From Terriglobia bacterium (GTDB lineage: Bacteria > Acidobacteriota > Terriglobia > Terriglobales > Acidobacteriaceae): a DNA stretch of 64,000 nt. Positions 1 through 64,000 of the stretch are shown here, piece after piece. Each line of letters starts with the position of its first letter. The stretch's first letter is position 1. The stretch spans positions 299,001-363,000 of the forward strand of contig JAIQFD010000004.1 of assembly GCA_020073495.1 (NCBI GenBank). Reading direction: 5' to 3'. The notes below the pieces were generated by a model, which saw nothing but the letters and a program-made list of their open reading frames with translations, made no database searches and was not told the DNA's origin. The translations under genes were made by a program, and so were the position numbers.

Positions 1-384
1 CACCGTGTCGCGCTCGGGGACATCGTCGGCGGTGTAGTCGGTGCCCTTGGCGTGAACGTCAGGCCGGATGTCGCGGATGAGCGCGCGCACGTCCGGCTCG
101 GGGAAGATCACCACGGCGTCCACGTCGGCAAGCGCGGACAGGATCTCGGCGCGCTCCGCGGCGGGCATGCGTGGACGGCCCGATCCCTTGAGAACGCGCA
201 CCGTGTCGTCGGCATTGACGCCCACGACGAGTTTGCCTCCCAACTGCTTGGCGCCGTGCAGGTAGCGTACGTGTCCTACGTGAAGCACGTCAAAACACCC
301 ATTGGCCAGCACGATACGCTCGCCTCCACGCCGCCACTCGGCGACGAGGCGCTTGAGTTCTTCGCGATCGAGGATCTTGTCCAT
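1..384 (-). CDS. rfaE2: D-glycero-beta-D-manno-heptose 1-phosphate adenylyltransferase (RfaE2/HldE C-terminal type), 3' end cut by window
   Basis: A nucleotidyltransferase that would activate heptose-1-phosphate to ADP-heptose for the LPS inner core in the cytoplasm. From the ATG at 384 the frame is open to base 1 (128 codons seen, about 30 missing). The start [10 protein letters not shown], the motif [11 protein letters not shown] (cytidylyltransferase HxGH signature) and the later [13 protein letters not shown] segment are typical of RfaE2. It lies 71 bases after the kinase half gene, so heptose kinase and adenylyltransferase are separate proteins here rather than one fused HldE. It is the last visible gene of the waaA-lpxK-rfaE1-rfaE2 run. 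Confidence 0.9.
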
Positions 385-455
385 GGAGGTGGTTGCGGGA
401 AGAAGTGAGGCTGTAGGAGTCAGTCCCTACCGCCTACCTCCTACTTCCCACAAGC

Positions 456-1472
456 TCAGTGCCTTGCTGAATCTTTCTCCACCGCCGCAACCAGCTCCGC
501 GGCAGTGACGGTCGCAGTGCCACGCTTCATGACCACGATGCCGCCCGCGTAGTTCGCCAGGCGCGCGGCGTCTTCGGGTTCCGCACCCGCGGCTAGCGCC
601 GCCGTGAAGGTTGCGATCACCGTGTCTCCCGCGCCGGTGACGTCGGCCACCTGGTCGGAACCGTAGATCGGGATCGGTACCGGCTTGTGCCTGCGCCGGA
701 ATGCGACCATGCCGTCGCGCCCGCGCGTGATCACCAGCGATTCGAGTCTCATGCGGCGAATGAGCTGCTCGCCGGCGGCGACTAGGATCGTCGGCTCATC
801 GGCGACGCGGATGCCCAGCGCCGCCTCGACCTCCAGCTCATTGGGCGTGGCCGCGGTGATGCCCGAGAACTCCAGCATCCGGTAGCGCGAATCCAGCGTC
901 ACCGGGATGCCCTCGAGCGCACGCGTCGCCTGGATGGCGCGCAGAATGTGCGGCGTGGCGGCGCCGTAGCCGTAATCGGAGACCAGCACCGCGTCCGACG
1001 CCTTGGCGCACTCCCGCGCGTAGCGGGCGATCTGTGCGGCATCGAAGGTGCGCGGCTCGGGCTCGCGGTCCATGCGCACCACCTGCTGCCGCGACGAATG
1101 CGTATGGCCGGCCAGGATGCGCGTCTTGGTCGGCGTCGTGTACCCCTTGAGCTTGATGATCCCGCTCACCGGAATCTTTTTCTGCCGGAAGCGCTGGAGC
1201 AGGGTGCGCCCGGGCTCGTCGTCGCCCACGATGCCCACCGGCAGCACGTTGGAGCCCAGGTCGGCCAGGTTGTAGACGGCATTGCCCGCGCCTCCAGGTA
1301 CCAGGATCCGCTCGCGGTGCTTGAGGATGAGCACCGGCGCCTCGCGCGACACGCGCGCGATCTCGCCGTAGAGGAACTCATCCGCCACCAGGTCGCCCAC
1401 CACGGTGACGGTCACACGCGGGAACGATTCGATGGTGCGGATCAGCCGCTCAGCTTGCTTACTGCGGTTCAT
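456..1472 (-). CDS. rfaE1: D-glycero-beta-D-manno-heptose-7-phosphate kinase (RfaE1, PfkB family)
   Basis: A 338-residue ribokinase-family kinase that phosphorylates heptose-7-phosphate at C1 in ADP-heptose synthesis. The GGAGNA glycine motif is near residue 60 and the C-terminal PfkB signature DVTGAGDT supplies the anion hole and catalytic Asp. I chose ATG 1472 (MNRSKQ) because the open frame upstream to 1685 crosses into lpxK and has no family similarity. It is the N-terminal half of bacterial HldE as an independent gene, co-directional with lpxK upstream (49-base gap holding a CAGCCGCCAGCC-type repeat) and rfaE2 downstream. Confidence 0.92.
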   Translation of the reverse strand: MNRSKQAERLIRTIESFPRVTVTVVGDLVADEFLYGEIARVSREAPVLILKHRERILVPGGAGNAVYNLADLGSNVLPVGIVGDDEPGRTLLQRFRQKKIPVSGIIKLKGYTTPTKTRILAGHTHSSRQQVVRMDREPEPRTFDAAQIARYARECAKASDAVLVSDYGYGAATPHILRAIQATRALEGIPVTLDSRYRMLEFSGITAATPNELEVEAALGIRVADEPTILVAAGEQLIRRMRLESLVITRGRDGMVAFRRRHKPVPIPIYGSDQVADVTGAGDTVIATFTAALAAGAEPEDAARLANYAGGIVVMKRGTATVTAAELVAAVEKDSARH

Positions 1473-1521
1473 TCGGGAAGGGCGATTGTACCAGCCAGCG
1501 TCAGCCGCCAGCCATCGGCCG

Positions 1522-2463
1522 TCACAGTGCGGTGCACCGGCGCTGGGCGATGGCACTGAGCATGGAATCGAGGGCCGCCTGGGCGTCCAGGATTTCCAGG
1601 CGGACGGGAACGACTGCCAGCGGATCCAAAGCCGAAAACAGGCCGCCGAGGTTGACCGCATCTTTCTCCGTGGTGACGAAGCCACCCGCCTCGCTGCGCT
1701 GCGCCAGGTGAAGCAGGTCGTGGACGTCCTTTTCTGTGTAGGCGTGATGGTCGCGGAAGACGGCCTCGCCGGCGGGCTCGATGCCCGCTTTTCTTAGTTG
1801 TAAGAAGAAATTCTGGGGCCGTGCGATGCCGCAAAAGGCGATGGGGCGCGCAGGAACGTCTTTCGGCAGAATGCCGCGCCGCGCGCGCCAGAATGTTCTG
1901 GCCGCCGGAAACGCCTCTGGCTCGGCGCCGCTCATCAACGCGACGGCATCGGCGCGCTTCAGTGCGGTAAGCGGCTCGCGCAGGCGGCCGCTCGGCAGCA
2001 GGCGGTCGCGTGCGTCGTCCGGGGTCACCAGGACGATGTCGAAGTCGCGCGCCAGTTGCCGGTGCTGGAAGCCGTCGTCCACCAGGTGCAGGCTCGTCTC
2101 GAACTGCTTCTCCGCTACCCTACCCGCATCGTAGCGGTCTTCGCCGACGATCACCGGGACCTGGAGCTTGCGCGCGATGAGGAGTGGCTCGTCGCCGAAC
2201 TCGGACGCCAGTCCGCCGGGATCGACCACGCGAACACCCTTGCTCCTGCGCCCGTAGCCGCGCGAGAGCACGTCGAAAGCGATGCTGCGAGTCTTCAGCA
2301 GTTCGCCCAGGGCGATGACGAAGGGGGTCTTGCCTGAGCCGCCGACCGAGATGTTCCCCACGCTGATCACCGGCTTCGCGAGGCGACGCGCAGGCAGCGA
2401 GCCGCGATCGTAGAGCGCATTGCGCGCCCCGACCACGGCGCCATAGAGGGAGGAGAGCATCAT
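1522..2463 (-). CDS. lpxK: Tetraacyldisaccharide 4'-kinase
   Basis: A 313-residue inner-membrane-associated kinase that adds the 4'-phosphate of lipid A. The N-terminal Walker A, VGNISVGGSGKTP (about residues 35-47), is diagnostic of LpxK; further family blocks are LSRGYGR and the HLVDDGFQHRQLARD segment. Its ATG lies inside the last codons of waaA (4-base overlap), so the two are probably translationally coupled. Length matches the family. It indicates a canonical phosphorylated lipid A, together with lpxC at 55284. Confidence 0.95.
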   Translation of the reverse strand: MMLSSLYGAVVGARNALYDRGSLPARRLAKPVISVGNISVGGSGKTPFVIALGELLKTRSIAFDVLSRGYGRRSKGVRVVDPGGLASEFGDEPLLIARKLQVPVIVGEDRYDAGRVAEKQFETSLHLVDDGFQHRQLARDFDIVLVTPDDARDRLLPSGRLREPLTALKRADAVALMSGAEPEAFPAARTFWRARRGILPKDVPARPIAFCGIARPQNFFLQLRKAGIEPAGEAVFRDHHAYTEKDVHDLLHLAQRSEAGGFVTTEKDAVNLGGLFSALDPLAVVPVRLEILDAQAALDSMLSAIAQRRCTAL

Positions 2464-3755
2464 CGGGCGCTCATTTCCGTCTCCGGTAGGAGCTGTTCCA
2501 GCGCCTCCATGGTGCGTCGCGTCGCGCCGGACTGCGAGCGGAAGACCTCCGCCGCACGCCGTCCAAGACCTGCGCGCAGCCCCTGGTCGTCGAGCAGGCG
2601 CGTCAGTTCTACGGCAAATGATTCCGGCGTCGCCACCAGCACTGCGTCGGCGCGGCGAAAGATGTTGAGAATGTCGCGGAAGTTCTCGGTATGAGGCCCC
2701 ACCAGGATCGGCACGCCATGCTGCGCCGGTTCCAGGATGTTGTGACCTCCGCGTGGCACCAGGCTTCCGCCGACGAAGGCCACGGTGGCCAGCGCATAGA
2801 CGCCGGCGAGTTCGCCAATGGTGTCGAGCAACACGACCGAACCAGCGAACGATTCGTCGCCCATCATTCGGGAGCGGCGGACGAAGTTCAGGCTGCTGCC
2901 CATCAGAAGGTTCGCGACCGCGTCAAAGCGCTCCGGATGCCGCGGCGCGAGCACTAGCGCCGCGCGCGGGTGCGACTTGAGCGCGGAACGGAATGCCTCC
3001 AGCACCAGTTGTTCTTCGCCCTCGACGGTGCTGCCGCACACCAGGACCTCCGTCACCGCCGCTCGGGCGAATGCCTGCCGCAAGGTCTCGACGACCGGCT
3101 TTGCAGCGGACTCCTGTGCCTCGAATTTCAAGTTCCCCGAGACGTGCACGCGGTCTTCCGGCGCGCCGATCTCGGCCAGCCGCTGTGCGTCCAGGTCGCT
3201 CTGCGTGAGAAAGACGTCCACATTGCGCAGCAGCTTCTTCCACGCGAAGCGCAGACGCACGTACCTCGGATACGAGCGGTCGGAGATGCGCGCGTTCACC
3301 ACGGCCAAGCGCGCCCCCCTTGCTTTCGCCAGGCGCAGGAAGTTCGGCCAGAACTCGGTTTCGGCCAGCACGATCAGCGACGGCCGTAACGCCCCCAGGT
3401 AGGCGCGCACGGCAAACCCGAAGTCCAGCGGAAAGAAAAAAACGTTCTCCTCGCCATACCGGTCGCGGGCGAGTTTTTGTCCCGCGAGGGTTGTCGTCGA
3501 GATCAGGACACGGCGTTCGAGGTGACGCGCCGTCAGTTCCGCGACCAGGCTGCCAATCGCGAGCACCTCGCCCACAGACACCGCGTGCACCCATATGCAA
3601 CCCTCTGCCGGTTTGCGCAAGATGCGCTCTGGCACGCGCCCCAGGCGCTCCGCCAGCCCCGCCCGGTACTTGGCCATGGTGAGCATCTTCACGAGCCAAT
3701 AGGGCAGCGTCAGGAACAGGGCCAACGACAGGCCTGCGCTGTAGAGAAGGTGCAT
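2460..3755 (-). CDS. waaA: 3-deoxy-D-manno-octulosonic acid (Kdo) transferase
   Basis: A 431-residue glycosyltransferase that moves Kdo from CMP-Kdo to lipid IVA on the cytoplasmic face of the inner membrane. An N-terminal membrane anchor (residues 3-25) is followed by the VHAVSVGE motif with the catalytic Glu and by the ETEFWPN block, both hallmarks of WaaA; the C-terminal half has the GT-B nucleotide-binding segment GGHNILEPAQHG. It is the first gene of the minus-strand LPS run and diverges from the exported-protein gene at 3835 across a 79-base gap. Confidence 0.95.
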   Translation of the reverse strand: MHLLYSAGLSLALFLTLPYWLVKMLTMAKYRAGLAERLGRVPERILRKPAEGCIWVHAVSVGEVLAIGSLVAELTARHLERRVLISTTTLAGQKLARDRYGEENVFFFPLDFGFAVRAYLGALRPSLIVLAETEFWPNFLRLAKARGARLAVVNARISDRSYPRYVRLRFAWKKLLRNVDVFLTQSDLDAQRLAEIGAPEDRVHVSGNLKFEAQESAAKPVVETLRQAFARAAVTEVLVCGSTVEGEEQLVLEAFRSALKSHPRAALVLAPRHPERFDAVANLLMGSSLNFVRRSRMMGDESFAGSVVLLDTIGELAGVYALATVAFVGGSLVPRGGHNILEPAQHGVPILVGPHTENFRDILNIFRRADAVLVATPESFAVELTRLLDDQGLRAGLGRRAAEVFRSQSGATRRTMEALEQLLPETEMSAR

Positions 3756-3834
3756 CGGAGGGATTCTAAGGCATCGAGCCAGACAGACGGCCGCGCGCTG
3801 GCGAAAACCGCACTCCAGCGTCCATAATCACAGT

Positions 3835-4491
3835 ATGCGTCGCGCACTCATGTCCGCTCTGCTCATGGGATCGCTGCTGCTGGCCGTCTCATTGCTTGCC
3901 GACGAAAAAGGCTTCGTCGCGCCCAAGGCGTACCACGCCAAGACCTATCCGGCGCGCGATGAACATCCTATGGAGCACGTCACCGTCGCCGTGGATCCCT
4001 ACGACCTGCCCGACAAGACCGCCGGGATCTTGCGCGTTCCTTACAACAGCGCTGGATTCCTGCCTGTGCGGCTGATCGTCTCCAACGATGGCGACTCTCC
4101 CATCGTCCTCACCGGCATGCGAGTCGAGCTGATCACGGTGGGGAAGGTGAAGATCGCGCCCGCTGTTCCAGACGACATCTACCGGCGCATCAGCAAGCAG
4201 GGCAAACGCCCCGACGCGCCTCGCACCATCCCCCTTCCACTCCCGCGCAAGCAAAAGCCCAGCGTCAGCAAGGAGGCCGAGGACGAGATCGAGAATTCGC
4301 GCTTCCTGGCGCGCGCCGTCGAGCCGCATGCCACCCAGGCCGGATTCCTCTTCTTCGATGTCGAAGGGATCTCCAACCCGATGGCCGGCGCACACCTGTA
4401 CGTCACCGGGGTCAACGACTCTAGAGGCCAGGAGCTGATGTACTTCGAGATCCCACTCGAGAAGTACCTGAGCTACCGGCCGGGACATTGA
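3835..4491 (+). CDS. Exported protein of unknown function
   Basis: A 218-residue protein I do not recognise. Residues 1-22 form a clear signal peptide (MRRALMSALLMGSLLLAV then an AD cleavage region). The mature part is mixed beta/loop with conserved-looking blocks VPYNSAGFLPVRLIVSNDGD and MRVELIT, suggesting an immunoglobulin-like beta-sandwich, and a Lys/Pro-rich basic stretch in the middle. No Shine-Dalgarno is visible. A CATAAT hexamer ends 6 bases before the ATG, so the transcript could be leaderless if that is the -10 box. It diverges from waaA, and DUF971 follows 54 bases later. Confidence 0.75.
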   Translation: MRRALMSALLMGSLLLAVSLLADEKGFVAPKAYHAKTYPARDEHPMEHVTVAVDPYDLPDKTAGILRVPYNSAGFLPVRLIVSNDGDSPIVLTGMRVELITVGKVKIAPAVPDDIYRRISKQGKRPDAPRTIPLPLPRKQKPSVSKEAEDEIENSRFLARAVEPHATQAGFLFFDVEGISNPMAGAHLYVTGVNDSRGQELMYFEIPLEKYLSYRPGH

Positions 4492-4545
4492 CGGCGCACG
4501 TCGCCCCTCGTAAATCGGCCCTTGCCGATATGCGATACTGAATGC

Positions 4546-4950
4546 ATGCCCATGCCTGCGCTGCCTCCGGCCGAGCCGAAGTCCGTGACCGTGAATTTGA
4601 CCACCGGCACGGGCATGGAGATCGAGTGGAAGGACGGACACCGCAGCAGCTACACCTTCCAGTATCTGCGCGACGCCTGTCCCTGCGCCATGTGCAACGA
4701 GGAGCGCGACAAGACCGGGCGTGAGCCAGGCGAGTCCGCAAGACCGGCTCCCGGCGCGCTGCCCATGTTCAAGGCGGCGGCCAAACCGGTGGATGTGGAA
4801 CGCATGGGCAAGTACGCGATCCGCTTCTTCTGGAATGACAAGCACGAGCACGGAATCTACTCCTGGGATTATTTCCGCCATATCTGCCCGTGCGCCGAAT
4901 GCAGGGCCGTCCGCGCGGCCAGCCACGAGCCCACGGCGAAGGTCCAGTAG
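4546..4950 (+). CDS. DUF971 (gamma-butyrobetaine hydroxylase N-terminal-like) protein
   Basis: A 134-residue small protein whose core matches the DUF971/GBBH-like N-terminal fold: a beta-strand segment with IEWKDGHRSSYTFQYLRDACPC, then a second block YSWDYFRHICPCAEC. The two Cys-rich motifs (CPCAMC and CPCAEC) look like metal-binding ligands, as in the zinc site of gamma-butyrobetaine hydroxylase. Stand-alone bacterial members are often near Fe-S assembly genes, but not here. ATG 4546 was chosen; ATG 4552 and TTG 4522 are alternatives. It ends 5 bases before the pcrA start, so the two are probably cotranscribed. Confidence 0.82.
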   Translation: MPMPALPPAEPKSVTVNLTTGTGMEIEWKDGHRSSYTFQYLRDACPCAMCNEERDKTGREPGESARPAPGALPMFKAAAKPVDVERMGKYAIRFFWNDKHEHGIYSWDYFRHICPCAECRAVRAASHEPTAKVQ

Positions 4951-4955
4951 CCGCA

Positions 4956-7526
4956 GTGCAGCATCTTCTCGACCAACTCAATCCTGAGCAGCGCAAGGCG
5001 GTGGAGAGCGTCCGCGGGCCGTTGCTCATCCTCGCCGGCGCGGGCAGCGGGAAAACGCGCGTCATCACCTACCGCATCGCCCACCTGGTCGAGAACCTGG
5101 GCGTCTCGCCCGACTCTATCCTTGCCGTCACCTTCACCAACAAGGCGGCGGCCGAGATGGCAGAACGGGTCGAGAAACTGGCCGGAGGCTCTTTGCTCCG
5201 CCAGCCCTGGATCTCCACGTTTCACTCTTTCTGCGTGCGCGTGCTGCGCCGCGACATCGAGGCGCTGAAGGAATTCCGGAAGGACTTTGCGATCTACGAC
5301 GAGACCGACCAGCAGCAGGTGGTCAAGGCGGCCATGCGGCGCCTCGGCCTCGACGACAAACAGACCAAGCCGCAAGCCGTCCTGGCGCGCATCTCCTGGG
5401 CCAAGAACCATATGATGGACCCGCAGCAGGTCTTCCACGAGTCGCGAGATCCCCTCTCCGAGCGCGTCGCCCACGTCTTCGAGATCTACAAGCAGGAGTT
5501 GCGCAAGGCCAACGCACTCGACTTCGACGACCTGCTGCTCGAGGCCGTCCGCCTGCTGAAAGATATCGCCGAGGTGCGTGAGCGCTACAACCGCCGCTTC
5601 GAGTACATCCTCATCGACGAGTACCAGGACACCAACCGCCCGCAGTACGAACTCATGCGCCTGCTGGCCGGCTCGCACCACAACGTCTGCGTCGTCGGCG
5701 ACGAGGACCAGTCCATCTACTCCTGGCGCGGCGCCGACATCCGCAACATCCTCGAGTTCGAGCAGGACTTCCCGGAAGCAAAGATCATCCGCCTGGAGCA
5801 GAACTACCGCTCCACGCAGAACATACTGGCCGCGGCCTCGGCCGTGGTGGCGAACAACGTCCAGCGCAAGGGCAAGAACCTATGGACGTCGCGCCAGGGT
5901 GGTACGAAACTCGGCTTCTACGAGGCTCCCGACGGTGAGAATGAGGCGCTGTTCGTAGCCGATCAGATCTCCAAGTATGTCGCGCGAGCCCATCAGGAGG
6001 GCGTCGAGCAGCCGCGCGCGGCAGTGCTCTACCGCACCAACTTCCAATCGCGGCTGGTGGAGGAGGCCATGCGCCGCTACGGCATGAAGTACCACGTGGT
6101 CGGCGGCTTCTCGTTCTACGAGCGCGCCGAGATCAAGGACATGATCTCGTACCTCAAGCTGCTCCAGAACGTGGACGACTCCATCGCCCTGCTGCGCGTC
6201 ATCAACACGCCCGCTCGGGGCATCGGCAAAACGACGGTCGAGACACTGGAGCGCATCGCGCTCGAGACCGGACTCTCGCTCTGGGGCGCCGTCGGAGAAG
6301 CCATCCAGCGCCAGCTATTACCCGCGCGCGCTCTCGCCGCGCTGCAAAGTTTCCGCCAGCTCATCGAGGACGCCCGCGCCATGCTCGCCGGGACCTTCGG
6401 CGGGAAACTCGCGGAGGAGGTCGCGGAGCCCCCAGCCGTCAGCGGTCAGCCGTCCGGAACAGCGGACGCAGAGAGCGCAGAGGATTTCTTCGACAAGCTC
6501 GCGCCGGGCTCTGAAGCCAGCGACCGGCAACCAGCGACCAGCGACTCTGTCGAGGGGTTCCGCTCCCCCGGCGGCCCCGCCACGCTTCCCGAGATCCTGA
6601 AGTTTCTCATCGACCGCACCGGCTACATCAAGCAGCTCGAAGAAGAGGCCACGCCGGATTCCTTCGCGCGCATCGACAACCTGCGCGAACTGGTGAACGC
6701 CGCCATGGACTCGCGCGACCGCGGCGAGTCACTCTCCGACTTTCTCGACCACGCCGCCCTGGTCAGCGAGTCCGACGACTACGACGAGCGCGCGCAGATC
6801 ACGCTCATGACCCTGCACGCCGCCAAGGGCCTCGAATTCCCGCTTGTCTTCCTCGTCGGCCTGGAGGAAGGCCTGTTCCCGCACTCGCGCACGCTGATGG
6901 ACCCGCCGCAGCTTGAGGAAGAGCGCCGCCTCTGCTACGTCGGCATGACACGCGCCATGGACGCGCTGGTGGTCACGCGCGCCCGCTTCCGCCGCCGCTA
7001 CGGCACCGACCTGCCCGACGCCGCAGTGCCCTCGCGCTTCCTGGACGAGATCCCACCGCAACTGATGGAGGACCTGGGTTCTCCGCAACCGAGAGCCGCC
7101 GAGCGGCGCGATTACGAGTACTCCCAGGCGGGCAGCGACGACGACTTCGACCAGCGCCCACGCCACGGCAATGGGCGCAAACAGCGCGCGTCCTATGGCG
7201 GCCCGACTTACAACTCCATCGACAACATCGCTGAATTCTTCGCCTCCCGAGGAAAGAAATTCACCCGGCCGAAGTTGAGCGGTGTTGCGGGCGTGAGCGA
7301 AGCGGGAGCCCGCACGCGAAATCCCGAGCGCAGCGAGGGAACCATTCCCGCGCCCACCGGCAAGACCGGCTTCCGCCCCGGCATGAAGGTGCGCCACCCG
7401 AAATATGGCGAGGGGACGGTGTACAAACGCGAGGGCGAAGGTGAGGACGCCAAGATTACGGTACAATTTCCACGCTTCGGGCTCAAGAAGCTGGTAGAGA
7501 GGTTCGCGCAGCTCGAGCGCGCCTGA
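4956..7526 (+). CDS. pcrA: ATP-dependent DNA helicase, UvrD/PcrA family
   Basis: An 856-residue SF1A 3'-5' helicase for repair and rolling-circle replication. LNPEQRKAVE (Q motif) is followed by Walker A AGAGSGKT at about residue 30, then DEYQDTN (Walker B), GDEDQSIYSWRGA, TLHAAKGLEF and VGMTRAMD. The C-terminus carries the PcrA-type Tudor-like tail (GMKVRHPKYGEGTV). I chose GTG 4956 because homologs begin at the equivalent of VQHLLDQLNPEQ; GTG 4890 and ATG 4899 are in frame but overlap DUF971. Two low-complexity segments (about residues 491-531 and 777-796) are made of sequence that elsewhere occurs as intergenic repeats and are described separately. Confidence 0.95.
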   Translation: MQHLLDQLNPEQRKAVESVRGPLLILAGAGSGKTRVITYRIAHLVENLGVSPDSILAVTFTNKAAAEMAERVEKLAGGSLLRQPWISTFHSFCVRVLRRDIEALKEFRKDFAIYDETDQQQVVKAAMRRLGLDDKQTKPQAVLARISWAKNHMMDPQQVFHESRDPLSERVAHVFEIYKQELRKANALDFDDLLLEAVRLLKDIAEVRERYNRRFEYILIDEYQDTNRPQYELMRLLAGSHHNVCVVGDEDQSIYSWRGADIRNILEFEQDFPEAKIIRLEQNYRSTQNILAAASAVVANNVQRKGKNLWTSRQGGTKLGFYEAPDGENEALFVADQISKYVARAHQEGVEQPRAAVLYRTNFQSRLVEEAMRRYGMKYHVVGGFSFYERAEIKDMISYLKLLQNVDDSIALLRVINTPARGIGKTTVETLERIALETGLSLWGAVGEAIQRQLLPARALAALQSFRQLIEDARAMLAGTFGGKLAEEVAEPPAVSGQPSGTADAESAEDFFDKLAPGSEASDRQPATSDSVEGFRSPGGPATLPEILKFLIDRTGYIKQLEEEATPDSFARIDNLRELVNAAMDSRDRGESLSDFLDHAALVSESDDYDERAQITLMTLHAAKGLEFPLVFLVGLEEGLFPHSRTLMDPPQLEEERRLCYVGMTRAMDALVVTRARFRRRYGTDLPDAAVPSRFLDEIPPQLMEDLGSPQPRAAERRDYEYSQAGSDDDFDQRPRHGNGRKQRASYGGPTYNSIDNIAEFFASRGKKFTRPKLSGVAGVSEAGARTRNPERSEGTIPAPTGKTGFRPGMKVRHPKYGEGTVYKREGEGEDAKITVQFPRFGLKKLVERFAQLERA
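6429..6548 (+). repeat. Composite repeat-derived in-frame insertion inside pcrA
   Basis: Three repeat words follow each other inside the helicase gene: CAGCCGTCAGCGGTCAGCC (6432-6450), AACAGCGGACGCAGAGAGCG and following bases (6459-6484), and AGCCAGCGACCGGCAACCAG and following bases (6515-6546). All three resemble short repeats in spacers of this window (for example 1494-1525, 32590-32620, 50787-50815). They encode a Ser/Ala/Pro/Asp-rich linker without helicase motifs. That it is repeat-derived is an inference from similarity by eye. Confidence 0.6.
7286..7341 (+). repeat. GAGCGAAGC-type repeat copy in frame inside pcrA
   Basis: The segment holds GCGGGCGTGAGCGAAGCGGG, GCCCGC and CCCGAGCGCAGCGAGGGA, giving an imperfect hairpin (GCGGGC with GCCCGC) plus the GAGCG(A/C)AGCGAGG word of the dispersed family. 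It is read as a linker with the peptide NPERSEG between the helicase core and the C-terminal Tudor-like tail. Confidence 0.6.
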
Positions 7527-7543
7527 ACAAGGAGATTCCTGCC

Positions 7544-7987
7544 ATGAAGAAACTGGGGGTACTAGCGGGGTTCGTCGCACTGGTCGCGGTCGCCACGGGC
7601 TTGGCGCAGTATCGCTGGCCCAACATGACGACGGTGCAGAGGGTCTGGATCGACAAGCTGGGCAACAACGATGACGCGGAGCGCTTCCGCTTCCAGTTGG
7701 CCATTGAATTGGGCAAGAACGGATTCACCGCCTGGGATGAGGCGGACGGCTCCGACGGCATCGTCAAGGGCACGTTCTCCTACAAGAACTTCAGCGATAA
7801 GTCGGGCGCCGCGGCCAATCTCCGCATCATGAGCCCCGACAATAAGGAGATCTGGGGCTTGAGCGTGAACGACCCCAAATCAGACCGCAAGGGCGATTCG
7901 TCGCTCTGGGTCGCGCAGGAAGTCGCCAAGCGCATGAAGGAGCAGAAGGCGAACGAGATCAAGTGGTTCAAGGGAAAGAAAGGCTAG
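7544..7987 (+). CDS. Exported protein of unknown function
   Basis: A 147-residue protein with an N-terminal signal peptide (MKKLGVLAGFVALVAVATGLA). The mature domain reads like a small alpha/beta domain (RVWIDKLGNNDDAERFRFQLAIELGK, then GFTAWDE, then IVKGTFSY), resembling lipoprotein-type domains in which a gene-dosage-like output is compared. I cannot assign a family. A good Shine-Dalgarno AAGGAG lies 8 bases before ATG 7544, and the gene starts 17 bases after pcrA, so it may be cotranscribed. Confidence 0.75.
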   Translation: MKKLGVLAGFVALVAVATGLAQYRWPNMTTVQRVWIDKLGNNDDAERFRFQLAIELGKNGFTAWDEADGSDGIVKGTFSYKNFSDKSGAAANLRIMSPDNKEIWGLSVNDPKSDRKGDSSLWVAQEVAKRMKEQKANEIKWFKGKKG

Positions 7988-8017
7988 TTTCGAGTTGAAA
8001 TCTGTCAGAGAGGACTA

Positions 8018-8173
8018 ATGGCAAACACCACGAAGCTGAGCAGGGAAGAACGCAAGAAAGCCAAGCGCGCTGCGCGCAAGAAGCAGGCGCCCAAGAAGCC
8101 GCGTGAGTATGCGCGCGGATCGAAGAAGAGAAAAGTCAAGAAGATGGTTCGCGGCCAGTCGAAGCGCACGTAA
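8018..8173 (+). CDS. 51-residue Lys/Arg-rich small protein
   Basis: A short frame of 51 residues, ATG 8018 to TAA 8171-8173, beginning MANTTKLSREERKKAKRAAR. Roughly half the residues are Lys or Arg and there are no Cys, His or Trp. A GAGAGGA Shine-Dalgarno-like stretch lies a few bases upstream of the ATG. The composition suggests a nucleic-acid- or ribosome-binding peptide, but no family is recognised. It follows the exported-protein gene by 30 bases in the same direction. It could be chance, but the start context and strong composition bias favour a real gene. Confidence 0.6.
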   Translation: MANTTKLSREERKKAKRAARKKQAPKKPREYARGSKKRKVKKMVRGQSKRT

Positions 8174-8263
8174 TCGAGGATCTGGGGATCGGGCGGGCGG
8201 TCTGCTGTCCGCTTGCCCGATCCCGCAGTCATCCAATCGCCCAATTCATTCCAGGAGCTCGTT

Positions 8264-9805
8264 CTGGCCAACCAATTACTCGCCACCAAGTCCATTGACA
8301 AGCTGATCTCGGAGTCGGAGGAGCCCGAACATCGGCTCAAGAAAACGCTTGGACCGTGGAGCCTCACCGCGCTCGGCATCGGCGCCATCATCGGCTCCGG
8401 CATCTTCGTTCTGACCGGCACGGCGGCTGCGGGCGAGCACTTCGAAGTCCCTTCCATCCTGCACGCACAGGTGCTCGACCTTTTCCTGAACTTGGTGCAG
8501 CACGGGAGTTTCGCCGGTGCGCTGATGCACGGCCGCCCGCCGGCAGGCCCGGCGATCGCAATCTCGTTCGCGCTGGTAGCCATCGCGTGCAGCTTTGCCG
8601 GACTCTGCTACGCAGAGCTGGCCTCCATGATCCCCATCGCCGGCAGCGCCTATACCTACTCGTATGCCACCCTGGGCGAGATCTTCGCCTGGATCATCGG
8701 CTGGGACCTGATCCTGGAGTACGCCGTAAGCAATGTCGCGGTCGCGGTCGGCTTCAGCGGATACCTGAAAGCGCAGTTGGAACAGTTCGGGCTAGTCATC
8801 CCGGAACACTGGTCCACCTCCGTGTGGGCTGGAGGCCACTGGACGGGCGCGTATTTCAACCTGCCCGCCTTCCTGGTGGTATTCGTCCTCACTGTGCTGC
8901 TGGTGCGCGGCGTGCGCGAATCCGCCGAGACCAACAATTTCATGGTGGCGATCAAAATCGCCGCCATCATGACCTTCCTGGTCGTCGGTGGCATGCTGGT
9001 GAATCCCGGCAACTGGAAGCCCTTCGCGCCTTCTGGTTTTGCCGGCGTCGTTACCGGTGGCGCCATCATTTTCTTCACCTACATCGGCTTCGATTCGGTT
9101 TCTACGGCGGCCGAGGAGGCCCAGAACCCTCAGAAGGACATCCCTTTCGGCATCATCACTTCCCTGATCGTGTGCACGATCCTCTACATGGGGGTCGCGC
9201 TGGTGCTGCTGGGCATGATGAAGTACAGCACCTTCGTTTCCGGCGCCGCCGCCGAGGCTCCGGTCGCCTACGCGCTGCAACAACTCGGCGCCAGACCGAT
9301 CTTCCGCTCCGTGATCGTGATCGGCGCGCTCACGGGCATGCTCTCTTCGCTGCTGGTCTTCCAATATGGCCAGACCCGGATCTGGTTCGCCATGTCCCGC
9401 GACGGCCTGTTGCCCAAGCTCTTTTCCGCTGTACATCAGCGCTTCAAGACGCCCCATTGGTCCACCTGGATCGCCGGCTTTGCCGTCGGCATCCCGGCCG
9501 GGCTGGTCGATATCGGAGACGCCGCCGATCTTTCCAACATTGGAACGCTGTTCGCCTTCGTGCTGGTATCGCTGGGCGTGATCTTCCTGCGCCGCTCGCA
9601 GCCGGACCGTCCGCGCGCGTTCCGTGTCCCCTTCGTGCCCTGGTTCCCGCTGCTGGCGGTGATCCTCTGCGGCGGCCTGATGACCGGCCTGACTGTGATC
9701 ACGTGGATCCGCTTCTTCGTCTGGATGGCGATCGGTCTGGTGATCTACATCCTCTATGGCCGGCGGCACAGCGAATTCGCCAAGGCCTCTCCAGGCGGAG
9801 CATGA
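8264..9805 (+). CDS. Amino acid permease, APC superfamily (cationic amino acid transporter-like)
   Basis: A 12-helix inner-membrane transporter of about 513 residues. The first helix carries the APC signature GIGAIIGSGIFVLTGTAAAG, and later blocks such as FFTYIGFDSVSTAAEEAQNPQ are typical of the CAT subfamily. Relative to that family, TM1 and TM2 are separated by an extra loop of about 30 residues (from EHFEVPSILHAQ). The start is odd: homologs begin near ANQLLATKSIDKLI, which here follows a CTG at 8264 with AGGAG six bases upstream. A TTG at 8213 is the only conventional upstream start and would add 17 residues read through repeat-like DNA. Its stop overlaps the next ATG (ATGA). Confidence 0.88.
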   Translation: MANQLLATKSIDKLISESEEPEHRLKKTLGPWSLTALGIGAIIGSGIFVLTGTAAAGEHFEVPSILHAQVLDLFLNLVQHGSFAGALMHGRPPAGPAIAISFALVAIACSFAGLCYAELASMIPIAGSAYTYSYATLGEIFAWIIGWDLILEYAVSNVAVAVGFSGYLKAQLEQFGLVIPEHWSTSVWAGGHWTGAYFNLPAFLVVFVLTVLLVRGVRESAETNNFMVAIKIAAIMTFLVVGGMLVNPGNWKPFAPSGFAGVVTGGAIIFFTYIGFDSVSTAAEEAQNPQKDIPFGIITSLIVCTILYMGVALVLLGMMKYSTFVSGAAAEAPVAYALQQLGARPIFRSVIVIGALTGMLSSLLVFQYGQTRIWFAMSRDGLLPKLFSAVHQRFKTPHWSTWIAGFAVGIPAGLVDIGDAADLSNIGTLFAFVLVSLGVIFLRRSQPDRPRAFRVPFVPWFPLLAVILCGGLMTGLTVITWIRFFVWMAIGLVIYILYGRRHSEFAKASPGGA

Positions 9806-10830
9806 AGCCGCCGAGCCAATTCATCCGGTCGCTTCCCAAGGCCGAGCTGCATCTCCATCTCGAAGGTTCCGTCGAGCCGGCCACCCTGGTGGAACTGAGC
9901 CGGCGGCACAGCGGGCCGCAGTACACGCTCGAGGAGGCGGAGCAGCTCTACAACTACCCGGATTTCGCCGCGTTCCTGCTGGCCTTCAAGGCCGTCGCCG
10001 AACAACTGACCACGCCCGAGGATTACGAGCTCATCACCTATCGCCTCATGGAGCGGCTGCGGTCGGAGAACGTACCTCACGCCGAGGTGTACGTTTCGGT
10101 GGGCGTCGTGCTCTGGTACAAGCGGGATTTCGCGCCGATCTTTGAGGCGCTGGAGCGCGCCCGCCAGCGCGGCGAACGCGACTTCGGTGTGTCCGTGCTC
10201 TGGATCTTCGACGCGGTCCGCCAGTTCGGCCCCGACCGCGCCCGGCGGGTTGTGGACCAGGCGGTGCAGTACCGCGACCGCAACGTGGTGGGGATCGGGA
10301 TCGGCGGTGATGAGCGCCGCGCCGGCCCCGAACTGTTTCGCGACGTGTACGCGTACGCCGCCGACAACGGCCTGCATCTCACCTGTCATGCCGGCGAGAC
10401 CGCGGGCCCCGAATCCATCTGGGGCGCCCTGAACCTCAAGAGCGAGCGCCTCGGCCACGCCCTCTCCGCCGGCCAGGACCGCGAGCTGATGGCCGTGCTG
10501 GTCGAGCGCCAGATCCCCCTGGAGATCTGCATCTCCAGCAACCTGCGCACGGCGTGCTGCGCCCGCCTGCAGGACCATCCGGTGAAGAGGTATTTCGACC
10601 TCGGCGCCATGGTCACGCTGAACACCGACGACCCGGCGATGTTCCGCACTTCCCTGTCGCACGAGTACCAGCTGGCGCAAGATTCCTTCGGCTTCACTGA
10701 CGAGCACGTGCGCGAGTTGGCGCGCAATTCTTTCGAGGCGGCTTTTCTTCCCCCGGAAAAGAAGTTGTGGTTCCTCAACAGCCTGGATGCTATGGCGCCC
10801 GTCCCGGGGCGTCCCACCCGGATCCCATGA
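9802..10830 (+). CDS. Adenosine deaminase-family nucleoside/nucleobase deaminase
   Basis: A 342-residue metal-dependent deaminase of the Add superfamily. The metal and catalytic motifs are in order: KAELHLHLEGS (HxH), THCHAGE-type block LTCHAGETAG with the catalytic Glu, the ISSNLRT block and the C-terminal NTDDPAMF with the metal-ligand Asp. The substrate could be adenosine, adenine or a futalosine-type compound; sequence alone does not decide. The ATG overlaps the permease stop and the stop overlaps the next ATG, so expression is translationally coupled in a four-gene run. Cytoplasmic: no signal peptide. Confidence 0.88.
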   Translation: MKPPSQFIRSLPKAELHLHLEGSVEPATLVELSRRHSGPQYTLEEAEQLYNYPDFAAFLLAFKAVAEQLTTPEDYELITYRLMERLRSENVPHAEVYVSVGVVLWYKRDFAPIFEALERARQRGERDFGVSVLWIFDAVRQFGPDRARRVVDQAVQYRDRNVVGIGIGGDERRAGPELFRDVYAYAADNGLHLTCHAGETAGPESIWGALNLKSERLGHALSAGQDRELMAVLVERQIPLEICISSNLRTACCARLQDHPVKRYFDLGAMVTLNTDDPAMFRTSLSHEYQLAQDSFGFTDEHVRELARNSFEAAFLPPEKKLWFLNSLDAMAPVPGRPTRIP

Positions 10831-12290
10831 CTGCGCTGCGGCGGGCCCTCATCTTCGCGCTATGTCTCGTGCCGATCGTTTGCGCAGTCGCTGCGGACGG
10901 GCCGCGAGAGCGCCCGCTCGCCATCACCAACGTCAACATCGTCGACGTCACCGACGGCAGTATCTGGCGCAACTCCACCATCTACATCCGCGGCAACCGC
11001 ATCCAGTGGGTGGCGAAGCACGCGTTTCTGGAGCACGGTGAGCGCCTCAAGGTCGTCAACGGCGGCGAGCGCTACGTCATCCCGGGGCTGTGGAACATGC
11101 ACGTGCACCTGGTGCAGGATCTCCCGGCGGAATACACCGAGCACGTCCTGATGCCGCTCATGATCGCCAACGGCGTCTCTGGCGTGCGCGACATGGGCGG
11201 CAACCTGACCCGGCTGAAGTCCCTGCGCGACCGCATCGCTTCCGGGGCGCTTCTCGGCCCTCGCATCATGTTCTCCGGCCCCATGATCGACGGGCCGCAG
11301 CCCGCTTATTCCGATTCCCTGGCCGTCACCACCGAAGACGACGCTCGGGCTGCCGTTCGCTTGCTCAAACAGCAAGGCGCGGATTTCATCAAGGTGCAGA
11401 GCCTGCTGCCGCGCGCTCCATATTTTGCGGTCGCCGACGAGGCGAAGAAGCAAGGCCTTATGTTCGTTGGCCACGTGCCCGATGCCGTGACCGCCGCCGA
11501 GGGTTCGGAAGCCGGCCAGCGCACCATGGAGCACATGCTCACCATCCTGCGTGGCTGTTCCACGGAAGAGCGCCAGATCATGGCCGCCGACGAAGAGTTC
11601 GGCCTCCGCACCGGTCTCACTCCGGCCCAGCGGAACGCCTTCGGCCAGGCGCAGCGCGAGCGCATCCTGCGCACTTTCAGCCCGGCCAGAGCCGACGACC
11701 TTTTCCAGCGGCTTCTCTCCAACCGCAACTGGCAGACCCCGACTCTCGTCCAGCTGCGCTTCTTCGAGCAGGCGGACACCAACGAATGGGAGCGCGATCC
11801 CCGGATGCGTTTCGTTCCGGCGTTCCTACGCGACAAGTGGAAACGGCAGCGGGACGACTTTCTCAAGGGCCGCTCGGCGGCAAATCTTGCAAGCTGGAAG
11901 GCGTTTTTTCGCAAGAACCGGGAGCTGCTCGGCCCCATGCGCCGTGATTACGTCCATTTCCTGGCCGGCACCGACAACGGCCCCTACGCCTTCCCCGGCT
12001 CCGACCTCCTCGATGAGCTGCAACTCCTGGTGGAGAACGGCCTGTCTCCGCTCACGGCGCTGCGCGGCGCGACCATCGAGGCCGCTATCGCCGTGAACCG
12101 CCAGCGCGAGTACGGCGCCATCGCGCAGGGTAGAATTGCCGACATCGTGTTCCTCGACGGCAATCCGCTCGAAGACATCCGCAACGTCCGCAAGATCTCC
12201 GCGGTCGTCTACAACGGGCATTTCTACGATCAGAGGGACCTCGACCGCATGACGCAGGATGCGGCCAAGGCGGCAGCGGAGGTGAAGTGA
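10827..12290 (+). CDS. Secreted amidohydrolase-family protein
   Basis: A 487-residue protein with an N-terminal signal peptide (residues 1-23, MTALRRALIFALCLVPIVCAV). It shows the amidohydrolase layout: small beta-sandwich start (ITNVNIVDVTDGS), the HxH metal pair in NMHVHLV, a later GHVPD histidine, and the terminal AGTDNGPYAFPGSDL Asp block followed by LSPLTALRGATIEAA and IADIVFLDGNP. The family includes imidazolonepropionase and prolidase-like enzymes; the substrate is unknown. It overlaps the deaminase gene by 4 bases. Export of this enzyme next to a permease suggests hydrolysis outside the cytoplasm followed by uptake, which is inference. Confidence 0.87.
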   Translation: MTALRRALIFALCLVPIVCAVAADGPRERPLAITNVNIVDVTDGSIWRNSTIYIRGNRIQWVAKHAFLEHGERLKVVNGGERYVIPGLWNMHVHLVQDLPAEYTEHVLMPLMIANGVSGVRDMGGNLTRLKSLRDRIASGALLGPRIMFSGPMIDGPQPAYSDSLAVTTEDDARAAVRLLKQQGADFIKVQSLLPRAPYFAVADEAKKQGLMFVGHVPDAVTAAEGSEAGQRTMEHMLTILRGCSTEERQIMAADEEFGLRTGLTPAQRNAFGQAQRERILRTFSPARADDLFQRLLSNRNWQTPTLVQLRFFEQADTNEWERDPRMRFVPAFLRDKWKRQRDDFLKGRSAANLASWKAFFRKNRELLGPMRRDYVHFLAGTDNGPYAFPGSDLLDELQLLVENGLSPLTALRGATIEAAIAVNRQREYGAIAQGRIADIVFLDGNPLEDIRNVRKISAVVYNGHFYDQRDLDRMTQDAAKAAAEVK

Positions 12291-13018
12291 TGGTCCGGCC
12301 GGCAATGACGCAGCACATCGGGATCGTGGCCTGTAGCGCCGAAGGCGCGGCCCTGTGTTACCGCACCATCTGCGAAGAGGCGCAGGACGTCCTCGGACGC
12401 CACTTCCATCCCGAGATCTCGATGCATACGCATTGTCTTGGTGAGTACATGCGGTTTGCGGAAGACGACAATTGGGGCGGTGTGGCCGGCCTGATGCTTT
12501 CTTCGGCCCACAAACTGCAAAAGGCCGGCGCGGACTTCCTCATCTGCCCCGACAATACCATCCACCAGGCGATGCGAATGGTCACGCCCAAGTCGCCGCT
12601 GCCCTGGCTGCACATCGCGGAAGAAGTGGCGGAAGAGGCCAAACGGCGCGGCTTCCGCAAGGTCGGCATCACCGGGACCAGGTACCTGGTAAGAAGCAGC
12701 GTTTATCCGGAGAAACTCGAAGCTGCGGGCATCGCCTACCTCCGGCCGGAGAAGGACGAGCGGGAGAAGATAAACGACATCATCTTCGACGAGCTGGTGC
12801 ACGGCGTTTTCACCCACTCCTCCCTGGCCTACTTCCAGCAGGTGATCGAGCGCATGAAGCGCGAGGGCTGCGACGCCGTCGTGCTCGGATGCACCGAGAT
12901 CCCCCTGCTGGTCAACGACGCCAACTCGCCCCTGCCTACGCTCGATTCCACGCGCTTGCTGGCCCGCGCCGCCTTGAAACGCGCGGTCATCGCGCGACCC
13001 GTCGCCGCCGCGCAGTAA
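12290..13018 (+). CDS. Aspartate/glutamate racemase-family protein
   Basis: A 242-residue cofactor-independent racemase. Both thiols of the two-base mechanism are visible: Cys86 in FLICPDNTIHQ and the second Cys in VVLGCTEIPLL near residue 200. The ATG at 12290 overlaps the amidohydrolase TGA (TGATG) with GGAGG seven bases upstream; ATG 12305 (MTQHIGIVAC) is the homology-based alternative. Family members racemise Asp, Glu or hydantoins. It ends the permease-deaminase-amidohydrolase-racemase run. Confidence 0.85.
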   Translation: MVRPAMTQHIGIVACSAEGAALCYRTICEEAQDVLGRHFHPEISMHTHCLGEYMRFAEDDNWGGVAGLMLSSAHKLQKAGADFLICPDNTIHQAMRMVTPKSPLPWLHIAEEVAEEAKRRGFRKVGITGTRYLVRSSVYPEKLEAAGIAYLRPEKDEREKINDIIFDELVHGVFTHSSLAYFQQVIERMKREGCDAVVLGCTEIPLLVNDANSPLPTLDSTRLLARAALKRAVIARPVAAAQ

Positions 13019-13091
13019 TTTTCGAAGGTCTTCTGCATCGACGCCGCGAACTGAACCGGAAAGGGCACGGCTTCAGCCGGGCCGAGGGCGT

Positions 13092-13120
13092 AACAAGGAA
13101 AAGCCCGGCCTCAGCCGGGC
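13092..13120 (-). terminator. Rho-independent terminator of the radical SAM gene
   Basis: GCCCGGC (13103-13109), loop CTCA, GCCGGGC (13114-13120) form a perfect 7-bp stem. On the minus strand it is followed by TTTTCCTTGTT. It sits 18 bases beyond the stop of the radical SAM gene in a convergent spacer. The flanking GGCTTCAGCCGGGC wording is also a repeat-like palindrome. Confidence 0.65.
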
Positions 13121-13137
13121 GAACGGAAGCTGCTTGC

Positions 13138-14157
13138 TTAGTCGCCGATCTGCACCAGCCCGCCCTCGGGTTGGGTGGCGGGTCGGTTCTGCGGGTCGCG
13201 CCAGAAGTCCAGGTAGGAGATCTGGTGCACGCACGAGACCGTGCAGTGCGGGGCGCAGGATTTCTCGGTCGCATACTCGCGCCGGATGTCCGCCCGCGTG
13301 TACTCGGCCAGCGGCTTGGCCGGATATCCGCGCTGCTGCGAGCAGTAGTGCACCAGGCCGTTCTCGCAGATGTAGAGGTAGCGGGCTCCGGCACGGCAGC
13401 GCCAGTTGTTCGGCCGGCCGTGCGCGATGTTGTCCTGGAAATAGTTGACGCGCGCGTAGCTGGCCTTCTCCATCGCCCACATCTCGCCGTAAACCTTGCG
13501 CTCTTCGTCTTCCAGGGGAAGCAACTGCCCGTCGCCGTTGTGGATGATGCCCACGGTCGAGGTGAATCCGAGCTCCAGCGCGCGCCGGCCGACGGTCAGC
13601 GCGTCGTGCGGGTCGCGGATCCCTCCCCCCACCACGGAATTGATGTTCACGTGGAACTCGGCGTGCTCCGCCAGAAGCTCCAGCTTCTTGTCGAGAACCT
13701 TCAGGCTTTTCTTCGAGATGTCGTCCGGCTGGACGTTGTCGATGGAGATCTGCAGGTGCTCCAGCCCGGCGCGGTTCAGCCGCTGGATGCGTTCCGCCGT
13801 CAGCAGGTAGCCGTTGGTGATCAGGCCGGCGATCATCTCCTTCTTCCGGATGTAGGCGATGACTGCGTCCAAGTCGGGGTGCAGCAGCGGCTCACCGCCG
13901 GAGATGGTGATGATGGTCGTTCCCAGCGCCGCCAGCCGATCCAGACGCTCGTGCATGGTCTCCAGCGGGACCGGTTTGGAGACGTCGTCGTACTCGTTGC
14001 AGTAGGCACAGGAGAGATTGCACCTCCGCATGGGGATGACATGCGCCAGCACCGGGTGGTCCGTGGACCACAGTGCCTTGGCGATCATTTTCAGTTCGCG
14101 CGCGCGCCGCGACACGGCGTTCAACCGGCGGCGGAATACCACCCCTGCACTTGGCAT
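13138..14157 (-). CDS. Radical SAM protein with Cys-rich C-terminus
   Basis: A 339-residue radical SAM enzyme. The [4Fe-4S] motif CNLSCAYC (Cys46, Cys50, Cys53) is followed by the [14 protein letters not shown]-binding block. The C-terminal third has further cysteines ([26 protein letters not shown]), like a SPASM-type auxiliary cluster region. Such enzymes modify peptides, cofactors or lipids; the substrate here is unknown and no small precursor peptide is visible nearby. A 126-base gap separates it from the ABC ATPase upstream. Confidence 0.85.
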
Positions 14158-14283
14158 GGTTAACTAAGGGATTACACACCCCCCTCTCAGGATGCAGGAA
14201 TCTGCCAACGGCGAACGGCGATTATCCGGGGCCGAACGGTCATGGGATGGGCCTGAATCACAAGAGGCCGATGAGCGATCCGC

Positions 14284-15105
14284 CTAGTGGTCCACGATGG
14301 ACGATGCCGACGGCGCGACTCCGACCTCCGGGACCGACTCCAGCAGGGTCCGCGTGTAGGGGTGCCGCGGGAGGGTCGTGATCTGCTCGGCCGTGCCGAC
14401 TTCGACGATCTTCCCCTGGTTCATCACTGCGATCCGGGTCGAGATGTAGCGCACCAGCGGCATGGAATGCGAGATGAACAGGTAGGTGAGCCCGAACTCA
14501 TTCTGCAATCGCTTCATCAGGTTCAGGATCTGCGCGCCCACGCTCACGTCCAGCGCCGACACCGGCTCGTCGGCCACGATGAACCTGGGCCGCACCGCCA
14601 GCGCCCGCGCGATCCCGATCCGCTGTCTTTGCCCGCCCGAGAACTCGTGCGGGTAGCGCCCCAGCGCCGACTCGTCCAGCCCCACGGCGCGCATCAACTC
14701 CGACGCCCGGCTGCGCTGCGCCGACGGCGACAAGCCGTCGTGGATCACTACCGGCTCGGTCACGATCTCTTCGATGTTCATGCGCGGGTCAAGCGAGCCG
14801 AAGGGATCCTGGAAGATGATCTGCATCTCCCGCCGGAGCGCCCGCAGCTCCGCCCCCGACGCCACCGTCACATCCCGGCCGTCGAATCCGACCCAGCCCG
14901 AGGTCGGCTCGATCAGGCGCAGCATCAGCCGTCCCAGCGTGCTCTTGCCGCAGCCCGATTCTCCAACCAGCCCCAGTATCTCGCCCGGCTCGATGTCCAG
15001 AGACACGCCGTCCACCGCGCGCACCTCGCCTTTCGCGCCCCCGCCGAACGCGGATTCGCTCAGCGGGAACACCTTCACCAGTGCGCGCACTTCAACCAGG
15101 TTCAC
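14284..15105 (-). CDS. ABC transporter ATP-binding protein, oligopeptide/dipeptide type (OppF/DppF-like)
   Basis: A 273-residue ATPase from GTG 15105. Walker [10 protein letters not shown], signature [16 protein letters not shown] and Walker [13 protein letters not shown] are intact, and the C-terminus has the Opp/Dpp extension [13 protein letters not shown]. The normal partners (permeases OppB/C, ATPase OppD, binding protein) are absent from this window, so it is an orphan here. It starts 36 bases after the PEGA-protein gene and may belong to that transcript. Confidence 0.9.
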
Positions 15106-15141
15106 GGCAGAATCCTACCGCAGCGGAAGCAGTTGGTGCGG

Positions 15142-16173
15142 CTACTTCTTCTTATTGGTGGCGATGGCCAGCAGCAGGTCGCCGGAGGCCCCCAGGCCGC
15201 GAAGGCGTTTCTCCAGGTCGGGGTTGAGTTCGAAGTCCACGCCTCGTTCCTGCACCAGCGACGCCACCCGCTTGGGCGACATCTTTCCCTGCAGCATCTC
15301 GGCCACATCGCCGGCGGTGAATGGCGGCGGCCCGGCCGTCTCCAGTTTGGCCGTCACTTCCAGGTTCTTGCCCGAAACCAGGCGGACCTCCTGCTGGAAA
15401 TCTTTGAAACCGGGGAGACTGATGCGCAGCTTGTAGGTGCCCGCCGGCAGTCGCAGCACCTCGCGCCCCTCGGCGCTGGTCATCCCCCGCGGCTCGTCGT
15501 TGATGTATACCTGCACGTCTCCTGGGTCGCTGGTGATCGTAATGCTCCCCCGCAGATCACGCGCGGGTTGTGGTTTTGAGCTGTCCGTCGGCGCTTGCTG
15601 GGCGCTTTGCCCGGAGGCCTGTGCCTGGGCCTCGGTTCCCAACCGGTGCACGTTCGCCAGCACCTTGTCGAAATTCTTGACGGACCGCACCAGGAATTCG
15701 GCACTCGCTCCCATCCGGAGCACGGCGCGCCGCTCGTCTCCCCGCTCCGTCAGCGGTTCCAGCGCGTATGTCGACGAGCCGGCAGTCAGCACCACCTTCC
15801 CTGGCAGTTTTTCAGCGGTGGCTCCATTGCGTGCCACATCGAAGCTCTCGCAGGACGTGCCGTGAAAATCCCCGCTGATCCGTGTCCGCGTGACGTACAC
15901 GTGCCCCTGGCACTGCTCCTGGGCCATGCTGAAGCCCAGGGCAGGCTCACCCTGCCGGGTGAAATACTCGATGTAGACGCCCCAGCCTTGATTGCCCCCG
16001 TACTCGAGCGCGGGATGTCCGTTATGGGTCACCGCCTTTGGCGGGTTCCCCATCGCGTGCATGCCCCCGCGCCCTCCCGGTCGGTTCGGCTGCTGGTTGG
16101 AAGATTGGTCCTGCGCGGCTGCGCTCAGCGCCGCAAGAAGGAACGCGATCGCGATCGTACGCTGCATTTTCAT
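15142..16173 (-). CDS. Exported PEGA-domain protein
   Basis: A 343-residue protein with a signal peptide (MKMQRTIAIAFLLAALSAAAQ) and a Gln/Asn/Gly/Arg-rich mature N-terminus. Residues about 205-275 form a PEGA domain (ITITSDPGDVQVYINDEPRG then LPAGTYKLRISLPGF), a beta-rich repeat common in surface and kinase-associated proteins. The C-terminal about 60 residues are helical with a basic end NKKK. ATG 16173 was chosen because the signal peptide starts there. It lies directly downstream of the kinase/TPR pair, and PEGA proteins often occur with Ser/Thr kinases. Confidence 0.82.
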   Translation of the reverse strand: MKMQRTIAIAFLLAALSAAAQDQSSNQQPNRPGGRGGMHAMGNPPKAVTHNGHPALEYGGNQGWGVYIEYFTRQGEPALGFSMAQEQCQGHVYVTRTRISGDFHGTSCESFDVARNGATAEKLPGKVVLTAGSSTYALEPLTERGDERRAVLRMGASAEFLVRSVKNFDKVLANVHRLGTEAQAQASGQSAQQAPTDSSKPQPARDLRGSITITSDPGDVQVYINDEPRGMTSAEGREVLRLPAGTYKLRISLPGFKDFQQEVRLVSGKNLEVTAKLETAGPPPFTAGDVAEMLQGKMSPKRVASLVQERGVDFELNPDLEKRLRGLGASGDLLLAIATNKKK

Positions 16174-16240
16174 GGCTTTGCCCGGAAGGCTGTTCCGGAG
16201 ATGGTAACGCATCTCTTCAAGAAAAGTTCTGCGCAGGCGG

Positions 16241-16759
16241 CTAATGTTTCCGCCCCAGCACTTGATCCTCGGTGCGCTTGGCCTGTTCCGCACGCTTCAA
16301 CTGTGCCTGTGCTGCCGCGTCGCCCGGCTCGAGTCCCAGCGCCTCGCGCAGATCGCGGATCGCGAGGTCGTACTCGCCACTGTCCAGATGCCGTCGACCG
16401 GTGGCGACCAGCTCCCGCACGCGACGGTCATGCGGAGCTTTGTGAGTGTCGGGTTGCGCCTCCGACGGCGCTACGGCTGGCGTCTCGACCTTTGGTGTCG
16501 ATGGTTGTGGCGCCGGGCGGGCCGCTTCCATCGGAGCTGGAGCACCTCCCGCGTTCGAGCTGCCCTGTGGTGCGCGCCTGCCCACAACGAAGTAGCCCCC
16601 CACCAGCGCTATCACCACCGCCACACCGACCAACACCCAAAGCCCGGCAGGCGACGTCTTCGCCGGAGCCGGGAGGTGCGCCGTCGCCACCGCGATCTGC
16701 GTGGGCTGAGTCAGCGAAGTAGCCGCTATCTGCGGTGCTGGATACTCGTCGGAGCCCAT
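16241..16759 (-). CDS. Single-pass membrane protein with C-terminal TPR-like segment
   Basis: A 172-residue protein whose ATG overlaps the kinase stop codon (ATGA), so it is probably translated by coupling. A cytoplasmic-type N-terminus (about 39 residues) leads into one TM helix at residues 40-59 (GLWVLVGVAVVIALVGGYFV), a Pro/Ala-rich linker, and a TPR-like helix pair near residues 118-160 (ATGRRHLDSGEYDLAIRDL). The order TM, Pro/Ala linker, single TPR copies the C-terminal half of the upstream kinase. No enzyme motif is present. Confidence 0.78.
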   Translation of the reverse strand: MGSDEYPAPQIAATSLTQPTQIAVATAHLPAPAKTSPAGLWVLVGVAVVIALVGGYFVVGRRAPQGSSNAGGAPAPMEAARPAPQPSTPKVETPAVAPSEAQPDTHKAPHDRRVRELVATGRRHLDSGEYDLAIRDLREALGLEPGDAAAQAQLKRAEQAKRTEDQVLGRKH

Positions 16760-18594
16760 CACTCGCGTCTGCGCCGCCAGCGGGGAACGTTCTGGTTCCC
16801 TTGTTGATCGCTTTGTTGGCTCTGCGCCTGGTCGCTCTGCAGGATCTGCTCCGACTGCTGCTGCCTTGCTCGCTTGCAGGCCTCGATACCGCGCTTGGCC
16901 CACTCATTGTTCGGATCCAGCTCCAGCGCAGAGCGGAAAGTGGCCATCGCCTGGCCATACTTGCCGTTGTCGTACTGCTGCTTCCCGATCGTCAGCAGAC
17001 GATTCACTCCCGGATCCATCCTCTGCTGCTGCGGCGCGGGCGCCGTTGCGCTCGCATCCATCGATGGCCTGTCCGGAGCAGACGTGTGCTGCTCCCGCTT
17101 TGACGCTGCCTCGGACGCGGGTTTCTCGTGCGCTGGACGCCGTGGCTTGTCCGGGTTTGCGGCTGCATTCTGCTGCGCCGGCGCCGCAGTCTGCTGGACC
17201 GCTGGCGTCGGCTCGGGTGCGGGTTCGGCAGGATTGACCACCTGCTGGACCACCGGCGCAGGGGCCGCGGCAGACGCCTTCTGCCGCTGGTGGGCGACTA
17301 CGGCCAGCCCACCCGCCACCAGGACGGCGACCACCAGCGGAACCAGCCAGCGCCGCCCGTCCGCTGCCGGCGGCGCCGCCCTCGGCGCTACTCGCGGTGC
17401 GGGAGCCGGTGTCTTTCGTGGCGGGGCGATCGCAACCGTCTCGTCCACCGGAACTGGCGCGTATTTCGGCGCCGCCGCCGTGGGCGAAAGCACCGCCGCC
17501 GCGACCGTCGGCGTATATGTCGGCGTCGAAGTGGCGCTCATCGGCATTGTGGCCGTGCTGTCCGGAACCGGAATGCTTGTCGCCGCCATGACCGTCGGCG
17601 TTATCACTTTCGTGGCGATGCCGGTCTGCGCGACCGCCTGTTTCTTCGCCGCCGCCAGCGCCTCCAGCATCTCGTTCGCGTTCTGAAACCGCTCCGCTGG
17701 ATCCTTCTCCAGCGCCTTCATCAGCACCTTTGAGATCGCGGGTGGGATGTTGAGGTCCGGACGCAGCAGATGCGGCGGCGGCGGCACGGTCTGCAGGTGG
17801 TGCATCAGCAGTCCCATCGCCGTATCGGACTCGAAGGGCTGCTTGCCGGTCAGCATTTCGTAGATCACCACACCCAGCGAGTAGAGGTCGGCGCGGCCAT
17901 CGATCTGGTCGCCGCTCCGGCCCATGGCCTGCTCCGGCGAGATGTATTGAGGCGTCCCGACCACCATCCCCGTTTGCGTCGCCGTATATCCGCCGCCCAC
18001 GTCCATCGCCCCTTCCCTTACCTTGGCGATACCGAAATCCAGGACTTTCACCAGGTCCTTGCCTGCCTGCGAGACCAACAGGATGTTGTCCGGCTTGATG
18101 TCTCGGTGCGTGATGCCCATCTGGTGCGCCGTCGCCAGCGCCGACGCCACCTGCCAGGTGACGTGCAGCGTGCGATCGAGCGGCAGCGGCCCGGAACTTT
18201 GGATCACCGACCGCAGGTCGCGTCCCCTCACGTATTCCATGACCATGAACAGCCGGCCATCTTCGGTGGTGTCCAGATCGTCCACCCGCACCGCGTTCGG
18301 GTGTTGCAGCTTGCGCGTGACCACCGCCTCGGTACGGAACCGCTTGATGAAGTTCGGGTCGTCCATCAGCTTGCTGCTGACGACCTTGATGGCCCGCTCC
18401 TCGTTGAAGGCCAGGTGCTTTACCCGGTAGACGGTGGCCATGCCGCCCGCGCCGATCTTCTCCATGATCTGGTACTTGTCGCGTATCGTCAGCCCGGGCA
18501 TCAGGTCCGACGCGACCCGCAGCACCGTCTGGTCCTTGGGACACGTGTTGAAGCCGGTGGGATACGTCGCGTTGCAAGTCTCGCAATACTTCAT
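16759..18594 (-). CDS. Membrane Ser/Thr protein kinase with Zn-ribbon and extracytoplasmic TPR
   Basis: A 611-residue Hanks-type kinase. A short N-terminal zinc-ribbon-like motif (Cys4, Cys7, Cys18) precedes the kinase domain, about residues 41-310: glycine loop IGAGGMATVY, Lys70 in AIK, HRDIKPDN with catalytic Asp165, DFG at 187-189 and activation segment GTPQYISPEQ. A 100-residue Pro/Ala/Thr-rich linker precedes a TM helix (416-435). The outer part ends with a TPR-like unit (about 525-578) and a Gln-rich basic tail. PASTA repeats are absent. The downstream TM-TPR gene overlaps by 1 base. Substrates are unknown. Confidence 0.93.
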   Translation of the reverse strand: MKYCETCNATYPTGFNTCPKDQTVLRVASDLMPGLTIRDKYQIMEKIGAGGMATVYRVKHLAFNEERAIKVVSSKLMDDPNFIKRFRTEAVVTRKLQHPNAVRVDDLDTTEDGRLFMVMEYVRGRDLRSVIQSSGPLPLDRTLHVTWQVASALATAHQMGITHRDIKPDNILLVSQAGKDLVKVLDFGIAKVREGAMDVGGGYTATQTGMVVGTPQYISPEQAMGRSGDQIDGRADLYSLGVVIYEMLTGKQPFESDTAMGLLMHHLQTVPPPPHLLRPDLNIPPAISKVLMKALEKDPAERFQNANEMLEALAAAKKQAVAQTGIATKVITPTVMAATSIPVPDSTATMPMSATSTPTYTPTVAAAVLSPTAAAPKYAPVPVDETVAIAPPRKTPAPAPRVAPRAAPPAADGRRWLVPLVVAVLVAGGLAVVAHQRQKASAAAPAPVVQQVVNPAEPAPEPTPAVQQTAAPAQQNAAANPDKPRRPAHEKPASEAASKREQHTSAPDRPSMDASATAPAPQQQRMDPGVNRLLTIGKQQYDNGKYGQAMATFRSALELDPNNEWAKRGIEACKRARQQQSEQILQSDQAQSQQSDQQGNQNVPRWRRRRE

Positions 18595-18743
18595 GTGCTT
18601 CGTTCCGGGGCGGAGTGTGCCGAATGTTATCGCGGAACAGAAGCCGCTGGGCGGGAAAATGTCTGGATGAGGTTACGAAGGAAATGCGGGGCCTTCGTCT
18701 GGCTGATAATTGCGCGCTCCGACTCGCAACCGCTGCGCTCTAC

Positions 18744-18752
18744 TGTTACAAT
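18744..18752 (+). promoter_or_regulatory. Putative extended -10 promoter for rpe-bamD
   Basis: TGTTACAAT gives a TGn-TACAAT extended -10, 31 bases before the rpe start, without a good -35. The same nine bases occur upstream of gyrB on the other strand. Confidence 0.35.
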
Positions 18753-18783
18753 TTGGGCACGTCTGTTTGCGAGAAGCCCCGAT

Positions 18784-19458
18784 TTGGTTGAGCTAGCGCC
18801 TTCGATACTTTCCGCCGATTTTGCGCGCTTGGGCGAGGAAGCCCAGGCTGCGGTGCAGGGTGGCGCCACCCTGCTGCACGTGGATGTGATGGACGGCCAC
18901 TTCGTGCCCAACATCACCATCGGCCCCCCAGTCGTGGCCTCGCTCCGCAAGGTGACCGATGTCCCGCTCGACGTTCACCTGATGATCGAGAACCCGGATC
19001 TCTTTATTCCGGGGTTTGTGGATGCAGGCGCCGACTGGATCTCGGTCCACCAGGAGGCATGCCGGCACCTGCACCGCACGCTCGATCTGATCCGCGTGCG
19101 CGGTGCTCGGGTTGGCGTCGTGATCAACCCGGCGACACCGGTGCAGACGCTCGGCGAGGTCCTCGACATGGTGGACTTCGTCCTCGTCATGTCGGTGAAC
19201 CCCGGATTCGGAGGGCAGAAATTCATCCCCGGATCGCTCGAGAAGATCCGCAAGCTGGTCACCATGCGCAACGCCCGGGGAGCGAACTTCCGCATCGAGG
19301 TCGATGGCGGCATCGGGTTGGATACGATCGCTGATGTTGTGCGCGCCGGGGCCGAGGTCCTGGTCGCCGGCAATGCCGTCTTCGGCAAAGGGAATGCCAC
19401 TGAGAATGCGCGCCGGTTGCTGAAGGCCGCCACTGAGGCTACGCTCCAACGTGTCTAG
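18784..19458 (+). CDS. rpe: Ribulose-phosphate 3-epimerase
   Basis: A 224-residue TIM-barrel metalloenzyme interconverting ribulose-5-phosphate and xylulose-5-phosphate in the pentose phosphate pathway. Family blocks are complete: LAPSILSADF at the N-terminus, HVDVMDGHFVPN with metal ligands, VHLMI, MSVNPGFGGQ and IEVDGGI. The start is TTG 18784, since homologs begin MVELAPSILS; the frame is open far upstream but that part lies opposite the kinase. It is followed 17 bases later by bamD. Confidence 0.94.
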   Translation: MVELAPSILSADFARLGEEAQAAVQGGATLLHVDVMDGHFVPNITIGPPVVASLRKVTDVPLDVHLMIENPDLFIPGFVDAGADWISVHQEACRHLHRTLDLIRVRGARVGVVINPATPVQTLGEVLDMVDFVLVMSVNPGFGGQKFIPGSLEKIRKLVTMRNARGANFRIEVDGGIGLDTIADVVRAGAEVLVAGNAVFGKGNATENARRLLKAATEATLQRV

Positions 19459-19475
19459 GATTCCGAGGTAGGGTC

Positions 19476-20849
19476 ATGCTGAAACGTCTTGTTCTCGCGC
19501 TTCCTTTGCTCCTGTTGGCCATCGCACTGGCCGGCTGCCACAAGAGCAAGGTCCAAAACCCCATCGCCAACGTCGATTCCAAGCAGCCCGATAAGGTACT
19601 TTTCGATCGCGCCATGCAGACCCTCAACGAGCACAAGTACGATGTGGCGCGCATGACCCTGCAGACGCTGATCAACACCTATCCCGACTCGGAGTACGTC
19701 GCCCGCGCCAAGCTGGCCATCGGCGACAGCTGGTACAACGAGGGCGGCACCGCCGGCCTGGCCCAGGCCGAGATCGAGTACAAGGACTTCATCACCTTCT
19801 TCCCCAACATGCCGGAAGCCGCCGAGGCCCAACTCAAAGTGGCCAATATCCACTACAAACAGATGGAGAAGGCGGACCGCGACTTCACCCACGCCAAACG
19901 CGCCGAAGACGAGTACAAGCAACTCCTGCTTCAATTCCCCGACAGCAAGCTCGTGCCGGAAGCCAAGCAGCGCCTGCTCGAAGTCCAGGAAGTGCTCGCC
20001 GACCGCGAATACCGCATCGGGCGCTTCTACTACATGCGGATGAATCATTCCGCCGCCATCGCGCGTCTCAAGTCGCTCACGGACACTTATCCTCTGTACA
20101 GCGGCGCCGAAGACGCTCTGTACACCCTGGGACAGATCTACGAGTTTCAGGCGGAGGCTTCACGCGGGCTAAGGCTCCCCGAGGCCGCCAAGGGCCTCGT
20201 AATCCAGGACTTCACGAAGAAGGCCCAGGAGGCGTACTCGCGCATCATCACCCGCTACCCGATAACGGCGCGCGCCGAGGATGCCAAGCGGCGCCTCGAA
20301 GCCATGCACGTGTCCGTGCCCACGCCCACGCCTGAGGCCATCGCGCAGAACAAGGCGGAGGAGGAGAGCCGAACGCAGACCGGCCGCTTCGGCAGGTTGA
20401 TGAGCAATCTCCACCGTCCGCCTGATGTTTCGCTCGCCACCAAGGTAGGCGAGCCGACCCTGGTCGATCCGAAGCAGACCAGCGCACCGGATGTCGCTCG
20501 CAATATCAACGACTTGATGGTGGAGGGGTATCGCAAGCCCACGGAAGGCGGGTCCCACGCAGTGGCGGTCGGGACCGATTCCACTGCGGCGCCAGGTCCA
20601 AACGAGCCAGCGCCGCGCACCGATGCCGGAGCCGTTTCCCAGCCTCCGCCGCCTCCTCCCCCCCAAGTCAACGAGGCGGCGCCTCCCCCGAGACAGGTGA
20701 ACGACGCCGCTTCCGGTACGGATTCTTCCTCCACGGCATCGGCGCCGCAGGATTCGAGCAAGGACAAGGACGCCAAGGACAAGGATAAGAACGAATCCTC
20801 GAGTAAGAAGAAGAGCAAGAAAGGATTACGCAAGCTCATCCCCTTCTGA
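19476..20849 (+). CDS. bamD: Outer membrane protein assembly factor BamD-like lipoprotein
   Basis: A 457-residue lipoprotein: signal peptide with lipobox LAGC (Cys21), then five TPR-like helical repeats in the BamD arrangement (LFDRAMQTLNEHKYDVARM, TYPDSEYVARAKLAIGDSWY, IEYKDFITFFPN). It would serve the Bam complex at the inner face of the outer membrane. Beyond about residue 270 it has a long extension absent from E. coli BamD (245 residues): a Pro/Ala-rich region with a poly-Pro run and a Lys/Asp/Ser-rich end (KDKDAKDKDK) finishing GLRKLIPF. Cotranscription with rpe is likely. Confidence 0.9.
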   Translation: MLKRLVLALPLLLLAIALAGCHKSKVQNPIANVDSKQPDKVLFDRAMQTLNEHKYDVARMTLQTLINTYPDSEYVARAKLAIGDSWYNEGGTAGLAQAEIEYKDFITFFPNMPEAAEAQLKVANIHYKQMEKADRDFTHAKRAEDEYKQLLLQFPDSKLVPEAKQRLLEVQEVLADREYRIGRFYYMRMNHSAAIARLKSLTDTYPLYSGAEDALYTLGQIYEFQAEASRGLRLPEAAKGLVIQDFTKKAQEAYSRIITRYPITARAEDAKRRLEAMHVSVPTPTPEAIAQNKAEEESRTQTGRFGRLMSNLHRPPDVSLATKVGEPTLVDPKQTSAPDVARNINDLMVEGYRKPTEGGSHAVAVGTDSTAAPGPNEPAPRTDAGAVSQPPPPPPPQVNEAAPPPRQVNDAASGTDSSSTASAPQDSSKDKDAKDKDKNESSSKKKSKKGLRKLIPF

Positions 20850-20929
20850 AGCGGCCCGCCGGGCGGATTCGGGGCCGTCCGGCGCGTCCCTTCCGGGAAC
20901 TTGCCGAGCACGCCAACCCGCACTTTTGA

Positions 20930-20959
20930 TTGACTTTACCTATCCACTAACAGTAACTT
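20930..20959 (+). promoter_or_regulatory. Weak putative promoter of the response-regulator gene
   Basis: TTGACT (20930-20935) and TAACTT (20954-20959) are spaced by 18 bases, in the AT-richest part of the 144-base spacer between bamD and the response regulator. Confidence 0.3.
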
Positions 20960-20993
20960 TTGTTCCGCACCTCTCCCCGGTCAAGGAATCCCC

Positions 20994-22544
20994 GTGGCGC
21001 TAAAGATCCTACTCGCCGATGACAGTATGACGGCCCAAAACCTGGGCAAGAAGATCCTCACCGAAGCTGGCTACGAGGTGGTCGCCGTCAGCAACGGCGC
21101 CCAAGCGGTCAAGAAGATCGCTGAATGCAAGCCCGATCTGGCCGTGCTCGATGTCTTCATGCCCGGCTACAGTGGCGTGGAGGTGTGCGAGCGCGTCAAG
21201 AAGGCCCAGGAGACCGCGCACCTCCCGGTCCTGCTTACGGTGGGAAAGATGGAGCCCTTTAAGCCGGAAGAGGGCACTCGCGCGGGCGCCGACGGCCTGA
21301 TCGTGAAACCATTTGAGGCTTCGGAACTTCTCGCTGCGGTCAAGAGGATCGAGGGAAAGCTCGCCGCCCCCGTGGCGCGAGCCGCTCCCGAACAAGAAGC
21401 CACGGTCAAGATTCCCGTCGAAGAATTCCAGGACGCCTCTTACGAGGAGTGGAAGGTTTCGGCTCCGGAGACGCCCGTCGAAGAAGAAGAAGTTCGTCCC
21501 ACCGAGAAGACCGCCGTGCCCGAGGCAATGGGGGCTGAGCCCGCTTTCGGCATGGAATCTCTGGAGGGACCGGAGGCGGCTACGGTTGCTCCATCCGATA
21601 CGCAGCCCATTGAGCCGCCTCCCGCCGTGCGCACTACTGCTGCCATCACGCCCCCAGCGCAAGTGGTAGCACACACGCCGGCGGCGCGCACCACCGCCGA
21701 AATGCCCGCTCCTCTGCAGGCAGAGGCCGCGGCCACCGCTTCCATCGTAGAAGAAGTAGCTCCGGCCGCTGCCCCGCACGAGATCGAATTTACCTCCGCG
21801 CCGCAACCCGTCGAGGTCGAGCACGCGCCTGCGCCGGGCTTCGAGCCCACCGTCAGCCAGGAAGCGGTTTCCGTCTCTTCCGGCCGCGACCCCAGCCTGG
21901 TCACCGACAGCGACGAGCTCTCCAAGTTCGCCACCAAATTTGGGGTAGAGGGCGCCGAGCCCATTCCTGTCGGGCTAGCGTCGGAGATGCCCGGGCTGTA
22001 TGCCGACAGCCAGGCTCCGGCCGCAGAAGCTCCCGTGGAAGAGGCGGAAGCGGCTGCCTCTGTCTCCGTCGACGCCGACTTCGAGGCGCGCGTGGCTGCT
22101 GCTATGGCAGGCTACGAAGAGCCTCCTGCGCCGGTCGCCGAATCGGAGTCCGCGATGGCCCCCGCACCTGCTGCCGAAGCCGAGGCCATGGGCCGGGACA
22201 CGGCTGCCCTGATCGCGCAAATGCAAAAAGCGGTCGAAAACCTCCCGCTGGATACCACACCACACGTGGAAGCAGCGGCCGAGCCGGCGCCCGTCGCGCC
22301 CCCGCCGCCTGAGCCAGTCCAGGAAAACGTGCCCGACCACGCGCTCGCCGCAGCCATGGCCGCCGCAGTCGGTGCTTCCGTCGAGCCCCAGGTCGCCGCC
22401 GCCGTCGCTCCCCCGCCGGGCGAGCTCACTCAGGCACTCGCCCCGAATGTCATCGCCGACATCGTGCATCGTGTGGTGGAGCGCATGAAGCCCGATCTCG
22501 CCGCCGAAATCGCCAGGGAACTGGAAGCGATGATGAAGAAGTAG
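20994..22544 (+). CDS. Response regulator with long disordered tail
   Basis: A 516-residue protein from GTG 20994. Residues 1-120 are a CheY-like receiver with acidic pair DD (9-10), phospho-acceptor Asp53 in LAVLDVFMPG, and the conserved Lys in IVKPF near residue 105. No DNA-binding or enzymatic output domain follows. About 340 residues are rich in Ala, Pro, Glu and Val and probably disordered. The last about 35 residues form an amphipathic helix (VIADIVHRVVERMKPDLAAEIAREL) of a kind seen at the end of other tail-bearing receivers. A terminator follows directly. Confidence 0.88.
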   Translation: MALKILLADDSMTAQNLGKKILTEAGYEVVAVSNGAQAVKKIAECKPDLAVLDVFMPGYSGVEVCERVKKAQETAHLPVLLTVGKMEPFKPEEGTRAGADGLIVKPFEASELLAAVKRIEGKLAAPVARAAPEQEATVKIPVEEFQDASYEEWKVSAPETPVEEEEVRPTEKTAVPEAMGAEPAFGMESLEGPEAATVAPSDTQPIEPPPAVRTTAAITPPAQVVAHTPAARTTAEMPAPLQAEAAATASIVEEVAPAAAPHEIEFTSAPQPVEVEHAPAPGFEPTVSQEAVSVSSGRDPSLVTDSDELSKFATKFGVEGAEPIPVGLASEMPGLYADSQAPAAEAPVEEAEAAASVSVDADFEARVAAAMAGYEEPPAPVAESESAMAPAPAAEAEAMGRDTAALIAQMQKAVENLPLDTTPHVEAAAEPAPVAPPPPEPVQENVPDHALAAAMAAAVGASVEPQVAAAVAPPPGELTQALAPNVIADIVHRVVERMKPDLAAEIARELEAMMKK

Positions 22545-22563
22545 CTATCGGCGATCAGCCAGC

Positions 22564-22595
22564 AGGGCGCGTGCCATCGCGCCCTTTATTTTTTT
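22564..22595 (+). terminator. Rho-independent terminator after the response regulator
   Basis: AGGGCGCG (22564-22571), loop TGCCAT, CGCGCCCT (22578-22585), followed by a T-rich tract TTTATTTTTTTG. Perfect 8-bp stem, 20 bases past the stop codon. Confidence 0.85.
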
Positions 22596-22674
22596 GTGTG
22601 ACGGCCGATGGCCGGTGGCTGGCGGCCGGTTTGGTAATATCGAGGATTACCTCAGAGCACGCGGATCCCATTGC

Positions 22675-25419
22675 ATGCCACACGATTTACCCAAAGCGTA
22701 CGACCCGGGCGCCATCGAGGCGCGCTGGGCGGAGTACTGGGTGAACGAAAAGCTCTTCCATGCCGCCCTCCCCGGTGCGACGTCGGGCCAGGCGCCGCGG
22801 GTTTTCACTCTGCTTCTTCCGCCGCCCAACGTCACCGGCTTCCTCCACATGGGACACATGCTGGAACACACCGAGAGCGACATCACGGTGCGCTGGCAGC
22901 GCATGCGCGGCTACCAGGCCCTGTGGCTGCCGGGCACCGATCATGCCGGCATCGCCACCCAGATGCTGGTCGAACGCCAGCTCGCCAGCGAGGGCGTGAA
23001 ACGCCGCGAGATGGGTCGCGGGAAGTTCATCGAGCGCGTCTGGCAGTGGCGCGAGCACTACGGGGGCGCCATCCTCGGCCAGATGAAACGCCTGGGCACC
23101 TCCGTGGACTGGAGCCGCGAATACTTCACCATGGACGACCGCCTCACCCGCGCCGTCCGGGAAGCGTTCGTACGCCTCTACGAAGAAGGCCTGATCTACC
23201 GCGGCAAGTACATCGTCAACTGGTGCCCGCGCTGCATGACCGCCATCAGTGACCTCGAGGTCGTGCACGAAGAAACCCAGGGCAAGCTCTATGAGATCCG
23301 CTACCCGGTCGTCGGGGGGGGCGAATCGGTCGTCGTGGCCACCACCCGGCCGGAGACCATGCTGGGCGACACCGCGGTTGCGGTGAACGAAAAGGACCCG
23401 CGCTACCAGCATCTGCACGGCAAGACCGTCCGCCTGCCGCTCATGAACCGCGGGATTCCCATCATCACCGACGACCTCGCCAAGCCCGAGTTCGGTACCG
23501 GCGCGGTGAAGGTCACGCCGGCACATGATCCCAACGACTTCGAGGCCGGGCTGCGGCACATGCTGCCGCAGGTCGACGTCATGGATGAGACGGCGCACAT
23601 GAATGAGAACGCCGGGCCATACGCCGGGCTCGACCGCTTCGAGGCGCGTCGGCGCATCATCCACGACCTAGAGCAGCAGGGCCTGCTCGTCCGCACCAAG
23701 GATTATCTCGTGCCCCTGGGCAAGTGCGACCGCTGCAAGACCATTGTCGAGCCACGCCTCTCCACCCAGTGGTTCGTGAAGATCGAGCCACTCGCGAAGA
23801 AGGCGATCGCAGTGGTCGAGGGTGAGGACTCACAGGTCCGCTTCGTTCCCGAGAACTACAAGGCGGTGTACCTGAACTGGATGCGCAACATCTACGACTG
23901 GTGCATCTCGCGCCAGCTCTGGTGGGGGCACCGCATCCCGGCGTGGCACTGCCCGGCCTGCCGCAACGTCATCGTGGCCCGCGAGACGCCAGCCAAGTGC
24001 GAGAAGTGCGGCGGCTCGCGCCTGGAGCAGGACCAGGACGTGCTGGATACCTGGTTCTCCTCTGGCCTGCTGCCCATGTCGGCCCTCGGCTGGCCCGACA
24101 AAACACCGGACCTCGACGCCTTCTATCCGACCTCGCTGCTGATCACGGGATTCGACATCCTGTTCTTCTGGGTGGCGCGCATGATCATGCTGAACTGCCA
24201 CTTCATGGAAGGACACAAGCACGGCTCGGTCCCCTTCCGCCACGTATACATCCACGCGCTGGTCCGCGACGCCGAACGCCAGAAGATGTCGAAGACCAAG
24301 GGCAACGTCATGGACCCGATCGAGGTCATCGAAAAGTACGGTACCGATGCCGTGCGCTTCACCCTGGCCTCCATGGCAGCCCCCGGCACCGACATCGCGT
24401 TTGCGCCGGAGCGCACCGAGGGCTACCGCAACTTCGCCAACAAGATCTGGAACGCGGCCCGCTTCATCTTCCTCAATGTGGACCGCGCCGAGCAGGCCGG
24501 CGTGTGGTCCCTGCACGAGTTCCCGGCCAGCAGCCCCGCCAACGCGGCGGCGACCCTTGAGGACCGATGGATCTTCTCCCGCTTCCACCGGACCGTCCGG
24601 GAGGTCGACGAAGCCCTGCGCGCCTACCGGTTCCACGAGGCCGCGCACGAGGTCTACGACTTCTTCTGGGCTGAGTTCTGCGATTGGTACATCGAGATCA
24701 TCAAGCTGCGCCTGTCCGACAGCGACCGCGGCACCGCGCGCACCGCCTTCTTCAACCTGATGACCATCTTTGAAGGGGCGCTGCGCCTGTTATCGCCGTT
24801 CATGCCGTTCATCACCGAGGAGCTCTGGCACGCCGTGTACGACGGCAAGCCGCCGCTGAAATCCATTGCCCTGGCAGCCTATCCGCAAGCCGACGTCTCC
24901 CGCATCGACGACGCCGCCGAGACCGAGATGGCCATCCTCCAGGACCTCATCGTCAGCGTGCGCAACATCCGCGCCGAGCTGAAGATCGAGACCAAGGCCC
25001 GCGTCCCCATCAGGGTCTTCGGCGACGCGCAGGTGCAGACGCTCATCCGCCAGAACCGCACCGCCATCGAGAAGCTGGCCAACGTCGAGGGCGTCGAGTT
25101 CGTCTCCACCCACCTCGCCAAGGAGACTGGCGCGCGCTCCACCGCCCGCTTCGACCTCGCCGTCGTTTACGAGCAGAAGATCGACATCGCCGCCGAGCGC
25201 CACCGCCTGCAGAAGGAGCTGGCCCACATTGAAGGCGAGATGGCGCGCCTGCAGAAGCAACTGCAGAACGAGCAGTTCCTCGCCAAAGCTCCAGCCAACG
25301 TGATCGAAGGTATGCGCAAACGCCTGGCGGAGCTGGAGGTGCTGGTCGTAAAAGTCCGTGACGGTCTCAAAGTCCTCGGCTTCGGCGGCGGGAACCCCGA
25401 TGCCCCGGTCAAGAAATGA
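22675..25419 (+). CDS. valS: Valyl-tRNA synthetase
   Basis: A 914-residue class I aminoacyl-tRNA synthetase that charges tRNA-Val. The HIGH-type motif NVTGFLHMGHML (about residues 51-62), the editing domain in the middle, the WCISRQLWWGHRIPAWHC block, KMSKTKGN near residue 538, the anticodon-binding domain and a C-terminal coiled coil (from about residue 840) follow the family order. ATG 22675 (MPHDLPKAYDP) was chosen; upstream in-frame sequence lies in a repeat-like spacer (GGCCGATGGCCGGTGGCTGG). A TAATAT hexamer at 22635-22640 may be the -10 box. Confidence 0.97.
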   Translation: MPHDLPKAYDPGAIEARWAEYWVNEKLFHAALPGATSGQAPRVFTLLLPPPNVTGFLHMGHMLEHTESDITVRWQRMRGYQALWLPGTDHAGIATQMLVERQLASEGVKRREMGRGKFIERVWQWREHYGGAILGQMKRLGTSVDWSREYFTMDDRLTRAVREAFVRLYEEGLIYRGKYIVNWCPRCMTAISDLEVVHEETQGKLYEIRYPVVGGGESVVVATTRPETMLGDTAVAVNEKDPRYQHLHGKTVRLPLMNRGIPIITDDLAKPEFGTGAVKVTPAHDPNDFEAGLRHMLPQVDVMDETAHMNENAGPYAGLDRFEARRRIIHDLEQQGLLVRTKDYLVPLGKCDRCKTIVEPRLSTQWFVKIEPLAKKAIAVVEGEDSQVRFVPENYKAVYLNWMRNIYDWCISRQLWWGHRIPAWHCPACRNVIVARETPAKCEKCGGSRLEQDQDVLDTWFSSGLLPMSALGWPDKTPDLDAFYPTSLLITGFDILFFWVARMIMLNCHFMEGHKHGSVPFRHVYIHALVRDAERQKMSKTKGNVMDPIEVIEKYGTDAVRFTLASMAAPGTDIAFAPERTEGYRNFANKIWNAARFIFLNVDRAEQAGVWSLHEFPASSPANAAATLEDRWIFSRFHRTVREVDEALRAYRFHEAAHEVYDFFWAEFCDWYIEIIKLRLSDSDRGTARTAFFNLMTIFEGALRLLSPFMPFITEELWHAVYDGKPPLKSIALAAYPQADVSRIDDAAETEMAILQDLIVSVRNIRAELKIETKARVPIRVFGDAQVQTLIRQNRTAIEKLANVEGVEFVSTHLAKETGARSTARFDLAVVYEQKIDIAAERHRLQKELAHIEGEMARLQKQLQNEQFLAKAPANVIEGMRKRLAELEVLVVKVRDGLKVLGFGGGNPDAPVKK

Positions 25420-25449
25420 ATCGGTCGCGATGCTTTGGTAGATTTTGAA

Positions 25450-25486
25450 GTGTACTGAGTGCTGAGTACCAGGTACTGGGTACTTC
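25450..25486 (+). repeat. GTACTGAGTAC repeat abutting nadC start
   Basis: Degenerate tandem copies of GTACTGAGTGCTGAGTACC and AGGTACTGGGTACTTC end four bases before the nadC ATG. Equivalent sequences lie upstream of accD and rsfS in the same orientation relative to the gene. Confidence 0.75.
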
Positions 25487-25489
25487 TTT

Positions 25490-26368
25490 ATGGACTGGAA
25501 CAGCCGCCGCATCACCGTGATTCTGGAGAACGCGCTCCGCGAAGATAGCGCCACGCGCGACTCCACCACCTACGCCTGCATCGACCCACACCAGCGCGCC
25601 ACCGCCACCGTCCTCGCCAAGCAGGACTGCGTGCTCGCCGGACTCGGTGTAGTCGCGCGCATCTTCGACGTCTTCGCCAACCTCGACGGTACTGTCGTTT
25701 CGTACGCCGAAGTCACCAGTCATCCCGAGATCTTCGATGGCGTCCGTCTGCACAAGGGCCAGAGCATCGCCGTCATCCGCCACAACGCCCGCATCATCCT
25801 CTCCTGCGAGCGCGTGCTGCTCAACGTCCTCCAGCGCCTGAGCGGCATCGCGACCTTGACCCGGCGCTTCGTGGACGCCATCGCCGGCACCCACGCGCGT
25901 ATCCTCGATACCCGCAAGACCGTCCCCGGCCTGCGCCTGCTCGACAAGTACGCGGTCACCTGTGGTGGCGGCTTCAATCACCGCCTCGACCTCTCCGACG
26001 GCGTCCTCATCAAGAACAACCACATCGCGCTGGCCGGCGGGATCGTCCCGGCGCTGGAAGAGGCTCACCGCAACCGTCGCGGCGAGCAGCCCATTGAGAT
26101 CGAAGTTCGTTCTCTGGAGGAGCTCGGGCAAGCCCTGGAGCATGGCGCCGAGGCCATCCTGCTCGACAACATGATTCCCGAGACAGTGCGCGCTGCCGTC
26201 GAGCGCGTGCAGCGCCACTCGCGCCGCGTCCCGCTGGAGGCCTCCGGTGGCATCACGCTGGAGAACGTCCGCGCCTTCGCCGAAACCGGCGTGGATTACA
26301 TCTCCGTGGGCGCCCTGACCCACTCCGCCCCCGCTGTGGACATGAGCCTGCGCGTCATGCCCGCCTGA
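25490..26368 (+). CDS. nadC: Nicotinate-nucleotide pyrophosphorylase (carboxylating)
   Basis: A 292-residue quinolinate phosphoribosyltransferase for de novo NAD synthesis. The family blocks ERVLLNVLQRLSGIAT, ARILDTRKTVPGLR, HRLDLSDGVLIKNNH and LEASGGI are present, including the basic residues that bind quinolinate and PRPP. Its ATG has no Shine-Dalgarno; the preceding bases are the GTACTGAGTAC repeat. nadD lies 8 kb away on the other strand, while nadA/nadB are not in the window. A GTGTCATCCTGAGCGAAGC element follows the stop. Confidence 0.95.
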   Translation: MDWNSRRITVILENALREDSATRDSTTYACIDPHQRATATVLAKQDCVLAGLGVVARIFDVFANLDGTVVSYAEVTSHPEIFDGVRLHKGQSIAVIRHNARIILSCERVLLNVLQRLSGIATLTRRFVDAIAGTHARILDTRKTVPGLRLLDKYAVTCGGGFNHRLDLSDGVLIKNNHIALAGGIVPALEEAHRNRRGEQPIEIEVRSLEELGQALEHGAEAILLDNMIPETVRAAVERVQRHSRRVPLEASGGITLENVRAFAETGVDYISVGALTHSAPAVDMSLRVMPA

Positions 26369-26375
26369 TGTTCCT

Positions 26376-26424
26376 GGTGTCATCCTGAGCGAAGCAGCGC
26401 GGCTGTCGAACTCAAGGCCCCCTA
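26376..26424 (+). repeat. GTGTCATCCTGAGCGAAGC repeat between nadC and birA
   Basis: GGTGTCATCCTGAGCGAAGC at 26376-26395 opens the element and AAGGCCCCCTA closes it, matching the copies at 29254, 47508, 59849 and 62190. It begins 8 bases after the nadC stop. The rest of the 205-base spacer to birA shows nothing else I can name. Confidence 0.75.
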
Positions 26425-26573
26425 CCCGCCCAAGCATTTCTCCGCGATCTCTACGTCTTCCGCGGTTAATTGGGTTGTTGTTTCTCCTCCCGCTCACGGA
26501 TAATCCCCCCATCGCGAAATCCAGGCCATCCCGCGAAGCCGCACCCGGCCCCGATACTCCGACAGACGGCACG

Positions 26574-27560
26574 ATGGGCCGCATCATTCGCTTGCTCGCC
26601 GACCACGCCACGGTCGTCGTGAGCGGCACGAAGCTGGCGGAGGAGCTTGGCATCAGCCGTTCCGCCGTGTGGCGCTTCGTGCAGCAGCTCCGCGGCCTGG
26701 GCGTCCAGATCGTCGGCCACCCCGCCACCGGATACCGCCTCGAGGCCGTCCCTGACCTGCTGCTCCCGGAGTTCATCGCCCCCCTGGTCAAGGGCACGTT
26801 GTTTGCCAGAAACATCCAGCACTACTTCCGCGTGGGATCGACGAACGTCGCCGCCATGCAGGCCGCTGCCGAGGGCGAGCCGGAAGGAAGCACGTTCCTC
26901 GCTGAGGAACAGACCGCCGGGCGCGGCCGCGGCGGCCACTCCTGGCATTCGGAAAAATCCGCCGGCATCTACTGCTCCGTTCTCCTGCGGCCCGATGTTC
27001 CCCCGAGCGACGTCCTTGTGCTGTCCCTAGGGGCAGGCTTGGCGGTGCAGCAGGCGATCGAGCAGGTCACCGGCGTCCGCCCCGACCTGCGCTGGCCCAA
27101 CGACGTGCTCCTCGGCAACAAGAAATTCTGCGGCATCTTGACCGAGATGAATGCCGAGCCCACGCGCGTGCGCTACGTCGTCATGGGCATCGGCATCAAC
27201 GTGAACCAGCAGCGCTTCCCCGCCGACCTCGAGGAGACCGCAACCTCGCTGCGCCGCGAGACCGGTCGTACTTGGTCCCGCGTGGAAGTGGCGGCCTCTC
27301 TGCTAAAATCCCTCGACCACGAATTCCGCATGCTGTTGCCGCAGCGCACGGGCGTGGGCCCGGCGCCGCCCGAGGCCGCCATGACCATCATCCGCCGCTT
27401 CGAGGACCGTTCCTCCTACGCCCGTGGCAAGCGGGTGCACGTGGAGGAGAACGGCGGGTTCGAAGGTGTTACCTCCGGCCTCGACGACCGCGGCTTCCTG
27501 CTGGTGAAGGCGCGCGATGGCCTGCGCACCGTGCTCTCCGGAGGCGTGCGGGAGATCTGA
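26574..27560 (+). CDS. birA: Biotin-[acetyl-CoA-carboxylase] ligase / biotin operon repressor
   Basis: A bifunctional BirA of 328 residues from ATG 26574. An N-terminal winged helix (GTKLAEELGISRSAVWRFVQQL) precedes the ligase domain with the biotin-binding motif GRGRGGHSWHS, the RWPND block and GIGINVN, then a small C-terminal SH3-like domain. It biotinylates AccB in fatty-acid synthesis (accD is at 30672) and can repress biotin genes. The start is uncertain: the frame is open from TTG 26475, which would add 33 Pro/Ala-rich residues. coaX follows after 38 bases. Confidence 0.93.
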   Translation: MGRIIRLLADHATVVVSGTKLAEELGISRSAVWRFVQQLRGLGVQIVGHPATGYRLEAVPDLLLPEFIAPLVKGTLFARNIQHYFRVGSTNVAAMQAAAEGEPEGSTFLAEEQTAGRGRGGHSWHSEKSAGIYCSVLLRPDVPPSDVLVLSLGAGLAVQQAIEQVTGVRPDLRWPNDVLLGNKKFCGILTEMNAEPTRVRYVVMGIGINVNQQRFPADLEETATSLRRETGRTWSRVEVAASLLKSLDHEFRMLLPQRTGVGPAPPEAAMTIIRRFEDRSSYARGKRVHVEENGGFEGVTSGLDDRGFLLVKARDGLRTVLSGGVREI

Positions 27561-27598
27561 CGGAGCGCGGCCGCTCTCGACCGCGGATATTGACTTTT

Positions 27599-28432
27599 AT
27601 GCTCTTCGTCCTCGATGTCGGCAACACCAACACCGTCGCAGGCGTCTTTCGCCCCGCGGGCGATGGCGGATACACCAAGCTCGTCGCCCATTGGCGACTG
27701 GGCACCAACCGCACCCAGACGGTGGACGAGTACGGGGTCCTGCTGCGCAACCTCTTCGCCATGGCCGACCTCGAGCCCTCCGCCATCGACGGCATCATCG
27801 TCTCCTCCGTTGTGCCCCCGCTCGACAGCACCTTGCGCGAGGTCTGCCAGAGCTACTTCGGCTGCAAGCCCTTGTTCGTCGAGCCCGGCGTTAAGACCGG
27901 CATGCCAATCCATTACGACAATCCGCAGGAGGTCGGCGCCGACCGCATCGTCAACGGCGTCGCCGCCTTCGAAAAGTATGGCGGCCCCTGCATCGTCGTG
28001 GATTTCGGCACCGCCACCACCTTTGACTGTGTCTCCCGCAAAGGCGAGTACCTCGGCGGCGTGATCTCTCCCGGCATCGGCATTTCCGCCGAGGCGCTGT
28101 TTGCGCGCACTGCGCGCCTGCCCCGCGTGGACATCCGCCGTCCCGAGCGCATCATCGGCAGCAACACCGTCGGCAGCCTCCAGTCCGGCCTCTTCTACGG
28201 CTACCTCGCGCTGGTGGATGGCATCCTCGAGCGCCTGGTCTCCGAGATGGGCCAGGAAACCAAGGTCGTGGCCACCGGCGGCCTCGCAGCCCTGATCGGC
28301 AACGAATCGAGATACATCTCCACCGTGGACGACTTCCTTACGCTCGACGGACTGCGCATCATCTGGGAGCGCAACGCGAAGAAGAAAACCGCCGAAGCCG
28401 CGGAGGCAAAGAAAAAGAAGGCTCGGAGCTGA
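27599..28432 (+). CDS. coaX: Type III pantothenate kinase
   Basis: A 277-residue kinase for the first step of CoA synthesis. It shows the ASKHA motifs LDVGNTNT at the N-terminus, GADRIVNGVAA and VDFGTATTFD, plus the GLF(Y)GY block of CoaX. The C-terminus has an extra Lys/Ala-rich tail (KKKTAEAAEAKKKKARS). The birA-coaX order is common in bacteria. ATG 27599 gives the canonical MLFVLDVGNTN start; no clear Shine-Dalgarno. Confidence 0.95.
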   Translation: MLFVLDVGNTNTVAGVFRPAGDGGYTKLVAHWRLGTNRTQTVDEYGVLLRNLFAMADLEPSAIDGIIVSSVVPPLDSTLREVCQSYFGCKPLFVEPGVKTGMPIHYDNPQEVGADRIVNGVAAFEKYGGPCIVVDFGTATTFDCVSRKGEYLGGVISPGIGISAEALFARTARLPRVDIRRPERIIGSNTVGSLQSGLFYGYLALVDGILERLVSEMGQETKVVATGGLAALIGNESRYISTVDDFLTLDGLRIIWERNAKKKTAEAAEAKKKKARS

Positions 28433-28564
28433 TCGAAGTCGCAGTCAACAGTCAACACTCAGCCGGCGACGTTTAGGGGCTGAATGCTGATTGCTCGCTG
28501 CGCTCGCCCACTACCCAAGACCTCCGGCCCGCGACCTGCCTGTTAGACTTCTCTCGCGTTTACC

Positions 28565-29236
28565 ATGGAAAACTACTTCAACTACTTCACCGAGATCGAG
28601 GAGCACTTCCAGCGCCGCCGCGGCGGCGCTTTGCTGCTCTCGACCCTCGACTGGGCTCTGATCGAGACCTGGAAGGACGCGGGCATCCCGATCGAGGCGG
28701 TGCGGCGCGGCATTGACGCCGCTTTCGACCGCTACGACGCCCGCCCTTCCAGGACGCGCAAGATCAATTCCCTGGCCTACTGCTCGCAGGAGGTGCTCGC
28801 CGCCGTCGAGGACATGAAAGAGGCGGCTGTCGGCGCGACGCGTGCCGAAAAGCCCTCCGGCTTCGACGTGCCGGAGATCACAGCCTACCTCACGAAGAAC
28901 GCTGCGCATCTCGAACGCATCGCCGAACTCGGCCCGGCCGGAAAGGAAGCTGCGGGAACGCTGCGCGCGCTCGCCGAGGGCCTCGCGCCATCGAAGTCAA
29001 ACCTCGAGGATCTCGAGCGCCGCCTCACTGTGATCGAGGAGAAGCTCTTTGCGCTGCTCCTCGCCGCCACCCCCGACGAGGAACTCGTCTCCGTGCGTAC
29101 CGAAGCCGACCGCGAGATCGCGCCCTACCGCCGCAACATGACTGCGCCCCAGATCGAGCAGTTGCACAAGCAGTTCGTCCACAAACGCCTCCTGGAGAAA
29201 CACAAGGTGCCGCGCCTGAGCCTGTTCTACATGTGA
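28565..29236 (+). CDS. Protein of unknown function
   Basis: A 223-residue cytoplasmic, mostly helical protein with no recognised family. The N-terminus MENYFNYFTEIEEHFQ, then RRRGGALLLSTLDWALIETW and AGIPIEAVRRGIDAAFDRY, reads like a conserved small helical domain (winged-helix-like by feel). A charged helical middle (LEDLERRLTVIEEKL) is probably coiled coil. The C-terminus ends KVPRLSLFYM. It precedes the rRNA methyltransferase gene with a repeat element in between. The upstream 132-base spacer holds GTCAACAGTCAACACTCAG-type words only. Confidence 0.75.
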   Translation: MENYFNYFTEIEEHFQRRRGGALLLSTLDWALIETWKDAGIPIEAVRRGIDAAFDRYDARPSRTRKINSLAYCSQEVLAAVEDMKEAAVGATRAEKPSGFDVPEITAYLTKNAAHLERIAELGPAGKEAAGTLRALAEGLAPSKSNLEDLERRLTVIEEKLFALLLAATPDEELVSVRTEADREIAPYRRNMTAPQIEQLHKQFVHKRLLEKHKVPRLSLFYM

Positions 29237-29253
29237 CCCTGATGGATTTCTCC

Positions 29254-29306
29254 GGTGTCATCCTGAGCGAGCGCGCCCGTCTTGGCGAGCGAGTCGAAGG
29301 ACCCCT
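29254..29306 (+). repeat. GTGTCATCCTGAGCGA repeat supplying the RBS of the methyltransferase gene
   Basis: The element starts GGTGTCATCCTGAGCGAGCG and ends GAGTCGAAGGACCCCT, immediately followed by ATG 29307. Its AAGGA (29297-29301) is 5 bases from the start codon, so repeat sequence appears to act as the Shine-Dalgarno. Confidence 0.7.
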
Positions 29307-30656
29307 ATGATCACGACCCTGATGGAATTGACGATCGACAAGATGGTTTACGGCGGCGAAGCCCTCGCCCGCTTGCCCGCGGATGAGCACGGCAAGGGCA
29401 AGGCCGTGTTTCTCCCCTTCGCGCTTCCCGGAGAGCGCGTGCATGCGCACCTCACCGAGCAGCGTCCCGGCTTTGCGCGCGCCGAACTCGACAGCGTCGT
29501 CTCCGCCTCGCCCCATCGGATCGAGCCGCGTTGCCCCTACTTCGTCCGCTGCGGTGGGTGCCACTACCAGCACGCCGCCTACGAGCATCAGCTCCAGATC
29601 AAGTCCGACATCTTGCGCGAGACCCTGCGCCGCACCGCGAAGATCGATTGGACGGGCGAGATCCGCGCTCACTCCGCCAGCCCCTGGGGATACCGCAACC
29701 GCACCCGGATGCGTCTGCGCGCGGCGCCCGAATTCGCCGCCGGCTATTACCGGCTCGGGACGCACGACCTCTTGCCCGTCGAGCAGTGCCCCATCAGTTC
29801 TCCGCTGATCAACCGCGCGCTGGAAGCGGTGTGGGAGCTGGGCCGAGCAGGACAGGTCCCGGTGCAACTTGTGGAGATCGAATTCTTCGCCGACGCTGCC
29901 GACACCCGCATGCTCGTTGCCTTCTTCGCAACCCAGCCTCCGGTAAAGGAGACCGCCGAAGCGTTTGCCGCCGATCTCCGGAAGAAGATGCCGGAGATCG
30001 CGGGCGTGCTTTTCTTCGAACAGCGCGGCGGCAACCGCGACCAGGGGCAGGTGCGCTCGCCGGCGGATGATCTGGATTCGGCCGCCGGGGAGCGTCCGTT
30101 CGCGGCCGCCGGCGACAAGGTGCTCACCTACGAGACCGCGAAGGCCAAGTACCGCGTCAGCGGCGGATCGTTCTTCCAGACCAACCGCTTCCTCACCGAC
30201 AAGCTGGTCGAACTGGTCACCGAAGGCCGTTCCGGCGGCAAGGCTCTCGATCTTTACGCCGGCGTCGGCCTGTTCGCCACTGCGCTGGCCGCTACTTTCG
30301 ATAAGGTCACCGCGGTCGAATCTGCGCCATCGTCGTTGTCCGACCTGCAGTGCAATGGTCCGGCAAACGTTTCGCCTGTGCAGGACAGGACGGAGTTGTT
30401 TCTCAAGAACTCGCCCGGCCTGAAGGCCGACCTCGTGGTCATTGATCCGCCACGCGCTGGCCTGGGCGATGCTGCTGCGCAAGTACTGGCGCAAGTGCGC
30501 ACTCCCCGAATCACCTACGTCTCCTGTAATCCCGCCACTCTGGCGCGCGACCTGCGCGTGCTGGCCGCCGCCGGCTGGCGAATCGACGAGCTCAACTTCA
30601 TCGACCTCTTCCCGCAGACCTACCACCTCGAATCAGTCGTTCAGCTGCTGAAATAA
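29307..30656 (+). CDS. RlmD/RumA-type 23S rRNA (uracil-5-)-methyltransferase
   Basis: A 449-residue SAM-dependent RNA m5U methyltransferase. An N-terminal TRAM-like RNA-binding domain (about residues 6-70) is followed by an Fe-S cluster motif, CPYFVRCGGC (C-x5-C-x2-C) with a fourth Cys in VEQCPISS. The SAM domain has DLYAGVGLFA, VIDPPRAGLG and the catalytic Cys in YVSCNPATLARDL. The target uridine (1939, 747 or a tRNA position) cannot be told from sequence. Start ATG 29307 uses the AAGGA in the repeat; ATG 29322 is an alternative. It ends 15 bases from convergent accD. Confidence 0.9.
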   Translation: MITTLMELTIDKMVYGGEALARLPADEHGKGKAVFLPFALPGERVHAHLTEQRPGFARAELDSVVSASPHRIEPRCPYFVRCGGCHYQHAAYEHQLQIKSDILRETLRRTAKIDWTGEIRAHSASPWGYRNRTRMRLRAAPEFAAGYYRLGTHDLLPVEQCPISSPLINRALEAVWELGRAGQVPVQLVEIEFFADAADTRMLVAFFATQPPVKETAEAFAADLRKKMPEIAGVLFFEQRGGNRDQGQVRSPADDLDSAAGERPFAAAGDKVLTYETAKAKYRVSGGSFFQTNRFLTDKLVELVTEGRSGGKALDLYAGVGLFATALAATFDKVTAVESAPSSLSDLQCNGPANVSPVQDRTELFLKNSPGLKADLVVIDPPRAGLGDAAAQVLAQVRTPRITYVSCNPATLARDLRVLAAAGWRIDELNFIDLFPQTYHLESVVQLLK

Positions 30657-30671
30657 CGGGGGCTGGCTGGT

Positions 30672-31514
30672 TCAGTGGCACATGAAGCTGAGGGCGCGGG
30701 AGATGAAGGGCTTCATGTCCTTGCGCTGGACTACGGCGTCGAGCATGCCGTGCTCGACCAGGAATTCGCTGCGCTGGAAGCCATCGGGGAGCTTCTGGCG
30801 GATGGTCTGCTCGATCACTCGCGGTCCGGCGAAGCCGATAAGCGCTCCCGGCTCGGCGATGTTCAGGTCGCCGAGCATGGCGTAGCTGGCGGTCACGCCG
30901 CCGGTGGTGGGATCGGTGAGCACGGACACGTAGGGCAGCTTGGCCTGGTCCAGACGCGCCAACGCGGCGGAGATCTTCACCATCTGCATCAAGCTGAGGA
31001 CGCCCTCCATCATGCGCGCGCCGCCGGAAGCGGAAACGATGATCAGCGGCTTGCGCTGCTCGGTCGCGCGCTCGATGGCGCGGGTGATGACCTCGCCCAC
31101 CACGCTGCCCATGCTACCGCCGATGAAGGCGTACTCCATGGCGCTCACGATCACCGGCCGGCCGTCGAGGTTGCCGCGCGCGTTGATGATCGCGTCCTTC
31201 AGCCCCGTCTCCTCCTGGGCGCGGCGCAGGCGCTCGGAGTAGGGCCGCACGTCCACGAACTTGAGGGGGTCGGTGGAACTCAGTTCGAGGTCATCCATCT
31301 GGTACTGCCCGTCGTCCAGCAGCAGCGCCAGCCGGGTGCGTGCGTCGATGCGGAAGTGACGTCCACAGCTGGGGCAGACGTTGTAATTGGCGTCGAGGTC
31401 CTTCTTCCAGATGATCTTGCGGCATTTGTCGCACTTGACCCACAGGCCCTCGGTGCGGACACGTTTCTCGTCGCTGGGTTTGATTTCGGAAGATTCGCGC
31501 TTGAACCAGGCCAT
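30672..31514 (-). CDS. accD: Acetyl-CoA carboxylase carboxyltransferase subunit beta
   Basis: A 280-residue subunit that with AccA transfers CO2 from carboxybiotin to acetyl-CoA. The N-terminal zinc ribbon (WVKCDKCRKI, then NYNVCPSCGRHF) and the crotonase-fold core (SASGGARMMEG, SVLTDPTTGGV, GFAGPRVIEQT) are complete. It is the last gene of the obg-nadD-rsfS-rlmH-cobO-accD run. The 5' leader is a GTACTGAGTAC repeat ending near the ATG, with no Shine-Dalgarno. Confidence 0.96.
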   Translation of the reverse strand: MAWFKRESSEIKPSDEKRVRTEGLWVKCDKCRKIIWKKDLDANYNVCPSCGRHFRIDARTRLALLLDDGQYQMDDLELSSTDPLKFVDVRPYSERLRRAQEETGLKDAIINARGNLDGRPVIVSAMEYAFIGGSMGSVVGEVITRAIERATEQRKPLIIVSASGGARMMEGVLSLMQMVKISAALARLDQAKLPYVSVLTDPTTGGVTASYAMLGDLNIAEPGALIGFAGPRVIEQTIRQKLPDGFQRSEFLVEHGMLDAVVQRKDMKPFISRALSFMCH

Positions 31515-31526
31515 AAAAGAAGTTCT

Positions 31527-31553
31527 TAGTACTCAGTACTCGGTACCCAGTTA
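31527..31553 (-). repeat. GTACTGAGTAC repeat in accD leader
   Basis: Read on the minus strand: AACTGGGTACCGAGTACTGA and GTACTAA, then GAACTTCTTTTATGG where ATG is the accD start. The tail GAACTTCTTTTATGG closely matches GTACTTCTTTATGG at nadC. Confidence 0.75.
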
Positions 31554-31599
31554 ACTGCGGCCAGATAGGAGAAGGGGCAATTGTACCCTGTGCCGCGAC

Positions 31600-32136
31600 T
31601 CAGTACTCGATCCCACGCTGCGCCATCACGCCCTTTTCGTAGGCGTGCTTGACCTGGCGCATTTCCGTGACGGTATCGGCGATCTCGACGATGCTGGGGT
31701 GCGCGTTGCGTCCCGTCAAGATGACGTGCACGGAGTCGGGTTTCTGCTTGAGCGTCTCCACGACCTTCTCCGGGTCGAGCATCTTGTAGCTGATGGCGTA
31801 GTTGATCTCGTCCAGGACCACGAGGTCCCATGTTCCCGACAGGATGGCCGCGCGCGCCTCGCTCCAGGCCTCTTCGACCATGCGCACGTCCTCGGGGTCG
31901 GTCTCCGCACCGCCCACCTTCACGAATCCGCGGCCCATCTGCTTCATGACGAAGTTGTCGCCGAAGGCCTTCACCGCGTCCAGCTCGCCGTAGTGCCACG
32001 AGCCTTTCAGGAACTGCAGCATCAGCACCTTCATGCCGTTGCCGACGGCGCGCAGCGCCGTGCCCATGGCGGCGGTGGTCTTGCCCTTGCCCGGGCCGGT
32101 GTTCACGATGATGAGACCGCGACGAGCGTCAGTCAT
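31600..32136 (-). CDS. cobO: Corrinoid adenosyltransferase, CobO/BtuR type
   Basis: A 178-residue ATP:co(I)rrinoid adenosyltransferase. The N-terminal P-loop NTGPGKGKTTAA and the blocks LQFLKGSWHYGE, DLVVLDEINYA and VILTGRNAHP are typical of CobO/CobA. It completes the upper ligand of B12 in de novo synthesis or salvage; no other cobalamin gene is in the window. It abuts rlmH directly (stop TGA then ATG). Its last codons (GIEY, stop) coincide with a GAGTACTGA word of the repeat family. Confidence 0.93.
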   Translation of the reverse strand: MTDARRGLIIVNTGPGKGKTTAAMGTALRAVGNGMKVLMLQFLKGSWHYGELDAVKAFGDNFVMKQMGRGFVKVGGAETDPEDVRMVEEAWSEARAAILSGTWDLVVLDEINYAISYKMLDPEKVVETLKQKPDSVHVILTGRNAHPSIVEIADTVTEMRQVKHAYEKGVMAQRGIEY

Positions 32137-32580
32137 TCAGTGGCCACTGTGGTACGGATGTCCCTTCAGGATTGTAAATCCTCGGTACAGCTGCTCCAGC
32201 AGGACGACGCGGGCCAGCTCGTGCGCCAGCGTCATCTTGCCGAAGGAGAGGACAAGGTCGGCGGCGTGCCGCGAGTTGTCGCTGAAGCCGTCCGCGGGGC
32301 CCACGGCGAAGATCAGCGTCTGCGTGCCGCGGTCCTGCTGGTCGCGCAGCAGCTCAGCGAACTCTTCCGAGGTGAACTGCCGCCCGCTCTGGTCGAGCAT
32401 GACGAAGGTCGGACGTGTGCGGCCGCCGGCCTTCTCGATCGACTTCAGCAGCGCCTCTTCGTCGGCATACTCCTGCGACTCCACCGTGCCGTAACGCGCC
32501 AGGCGCTTGAGGTATTCGTTTGTCAGGGATTGGATGGCGGGCTCTTTCGTCCTACCCGCCCACACGACGCGAAGTTTCAC
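32137..32580 (-). CDS. rlmH: 23S rRNA (pseudouridine-1915-N3)-methyltransferase
   Basis: A 147-residue SPOUT methyltransferase acting on helix 69 of assembled ribosomes. It begins MKLRVVWAGRTKEPAIQ and shows the SPOUT knot blocks FVMLDQSGRQFTSEEFAELL, FAVGPADGFS and the C-terminal signature LEQLYRGFTILKGHPYHSGH. The linkage obg-nadD-rsfS-rlmH is widespread; here a sigma-54 activator gene intervenes. An ACCACAGCGGACACAGAG repeat lies just upstream of the start. Confidence 0.95.
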   Translation of the reverse strand: MKLRVVWAGRTKEPAIQSLTNEYLKRLARYGTVESQEYADEEALLKSIEKAGGRTRPTFVMLDQSGRQFTSEEFAELLRDQQDRGTQTLIFAVGPADGFSDNSRHAADLVLSFGKMTLAHELARVVLLEQLYRGFTILKGHPYHSGH

Positions 32581-32589
32581 GTGAATGAT

Positions 32590-32620
32590 TTAACCACAGC
32601 GGACACAGAGATACACAGGG
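32590..32620 (+). repeat. CCACAGCGGACACAGAG repeat upstream of rlmH
   Basis: TTAACCACAGCGGACACAGA then GATACACAGGG. A second copy is at 34828-34858 (upstream of nadD) and related sequence is inside mnmG (61168-61200, reverse orientation) and pcrA (6459-6484). Confidence 0.7.
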
Positions 32621-32671
32621 GGCCGGTCATCGAAGTGCGGCAAGCGCAGACGCGATCACCCGATGACCCGA

Positions 32672-33628
32672 TCAGTCCAGCCCGTAGCGCTTGCGCTTCT
32701 CCAGGAGCGTCTTGCGGCTAATGCCGAGGATCTGGGCGGCCTTGGTCTTCTTGCCGCGGGTGTAGTCGAGCACCTCGGCGATGTAGGCGCGCTCCAGGTC
32801 TTCCAGCGACATTTTCCGTACCGTCGGGCCGGCGGCCTCGCGCACGTGCACCGGCAGGTCCTCGGGCATGATCTCGGGCGCGGCGCTGTAGATCACGGCG
32901 CGCTCGATCAGGTTGCGCAGCTCGCGAACGTTGCCGGGAAAGCGGTAGTTCTCAAGCGCGGCCATCGCGGCGTGCGCGAAGGTCATGTGCGGTTTGCGAT
33001 GGACTTCGCCGAGCTGCGCGAGCAGATGTGCGGCCAGAGGGCGGATGTCCGCCGGTCGCTCCCGCAGCGGCGGGATGATGAGGGGGATCACATTCAGGCG
33101 GTAGAAGAGATCTTCCCGAAAAGTGCGGCTGGCGACCGCGCGCTCCAGGTCGATGTTGGTCAGCGCGATGATGCGCGCCTCCACGCTAATATTGCGGTTT
33201 CCCCCCAGGCGCTGAAATTGCTTTTCTTCGATCACGCGCAGCAGCTTCGCCTGGATTGGCATGGATAGCGCGCCGACCTCGTCGAGCACGATGGTGCCGG
33301 CGCCAGCCAGTTCCAGGCGGCCGCGCTTCATCTGCGTGGCGCCGGTGAATGCGCCGCGCTCGTAGCCGAACAGCTCGCTCTCCACCAGCTCGTGCGGCAG
33401 GCTGGCGCAATCGATGTGAACCAGCGGCTCGTCCGCGTTCGGCCCCAGGTAATGGATGACGGAGGCCAGCAGGTCCTTGCCGGTGCCGCTCTCGCCGCGG
33501 ATGAGGACGGTGGAGGCGGCCCCGGCGACCTTCTGCGCTTTCTCGAGGAGTTCGATGGATTTCGGATCGGCGGCGACCCAGACCGACAGGATGCCTTGCT
33601 TGGCGGCGCCTTGGCCGGCTGGCGGCAT
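32672..33628 (-). CDS. Sigma-54-dependent transcriptional activator without sensor domain
   Basis: A 318-residue enhancer-binding protein. The AAA+ core has Walker A GESGTGKD, the sigma-54-contacting GAFTGA loop (in YERGAFTGATQ), Walker B TIVLDEVGAL and the R-finger region FREDLFYRLNVIPL; the C-terminus is a Fis-type helix-turn-helix (KTKAAQILGISRKTLLEK). Only about 30 residues precede the ATPase domain, so there is no receiver, GAF or PAS input. ATG 33628 was chosen because the longer frame runs into rsfS. It lies between rsfS (8-base gap) and rlmH, an unusual position. Confidence 0.92.
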   Translation of the reverse strand: MPPAGQGAAKQGILSVWVAADPKSIELLEKAQKVAGAASTVLIRGESGTGKDLLASVIHYLGPNADEPLVHIDCASLPHELVESELFGYERGAFTGATQMKRGRLELAGAGTIVLDEVGALSMPIQAKLLRVIEEKQFQRLGGNRNISVEARIIALTNIDLERAVASRTFREDLFYRLNVIPLIIPPLRERPADIRPLAAHLLAQLGEVHRKPHMTFAHAAMAALENYRFPGNVRELRNLIERAVIYSAAPEIMPEDLPVHVREAAGPTVRKMSLEDLERAYIAEVLDYTRGKKTKAAQILGISRKTLLEKRKRYGLD

Positions 33629-33636
33629 CTGGGTTC

Positions 33637-34059
33637 CTATTTCGCCCGCGTGCGGCCCCGCGACGGCTGTCGCGGCGTCCTGCGGGGTCTCTCTTTCTCG
33701 GTCAAGTGCGCGGGGTGCAACGGTTTCGCGGACTTCCACAGCCGCTCCAGGTCGTAATAATGCCGTGCCTTCTCGGAGAAGATGTGGACCACGAAGTCTA
33801 CGTAGTCGAGCAGGACCCAATCGGCCTGGCGATATCCCTCGACGTGGGTCGCGCGGAGACCCGCCTTCTTGAGTCTCTCCTCCACTTCATCGGAGATGGC
33901 CTGGATCTGGCGCGGGTTGCTGCCGCTGCAAATCACAAAATAGTCGGTGAAACCGGAAGACGCTTTGTCCAGTTCGAGGACGCTGACGTCGGTCGCCTTC
34001 TTGGACTCAGCGGCCGCGATGGCCGCGGAAACCTGTTGCTTAAGGTCGGATTTTCTCAA
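33637..34059 (-). CDS. rsfS: Ribosomal silencing factor RsfS (Iojap family)
   Basis: A 140-residue protein that binds L14 and blocks subunit joining during starvation. Family motifs VLELDKASSGFTDYFVICSG, RQIQAISDEVEE and GYRQADWVLLDYVDFVVHIF are complete; the last 25 residues are an extra Arg/Pro-rich tail. The start codon is TTG 34059, preceded by a GTACTGAGTAC repeat and no Shine-Dalgarno. It follows nadD. Confidence 0.95.
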   Translation of the reverse strand: MRKSDLKQQVSAAIAAAESKKATDVSVLELDKASSGFTDYFVICSGSNPRQIQAISDEVEERLKKAGLRATHVEGYRQADWVLLDYVDFVVHIFSEKARHYYDLERLWKSAKPLHPAHLTEKERPRRTPRQPSRGRTRAK

Positions 34060-34062
34060 AGG

Positions 34063-34090
34063 CAGTACTCGGTACTCGGTACTCAGTATA
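34063..34090 (-). repeat. GTACCGAGTAC repeat abutting rsfS start
   Basis: Read on the minus strand: TATACTGAGTACCGAGTACC and GAGTACTGC, ending three bases from the TTG start codon of rsfS. Third member of the family seen at nadC and accD. Confidence 0.75.
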
Positions 34091-34128
34091 CGAAACTCCG
34101 GGGAGACGGCTAGAGCTTCTTGTGCCCC

Positions 34129-34815
34129 TTATGGCCCGCTGGCTCCATGACGCGATTTGTAGAGATGCGTTTTCTGTATGTACTCGGCAACCGCGGCGTC
34201 CACGAACTTTCCCAAAGCCCTGCCCCGCGCTGCGGCCGTTCGGATCTGTGTCGCTGACACCGGGACTCTCACGTCGGGCAACAGGTGTATGGCGGTCTGG
34301 CCCAGTGCCAGCGTCCCGGCGGGCTTCGTCTCTTGGATCGCCCTGATCACGCTTTCCGGCGGGCGGATGGCCTCGGGTAGCGCTCTGGCGACGTCGGCCA
34401 GCGAGTATCCCGGGCGGCTGGCGACGATGAAGTCCACCTCGCGCAGCAGCGATTCCGCCTTGTGCCACTTGCCAATGTCCATGAAGGCGTCGATGCCGAT
34501 GATGAAATGCAGCCGGTCGCGCCTGCCCAGTCCGCGCCTCAGGGCGCGCACCGTGTCGATGGAGTAGCTGAAGCCGGGCCCGTTCGGAGCTTCCAGCGAG
34601 GACGGGATGAAACCTTTGTCTCCCTGGGTCGCCAGCGTGACCATGGCGAAGCGGTGGTGATACGACGCGAGCGGGCGCCCTTGGCGGTGCGGCGGCACGC
34701 TCGAGGGCACGAAGTAAACCCTCTTGAGATGAAATTTTTTCGCGGCCGCCCGGGCCACGGCCAGGTGCCCGCGATGGATGGGATCGAATGTGCCGCCAAA
34801 TAGCCCTACGTTCAT
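34129..34815 (-). CDS. nadD: Nicotinate mononucleotide adenylyltransferase
   Basis: A 228-residue enzyme forming deamido-NAD from NaMN and ATP. The N-terminal nucleotidyltransferase motif GLFGGTFDPIHRGHL, the FVPSSVPPH block, FIIGIDAFMDIGKW and the C-terminal ISATQIR-like VSATQIRTAAARG are present. It sits between obg and rsfS, the usual context. Pairs functionally with nadC at 25490. Confidence 0.95.
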   Translation of the reverse strand: MNVGLFGGTFDPIHRGHLAVARAAAKKFHLKRVYFVPSSVPPHRQGRPLASYHHRFAMVTLATQGDKGFIPSSLEAPNGPGFSYSIDTVRALRRGLGRRDRLHFIIGIDAFMDIGKWHKAESLLREVDFIVASRPGYSLADVARALPEAIRPPESVIRAIQETKPAGTLALGQTAIHLLPDVRVPVSATQIRTAAARGRALGKFVDAAVAEYIQKTHLYKSRHGASGP

Positions 34816-34827
34816 CTGGACCCAATT

Positions 34828-34858
34828 CTAACCACAGAGGACACAGAGAAACACAGAG
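34828..34858 (+). repeat. ACCACAGAGGACACAGAG repeat between obg and nadD
   Basis: CTAACCACAGAGGACACAGA then GAAACACAGAG fills the whole spacer between the obg stop and the nadD start. Confidence 0.7.
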
Positions 34859-35995
34859 TCAGCCTGCTGGCGCGTTGCGGGAGCGGCGTTTGCGCGTGGA
34901 GCTGGACGGGTCGGCGTGCACCAGCGCGTAATCCTCGACCCGGCCGGCAGCTTCCTCGTCCGCTGCGCGCGGTTGGCGCTCGCGCAGCTTTTCCACCCGC
35001 TCTCCCATGCCGTACTTGAGGGCGTCGATGCCCTTGCCGGTCACGGCTGAGACCTCATAGAGCTTCAGCTTCTTGCGCGTGCAGTAGCGCTTCAGCTTGC
35101 TGAGCTTTTCTTTGTTCGCAATATCCATCTTGGACGCAGCCACGATCATCGGCTTCTTCTCCAGCTCCGCACCGAAGCTCTCCAGCTCGTTCATGATGGT
35201 GTCGAAATCCTGCACCGGGTCGGGGCGGCCGGTCGAATCCGAGACGTCCACCAGGTGCACCAGCAGGCGCGTGCGCTCGATGTGCCGCAGGAACTGCGTG
35301 CCCAGCCCCGCGCCGCGGTGCGCGCCTTCGATGAGGCCGGGAATGTCGGCGACGACGAAGCTGAAGGCGTTCGGGTCGGCCGGCTTGCCCATCGACACCA
35401 CGCCCAGGTTCGGCTCCAGCGTAGTGAAAGGATAATCGGCGATCTTGGGCCGCGCCGCGGAGATGCGCGAGATCAGAGTGCTCTTGCCGACGTTTGGATA
35501 TCCCACCAGTCCCACGTCGGCGAGCAGCTTCAGCTCCAGGCGATAGGTGCGCTCCTCGCCCGGACGTCCCGGTTCGTGCTCTCGCGGCGCCTGGTGGGTG
35601 GAGGTGGCGAAGTGCTGGTTGCCGCGGCCGCCCCGACCCCCGCGCGCGATCACCACCCGCTCGTCCGGCCCTTTGAAGTCGTGGACCTTCTCGCCCGTGC
35701 TGTCGTCGTAGAGGATGGTCCCCACTGGGACTTTCAAGACCACCGACTCGCCGTCGCGCCCAGTGCGGTTGGAGCCCTCTCCGTGGCGTCCGCGCTCCGC
35801 CTTATGCTCGGGATTGAAGCGGAAATGGACCAGGGTGTTGTGGCGCTCGCTGGATTCCATGACCACGTCGCCGCCGCGGCCTCCGTCGCCGCCCGACGGC
35901 CCACCGCGAGGGACGAACTTCTCTCGGCGGAAGGCCATGCAGCCGTTGCCGCCGTTGCCGGCCTTGACCCGGATCTTCGCCTCGTCAATGAACAT
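34859..35995 (-). CDS. obg: Obg-family ribosome-assembly GTPase
   Basis: A 378-residue GTPase. The glycine-rich Obg fold ([34 protein letters not shown]) occupies about 1-158, then the G domain: [10 protein letters not shown] (G1), [12 protein letters not shown] (G3) and ASKMD at the G4 position, where Ser replaces the usual Asn of NKxD. The C-terminal OCT domain is missing; the protein instead ends in a short Arg/Ser-rich tail. First gene of the nadD-rsfS run. A terminator for the upstream gene precedes its start. Confidence 0.95.
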
Positions 35996-36010
35996 TCGAT
36001 CTATTTGAGC

Positions 36011-36048
36011 ACAAAAACCAGAACGGCGCGGCTGTTGCCGCGCCGTTC
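36011..36048 (-). terminator. Strong rho-independent terminator upstream of obg
   Basis: GAACGGCGCGGC (36021-36032), loop TGTT, GCCGCGCCGTTC (36037-36048): perfect 12-bp stem. On the minus strand TGGTTTTTGT follows. It ends transcription of the exported-protein gene at 36068-36814 before obg. Confidence 0.9.
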
Positions 36049-36067
36049 GCGCTTTTCCTGGAATCGG

Positions 36068-36814
36068 TTAGTTTGCCGGAATCTTGAAATCCACTCCCCG
36101 ATCGCTATTAAGTTTTGTTGTGGCCGGGACGTCAAGTTCCGCCAATTGGATCCTGAATGGGCCGGTGCCGTCGAGATTGAAGAGCGTGTGACCCACGATG
36201 GCGTAGTTGTGGATGTCGAATTCCCGACCGTTGCGGTAGACCAGCGTGGTTGTTTCCACTTCTCCGACGCTGATGGGGGCCGACTTTGCCCGGGGGTCGG
36301 CGCTCGGAGGCCGGTAATCCTGGTCATAGCGCTGTTCGTCGCGCGCGTACGGCCGGGTAGTCGCCCGGCGCTCGAAGATGGTCGGTGCAGGAGGATCGGC
36401 GTCCTCGGCGGGCGAGGGCTCCATCTGCACGTATCCGGGTGCAGCGGTGTCCGTGTAATTCATCGGGTACGTCGGATACGCCGGGTAGTAATACGGGACG
36501 TAGCCGTAGCCGCCATAACCATAGCCACTGCCTTGGTGATGATGGCGCCTTCCGCCGCTGCCGGAAGGTCCGGTCCCCGGCGCGCAGACCATGCCGCCCC
36601 CGAAACAATAGAACGTGGTGGGAGGAAGCGCCGGAGGTGTGCCGAATTGCGATCTCCCTTGCCACCCATTGGGTCCGAGTGAGGTCACGCTGGCTGGGAC
36701 CCCGGGAGTATAGCCCTTGGATGTCTGCGAGGTGACGGACGCGGGTACACCGCGGACCTGGCCCATGGCGGCGGCCGCGAACAGGACGACAGCAATGATT
36801 CCGGCCCGCTTCAT
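36068..36814 (-). CDS. Exported Gly/Tyr/Pro-rich protein of unknown function
   Basis: A 248-residue protein with a signal peptide (residues 1-18). The mature N-terminus has two copies of GVPASVTS (22-29 and 38-45, 16-residue period), then a His/Gly/Tyr-rich low-complexity region (YGYGGYGYVPYYYPAYPTYP). The last about 60 residues look like a folded domain (TTLVYRNGREFDIHNYAIVG, then LFNLDGTGPFRIQLAELDVP). Likely periplasmic or surface located. Starts 15 bases after the membrane-protein gene and is followed by a strong terminator. Confidence 0.75.
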   Translation of the reverse strand: MKRAGIIAVVLFAAAAMGQVRGVPASVTSQTSKGYTPGVPASVTSLGPNGWQGRSQFGTPPALPPTTFYCFGGGMVCAPGTGPSGSGGRRHHHQGSGYGYGGYGYVPYYYPAYPTYPMNYTDTAAPGYVQMEPSPAEDADPPAPTIFERRATTRPYARDEQRYDQDYRPPSADPRAKSAPISVGEVETTTLVYRNGREFDIHNYAIVGHTLFNLDGTGPFRIQLAELDVPATTKLNSDRGVDFKIPAN

Positions 36815-36828
36815 ATGCCTGCTCCTGC

Positions 36829-37995
36829 TTATATCCTAATCCTTCTAACCCCGGCCGGCGGGGAAAGTTCTCTCCCGCCGCTCGTCCATTGATGCTGGCC
36901 GACGGCAAGAAGTTCCAGGGTGGCAAGGCTGGAGGCCAGCACGACGAAGACCAGGAGTGCGGCCCGGCGCCAGGGCGTCTCCGCCAGGTCCGCGAAGATG
37001 CCGCCGACGAACACGAACAGCAGCGGCAGCGACCACGCGGGAAAGGCACCCAGGTAAGCGTGCCCCAGCGAGGGAAGACCTAGCACCAGCGTCAGTGCGG
37101 TTGCCAGCAGGGGAGCGGAGTTGCCGAAATAGCGCGACCTGCGGGAGGAAAGGTACACCGCGGCTGCGCTCGCAGCGATGACGGTCAGCACGATGGAGGT
37201 GCTCGCCACGCTGGTGTGCACCACGTAGCGGGGAGCGGACCAGCCGGCCAGCGGTGAGAACCCGGCCTGCGCGAACCATCGCGGGCCGGCCAGCAACAGC
37301 AGGATCGGCGCGGCGATCGCCAGCGCCGCCACCATCAGCCCCAGCGCCTCCCGCCGCCGGTGCGGGACGAGGTAGAACATCATCCCCAGAGCCACCAGCA
37401 CCATGAAGCTCAGTTCGGGCGCCGCGCCCACCATCAGGGCGATGGCGAACCCAAGGGTGGTCACGCGTCGCCAGCGGTGCCGGATCTCGCCCCCGAAGCC
37501 GCCCCGCGGAGGCGCGTAGAGTGTGTGCGAGACCGCTATCGAGATGAAGACCACACCGAACATCCCCAGCGCCGCGATGGGGATGGGACCGACTTGCGTA
37601 ACCACGAAGGGCATCGGCGAGAAGCAGTAGAGGACCAGAGCGCCCATGCCGCCGATGTTTCCGTACAGCCGGCGTGCCACGTACCAGATCGAGGCTCCCA
37701 ACAGCACTCCCAGGGTGATGAACGGCAGCCGTGCCAGCCACAGCAGATCCCTCCACGGCAACCCGATCAGATGGCCCACCCCGATGGGGACTTCCACCGC
37801 GAGCCGGACCAGCGGATCCCGGGGAATGTCCGGGATGGATCCAGCTCTTGGCGCGATCTCCGAGCGCGCCGCCGCCGGGGTGGTGTATGCCAGCCACGCG
37901 CATTGTCCGAGGAAACACAGGAGCAAGAAGGCCGCCGCGAATTGCGGCGGCCCCATGGGAAGCCCGAACATGTAGAAGTAGGGCTCGGAGCGCAT
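36829..37995 (-). CDS. Polytopic membrane protein of unknown function
   Basis: A 388-residue protein with about nine to ten predicted TM helices, starting at ATG 37995 (MRSEPYFYMFGLPMGPPQFA). The first loop after TM1 (DIPRDPLVRLAVEVPIGVGH, RDLLWLARLPF) and the following helices resemble the architecture of dolichyl-phosphate-mannose-type glycosyltransferases, with a possible acidic DxxR-like pair, but no diagnostic motif is certain. The frame is open upstream to 38055 through an ATTGGG-type repeat, which I excluded. Confidence 0.72.
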   Translation of the reverse strand: MRSEPYFYMFGLPMGPPQFAAAFLLLCFLGQCAWLAYTTPAAARSEIAPRAGSIPDIPRDPLVRLAVEVPIGVGHLIGLPWRDLLWLARLPFITLGVLLGASIWYVARRLYGNIGGMGALVLYCFSPMPFVVTQVGPIPIAALGMFGVVFISIAVSHTLYAPPRGGFGGEIRHRWRRVTTLGFAIALMVGAAPELSFMVLVALGMMFYLVPHRRREALGLMVAALAIAAPILLLLAGPRWFAQAGFSPLAGWSAPRYVVHTSVASTSIVLTVIAASAAAVYLSSRRSRYFGNSAPLLATALTLVLGLPSLGHAYLGAFPAWSLPLLFVFVGGIFADLAETPWRRAALLVFVVLASSLATLELLAVGQHQWTSGGRELSPPAGVRRIRI

Positions 37996-38090
37996 GAAAG
38001 AGATTGGGTAAACGGGAAATTGAGAAATCGGGTAATTGTGCGCCAGCGTCGGCAATTACACAATTGCCCGATTCCCCAATCACCCAATCG
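37996..38090 (-). repeat. ATTGGG/AATTG imperfect inverted repeat in the leader of the membrane-protein gene
   Basis: One arm holds ATTGGGTAAACGGGAAATTG and AATCGGGTAATTGTG; the other, inverted, holds ATTACACAATTGCCCGATTC and CCAATCACCCAATCG. The two could pair into a long imperfect hairpin just before the start codon. Related words (ATCCAATCGCCCAATTC) precede the permease gene at 8231-8247. Confidence 0.55.
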
Positions 38091-38095
38091 ATCTC

Positions 38096-39640
38096 TCACC
38101 AGGTGTAATGGACGCTGTACCGCACCGTCACTTCGCCGTCTGCTGGCACGGTGACCGGGAACTCGACCTGGTTGGAGTCGAGCTTGCGGAACGAGTGCGT
38201 CTTGCTGGTGATCTCCCAGTTGGGGCAGCGGTACAGATGCTCGACCACGCGGACCTCGGCCCGCTCTTTCTTGTGGTTGCGCACCGTGATCTCGAACGAC
38301 TCGTCGAAGGTCCGGCGGTTAGTGTCCACGCGGTAGTCAGTGCGCTTGCGCTCGCCCACCAGGTCGAACGAATTGCCGGTGTAGAGGCGGATGGTCTCGT
38401 CTTTGGGCGTGTGGTCGATGTAGTTCTCGCCGGTGAATTGCAGGCGTCCGTCTTCGTCGCGGCGGTAGAAACGCATGCGTCCGCGGGGCAGCGCGATGCC
38501 CATGTGATTGGCGGCGCTGTTCTTGAATTCCTGCATGACCCAGATCTTCGGGTTGGATTGCGTGCCGTAGCTGGGGTCGTTCCGGATGTTCTCGAACGAC
38601 CAGCCGCTGTAGCGGTTCCATTCGATATGCGCGCCGTCGTACACGTACAGCTTCTTGGAATCGACGCCGGTGGCGCGGACGAATTCCACCTGCTTGGTCT
38701 CGTGGTCGCGCAGGGTGACGGCCCGTTGCAGCGTGTACAGGTGGTACTCGTCGAATGAGCGCTCGGTGACCGGCGGCGCCATCGCGTCGGCGGCCTTCAT
38801 CGCCACTTCCTGGGCCATGCGCCCGTTCAGAACCCCTCCGGGCATGATCTTGTTGACGTCGCCGGCCATCAGGCGGACGCGCGCGTGGTCGAACTGCTTA
38901 CCGCTGGTATTGTCGATAGTGACCCAGCCGATGATGTCGAGCACTTCGCCCGACTCGGGCGCCACCACGTTGTAGTCGGCCTCCCAGCGCATGCCGCTGG
39001 AGACATAGGACAACTCGGCGTCGAGGTGCCCTGGCTTGTCGGTGGCCATCAGCCAGTGCAATGTCGGCTTCAGGATGGTGTCATCGCCCAGCGAAGGAAA
39101 CAGCGGCAGTCCCGGCAGCCCGAATTGCAGGTGTCCGTCGATCTCGATGATGGGCTGCGACCCGGCCTGCGCGTATTGCTGCTGGTATCCGTAGCCGTAT
39201 TGCGGCCCAATGTAGCGCGGCACGTAGCCGCTGCGGATGATCTTGCCCTTCACGATCTCCGTCTTGCCGCCGTTATGCGAGACCTGGAACTCGATGGTCT
39301 TGCCTTCGTACTTGGAGAGCAGCAGCTCCGGCGTGACCGGGTCATTGCGGAAGTTCTGCTCCAGGACCTGCAACTGGCGGCGCCCCAGCGGGTCGCGCAG
39401 CATGACCGAGTCCGGCTCCAGGAACGCGGTGGTCTCGGTGAAGTGGACTTCGTTGATGCCGGTCTTGAGCTCCAGCGACAGCGGCTGCCGGATGACGGCA
39501 AAGTTCTGGTTGTAGATGGTGATGGCAGGATCGCTCCAGCCGTCGTCGTCCTGCTGCCGCGGCACGGCCAGCAGGAACCCGGCGCACAGCACGCACAACG
39601 CCAGCAGCGCGGTGACAGTGATCGTAAGTTTGCGTCTCAT
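38096..39640 (-). CDS. Exported DUF4139-domain protein
   Basis: A 514-residue protein with a signal anchor/peptide (MRRKLTITVTALLALCVLCAGFLL). After a domain that begins PAITIYNQNFAVIRQPLSL, the DUF4139 core is recognisable by SGMRWEADYNVV, GEVLDIIGWVTIDNTSG, ARVRLMAGDVN and the terminal TVRYSVHYTW. DUF4139 proteins are beta-rich envelope proteins of unknown role, named mucoidy-inhibitor-like in some annotations. A Tyr/Gln-rich insertion (GYGYQQQYAQ) is at about residue 155. ATG 39640 chosen for the signal sequence. Confidence 0.85.
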   Translation of the reverse strand: MRRKLTITVTALLALCVLCAGFLLAVPRQQDDDGWSDPAITIYNQNFAVIRQPLSLELKTGINEVHFTETTAFLEPDSVMLRDPLGRRQLQVLEQNFRNDPVTPELLLSKYEGKTIEFQVSHNGGKTEIVKGKIIRSGYVPRYIGPQYGYGYQQQYAQAGSQPIIEIDGHLQFGLPGLPLFPSLGDDTILKPTLHWLMATDKPGHLDAELSYVSSGMRWEADYNVVAPESGEVLDIIGWVTIDNTSGKQFDHARVRLMAGDVNKIMPGGVLNGRMAQEVAMKAADAMAPPVTERSFDEYHLYTLQRAVTLRDHETKQVEFVRATGVDSKKLYVYDGAHIEWNRYSGWSFENIRNDPSYGTQSNPKIWVMQEFKNSAANHMGIALPRGRMRFYRRDEDGRLQFTGENYIDHTPKDETIRLYTGNSFDLVGERKRTDYRVDTNRRTFDESFEITVRNHKKERAEVRVVEHLYRCPNWEITSKTHSFRKLDSNQVEFPVTVPADGEVTVRYSVHYTW

Positions 39641-39880
39641 GTCCGTTTCCCTCGTTTCGGGGGAGCTCTGTTCGCTCTGGAGGGAGAACGCAGATGCGCC
39701 GCCGCCTTGCACCGGGCCGGGAAGATTCTTACGATGACGGAGGTAACCAGGGCATGTCGCCGACCGTGGACGCGAGCGAGACATCCGCGTAAACGATTCA
39801 CGGGCAAGAGGTTGATGATTGACGGGCAAATGAGTGCGGGTGCATTGATTGCCGCAGGAGAGGGTCGGAAACTCGCCGCC

Positions 39881-41104
39881 ATGAAACACCTGGTCCATCG
39901 CTTACGGCGCGCATCTGCTCCCGTTCTCCTGGCAGTCTTGCTGCTACCCACAGTTGCCGTCGCAGCGCCCCGCAAGCATACGGCTCCGCACCAGGCTCCG
40001 GCCCAGGATCCGGTCGCGGTGGCCGTGGACCACTTGCGCAACCTGGAGTACGACCCGGCGCAGGTTCTGCTTGACGGCTTCCTGAAAGAGCACCCCGACG
40101 ATCTGCACGGCTTGAATCTCCTGGGCACGGTCATTCTGTACCGCGAAATGTTCCAGCGCGGCCTGCTGGAGTCACACCTCTACGGCAAGAAAGGCGAGGC
40201 ATTCAATCCCACGACCACGCCGGTCACAGACGAGTTCCAGAAACAGCTCTTCGACGTGCTCGACAAGGCGCAATCGCTCGCCGACGAGCGCGTCCAGAAG
40301 GATGCGAACGACAAGGAGGCGCTGTACTGGAGCGGTGTCACCCACGGCACCCGGGGCACCTACCTGTTTGCCGTGAAGCGCTCGTACTCCGCCGCCCTGG
40401 GCGAAGCCAAGGCCGCTAACAAGCAGCACAAGGCGTTGCTCAAGCTCGACCCGGCCTTCGTGGACGCCAACATGATCGTGGGGGTGCAGGATTACGTGGT
40501 CGGTTCGCTGCCCTGGATCATCAAGGTGCTGGCGGCGCTGGCCGGGGCGCACGGCAACCGCGAGCAGGGGCTGAGGGAGATCGAACTGGTGGCGCAAAAG
40601 GGCAACTACGCCCGTGACGACGCGCGCACCGTGCTCGCCGTACTGTACCAGCGCGAGGAGCGCTGGGCCGACGCCCGGCGCGTCCTGGAAGAGCTGGTGC
40701 GCCGTTTCCCGCGCGGCTTCCTCTCGGCGCAGGAGCTGGGCGCGGTCTGCACCCGGCTGGAGGACTTCCGCTGCGCTGCCTCCACCTACGACGTGCTTCT
40801 CGAGAAATACCATGCCGGTCCGCCGAACTCGGCTTGGAAGCGCTTCTGGGTAGCGAAGGCGCTGTATCTCTCAGGGCAGGCGCATGAAAGGCTGGGTGAG
40901 ACCGACCTGGCGCTGGCGCGCTATGACGAAGGAGCCAAGCTGAAGGACCAGGACCGTTACATCCCGCGCTGCGACCTCGCCGCCGCCGATCTGCTGGCCC
41001 GCACCAACCGCATGGACCAGGCCCGCCCCCGCTACGAGCAGCTCGCGGCCTCGTATCCCGGTTCTGATGAGGCGAAGGCGGCGAAGAAAGCCTTGGAGCG
41101 CTGA
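39881..41104 (+). CDS. Exported TPR-repeat protein
   Basis: A 407-residue protein with signal peptide (MKHLVHRLRRASAPVLLAVLLLPTVAVAA). The mature part is helical with TPR-like repeats: NLEYDPAQVLLDGFLKEHPD, LYQREERWADARRVLEELVR, LGETDLALARYDEGAKLK, ARPRYEQLAASYPGSDEAK. It resembles periplasmic scaffold proteins. The ATG at 39881 is chosen for the signal peptide; ATG 39815 is in frame. It diverges from the DUF4139 gene and ends one base from the convergent DUF4349 gene. Confidence 0.82.
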   Translation: MKHLVHRLRRASAPVLLAVLLLPTVAVAAPRKHTAPHQAPAQDPVAVAVDHLRNLEYDPAQVLLDGFLKEHPDDLHGLNLLGTVILYREMFQRGLLESHLYGKKGEAFNPTTTPVTDEFQKQLFDVLDKAQSLADERVQKDANDKEALYWSGVTHGTRGTYLFAVKRSYSAALGEAKAANKQHKALLKLDPAFVDANMIVGVQDYVVGSLPWIIKVLAALAGAHGNREQGLREIELVAQKGNYARDDARTVLAVLYQREERWADARRVLEELVRRFPRGFLSAQELGAVCTRLEDFRCAASTYDVLLEKYHAGPPNSAWKRFWVAKALYLSGQAHERLGETDLALARYDEGAKLKDQDRYIPRCDLAAADLLARTNRMDQARPRYEQLAASYPGSDEAKAAKKALER

Positions 41105-41105
41105 A

Positions 41106-42095
41106 TTACATCGCCTCCCTCGGTTTGGGCCGCAGGACGCGCCACCACCACTGTAGCCACATCCAGCCGAGCTTGATCAGCAGGAACGCCGTCGTGAGCC
41201 ACAGTACGATCGCGGGTAACTTCAGCGCGACTGCCATGACAGCGTCCGCATAGTTCGCCAGGCTTTGCAGTCCGTCGCGGAAGGCCCGGCGCAACTCGTA
41301 ACCTGGTCTCCATTGCACGCCGAGGACTTGCGCCTCGGCTTCGGAACGCAGCGCGACCGTAAGGGATGCCATTGCGACCTGGTGCGTCATCAGCCGGTAT
41401 TGGGCCTCGGTCTTCTCGATCTTCCCGCGCACTTCGGCCAGTTTTTCCGCCACGGCGATGACATCTTTCACTGCCCCGGTTCGGCGCATGATGTCCGTGT
41501 ACTGCGCTTCCTCGGCCCGGTAATTCTTGAGCGACGCCTGCAGATCTACGTATTCACTCGTGACATCATTCACGCTCGCGGTCTCGGCCTCGACGCGTTG
41601 CACGATCCTCCGGATCTGCGAGCGTGTCTCGTCGAAGCGAACCGCCGGAACCCGCAAAGTGATGCTCGCCGTCTCTGCCTTGTCCTCGTGGCCGATCTGC
41701 ACGTTTGCCGCGTATCCCGCAACGGAGGTCGCTAGCCGACCGATCTGCTCCACAGCCTCTTGCGGCTTGCTGCTGATGACACTCATCGTCCCGGTGCGCA
41801 CGACCTGCCGCTCGTCAGCCCCGCGGGCGCCCTTTTGCACTAAACTGTACGCCTGCATTCGAGACCCGCCGGAGATCGATTCAGCCAGGTTTCCGCCCAC
41901 GCTTGCCTGTTGCCACAGCAAAACAGGCCCCCGTCCCACCGCCCCGAGGCCGGTAGCGCGCGGGGGCTCGTACTCCCTTTGTCGATCGTAGGAATCCATG
42001 GCGGTCAATGCGATGTAGACGATGACCGACATCACGAACACTGGACCTGCACCAGTCCGCGCTTTCTCCCTGAACCACTGCCATACGCCTTTCAT
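41106..42095 (-). CDS. DUF4349 membrane protein
   Basis: A 329-residue protein with one N-terminal TM helix (about 17-35), an extracytoplasmic domain, and a C-terminal TM helix (about 288-312) before a basic cytoplasmic end. The middle matches DUF4349: RQVVRTGTMSVIS, TLRVPAVRFDETRSQIRR, a predicted coiled coil (YVDLQASLKNYRAEEAQY) and VRGKIEKTEAQYRLMTHQV. Function unknown. It lies downstream of gyrB after a terminator, so is probably transcribed separately. Confidence 0.85.
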   Translation of the reverse strand: MKGVWQWFREKARTGAGPVFVMSVIVYIALTAMDSYDRQREYEPPRATGLGAVGRGPVLLWQQASVGGNLAESISGGSRMQAYSLVQKGARGADERQVVRTGTMSVISSKPQEAVEQIGRLATSVAGYAANVQIGHEDKAETASITLRVPAVRFDETRSQIRRIVQRVEAETASVNDVTSEYVDLQASLKNYRAEEAQYTDIMRRTGAVKDVIAVAEKLAEVRGKIEKTEAQYRLMTHQVAMASLTVALRSEAEAQVLGVQWRPGYELRRAFRDGLQSLANYADAVMAVALKLPAIVLWLTTAFLLIKLGWMWLQWWWRVLRPKPREAM

Positions 42096-42200
42096 GGCGC
42101 CCTCCTGCTCGGTAAGACAACAGGGCGGCTCCAGCAGTTCCGAGTATTTCTTCGTGGATTGCGGAACTTCCGGCGTCCAGTTGGTGTCCGCAGCGCACGA

Positions 42201-42231
42201 AACGAAAAGGCACGGATTTTTGTCCGTGCCT
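42201..42231 (-). terminator. Rho-independent terminator of gyrB
   Basis: AGGCACGGA (42208-42216), loop TTTTTG, TCCGTGCCT (42223-42231). On the minus strand TTTTCGTTTCG follows the stem, 19 bases past the gyrB stop. Confidence 0.85.
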
Positions 42232-42249
42232 CTGAGAACCGAGAACTTT

Positions 42250-44961
<2,712 letters not shown>

Positions 44962-44964
44962 TCA

Positions 44965-44984
44965 CCGGGTGATTTTTCACCCGG
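44965..44984 (-). promoter_or_regulatory. Hairpin distal in gyrB leader
   Basis: CCGGGTGA (44965-44972), loop TTTT, TCACCCGG (44977-44984): perfect 8-bp stem with a 4-base loop, flanked by CGAG and CTCG that could extend it. It shares the CACCCGG word with the proximal hairpin. Confidence 0.5.
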
Positions 44985-45044
44985 CTCGGAGAAACCTCAA
45001 ATTGTTGAATTTAAAGTCACTTAGGAGGCGCTCGAGCAATGTTT

Positions 45045-45053
45045 ATTGTAACA
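45045..45053 (-). promoter_or_regulatory. Putative extended -10 promoter of gyrB
   Basis: On the minus strand TGTTACAAT (TGn-TACAAT). Initiation near 45038 would give a leader of about 155 bases containing both hairpins. No convincing -35. Confidence 0.35.
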
Positions 45054-45131
45054 CAGCAAGCCCTGTTTTTTCGCCGCAAGAGGCAGCTAAAAGCGGCGTG
45101 TTTTCAGCGGCTTGCAATGGTACAAAAAGAC

Positions 45132-45392
45132 ATGTCGCATGTGACCTTCATCGGCTTTGTCGCCGGCGCGCTGACCACCGTTTCTTTCGTGCCCCAGGTC
45201 GTCAAGAGCTATCGCACCAAGCGCTGCAACGATCTTTCCGGAGGCATGCTTCTGGCCCTCACCAGCGGCGTCGTACTTTGGCTTGCCTACGGATTGTTTC
45301 TGCGCTCGGCGCCGATCATCAGCGCCAACGCAGTCACGCTCGCACTGCTGGTCGCGATCATCGTCATGAAAACCCGTTATCACGCCACCTGA
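45132..45392 (+). CDS. SemiSWEET-family small transporter
   Basis: An 86-residue protein with three TM helices and the PQ-loop motif FVPQVVKSYRTKRCNDLS, the size and pattern of bacterial SemiSWEETs that dimerise to carry sugars. ATG 45132 (MSHVTFIGFVAGALTT) matches the family; ATG 45117 and ATG 45039 are in frame, and an AGGAGG at 45022-45027 lies 11 bases before 45039, so a longer form cannot be excluded. It diverges from gyrB. The 248-base spacer holds the gyrB leader hairpins. Confidence 0.82.
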   Translation: MSHVTFIGFVAGALTTVSFVPQVVKSYRTKRCNDLSGGMLLALTSGVVLWLAYGLFLRSAPIISANAVTLALLVAIIVMKTRYHAT

Positions 45393-45446
45393 CTCGTAAT
45401 CTTCTGAAACATCACCGGTGCGATCGCATCTTGAAAGGCAGATTTC

Positions 45447-46097
45447 ATGATTATCGACCTCAGCCACGTCATCGAACCCGGCATGCCGGCGTATCCCGGC
45501 CTGCCCGAACCGAGGTTCCGCACTTTTCTCGCCCACGGCGACGCTGCGCGCCACGCCCACTACGCTCCCGGTGTGAGCTTCCAGATCGCCGCCTACGACT
45601 TTGGCGGCAACACCGGCACCTACGTGGACGCCCCGTTTCACCGTCATCCGAACGGAGCCGACCTGGCGGGCGTTTCGCTGGACAAGCTGGCCGACCTTCC
45701 CGGGGTTCTGATCGGAGCTCACGAAGACGGTCCCATTGGGCCGGAAACATTCCGCAGCTTCGACCTGCGGGGACGCGCCGTGCTGCTCTACACGGGATGG
45801 TCGCGGCGCTGGGGAGGCGACTACTTCCGCAGCGGCCCGTACCTGACCGGTGACGCTTGCGACGCCCTGATCAAGGCCGGCGCCGCGCTGGTCGGCATCG
45901 ACTGCGCCAACATCGACAACATGCAGGATCCCGCGCGCCCGGCGCACACGCGGCTGCTCGCCGCAGGCACCCCCATCGTCGAGCACCTGACCAACCTGGG
46001 TGCCCTGGCAGGCCGGGGCTTCCGATTTTCCGCCGTGCCGCCAGCAATCCGCGGCGGCACTTCATTTCCTGTTCGCGCATTCGCGGTGTGCGATTGA
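45447..46097 (+). CDS. Cyclase-family (kynurenine formamidase-like) protein
   Basis: A 216-residue protein of the cyclase/KynB superfamily: MIIDLSHVIEPGMPAYPG at the start, then the motif region NTGTYVDAPFHR (residues 55-66), GRAVLLYTGWS, and LVGIDCANID. In kynurenine formamidase the motif is HTGxHxDAPxH, with both first histidines binding metal. Here they are Asn55 and Tyr59, while Asp61 and His65 remain, so metal binding may differ. It starts 54 bases after SemiSWEET and is followed 9 bases later by a cupin gene. Confidence 0.8.
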   Translation: MIIDLSHVIEPGMPAYPGLPEPRFRTFLAHGDAARHAHYAPGVSFQIAAYDFGGNTGTYVDAPFHRHPNGADLAGVSLDKLADLPGVLIGAHEDGPIGPETFRSFDLRGRAVLLYTGWSRRWGGDYFRSGPYLTGDACDALIKAGAALVGIDCANIDNMQDPARPAHTRLLAAGTPIVEHLTNLGALAGRGFRFSAVPPAIRGGTSFPVRAFAVCD

Positions 46098-46106
46098 GGT
46101 GAGGTT

Positions 46107-46466
46107 ATGGACGTCGTCAATCTGAAAGAAAAGCTATCGCGGTTCTCCGAGCAGTGGTCACCCAAAATCGTGGGCGAGGTCAACGATTGCTACGTCAAGC
46201 TGGTGAAGTTCCAGGGGCCGTTCGTCTGGCATCACCACAACAACGAGGACGAGCTGTTCATGGTGGTGAAGGGCAGCTTCCGCATGTGCCTGCGCGACGG
46301 GGACGTCACCATCCGCGAGGGCGAATTCTTCATCGTGCCGCGTGGGGTCGAGCACATGCCCGTCGCCGACCAGGAATGCCACGTCCTGCTGATCGAGCCG
46401 CGCACCACCCTGAACACCGGCAACGTGCGCAATGAGCGGACACTCGAGGCGCTAGATAGGATCTGA
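46107..46466 (+). CDS. Cupin-domain protein
   Basis: A 119-residue single-cupin protein. The two cupin motifs are visible: WHHHNNEDELFMVVKGSF (metal histidines and Glu) and EGEFFIVPRGVEHMPVADQ with the last His. Small metal cupins range from isomerases to dioxygenases and to simple binding proteins. It is 9 bases from the cyclase stop and GAGGTGAGGTT provides a Shine-Dalgarno, so the two are probably one transcript. Confidence 0.85.
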   Translation: MDVVNLKEKLSRFSEQWSPKIVGEVNDCYVKLVKFQGPFVWHHHNNEDELFMVVKGSFRMCLRDGDVTIREGEFFIVPRGVEHMPVADQECHVLLIEPRTTLNTGNVRNERTLEALDRI

Positions 46467-46540
46467 GGCTGCATGATGCAGGTGCGAGGGCAGGGCGCCC
46501 GCCGCCGGCCTCCTGCTTCCTGCCTCCTGCCCGCTCACAT

Positions 46541-46570
46541 TTGACCCATTCCCGCCGCGCACGCTAAAAT
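46541..46570 (+). promoter_or_regulatory. Putative sigma-70 promoter of rplU-rpmA
   Basis: TTGACC (46541-46546), 18-base spacer, TAAAAT (46565-46570), about 70 bases upstream of rplU. The leader contains CTGTAG ... CTACAG, a possible small hairpin. The spacer before it (46467-46540) has TCCTGCTTCCTGCCTCCTGC, a simple repeat. Confidence 0.55.
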
Positions 46571-46639
46571 CATTGGGTTTGCCTGTAGCACCAATCCCTA
46601 CAGTCAGCACTGGTTCTTAGCTAGCACGGAGGAATCCTT

Positions 46640-47173
46640 ATGTACGCGGTCATCCGCTCCGGCGGGAAGCAATATCGGGTCGCACCCGGCGACGTGATCC
46701 GGGTGGAACGGACGCCCGCCGACGGCGGCCAGGTGGTTTTCAGCGACATCCTTGCCGTCAGCCCCTCCGATGGACAGATCTCGCGCCCGCAGAGCGGCGC
46801 GCAGGTGATTGGACGCGTGATCGAGGAGGGGCGCGGCGACAAGGTCCTGGTCTTCCATTTCAAGCGCAAGAAGCAGTACAAGAAGCTCGCCGGACACCGC
46901 CAGCCCTTCACCGCGGTCCGCATCACCGAGATCGCCTTCGACGGCCAGAAGTTCACCGCTCCCGAAGAGCCGGTCAAGCCGAAGAAGGAAAAGAAGGCCA
47001 AGCCCGAGACGCACGAGCCCCGCGAGGTCGGGGCCGCCGCTCCCGAGCACAAGGCCGAGAAGAAGGCAGCGCACGCCAAGAAAGCGGCTCCTGCGAAGCA
47101 CGCGGCGCCGCACAAAGCCGCCGCGCACAAGAAGCCGGCGGCCAAGAAGCCGGGCAAGGGCAAGAAGAAGTGA
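46640..47173 (+). CDS. rplU: 50S ribosomal protein L21 with long basic tail
   Basis: The first about 103 residues are a normal L21 (MYAVIRSGGKQYRVAPGDVI, then FHFKRKKQYKKLAGHRQPF, ITEIAFDG). About 74 further residues are Lys/Ala/Pro/His-rich (EKKAAHAKKAAPAKHAAPHK) and probably disordered. Shine-Dalgarno GGAGG lies 9 bases before the ATG. The frame and stop are clean, so this is not a frameshift. rpmA follows, as usual. Confidence 0.95.
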   Translation: MYAVIRSGGKQYRVAPGDVIRVERTPADGGQVVFSDILAVSPSDGQISRPQSGAQVIGRVIEEGRGDKVLVFHFKRKKQYKKLAGHRQPFTAVRITEIAFDGQKFTAPEEPVKPKKEKKAKPETHEPREVGAAAPEHKAEKKAAHAKKAAPAKHAAPHKAAAHKKPAAKKPGKGKKK

Positions 47174-47182
47174 CGGCGGTTT

Positions 47183-47233
47183 GCGGGCGTCTGAGCCCGC
47201 AGCCGTCATCCTGAACGAAGTGAAGGATCTGGT
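47183..47233 (+). repeat. Hairpin plus GTCATCCTGAACGAAG repeat supplying the rpmA RBS
   Basis: GCGGGC, loop GTCTGA, GCCCGC (47183-47200) is followed by GCCGTCATCCTGAACGAAGT then GAAGGATCTGGT. The AAGGA at 47223-47227 is six bases from the rpmA ATG. It is a short variant of the dispersed GTCATCCTGAGCGAAG family. Confidence 0.65.
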
Positions 47234-47500
47234 ATGGCACACAAAAAAGGTTTAGGCAGCTCACGCAACGGCCGCGATTCGAATGCTCAGCGGCTGGGCG
47301 TCAAGGCGTTCGGCGGACAGCTCGTCCCCGGTGGCAGCATCATCGTGCGTCAGCGCGGCACACGCATCAAGCCGGGACTCAACGTCGGCCGCGGCAAGGA
47401 CGACACCCTCTTCGCCAAGGTCACCGGCGTCATCAAGTTCGTGGACAAAGGCTCCAGCGGCAAGTTCGTCATGATCGAGCCCGCACCGGCGAAGGCGTGA
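47234..47500 (+). CDS. rpmA: 50S ribosomal protein L27
   Basis: An 88-residue ribosomal protein whose N-terminus reaches the peptidyl-transferase centre. [20 protein letters not shown] and the following [21 protein letters not shown] are typical of L27. There is no N-terminal cleavage extension of the Firmicutes type. Pairs with rplU. Confidence 0.97.
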
Positions 47501-47507
47501 CCTCGCC

Positions 47508-47540
47508 GGTGTCATCCTGAGCGACGGCGCCGACCCTGAG
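47508..47540 (+). repeat. GTGTCATCCTGAGCGA repeat downstream of rpmA
   Basis: CCGGTGTCATCCTGAGCGAC starts 8 bases after the rpmA stop, as the nadC copy does; the second half is degenerate (CGACCCTGAG). Confidence 0.6.
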
Positions 47541-47558
47541 AATCCCTGAGTACAACAA

Positions 47559-47590
47559 AAGCCTCGCCTTCCGGCGAGGCTTGTTCTTGC
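47559..47590. terminator. Bidirectional terminator between rpmA and the MBL gene
   Basis: AAGCCTCGCC (47559-47568), loop TTCC, GGCGAGGCTT (47573-47582), followed by GTTCTTG on plus and preceded by ACAACAAA (TTTGTTGT on minus). It serves convergent genes. Confidence 0.85.
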
Positions 47591-47603
47591 TGACGACCGC
47601 CGG

Positions 47604-48500
47604 CTAACGACCGCCGACTGGTTTCATCACGTACTTCCCGTGCGCCGCACCCGCTTCCACGTAGCACCACGGGATCAGCGCGTCGTGGGTAAAGATGACC
47701 AACCATCCCTGCGGCACGGATTCGCTGTAAAACTTCTTTTTGCTCTCGATCACGTCCAGCGGGAACAGGTCGTATCCCATCCCCCAGGTCAGGTCGAGGT
47801 GCGACGTGGTGGGGATCAGGTCGCTGACGTAGCACGCCTTCTTGCCGCCGCTAGTGATGATCACCGCCTGCATGTGCGCCGTGTGCCCGCGGAACACCTT
47901 GGTCTCCACCCCCGGCACGATGGGCGAATCCCCTGCCAGCAGCTTCATCTGCCCGCTCTCCACCAGCGGATCGTAGTTGGGGCTGAGGTAGCTGACCCGG
48001 TCGCGTTCCAGTTGCTTGTGGCCGTGCTCCACTTCCCCCAGCGGCGCGTAGTACGTGGCGCGCGGGAAGGTCGGCACCACCTTGCCACCCTTGTAGTGCG
48101 TGTTCCAGCCGCAGTGGTCGAAGTGCAGGTGGGTGTTGATGACGATGTCGATCTCCTCGGGATCGACGCCGCCGGTCTTCAGATTCTCCACCAGCCGCGC
48201 CTGGGGGCCGTAGATGCGCTGCGTCTTCTCGTCCAGTTTGGGCCCGATCCCGGTCTCGACCAGGATGGTGTGCTTGCCCGTGCGGATCAGCACCGAGTTC
48301 AGACCTGTGGTGACCCGGTTCTTGCTGTCGGCCTGTACCTTCCGCTCCCACAGGGCCTTCGGGATGTAGCCAAAGAATGCCCCGCCGTCCAGCCAGTAGG
48401 TACCGTCCGAGAACATCTCCAGTTCGAAATCGCCCAGCGACATCTTCCGCGGCCCCTGGAATGTGACATCCGGCGCCGTGCTGATTGCATCGGTACTCAT
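47604..48500 (-). CDS. MBL-fold metallo-hydrolase (lactonase-like)
   Basis: A 298-residue metallo-beta-lactamase-fold enzyme with the di-metal motif THLHFDHCGW (His124, His126, Asp128, His129), then GHTAHMQAV and VSDLIPTTSHLD with the bridging Asp and a final His (TFTHDALIPW-like). The layout resembles N-acyl homoserine lactonases and related lactonases, but the substrate is unknown. No signal peptide. Its ATG overlaps the stop of the DPP-IV gene by 4 bases, so they are coupled. Confidence 0.85.
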   Translation of the reverse strand: MSTDAISTAPDVTFQGPRKMSLGDFELEMFSDGTYWLDGGAFFGYIPKALWERKVQADSKNRVTTGLNSVLIRTGKHTILVETGIGPKLDEKTQRIYGPQARLVENLKTGGVDPEEIDIVINTHLHFDHCGWNTHYKGGKVVPTFPRATYYAPLGEVEHGHKQLERDRVSYLSPNYDPLVESGQMKLLAGDSPIVPGVETKVFRGHTAHMQAVIITSGGKKACYVSDLIPTTSHLDLTWGMGYDLFPLDVIESKKKFYSESVPQGWLVIFTHDALIPWCYVEAGAAHGKYVMKPVGGR

Positions 48501-50743
48501 TGCGTTCCTGCCTGCGCCCCCTTCAGGTTTTTGTCGAAGTGGTCAAGGATTCGATGGAAGACGTGGTCGCGCGCCACCGGCCCGCTGATGCCGTGCGTCT
48601 TCCTGGGATAGAGCATCAGCTCGAACTGCTTTCCTGCGTCGATGAAGGCCTGCACCATCTGCATGGTGTTCTGCACGTGCACGTTGTCGTCGCCCGTCCC
48701 GTGGACCTCGAGCAGCGCACCGTGCAGTCCCGCCGCTGTGCTTGCCGCCGCACTCTTCTTGTAGCCTTCCTCGTTGTCCTTGGGCAACCCCATGTAGCGT
48801 TCGGTATAGATGCTGTCGTAGAGCCGCCAGTCGGTGACGGGAGCGACCGCCACGCCGGCCTTGAATGCCGTGGTGCGGGTCAGCGCCCACAGCGTCATGG
48901 TGCCGCCGTAACTCCATCCCCAGAATCCCACCCGCTCCCGGTCGAGCTGTGGGTATTGCGCCAGTGCCTGCTCCAGCGCTGCCATCTGGTCCCTGACCTC
49001 CATCTCGCCGAGGTTGCGTTTCAGCACCGCCGTGAACTTGCGCCCTCGTCCCTTGGTTCCGCGGTTGTCTACGATCAGGGTGGCAAATCCGTGTTGCGCC
49101 AGCACATTCCCGAACAGAATGTCAGTGCTATTCCAAGCGTCGCGGACCGCTTGCGCTCCCGGCCCGCCGTAGGGGCTCAGGATCAGAGGCACCTTGCCCG
49201 CCGCGTTCGGCGGAATCAGCAGCGTAGCGTACAGCGCAGTGCCGTCCTCGGCCCTGAACTCGACAAACTTCGGCGCCAGCAGGTGGTAGCCCGCCACGCT
49301 CCTCGGCTCCCAGATGGGCGTGCACGATGCGCCGACGGTGCACAGGTTGGTCACCGCCGGGAACATCTGGTTCGAATACGTATCCACGTAGTGCCGCGCC
49401 GTCTCGTCGAAGTTCGCCGTGTGCGTGCCGTCCGGCTGGGACACGCGCTGCATCGGCTCCGTGCCGTCCAGCTTCACCCGGTAGAGCTGCCGCTGTCGCA
49501 GGTCGTTGGCGTTGGCGATGAGATACACCTGGGCGTTCGCCTCGTCCACACCCTTGACCCCGAAGGTCTCGAACTCACCCTTCGTGAGCTGCCGTTCCAG
49601 CCGCGCCGGTGTCAGCAGCGGGTTTCCCTTGTCAAAGCTGTACAAGTACAGGTGCGTGAAACCGTCGCGCCAGTTCGACCACAGGAAGCGGCTTCCGCTC
49701 TTCAGGATACGGAAATCGTCGCTGACTTCCACCCAATCCTCGCTGGTCTCCTTGAGCATGAGCTGCGTCTTGCCACTGGCCAGGTCGATGAAGTAGATGT
49801 GCAATTCGTTCTGCGCGCGGTTGAGCACCTGCGCCCACACGATCCTGTCCTTCACCCACCCGAAGCGCGGGATGTAATAATCCTTGCCCCACTCCTTGGG
49901 GATGGGCAGCGGCGCCCAGCGCACGCTGCCGCCGGCCACTTTCACCACGCCTACCCGCACCACCGGGTTCGGATCGCCCGGCTTGGGATACTTCTGCATC
50001 TCGGTCTTGGTGGGCAGCGCGATCCAGTCCACGATCGGGTAGGTCGGAACCTGCGTCTCGTCCATTTGCAGGAAGAGGATCTCCTTCCCGTCCGGCGACC
50101 AGAAATAGTTGCTGCGGACCTCCAGCTCTTCCTCGTACACCCAGTCCACTTCGCCGTTGAGCAGGTTCTCGTCGGTGTCCTTGGTAAGCGCGCGCGGGGC
50201 TCCCCCCACGACGTTTTGTACGTACAGGTTGTGCTTGCGCACGTAGGAGATCAGCTTGCCGTCAGGCGAGAACTTCGGGTCGCTCGCCGGCTCGGCCGCC
50301 TGCGTGATCTGCACCGCCGTTCCGCTATCCAGCGAATACGCCCACAGGAAGCCATCGGCATCGAACAGCAGATGCTTGGAGTCGGGCGCCCACTGGTATC
50401 CCTCGACCGAATACCGCTCCCGCCGTTCTTTCTGTTCTTCGCTGGCCTTGGTGGGAGCCTTCAGCGTTGCCATTTTTTTCGCCGGCACCAGAACCGCCCT
50501 CCGGCCGCTCGCCAGGTCCACGTACCACAGGTCGCCGCGCGCGCCCGCATCGTCGCGCTGCACGAATGAGACTTTGGCGCCGTCCGGGCTCCACTGCACC
50601 GACTCCGGTGCGCGGCCCGTCACCCCGCCCTCGGCGAAGATATTTTCGATGGTAAGTTCCTGCGTCCCGGGAGCGGCCGCCGGCGGTTGTTGCGCGGCCG
50701 CGGCGCAGGCCAGAAGGATTACACATACAAAAAGGCGCTTCAC
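48497..50743 (-). CDS. Dipeptidyl peptidase IV-type S9B serine peptidase
   Basis: A 748-residue exported peptidase. GTG 50743 has GGAGGT seven bases upstream and gives a signal peptide (VKRLFVCVILLACAAAAQ). A beta-propeller (about 40-500; WSPDG repeats) precedes the alpha/beta hydrolase with nucleophile GWSYGG near residue 613, Asp in HGTGDDNVH and His in KTHGISG. DPP-IV enzymes release Xaa-Pro dipeptides from peptides in the periplasm. It is translationally coupled to the MBL gene downstream. Confidence 0.93.
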   Translation of the reverse strand: MKRLFVCVILLACAAAAQQPPAAAPGTQELTIENIFAEGGVTGRAPESVQWSPDGAKVSFVQRDDAGARGDLWYVDLASGRRAVLVPAKKMATLKAPTKASEEQKERRERYSVEGYQWAPDSKHLLFDADGFLWAYSLDSGTAVQITQAAEPASDPKFSPDGKLISYVRKHNLYVQNVVGGAPRALTKDTDENLLNGEVDWVYEEELEVRSNYFWSPDGKEILFLQMDETQVPTYPIVDWIALPTKTEMQKYPKPGDPNPVVRVGVVKVAGGSVRWAPLPIPKEWGKDYYIPRFGWVKDRIVWAQVLNRAQNELHIYFIDLASGKTQLMLKETSEDWVEVSDDFRILKSGSRFLWSNWRDGFTHLYLYSFDKGNPLLTPARLERQLTKGEFETFGVKGVDEANAQVYLIANANDLRQRQLYRVKLDGTEPMQRVSQPDGTHTANFDETARHYVDTYSNQMFPAVTNLCTVGASCTPIWEPRSVAGYHLLAPKFVEFRAEDGTALYATLLIPPNAAGKVPLILSPYGGPGAQAVRDAWNSTDILFGNVLAQHGFATLIVDNRGTKGRGRKFTAVLKRNLGEMEVRDQMAALEQALAQYPQLDRERVGFWGWSYGGTMTLWALTRTTAFKAGVAVAPVTDWRLYDSIYTERYMGLPKDNEEGYKKSAAASTAAGLHGALLEVHGTGDDNVHVQNTMQMVQAFIDAGKQFELMLYPRKTHGISGPVARDHVFHRILDHFDKNLKGAQAGTQ

Positions 50744-50887
50744 CAACACGACCTCCGGTAGAGAGGCAAACGGGAAAGCATACCAGCCGCCAGTCATCAG
50801 TCGCCAGCGACGCCGGTTCCACCGCGCAATTCGCTTTTCTCTTTCGCCGGTACTAGCATATGGGCATCAAAGCACGGGGAGGCCCCG

Positions 50888-51181
50888 ATGAGCGCCGAAA
50901 CCGACGATCGCAGCCAGTCGCACGATGAGCTCGTGGAAGTGTTCGGTACCAAGGAAGAGTCCGAAGCCATGGTGGTCCGCGGGCTGCTGGAGTCGGCCGG
51001 GATCGAGGCCATCATCACCGCTATCGACGCTCCGCAAGACATCCTGCCCGGCGTCGGGGGCGTGATCGTCCGCGTCAGTCCCGAACGCGCCGAGGAGGCG
51101 CGCAGCCTCATCGAGGACTACCGCGATAATGCGCCGACGGATGAAGACGAGGGCGGCCTCAACGACGATTCGGCAGCATAG
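50888..51181 (+). CDS. DUF2007-like small signal-transducing protein
   Basis: A 97-residue acidic protein. ELVEVFGTKEESEAMVVRGL then LESAGIEAIITAID and VIVRVSPERAEEARSLIEDY match the DUF2007 fold, a PII-like ferredoxin domain. GGGGAGG precedes the ATG by 5 bases. Its 3' end overlaps the comEC 3' end by 23 bases on the opposite strand (51159-51181). Confidence 0.82.
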   Translation: MSAETDDRSQSHDELVEVFGTKEESEAMVVRGLLESAGIEAIITAIDAPQDILPGVGGVIVRVSPERAEEARSLIEDYRDNAPTDEDEGGLNDDSAA

Positions 51182-53705
51182 GCTCGACTGACTTCCCATC
51201 CAGGTAGAAGGTCACCGCTCCCACCATGTCCGTGCGGTACGTGCGCACGCCCGCGCCGTGCAGCCGTTCCAGCACCTCCACTTTGGGATAGCCGAACGGG
51301 TTGCGGCCTCCCACGGAGATCACCGCGTAGCGCGGCTGCACCGCGGCCAGAAGCTCCGGCTGGGTGGACGTGGCGCTGCCATGGTGCGCCACCTTTAGCA
51401 GGTCGGCGCGCGGGTGTAATGCCGCCACGCCCCGCTCCATGCGCTTCTCCGCGTCGCCTTCCAGCAGCGCTGCCGTGGCCCCATACTCCACGCGCAGGAC
51501 CAGCGAGTCATCGTTGCGCGCCTTCTCGCTTGCGTCCCAGTCCTGCGGCGGCGAGAGCACCTCGAACGTCGCTCCCCCGAACTCGAAGCGCTCGCCCGCC
51601 CGGCGCCACACCACCCGGACGCCGGCGGCTTTCGCGATCTTCAGCAGTTCCTGCATCTCTTTGACCTGTGGCTGCGAGCCGATCCAGAGCTCGCGCGGCC
51701 CGAAGTTGGCGATCACGGACGGCAGCCCGCCCATGTGGTCGGTGTGCGCATGTGTCAGCGCCACCGCATCCAGCCGCGTGATGCCCCGCGACCACAGGTA
51801 GGGCGAGACCACGTCCTCACCCACGTCGAAGCTGCTGCGCGCGTCGCTGCCCGGCGAACCTCCCGCATCCAGCAGCAGCTTCCGGCCCTGCGGCGTGACC
51901 ACGAAGTGCGAATCGCCTTGTCCGACGTCCAGCGTCGTGATCTCCAGCACGCCCGGCCGCACCTGCTCGCGCGGCGGCACCAGTGTGATCCACGCTGCCG
52001 ACGCCACCAGCAGCGCGACTCCCGTGACCGCCATTCCGCGCTTCTGCCGCACCAGCACCATGCACAGCGCGAAGGCGATGCCTCCCCCCACCGCGGCCGC
52101 CAGCGACGGCGTCGCGATCCGCACGTCCGCCACCGACCACCCGCCCAGCAGCCGCACCACCGTGGTGATGGCGTGCAGGACGACCGCCGTCGCTCCGATC
52201 GCGACCTTCGCCACGCCCAGCCCCACGTAGCTGAGCAGCACGGCCACGATCGCCACCGGCATCAGCAGCGTGGCCAGCGGAACCACCACGCTGTTCGCGG
52301 GAAGCGCCAGGATGGCCGCACGATGGAAATACACTGCCATGGGCAGCGCCAGCGCCGCCTGCATCAGCGCCGCGATGACCAGCAACTCGAAGGCTGCGAC
52401 CGTAGCGCGCACCGCTCCCAGCAGCAGCCCCCGACCCAGACGTCTTCCCAGCAGTTCTCCCAGCCGCTCGGCGACCATCCGGAGGTCGACGCGGAATTGT
52501 GCCAGCCGCGGGGACAGCGTCATGTCGTAGCTGATCGAATCCAGGTAGCGCAGCGCCTTGCGATACGGCTCCGAAGTGCGCTCCAGCAGCGGCACGCCGA
52601 TCCCGCCAATGGCCAGCACGGACAGGAAAGTGAGCTGGAAGCTGGCGTCGAAAAGCGCCTTGGGATCCAGCGCCAGCAGCCCAAGCGCGGCCGCTCCGAC
52701 GGCGTTCAGCGGAGCCCGTTCGCGATACAGCAGCCGCGCCCCCAGGTAAAGCCACAGCATCAGCGTCGCCCGCAGGATCGGCGGGCCGGCATCGGTCAGC
52801 AGCGCATATGTCCCCGTCGCCAGTGCCGCGGCCACAGTGGTCACGGCCTCGGACGCCCTCAGCCGGCGCAGGATCCAGAACACCACCACCGCCAGGATGC
52901 CGACGTTCATCCCCGATACCACGAGGATGTGGTACGTCCCGGTCCGCTGGAAATCCACGCGCGTGTCGCGATCGATGTAGGACTGCTGGCCGATCAGCAT
53001 GGCGTAAAGCACCGGCGCATCCTTCGCTCCCCAGAGCTGGACCGTGCGGGCCATCAGCGAGCGCCGCGCACGGTTGCGCCAATCCTCCAGCCGCGAGCCG
53101 CCGAAGCCCTCCAGCCGCTCCACCGTGTCGGCCTTCGCCGTTGCCATCGCGACGATGCCTTGGCTCAGCAGATAGCCTCGCGCATCCCACGCCCCGGGAT
53201 CCTGATAATTCGCCGGCACGCGCAGCTTCGCCGGGAAGCGCAGCCGCTCGCCGTAAAGCAGGGGCGGGCCGCTGTCCTCTCCGTAGAATGTGATCCGCAG
53301 CCCGGCAGTGATGGGTTCCGGAGCGCCCCCGCCGGCGAGTTCCTCGGTCTCGATCTCGACCGCCTGCCGTTCCTTGCCGAATTTGGGCGGACGTTCCACG
53401 CCGTCGCGCACTACGTGGCCGGTGATTGTGACCTCTCGTCCATCGCACCAGCGCGAGAGGTCGGGCACGCTCCTCGCCGGAGTGGCGACCTGCGCCTCGA
53501 GCGCTCCCAGACACACCACCGCCATCGCCGCCAGCGCGGCCGCCGGCCATTCACGTTTTCTCAGGAAATATGCCGATGCGCCGCACGCCGCCGCGAAGCC
53601 CACCCACCACCACGTCTCCGGCCTCCACGCCCGCGTGCCCGCAATGATCCCTCCGGCGAACGCCAGCGCCACCCATAGCACCGGTTCCCGGCTGCGTAGA
53701 GACAC
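51159..53705 (-). CDS. comEC: ComEC/Rec2-family DNA uptake channel
   Basis: An 848-residue protein from GTG 53705. N-terminal TM helices and an OB-like domain (about 25-200), the competence domain with many TM helices (YHILVVSGMNVGILA is the ComEC signature; YLGARLLYRERAPLN), and a C-terminal MBL-like domain with TLDVGQGDSHFV and THAHTDHMGG, which may be a nuclease. It imports ssDNA during transformation. No comEA or pilus genes are in this window. Confidence 0.93.
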   Translation of the reverse strand: MSLRSREPVLWVALAFAGGIIAGTRAWRPETWWWVGFAAACGASAYFLRKREWPAAALAAMAVVCLGALEAQVATPARSVPDLSRWCDGREVTITGHVVRDGVERPPKFGKERQAVEIETEELAGGGAPEPITAGLRITFYGEDSGPPLLYGERLRFPAKLRVPANYQDPGAWDARGYLLSQGIVAMATAKADTVERLEGFGGSRLEDWRNRARRSLMARTVQLWGAKDAPVLYAMLIGQQSYIDRDTRVDFQRTGTYHILVVSGMNVGILAVVVFWILRRLRASEAVTTVAAALATGTYALLTDAGPPILRATLMLWLYLGARLLYRERAPLNAVGAAALGLLALDPKALFDASFQLTFLSVLAIGGIGVPLLERTSEPYRKALRYLDSISYDMTLSPRLAQFRVDLRMVAERLGELLGRRLGRGLLLGAVRATVAAFELLVIAALMQAALALPMAVYFHRAAILALPANSVVVPLATLLMPVAIVAVLLSYVGLGVAKVAIGATAVVLHAITTVVRLLGGWSVADVRIATPSLAAAVGGGIAFALCMVLVRQKRGMAVTGVALLVASAAWITLVPPREQVRPGVLEITTLDVGQGDSHFVVTPQGRKLLLDAGGSPGSDARSSFDVGEDVVSPYLWSRGITRLDAVALTHAHTDHMGGLPSVIANFGPRELWIGSQPQVKEMQELLKIAKAAGVRVVWRRAGERFEFGGATFEVLSPPQDWDASEKARNDDSLVLRVEYGATAALLEGDAEKRMERGVAALHPRADLLKVAHHGSATSTQPELLAAVQPRYAVISVGGRNPFGYPKVEVLERLHGAGVRTYRTDMVGAVTFYLDGKSVEPMLPNRR

Positions 53706-53789
53706 ACGCCCTCCGCGAAACTCTTGATCCTATGGCTTCCATCGGCAGCCCCGCTGTGACGCAGGACAACACGTGCGGTGACTTCCTCG

Positions 53790-53816
53790 GTTGCCCTCCG
53801 CGCCCTCTGTGGCTAG
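53790..53816 (+). repeat. Degenerate CCACAGAGGGCGCGGAGG repeat between comEC and folK
   Basis: Read on the minus strand, GCCACAGAGGGCGCGGAGGG belongs by eye to the CACAGAGGACACAGAG family. It overlaps the folK stop by a few bases. Confidence 0.5.
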
Positions 53817-54292
53817 AGCCTTCTGACAACGTCTCCCGCCGGCAGCGCGTCTCGCATCTCCCGCACCGTCCGCTTGAACACGGGATGCCTCGCCTCGGGT
53901 GCGATCTCCGCCAGTGGTTCCAGCACGAACCGGCGCTCGTGCAGGTCCGGATGCGGGATGGTGAGCCCCTTGGCCTCCACCACCGACGAGCCGAACAGCA
54001 GGATGTCGATGTCGATGCTCCGCGGCCCTTTTGTCTGCACCCGCTTGCGTCCCATTGCTTGCTCGATGTCGAGCAATCGACCCAGAAGTTGCCGCGGCAT
54101 CAGTTCAGTCTCCAGCTTCACCGCGCAGTTCAGGAACCACGGTTGTTGCTTCCTCTCGACCGGCTCGGTTTCGTAGTAGGAGGACACGGCGGCCACAGTC
54201 CCCAGCGTGCCCAGCTTCTCGATGGCCGCATCCAGGTTCGCCTTGCAATCGCCTACATTCGACCCCAGCGACAAGTAAACCGTCTTTTTCAC
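53813..54292 (-). CDS. folK: 2-amino-4-hydroxy-6-hydroxymethyldihydropteridine pyrophosphokinase
   Basis: A 159-residue HPPK for folate synthesis. YLSLGSNVGDCKANLDAA, FLNCAVKLET, RPKGPRSIDIDI-like block (KGPRSIDIDILLF) and the tail HPDLHERRFVLEPLAEIAPE are the family motifs. folC lies at 63496, on the other strand, and no folP or folE is here. Confidence 0.95.
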   Translation of the reverse strand: MKKTVYLSLGSNVGDCKANLDAAIEKLGTLGTVAAVSSYYETEPVERKQQPWFLNCAVKLETELMPRQLLGRLLDIEQAMGRKRVQTKGPRSIDIDILLFGSSVVEAKGLTIPHPDLHERRFVLEPLAEIAPEARHPVFKRTVREMRDALPAGDVVRRL

Positions 54293-54407
54293 GTGCGCAT
54301 GATTCTACGCATTTTCCGATCGGCCTCGGCAGTCCCCTCACCCGATTACTATCGGGAGTACCCCCATTGTTGCCGTTTCCCCGCTGGACTATATTCCGCC
54401 TTAGGCC

Positions 54408-55211
54408 ATGAGCAGCCCGCGATTGACGAAACCCGATGACGCGCTCTTCGTCACGGATGTGCAGAAGCGCGTCCAGACCCTGGAGGACCGCGATTTCCAG
54501 CTTTGGTCCATCGTGGTGCTGGTGGTCATCGTGTTGGCGGCCGGCCTCGCCATGCTGCTGTTCCCCAACGTCCTGTGGAACAACCGCATCATCCGGGCCG
54601 ACGCGCGCTATCTGCCCCAGCTCCTGTACGGCCTGATCACGCTCGTCATCCTTTTCAATATCTACCTGCTGAAGCAGCGGCTGCTGCTGCGCCGCACGCG
54701 CGAAGAACTGGTCCACCAGCTCATGTACACCCGCGCGGTCGAGCAGCTCACCCTCACCGACCCGCTCACCAAGACCTTTAATCGCCGCTATCTCGACGAG
54801 GTCATCTCCAAGGACATCCAGCGCGCCGACCGCCTGGGCACGATTCTCACCCTGGTCATGATCGACGTGGACGACTTCAAAGCCGTGAACACGCGCTTCG
54901 GCCACCTCATGGGCGACCGGTTGCTCAACGAGGTCGCCAATGTCCTGCGCACCACCTTCCGCGGCTCCGACACCATCGTCCGCTATGGCGGCGACGAGTT
55001 CCTGATCATCCTGGAGAGCCCTCGCGAGCACGAAGCCGAGAGATCGCTCCAGCGCCTCGTCGCCAACGTGGCCGCCTGGAATGCCGCCAACACCACCCTG
55101 GACTACAAGATGGGTTTGAGCTGGGGGGTGGCGAAGTACGAGAAGGGCAAGAAGATCGAAGACGTTCTCGACGAAGCCGACCGCAGGATGCTCGAGGACA
55201 AGAAGTCCTAG
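54408..55211 (+). CDS. Diguanylate cyclase with two TM helices
   Basis: A 267-residue protein. Two TM helices (about 33-52 and 67-86) frame a short loop and a helical linker, then a GGDEF domain: LTLTDPLTKTFNRRYLDE, DVDDFKAVNTRFGH and VRYGGDEFLIIL with the intact GGDEF active site. An inhibitory I-site RxxD (RGSD) sits five residues before the motif, so product feedback is likely. It makes c-di-GMP; no effector or EAL partner is nearby. The gene lies between divergently placed folK and convergent lpxC. Confidence 0.92.
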   Translation: MSSPRLTKPDDALFVTDVQKRVQTLEDRDFQLWSIVVLVVIVLAAGLAMLLFPNVLWNNRIIRADARYLPQLLYGLITLVILFNIYLLKQRLLLRRTREELVHQLMYTRAVEQLTLTDPLTKTFNRRYLDEVISKDIQRADRLGTILTLVMIDVDDFKAVNTRFGHLMGDRLLNEVANVLRTTFRGSDTIVRYGGDEFLIILESPREHEAERSLQRLVANVAAWNAANTTLDYKMGLSWGVAKYEKGKKIEDVLDEADRRMLEDKKS

Positions 55212-55283
55212 TTCTTCCTCTTCGTCGGACTCCAGATTCGCCGCCTCATCCCGATGACAGCCCAGGATTCTTGCGGAAGGGGA

Positions 55284-56189
55284 TTACGCCGGGGGCCCGG
55301 CCGGGGACGAGAGGTAGGCGGGCGCCGCTTCCGGCGCTTCGTCGGCCGTGGTTTCCTCCCATAGCGAGTGGTCGCGCAGCAGCCGGCTGACCAGCGCGGT
55401 GTGCATGGCATGTCCGGCGCGGTCGGCGACCACGCGTCCGCGGATCTGCCGGCCCAAGAGCGCCAGGTCCCCGATCAGGTCCTGCACCTTGTGGCGCACG
55501 AATTCGTCGCGATAGCGCAGCGGCGGGTTGGTGATGCCCTCCCGTGTCAGCACGATCGCATTCTGTTCCGACGCCCCGCGGATCAGTCCCATGTTGCGCA
55601 TCGCATCGGCCTCGTGCAGGAATCCGAAGGTTCGCGCCGGCGCGATCTCCTGCTGGAACGCGCCGTTGTTCAGCTCGATCTCGAAGGTTTCGTTTCCGAT
55701 CAGGGGGTGCGGGAAGTCGATGTGGTACGACACCGAGTACCCGCCGTGCGGATACACGGCGATGAACTTGTCGCCCTCGCGCAGCTCGATCTCTTTGCGG
55801 ATGCTCAGGTAGGTGCGCTTGCGTCGCTGTTTTCTCAGCCCGGCGCCCAGCACCATGTCCACGAATGGCTTTGCGCTGCCGTCCAGGATGGGAAGTTCCA
55901 GGTTGTCCAGCTCCACGATGGCGTTGTCCACTCCCACCCCGATCAGGGCCGCCAGCAGGTGCTCGGTGGTGGAGATCAGCACGCCCTTCTTCATCAGGCT
56001 GGTGGCATAGCTGACCTTGGCGACGTTTCGCCCCGTGGCCTCCACCTCGAAACCGTCCAGGTCCACCCGCCGGAATACCACTCCAGTTCCCGCTGGCGCG
56101 GGCAGGATTTGCAGGCGCACAGGGGCTCCGCTGTGCAGCCCTACACCTTGACATTCCACTGCCTTACGGATTGTCTGTTCGAAGCTCAA
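55284..56189 (-). CDS. lpxC: UDP-3-O-acyl-N-acetylglucosamine deacetylase
   Basis: A 301-residue zinc amidase for the committed step of lipid A synthesis. TIRKAVECQGVGLHSG at the start, zinc-ligand His77 in STTEHLLAAL, HKVQDLIGD with His and Asp ligands and AGHAMHTA with the last His match the family. The TTG start at 56189 is preceded by two palindrome-containing direct repeats (56234-56307). It complements lpxK and waaA at the other end of the window. Confidence 0.96.
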   Translation of the reverse strand: MSFEQTIRKAVECQGVGLHSGAPVRLQILPAPAGTGVVFRRVDLDGFEVEATGRNVAKVSYATSLMKKGVLISTTEHLLAALIGVGVDNAIVELDNLELPILDGSAKPFVDMVLGAGLRKQRRKRTYLSIRKEIELREGDKFIAVYPHGGYSVSYHIDFPHPLIGNETFEIELNNGAFQQEIAPARTFGFLHEADAMRNMGLIRGASEQNAIVLTREGITNPPLRYRDEFVRHKVQDLIGDLALLGRQIRGRVVADRAGHAMHTALVSRLLRDHSLWEETTADEAPEAAPAYLSSPAGPPA

Positions 56190-56233
56190 GGCTTGTTTGA
56201 TGAATAGATTACCGCCAATGCATCAAAGCCGTA

Positions 56234-56307
56234 TGTGGCAGATTTGCCACAGTTCGTGGCGCGATTGGAGGGCTCTGTGGCTGTGGCTGATTTGCCACAG
56301 ATTGTGG
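56234..56307 (-). promoter_or_regulatory. Two palindrome-containing direct repeats upstream of lpxC
   Basis: TGTGGCA-GATT-TGCCACA (56234-56251) and CTGTGGC-TGATTT-GCCACAG (56281-56300) are both perfect 7-bp inverted repeats. The surrounding 26 bases are nearly repeated (period 48). They lie 45 and 92 bases upstream of the lpxC start in a 166-base spacer, as regulator-binding operators would. Confidence 0.5.
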
Positions 56308-56355
56308 GGTTGAATGAACCTGGGCCGGGCATCCTAGCCCGGCGTTTGCTGGCGC

Positions 56356-57162
56356 TCAGCGACTTTTCTTTTGCAGCGGATCGTAGGTCACTGTCGCTTC
56401 AAACTGCGAATCCGGCACGCCGACGTTATACGAGGTGCTGTCGATGAACCTCTGCCGCGTCACGTCGCCATTGTGGCTGGTAACCAGGCTGCGCGGCGTC
56501 TGGATGCCCTGCACCACGTGGTAGTTCCCGTAGCTCTCGGCTTCTTCATTGATGTACTTCGTGTCCGTTTCCCGCCACTGGTAGCTCTTGCGCACCAGCA
56601 GGTGGCTGAAGGAATCGATCGAGAAGGTCACAGACTGGTTCTTTGCGTTCATTATGGTGACCTTATCCACCTGCTTCTGGTCCGCGATGCCCGTGCCGTC
56701 GTAGAACATCAGCGTTCCCGGATCCTTCAGCCAGCGGCGCAACACGACCTGCAGCGAGTACTGATGGTTGCGCAGGTACGTCCTCAAGTCTTCCGGATCT
56801 TCCGCCCGGGTGCCCTTGTAGGTAGTCTCGTATCCTTTGTCGCCGTTGTGGATGTAGATCACGTCGCGCTGCTTGGTGAATTCGACGCGTTCCATGTCCG
56901 GCCACTTCCAGAACAGCCAGTAGCGCACGCTCGTGCCGGAGGGGTTGCCATGATAGAAGGCGGCGCTCCGGCCCTGCTGGGTCATGTCGGTGTAGGTAAG
57001 GAAAGCCTCGCCGCCCATGGCCTGGATCATCTGGTTCAGGATGGCGCGCGCCTTCTTCGCCCCGGCGTCTTCCGGGATCGGCGTCTGCGCAGGCACACCC
57101 TGTGCCCCCGCAGCTTCACACAAAACCAGCAGAACGATTGCCAAAAGGATTTTCGATCTCAT
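56356..57162 (-). CDS. Exported LolA-like outer-membrane lipoprotein-sorting-type protein
   Basis: A 268-residue protein with a signal peptide (MRSKILLAIVLLVLCEAAGA). The mature part (KARAILNQMIQAMGGEAFLT, then WPDMERVEFTKQRDVIYIHN and LLVRKSYQWRET) has the beta-rich shape of the LolA/LolB-like superfamily, often found as unspecified lipid-binding periplasmic proteins. I assign only this loose resemblance. Confidence 0.7.
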   Translation of the reverse strand: MRSKILLAIVLLVLCEAAGAQGVPAQTPIPEDAGAKKARAILNQMIQAMGGEAFLTYTDMTQQGRSAAFYHGNPSGTSVRYWLFWKWPDMERVEFTKQRDVIYIHNGDKGYETTYKGTRAEDPEDLRTYLRNHQYSLQVVLRRWLKDPGTLMFYDGTGIADQKQVDKVTIMNAKNQSVTFSIDSFSHLLVRKSYQWRETDTKYINEEAESYGNYHVVQGIQTPRSLVTSHNGDVTRQRFIDSTSYNVGVPDSQFEATVTYDPLQKKSR

Positions 57163-57235
57163 CGGTTACTCAGGTTAGAAGCTCAATACGCCTTTGCCGC
57201 TGCTCGATCACAAATCGAAAATCGCAATGATCCGA

Positions 57236-58012
57236 TCAACCGATCAGGACCGCTCCGCCGTTCACGTTGAAGATCTCCCCCGTGATGAACCCGGCGTGCT
57301 CGGTGCACAGGAACAGGATCGGCGCCGCGATCTCCTCCGGCTTGCCCACGCGCCCCAGCGGGATGGTCCGCAGCGCCCGTTCCCGCATTCGGGGGTCGTT
57401 CAGCGCCGGAGCCGCCATTTCCGTGTCTACCCAGCCCGGCGCCACGCAGTTCACGTAGATCTTGTCGGGCGCCAGTTCGGTCGAAAGTCCCTTCACCATG
57501 CTGATCACCGCGCCCTTGGTCGCTGCGTAGTCGCAGTGGAACGCCTCTCCGCGCTGTCCCGCGGTCGAGCTGACGATCACGATGTGCCCGCCCCCGCCCT
57601 GCCGTTTCATCTGCCCCACTGCGTGCTTCACCAGCCCGAAAACGCTGTCCAGGTTGATGCCGATGGACCGCCGCCACTGCTCATCGGTCATCTCGTTCAC
57701 CGGCACGTCATCCGGCGGCCAGATGCCGTGGTTCACCACCAGGCAGTCCACCCTCCCGAACTTCTTCGCCGCCGCTTCGATCAGCGATTTGGCGGATTTC
57801 GCCGTGTCCAGGTCTGCCTGCACCGCCGCACAGCGCTTCTCGCCGCACTCGCGCACCACGTTCCGCGCGGTACCGGCGGCCTTCTGATAATTGAAGACCA
57901 CATTCGCGCCCGCCGCCGTGAACATGCGCACGCAAGCCGCCCCGATCCCCCGCGACCCGCCGGTGATCAGCGCCACTTTCCCCTTCAGCGACAGTTCGAC
58001 TCCACTCTTCAT
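57236..58012 (-). CDS. SDR-family oxidoreductase (FabG-like)
   Basis: A 258-residue Rossmann-fold dehydrogenase: TGGSRGIG cofactor loop near residue 18, NHG block, catalytic Ser in IVSSTAGQ, and YxxxK as YAATK. The C-terminus GFITGEIFNVNGGAV is typical of FabG-like enzymes. The substrate is unknown; FabG roles and sugar dehydrogenases are equally possible. It follows the PuuD-like gene with a 48-base gap. Confidence 0.9.
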   Translation of the reverse strand: MKSGVELSLKGKVALITGGSRGIGAACVRMFTAAGANVVFNYQKAAGTARNVVRECGEKRCAAVQADLDTAKSAKSLIEAAAKKFGRVDCLVVNHGIWPPDDVPVNEMTDEQWRRSIGINLDSVFGLVKHAVGQMKRQGGGGHIVIVSSTAGQRGEAFHCDYAATKGAVISMVKGLSTELAPDKIYVNCVAPGWVDTEMAAPALNDPRMRERALRTIPLGRVGKPEEIAAPILFLCTEHAGFITGEIFNVNGGAVLIG

Positions 58013-58060
58013 GCGAATTGGGAATTATATGGGAAGCGCCGAACGGCGGATGGCGGACCG

Positions 58061-58792
58061 CTACTTCATCCCCGCTTTCGCGCACGCCGCCGCGTGGATG
58101 AAGGCCCGGAAGATCCCCAGAGACGCCGCCTCCTCGATGGTGCGTTCCGGATGCCACTGGATCCCGAGCACGAAGTGGTGCGGATCAACGCCCTCGACTG
58201 CCTCGATCGTCCGATCTTCCGGGCACCGCGCCACCACCCGCAATCCGTCTCCGGCCGTGGCCGCCGCCTGGTGGTGGCTGGAGTTCACCACCAGTTCGCG
58301 CCGCTCGTCGAGGAACGGTCCAATGATCTCCGCCAGCTTCGACTTTGCCTCCACCTGCACACTATGGGCCTTCGGTACCGTGCGGCCCGCGGCGTGGTTC
58401 ACCGCCGTCTCCAGGTGCTGCACCAGGCTGCCCGTCTGGTACACGTTCAGCATCTGCATGCCGTAGCAGATCCCCAGGATGGGCTTGCGCAGGTTGTAGG
58501 CGTCTTGCAGCAGGAGTTCGTCGGCCATGTCGCGGCGCGCGTCGGTCTCGGCTGTCTTGGGATGGCGCGCTGCCCCGTATTTGGAAGGGTCGATATCCGC
58601 CTTGCTCCCCGGCAGCAGCACCGCGTCGCATTGCGCCAGCTTCTTGGCGATCTCGTCCGGGGAGAGCTCCAGTCCGATCACCACCGGCCTGCCGCCGGCC
58701 TTTTCGATCGCGCTCACGTACTGTGGCAGTGCTCGCGCGGCATACTCGGGGTCGAGCGAATGCGGCATCGGGATGGCGATTCGCGGGTTCAT
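58061..58792 (-). CDS. Class I glutamine amidotransferase-like hydrolase (PuuD type)
   Basis: A 243-residue gamma-glutamyl hydrolase-like enzyme of the gamma-Glu-GABA hydrolase family. The nucleophile elbow GICYGMQML holds the catalytic Cys and the IQWHPE block the His/Glu pair; PHSLDPEYAARALPQYV and VLLPGSKADIDP are other family regions. Putrescine catabolism is possible but its other genes are absent. Confidence 0.88.
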   Translation of the reverse strand: MNPRIAIPMPHSLDPEYAARALPQYVSAIEKAGGRPVVIGLELSPDEIAKKLAQCDAVLLPGSKADIDPSKYGAARHPKTAETDARRDMADELLLQDAYNLRKPILGICYGMQMLNVYQTGSLVQHLETAVNHAAGRTVPKAHSVQVEAKSKLAEIIGPFLDERRELVVNSSHHQAAATAGDGLRVVARCPEDRTIEAVEGVDPHHFVLGIQWHPERTIEEAASLGIFRAFIHAAACAKAGMK

Positions 58793-58813
58793 GGCGCCAG
58801 TCTTACGCTCAGT

Positions 58814-59320
58814 CTACGACTCCTTCTTTTCCGGCCCGCAACCCTCGCGCACCGTCTTCTCCAGTTTGCCGCTCTTCTCCTGCTGCAACGCCCGATCGGC
58901 GGCCCGCGACTTCGCGTCCGGCTGCTGCTTCAGGATGTTCTGATACCCGCGCAGCGCCGCTTGCACGCCCGCCCAACTTGAGGCGCCGGAATCTGCGGCC
59001 GGGTGTTCGATAACGTGCGAAGCTGCGGCAAACGTGTAGACCATGGCCAGCGCTGGCGCGTACTTATATTTCTCCTGGATCCACGGCATCGCGCCGTTAC
59101 ACAGCGTCACCGTGATGTCGGGCACCTCGATGATGCGCTGGAACAACCGCCGCGCGTCGTCGGTGAGCGAGCGGTCGAGTGGGTTCTGCTCCAGCTTCTT
59201 GGCGAGCTCGATGATCTCCTTGCGCTCCTGCGGCGTGGACGGCGCTGCGCTCTGCGCGTGAGCGACTACGCCGGATAGAACCACGACCAGACCGAGCACC
59301 CAAACCATCGGACGACGCAT
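58814..59320 (-). CDS. Exported protein of unknown function
   Basis: A 168-residue protein with a signal peptide (MRRPMVWVLGLVVVLSGVVAHA). The rest is helical with few motifs (RKEIIELAKKLEQNPLDRSL, DARRLFQRIIEVPDITV, NILKQQPDAKSRAADRALQQ) and ends acidic/basic. I see no family. It starts 66 bases from the putative start of mnmG's leader and is divergent from it. Confidence 0.72.
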   Translation of the reverse strand: MRRPMVWVLGLVVVLSGVVAHAQSAAPSTPQERKEIIELAKKLEQNPLDRSLTDDARRLFQRIIEVPDITVTLCNGAMPWIQEKYKYAPALAMVYTFAAASHVIEHPAADSGASSWAGVQAALRGYQNILKQQPDAKSRAADRALQQEKSGKLEKTVREGCGPEKKES

Positions 59321-59446
59321 ACCTCTCCTCCGCGCTGATTATCACAAATAGCCGGGCGAACTGATACTAACCCGCCGGACGGGGGCGTGACTCGCTCGCT
59401 TGGTAGAATAGGTGGTGGAGATGTGGGCCTCGGATCGCAGTTCCTG

Positions 59447-61489
<2,043 letters not shown>

Positions 61490-61496
61490 CCAGGCC

Positions 61497-62156
61497 TCAC
61501 CCTCGTTCGAAGGCGTGCTTCTTCTCCAGCTCATCCGCGGCCTGCCGCGCTTCCGCCCGAATCGCCTCCGCCTGTGCCGCGAGCTTCTCCGTCGCATAGG
61601 CGAACTCGTCTTCGACGCGCAGCAGTCCGCCCAGTCCCCGCGCCGTCTCCAGCACCTTGCCCGCGTTCGCGTTCAGGTATTCCAGGTCCACGGGATCGGC
61701 CAGCCACACTCGCTCGTCACTGGCGCCCCGGCCGAGCGTGTTCCAGTAGACCTTGCGCTTCAGGAACTCGCGGATCGCCTCTTCGCTCGCCTCCGCGAAC
61801 GCCCAGCGGTTGCGCTTGAAGTCGTAGGCGCGGCTGGAGAGCGGCACCGGCAGCCGCTTCGGAGACCTCACGAACTCCAGCTCCTTCGCGTCCACCGCTT
61901 TGCGCAGCGTGTTCACCGCCGGCGATTCCGTCTGCTGCGGCTCCAGTGACGGCAGGACCTCCCGCACCGTCTGCGTCATCTGCAACGCCACCAGCGCATG
62001 ATGTCCCCGGCCGTCCTCCAGCCGGATCTCCCCGTGCAGCACGAGGAAATCCGCTCCGGCCGACGAGGGTTTGAATGGCCACTCCAGCGTGATCGTCAGC
62101 GGCAGCCCCGCCAACGTCACGCAATACCGGCTAGTCTGATTGGCTTGTGCACTCAT
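61497..62156 (-). CDS. Protein of unknown function
   Basis: A 219-residue cytoplasmic protein with no family I recognise. An N-terminal beta-rich domain (RYCVTLAGLPLTITLEW, FLVLHGEIRLEDG) is followed by a conserved-looking middle (LPVPLSSRAYDFKRNRWAFA, EEAIREFLKRKVYWNTLGRG, VWLADPVDLEYLNA) and a C-terminal helix (LAAQAEAIRAEARQAADELE). It is convergent with mnmG (8 bases apart), and the 155-base gap to the UvrC-like gene holds one repeat element. Confidence 0.75.
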   Translation of the reverse strand: MSAQANQTSRYCVTLAGLPLTITLEWPFKPSSAGADFLVLHGEIRLEDGRGHHALVALQMTQTVREVLPSLEPQQTESPAVNTLRKAVDAKELEFVRSPKRLPVPLSSRAYDFKRNRWAFAEASEEAIREFLKRKVYWNTLGRGASDERVWLADPVDLEYLNANAGKVLETARGLGGLLRVEDEFAYATEKLAAQAEAIRAEARQAADELEKKHAFERG

Positions 62157-62189
62157 CGCGAATTGAAGATTCTAGCCGTGAAACTGTGT

Positions 62190-62243
62190 GGGTGTCATCC
62201 CGAGCGAGGGCGCGCTTCGCGTCCGAGTCGAGGGACCCCTACC
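62190..62243 (+). repeat. GTGTCATCCCGAGCGAGG repeat upstream of the UvrC-like gene
   Basis: GGGTGTCATCCCGAGCGAGG then GCGCGCTTCGCGTCCGAGTC and GAGGGACCCCTAC: a full-length copy of the dispersed element. A separate GAAAATCCGCAATCTGAAAT word follows (62276-62295). Confidence 0.75.
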
Positions 62244-62311
62244 GCCGACCACCCCTCGTGTGCGGCGAGGATTCTGGAAAATCCGCAATCTGAAATCGTT
62301 AGAATCTCTCT

Positions 62312-63499
62312 GTGCTCTCCCGTTCCCTCGACTTCTCGCCTGCCCGCGACGCGGAGATCTTTAATGAGGTCCCTGCGGCGGCCGCGGTGTTCCTGATCCG
62401 CGGCGACTCGGGAGAGCCCTACGTCTCCAAGACCGCGAACCTCAAGCGCCGTCTCGTTCGCCTTCTCGGAAAGCCGGAAGAGCACACCCGCAAGCTCTCC
62501 CTGCGCGACGTCGCCCGCACGATCGAGTATTCCCTCACCGGCTCCGACTTCGAATCGCAACTCACCCTTTACCGCGCCGTGCGCGCCGTTTTCCCCGAGA
62601 AGTATCGCGACAAGCTCAAGCTCCGCTTCGCCCCGCTCGTCCGCTTTCTGCTGGAGAACGAGTACCCGCGCGCCTACGTCACCCGCCGCATCGCCTCGCT
62701 GAAGGGCGGATCCGTGTACTACGGCCCCTTCCCTTCGCGCGCCATCGCGGAAAAATTCCTCAACGACTCGCTCGACCTCTTCAAGATCCGCCGCTGTGAC
62801 TTCGAGATCCACCCCGACCCGAAGTATCCCGGCTGCATTTATTCCGAGATGAAGATGTGCCTCGCGCCCTGCTTTGCCGGCTGCACCCCCGTCGAGTACT
62901 CCGCCGAAGTCTCCCGGGTGCGCGCTTTCCTCGACACCGCCGGGCAGTCCCTCATCCGCGAACTCGAAACCCAGCGCGAGCGAGCTTCTGAACAACTCCA
63001 TTTCGAGCAAGCCGCCGCACTTCACCAGCGCATCGAGAAGATCAAGGCGGCCACACACCTGCCTGACATCATTCGCCCGCTCGACCGCGTGTCTGGCGTC
63101 CTGGTCCAGACCTCGGCGGAAAAGGACTGCGTCTGCCTGTTTCCCGTTGACGCCGCCCGCCTCGCCGACCCCGTCGCATTCTCCCTCCAGCAACACGAGG
63201 GCAAAATGCAGTCCATGGAATCGCGCCTTCAGCAGGCCCTCGGCGCCGCCCCGCGCCCGACCGCCGCCTCCGCGCTGGAACGTATGGAGCACCTCGCCAT
63301 CCTCAAGCGCTGGTACTATCGCTCCAGCAAGGTGGGGGAACTCTTCCTGGTGGACGACTCGGGCGAGCTCCCCTACCGCAAGCTGGTGCGCGGCGTCTCC
63401 CGCGTCTTCCGCGGCGAGAAGGCCGAGACCGACGCCATGTCCACCGCCGCCCGCGAGTACTGGCTGGCACGCACCCGCGAGACGGAGAATCCCGCTTGA
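62312..63499 (+). CDS. UvrC-like protein with degenerate GIY-YIG domain and no endonuclease C-terminal half
   Basis: A 395-residue protein from GTG 62312. The N-terminal region aligns by eye with the UvrC GIY-YIG domain, but the GIY and YIG tyrosine motifs read AAVFLI and YVSKTANLKRRL. The Cys-rich block (CIYSEMKMCLAPCFAGC) and a UVR motif (EQLHFEQAAALHQRIEKIK) follow. The RNase H-like endonuclease and HhH domains of UvrC are absent; the protein ends cleanly with TGA overlapping the TTG of folC. It could be a UvrC paralog or a Cho-like fragment; 3' incision activity is doubtful. Confidence 0.82.
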   Translation: MLSRSLDFSPARDAEIFNEVPAAAAVFLIRGDSGEPYVSKTANLKRRLVRLLGKPEEHTRKLSLRDVARTIEYSLTGSDFESQLTLYRAVRAVFPEKYRDKLKLRFAPLVRFLLENEYPRAYVTRRIASLKGGSVYYGPFPSRAIAEKFLNDSLDLFKIRRCDFEIHPDPKYPGCIYSEMKMCLAPCFAGCTPVEYSAEVSRVRAFLDTAGQSLIRELETQRERASEQLHFEQAAALHQRIEKIKAATHLPDIIRPLDRVSGVLVQTSAEKDCVCLFPVDAARLADPVAFSLQQHEGKMQSMESRLQQALGAAPRPTAASALERMEHLAILKRWYYRSSKVGELFLVDDSGELPYRKLVRGVSRVFRGEKAETDAMSTAAREYWLARTRETENPA

Positions 63500-64000
63500 T
63501 CACCTACCAGCACGCGGTCGAGAAACTTCTCGAGCTGGGCCACGAGCTCCATGCCACTCCGTCGAATAAGTTCGACCTCGCCTATGTCCGCGTGATGCTC
63601 GACGCCCTCTCCCATCCCGAGCGCCGCTTCGCCGCCGTACTCATTGCCGGCACCAACGGCAAGGGCTCGACCGCCGCCACGCTCGAGTCCATCCTCCGCG
63701 CCGCCGGACATCGCACCGCCCTTTACACGTCTCCTCACCTGGTACGCGTGAATGAGCGCATCCAGGTGGACGGCGAGGAGATCACCGACGCCGAGTTCGC
63801 CGTCGTCTATGACCGCGTCGAAGCTGTGGTCCAGGACCTGCTTGCCAAGGACACGCTCCCCTGGCACCCCAGCTTCTTCGAGATGCTCACCGTCATGGCC
63901 TTCGAATACTTCGCCATGTCGGGGGTGCAGATCGCGGTGCTCGAGGTCGGCATGGGCGGCCGCCTCGACGCCACCAATGTGGTCGAGCCCATCGTCGCCG
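63496..64000 (+). CDS. folC: Folylpolyglutamate/dihydrofolate synthase, 5' part
   Basis: A Mur-ligase-family enzyme cut by the window end after 168 codons. The TTG start at 63496 overlaps the previous stop (TTGA), which suggests coupling. LAGTNGKGST is the ATP-binding loop and YTSPHLVRVNERI and EVGMGGRLDATNVV are FolC blocks. It makes dihydrofolate and adds glutamates. folK is at 53813. Confidence 0.94.
   Translation, partial: MITYQHAVEKLLELGHELHATPSNKFDLAYVRVMLDALSHPERRFAAVLIAGTNGKGSTAATLESILRAAGHRTALYTSPHLVRVNERIQVDGEEITDAEFAVVYDRVEAVVQDLLAKDTLPWHPSFFEMLTVMAFEYFAMSGVQIAVLEVGMGGRLDATNVVEPIVA

Follow-up and report, generated by a model that had tools for sequence, protein, structure and literature searches.

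The small gene that follows a Hanks-type Ser/Thr kinase gene (K1) in the analysed stretch of Terriglobia bacterium DNA (64,000 nucleotides; the window) is very probably, on sequence comparison, what is left of a second kinase, K2: the half that holds the membrane helix and the TPR, the catalytic domain having been lost. The loss probably came about by a deletion that joined the end of K1 to the linker of K2. To the explanation as a whole, in which the K2 remnant arose by deletion and now docks the protein of the adjoining PEGA-B gene, we assign a probability of about 0.6. The layout given in the initial annotation, a kinase, a kinase-less protein with one transmembrane (TM) helix and a TPR, and an exported PEGA protein, was borne out by the open reading frames, Pfam and an AlphaFold2 model. 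The 172-residue protein indeed begins within the kinase stop codon: in the sequence TGATG, the TGA of K1 and the ATG of the small gene have one base in common.

Table 1. Features of the rpe-dppF region, in window coordinates
Feature	Position	Strand	Basis and remarks
K1, Hanks-type Ser/Thr kinase, 611 aa	16762..18594, stop 16761-16759	(-)	Pfam; orthologue in congener G001 C186
Small gene, 172 aa	16241..16759	(-)	putative K2 remnant: linker, TM and TPR, no kinase domain
PEGA-B gene, 343 aa (ATG start assumed)	15142..16173	(-)	PEGA and C-terminal GVxF domain; partner gene of K2
dppF-like ABC ATPase	14284..15105	(-)	synteny marker; follows K2-PEGA-B in relatives
rpe	18785..19458	(+)	divergent synteny marker upstream of K1; presumably ribulose-phosphate 3-epimerase, named by sequence recognition
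Inferred deletion junction	16759..16768	(-)	comparison of window, G001 C186 and G091 C337; short match

A membrane kinase followed by a kinase-less TPR protein

The kinase domain of K1 (residues 41-310) matched PF00069 with E=9.4e-50, and its HRDIKPDN and DFG motifs are readable, as expected of a Hanks-type Ser/Thr kinase. The remainder consists of a zinc-ribbon-like N-terminus, a Pro/Ala linker, one TM helix near residues 414-435 and a single C-terminal TPR, for which the Pfam match is sub-threshold (PF13414, E=4e-5); the tail ends in PRWRRRRE and departs from the canonical tail. An orthologue in a congener (G001, contig C186) matches K1 at 72% over its whole length and at 87% in the kinase domain. 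Although the kinase domain is similar to that of the PknB/Stk1 PASTA kinases (NCBIfam NF033483, E=1e-97), K1 falls short of the cut-off score (328.6 against 450) and carries no PASTA domains. PknS of Xanthomonas citri (PMC13147305), a kinase with extracytoplasmic TPRs, has the same order of N-terminal kinase, one TM helix and C-terminal TPR as K1 and the presumed lost K2. In contrast to PknS, these kinases have one TPR unit rather than three, a zinc-ribbon-like N-terminus and a partner gene of the PEGA/GVxF type, and the small protein has no kinase domain at all.

The small protein comprises a Pro/Ala stretch, a TM helix (residues 37-60) and a TPR with capping helix (residues 108-168) that ends in the canonical tail AEQAKRTEDQVLGRKH. 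A single-sequence AlphaFold2 model placed helices at residues 108-127 and 130-143 and the cap at 148-168, with pLDDT mostly >90, and this predicted helix-turn-helix identifies the product as a TPR protein. Its best Pfam TPR match, TPR_14, was sub-threshold (E=0.002), and comparison with designed consensus TPR chains gave E=2e-9. No kinase domain was found either in the small protein or in its whole open frame, which sets it apart from Hanks-type kinases; the frame spans 220 codons, and its upstream part overlaps K1 in another reading frame.

The small protein corresponds to the C-terminal half of K2-type kinases

Among 250 genomes of the family, the best match to the small protein outside its own genome lay in a full-length kinase, K2 of G091 (contig C337), and took in its C-terminal half. 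The alignment covers small-protein residues 7-171 at 43% identity (E=1e-18 to 1e-27; blastp 100 bits), with 54% identity in the TPR, and begins at the juxtamembrane (V/M)GSx motif of K2. Three signatures are common to the small protein and K2-type kinases, namely (V/M)GSx at the first residue, YxVVGRR after the TM helix and an ending in VLGR..; K1 has none of them. The small protein is collinear with the C-terminal 170-210 residues of K2 from G091 C337 and G042 C27 and differs from these kinases in lacking the kinase domain (~320 residues) and the zinc-ribbon-like N-terminus. Its gene likewise precedes the PEGA-B and dppF genes, and homology and position together mark it as the C-terminal half of a K2-type kinase.

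In G091 C337, K2 is followed by a PEGA-B orthologue (46%, residues 1-342), dppF (75%) and, farther on, an rSAM gene (80%). The order kinase-PEGA-dppF-rSAM recurs in G042 and G107, with rpe on the far side in G042, as in the window. Because the genes after K2 of G091 stand in the same order as those after the small gene in the window, the small protein occupies the place of K2. The full arrangement in G091 reads PEGA-A tail, another kinase, K2, PEGA-B and dppF; it spans two contigs, with the second kinase and PEGA-A on C311 and an overlap (90% over 237 bp) between the end of C311 and the start of C337. Other arrangements are K-PEGA-A-PEGA-B-dppF in G002 and rpe-K-PEGA-A in G077. In G001, the sole congener compared, K1 lies in the middle of a 79-kb contig (C186) and is followed by dppF after about 10 bases, both the small gene and the PEGA gene being absent; an intact K1/K2 tandem was not seen in the genus, as represented by the window genome and G001. 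The rpe-dppF interval (window 15105-18785; equivalents L045, L048, L156, L159 and L185) is a hot spot for gain and loss of kinase/PEGA units.

No further free-standing orthologue of the small gene was found in the 250 family genomes or in a sample of 397 genomes of the order. Many matches within frames of 220-300 aa, considered as free-standing copies, were rejected as multi-TPR proteins of other families, and in the survey of retrieved loci those complete proteins that had the whole TPR tail but lacked a kinase domain were all of other architectures. The expectation that the small gene would accompany the kinase in relatives therefore failed in both the family and the order samples, and in G001 K1 is kept while the small gene and the PEGA gene are both missing. 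As the small gene is absent beside the kinase in relatives, an obligate role of its product in tuning K1 is unlikely.

Weighing a copy of K1, a relic and an artefact

The initial annotation had taken the small protein for a copy of the neighbouring kinase's own half; that is, a partial tandem duplication of the 3' half of K1, retained as a subunit without a kinase domain that would form hetero-oligomers with K1 and tune its activity. The C-terminal half of K1 and the small protein are alike in layout, the gene overlap suggests coupled translation, and TM-TPR halves are plausible for oligomerisation; activation of the Xanthomonas kinase PknS is influenced by its periplasmic TPR region (PMC13147305). 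Nonetheless, the likeness of the window's two sensor halves, though genuine, is low, at 24-29% identity as against 43-54% between the small protein and K2, the K2 signatures and tail of the small protein are not found in K1, and the congener retains K1 without the small gene. In a tree of C-terminal halves the small protein joined K2 of G091 C337, albeit with support that is not strong (78/80), and an AU test rejected a sister relation to the K1 half of the window (p=1.6e-5). The test did not reject a deeper grouping in which the small protein falls with K1 of both congeners (p=0.13); given this and the fork of only 78/80, an older partial duplication would be compatible with the tree taken alone. 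The kinase-domain tree paired the two G091 kinases (93/96) and left the placement of K1 unsettled, so that by itself it cannot date the K1/K2 split. Overall, we regard this model, a duplicated K1 half that tunes K1, as improbable.

Descent from K2 leaves room for a non-functional relic, a K2 tail left by the accident of deletion and drifting toward loss as in the congener. Such a relic would fit a gene seen in one genome only and absent from G001, a comparable stop-free frame has a chance of about 4% in dinucleotide-model sequences, and no strong ribosome-binding site is evident before the ATG. The condition of the protein argues the other way. Against a TPR-end profile of full-length kinases, on which intact kinases ranged from 49.8 to 86.6 bits when left out one at a time, the small protein scored 71.5 bits, above the 49.8 bits of K1 itself; the TPR similarity claimed at the outset thus withstands profile comparison, and by this measure the TPR is intact, with no degradation. 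In addition, the frame is undamaged, the branch length of the small protein in the C-half tree falls within the range of the other sequences, and PEGA-B has been kept beside the gene. A mere relic is accordingly somewhat unlikely, though a serious contender. An error of assembly or gene calling, by which a frameshift or misassembly split one longer kinase, is barely credible: the stop/start overlap does look like a classic frameshift, but K1 is whole, has a TM helix and TPR of its own and matches its orthologue from end to end, the 220-codon frame of the small gene holds no kinase domain upstream, and the genome is assembled in 8 contigs at 100% completeness.

A putative deletion junction and a proposed history of the locus

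The putative junction lies where the two genes meet. DNA homologous to K1 of the congener runs to about position 16767 (...GGCGGCGCAGAC), ending where the small gene starts; the bases from about 16768 on, ACGCGAGTGATGGGCTC, are similar to the TQVMGS codons of K2 in G091 (ACGCAGGTCATGGGTTC). The stop codon of K1 and the ATG of the small gene would then both probably derive from the V-M codons of K2. As the match is short, about 17 bases, we infer this reading of the junction rather than observe it.

Our preferred explanation, descent from K2 by deletion, suggests a history in which units of a TM-TPR kinase and its PEGA/GVxF partner duplicate and are lost at the rpe-dppF locus. In the window lineage, K2 would formerly have lain between K1 and PEGA-B. 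A deletion would then have brought the final K1 codons up against the juxtamembrane linker of K2, taking out the K2 kinase domain and anything between, and would have left the TM and TPR half of K2 as a gene that starts at an internal Met and overlaps the new stop of K1. The TPR with its conserved basic tail may serve as an extracytoplasmic docking module for the GVxF partner encoded next door. If so, the remnant would anchor PEGA-B to the membrane in the cell envelope, with its translation coupled to that of K1. Docking of the neighbouring PEGA/GVxF protein at the membrane is put forward tentatively, as a prediction from gene pairing. The remnant may relay the state of PEGA-B to K1 through mixed TM/TPR dimers, or may merely hold or compete for PEGA-B. 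Tuning of K1, or hetero-oligomers with it, is possible because TM-TPR halves may mix and the TPR region of PknS sets a precedent for an effect on activation. A receptor kinase stripped of its catalytic half, with its sensor half and partner gene kept, would illustrate a possible route to kinase-less adaptor proteins.

GVxF domains and TPR tails occur as neighbouring genes

The PEGA gene of the window matched PF08308 (E=2e-12), and its product has a signal peptide recognised by eye only. Its C-terminal end (residues about 285-342; window 15145-15320) carries a helical domain of ~58 residues with the pattern L..R..LV...GVdF.L..d.e.rLr..GAd..LL..I...K, here called GVxF. This domain has no Pfam match and is undescribed so far. 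A single-sequence AlphaFold2 model of PEGA-B was poor (mean pLDDT 50) and showed no more than the PEGA strands and four helices at the C-terminus. Of 250 genomes of the class, 63 had GVxF domains, one family reaching 24 copies per genome; further instances lie at G000:C2:554793 and G000:C3:461655.

Proteins that end in a single TPR followed by a basic tail (A..AK.tEEeiL.RRR) were encoded next to a GVxF gene in all 16 testable cases, as against none of 11 for TPR proteins without the tail. Thirteen of the 16 had first been retrieved without regard to the partner gene and the rest through it, and two more cases were cut by contig ends. The small gene and PEGA-B of the window form such a pair. 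Because the cases are related by descent, the association is indicative only. Within the earlier idea, an extracytoplasmic partnership of the PEGA protein with the TPR half has the strongest backing. The N-terminal parts of the TPR-tail proteins vary, being kinases with or without a BON domain, FecR/DUF6600 proteins or, in one protein, a part in which only the TPR was recognised. As these parts differ, the pairing seems not to depend on the kinase domain. Other families of the class have GVxF and TPRs combined in a single protein. In the literature searched, no paper was found that ties PEGA proteins to kinases of Acidobacteria.

The recurring pairing points to a candidate binding partner for the extracytoplasmic parts of many such kinases. 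More broadly, single-TPR-plus-basic-tail ends and exported GVxF domains could constitute a new extracytoplasmic coupling pair, shared by kinases, FecR/DUF6600 proteins and others in the class. In the window, a receptor half no longer linked to a catalytic domain of its own would then feed or starve the neighbouring kinase. We consider this wider reading speculative and rather unlikely.

Several loci show the modules in other settings. A FecR/DUF6600 protein recognised by Pfam on contig C3 of the window's own genome (L230:3251-7221) has the kinase-type TPR tail, followed by a GVxF gene; its C-terminal single TPR, basic tail and GVxF neighbour are those of the small protein, whereas its N-terminal part is unrelated. 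At L240, a locus of G180, a protein assigned to FecR/DUF6600 by sequence likeness also has the kinase-type TPR tail and is likewise followed by a GVxF gene, and the same TPR-tail/GVxF gene pair is present at L234 (G194). Two tandem membrane proteins of G046 (C94; L161:6370-8409) have a similar TPR at their end, without the basic tail. A second kinase-PEGA operon lies on contig C2 of the window's own genome (L044:6791-10098), and its kinase carries a BON domain between the TM helix and the TPR (PF04972, E=5e-13).
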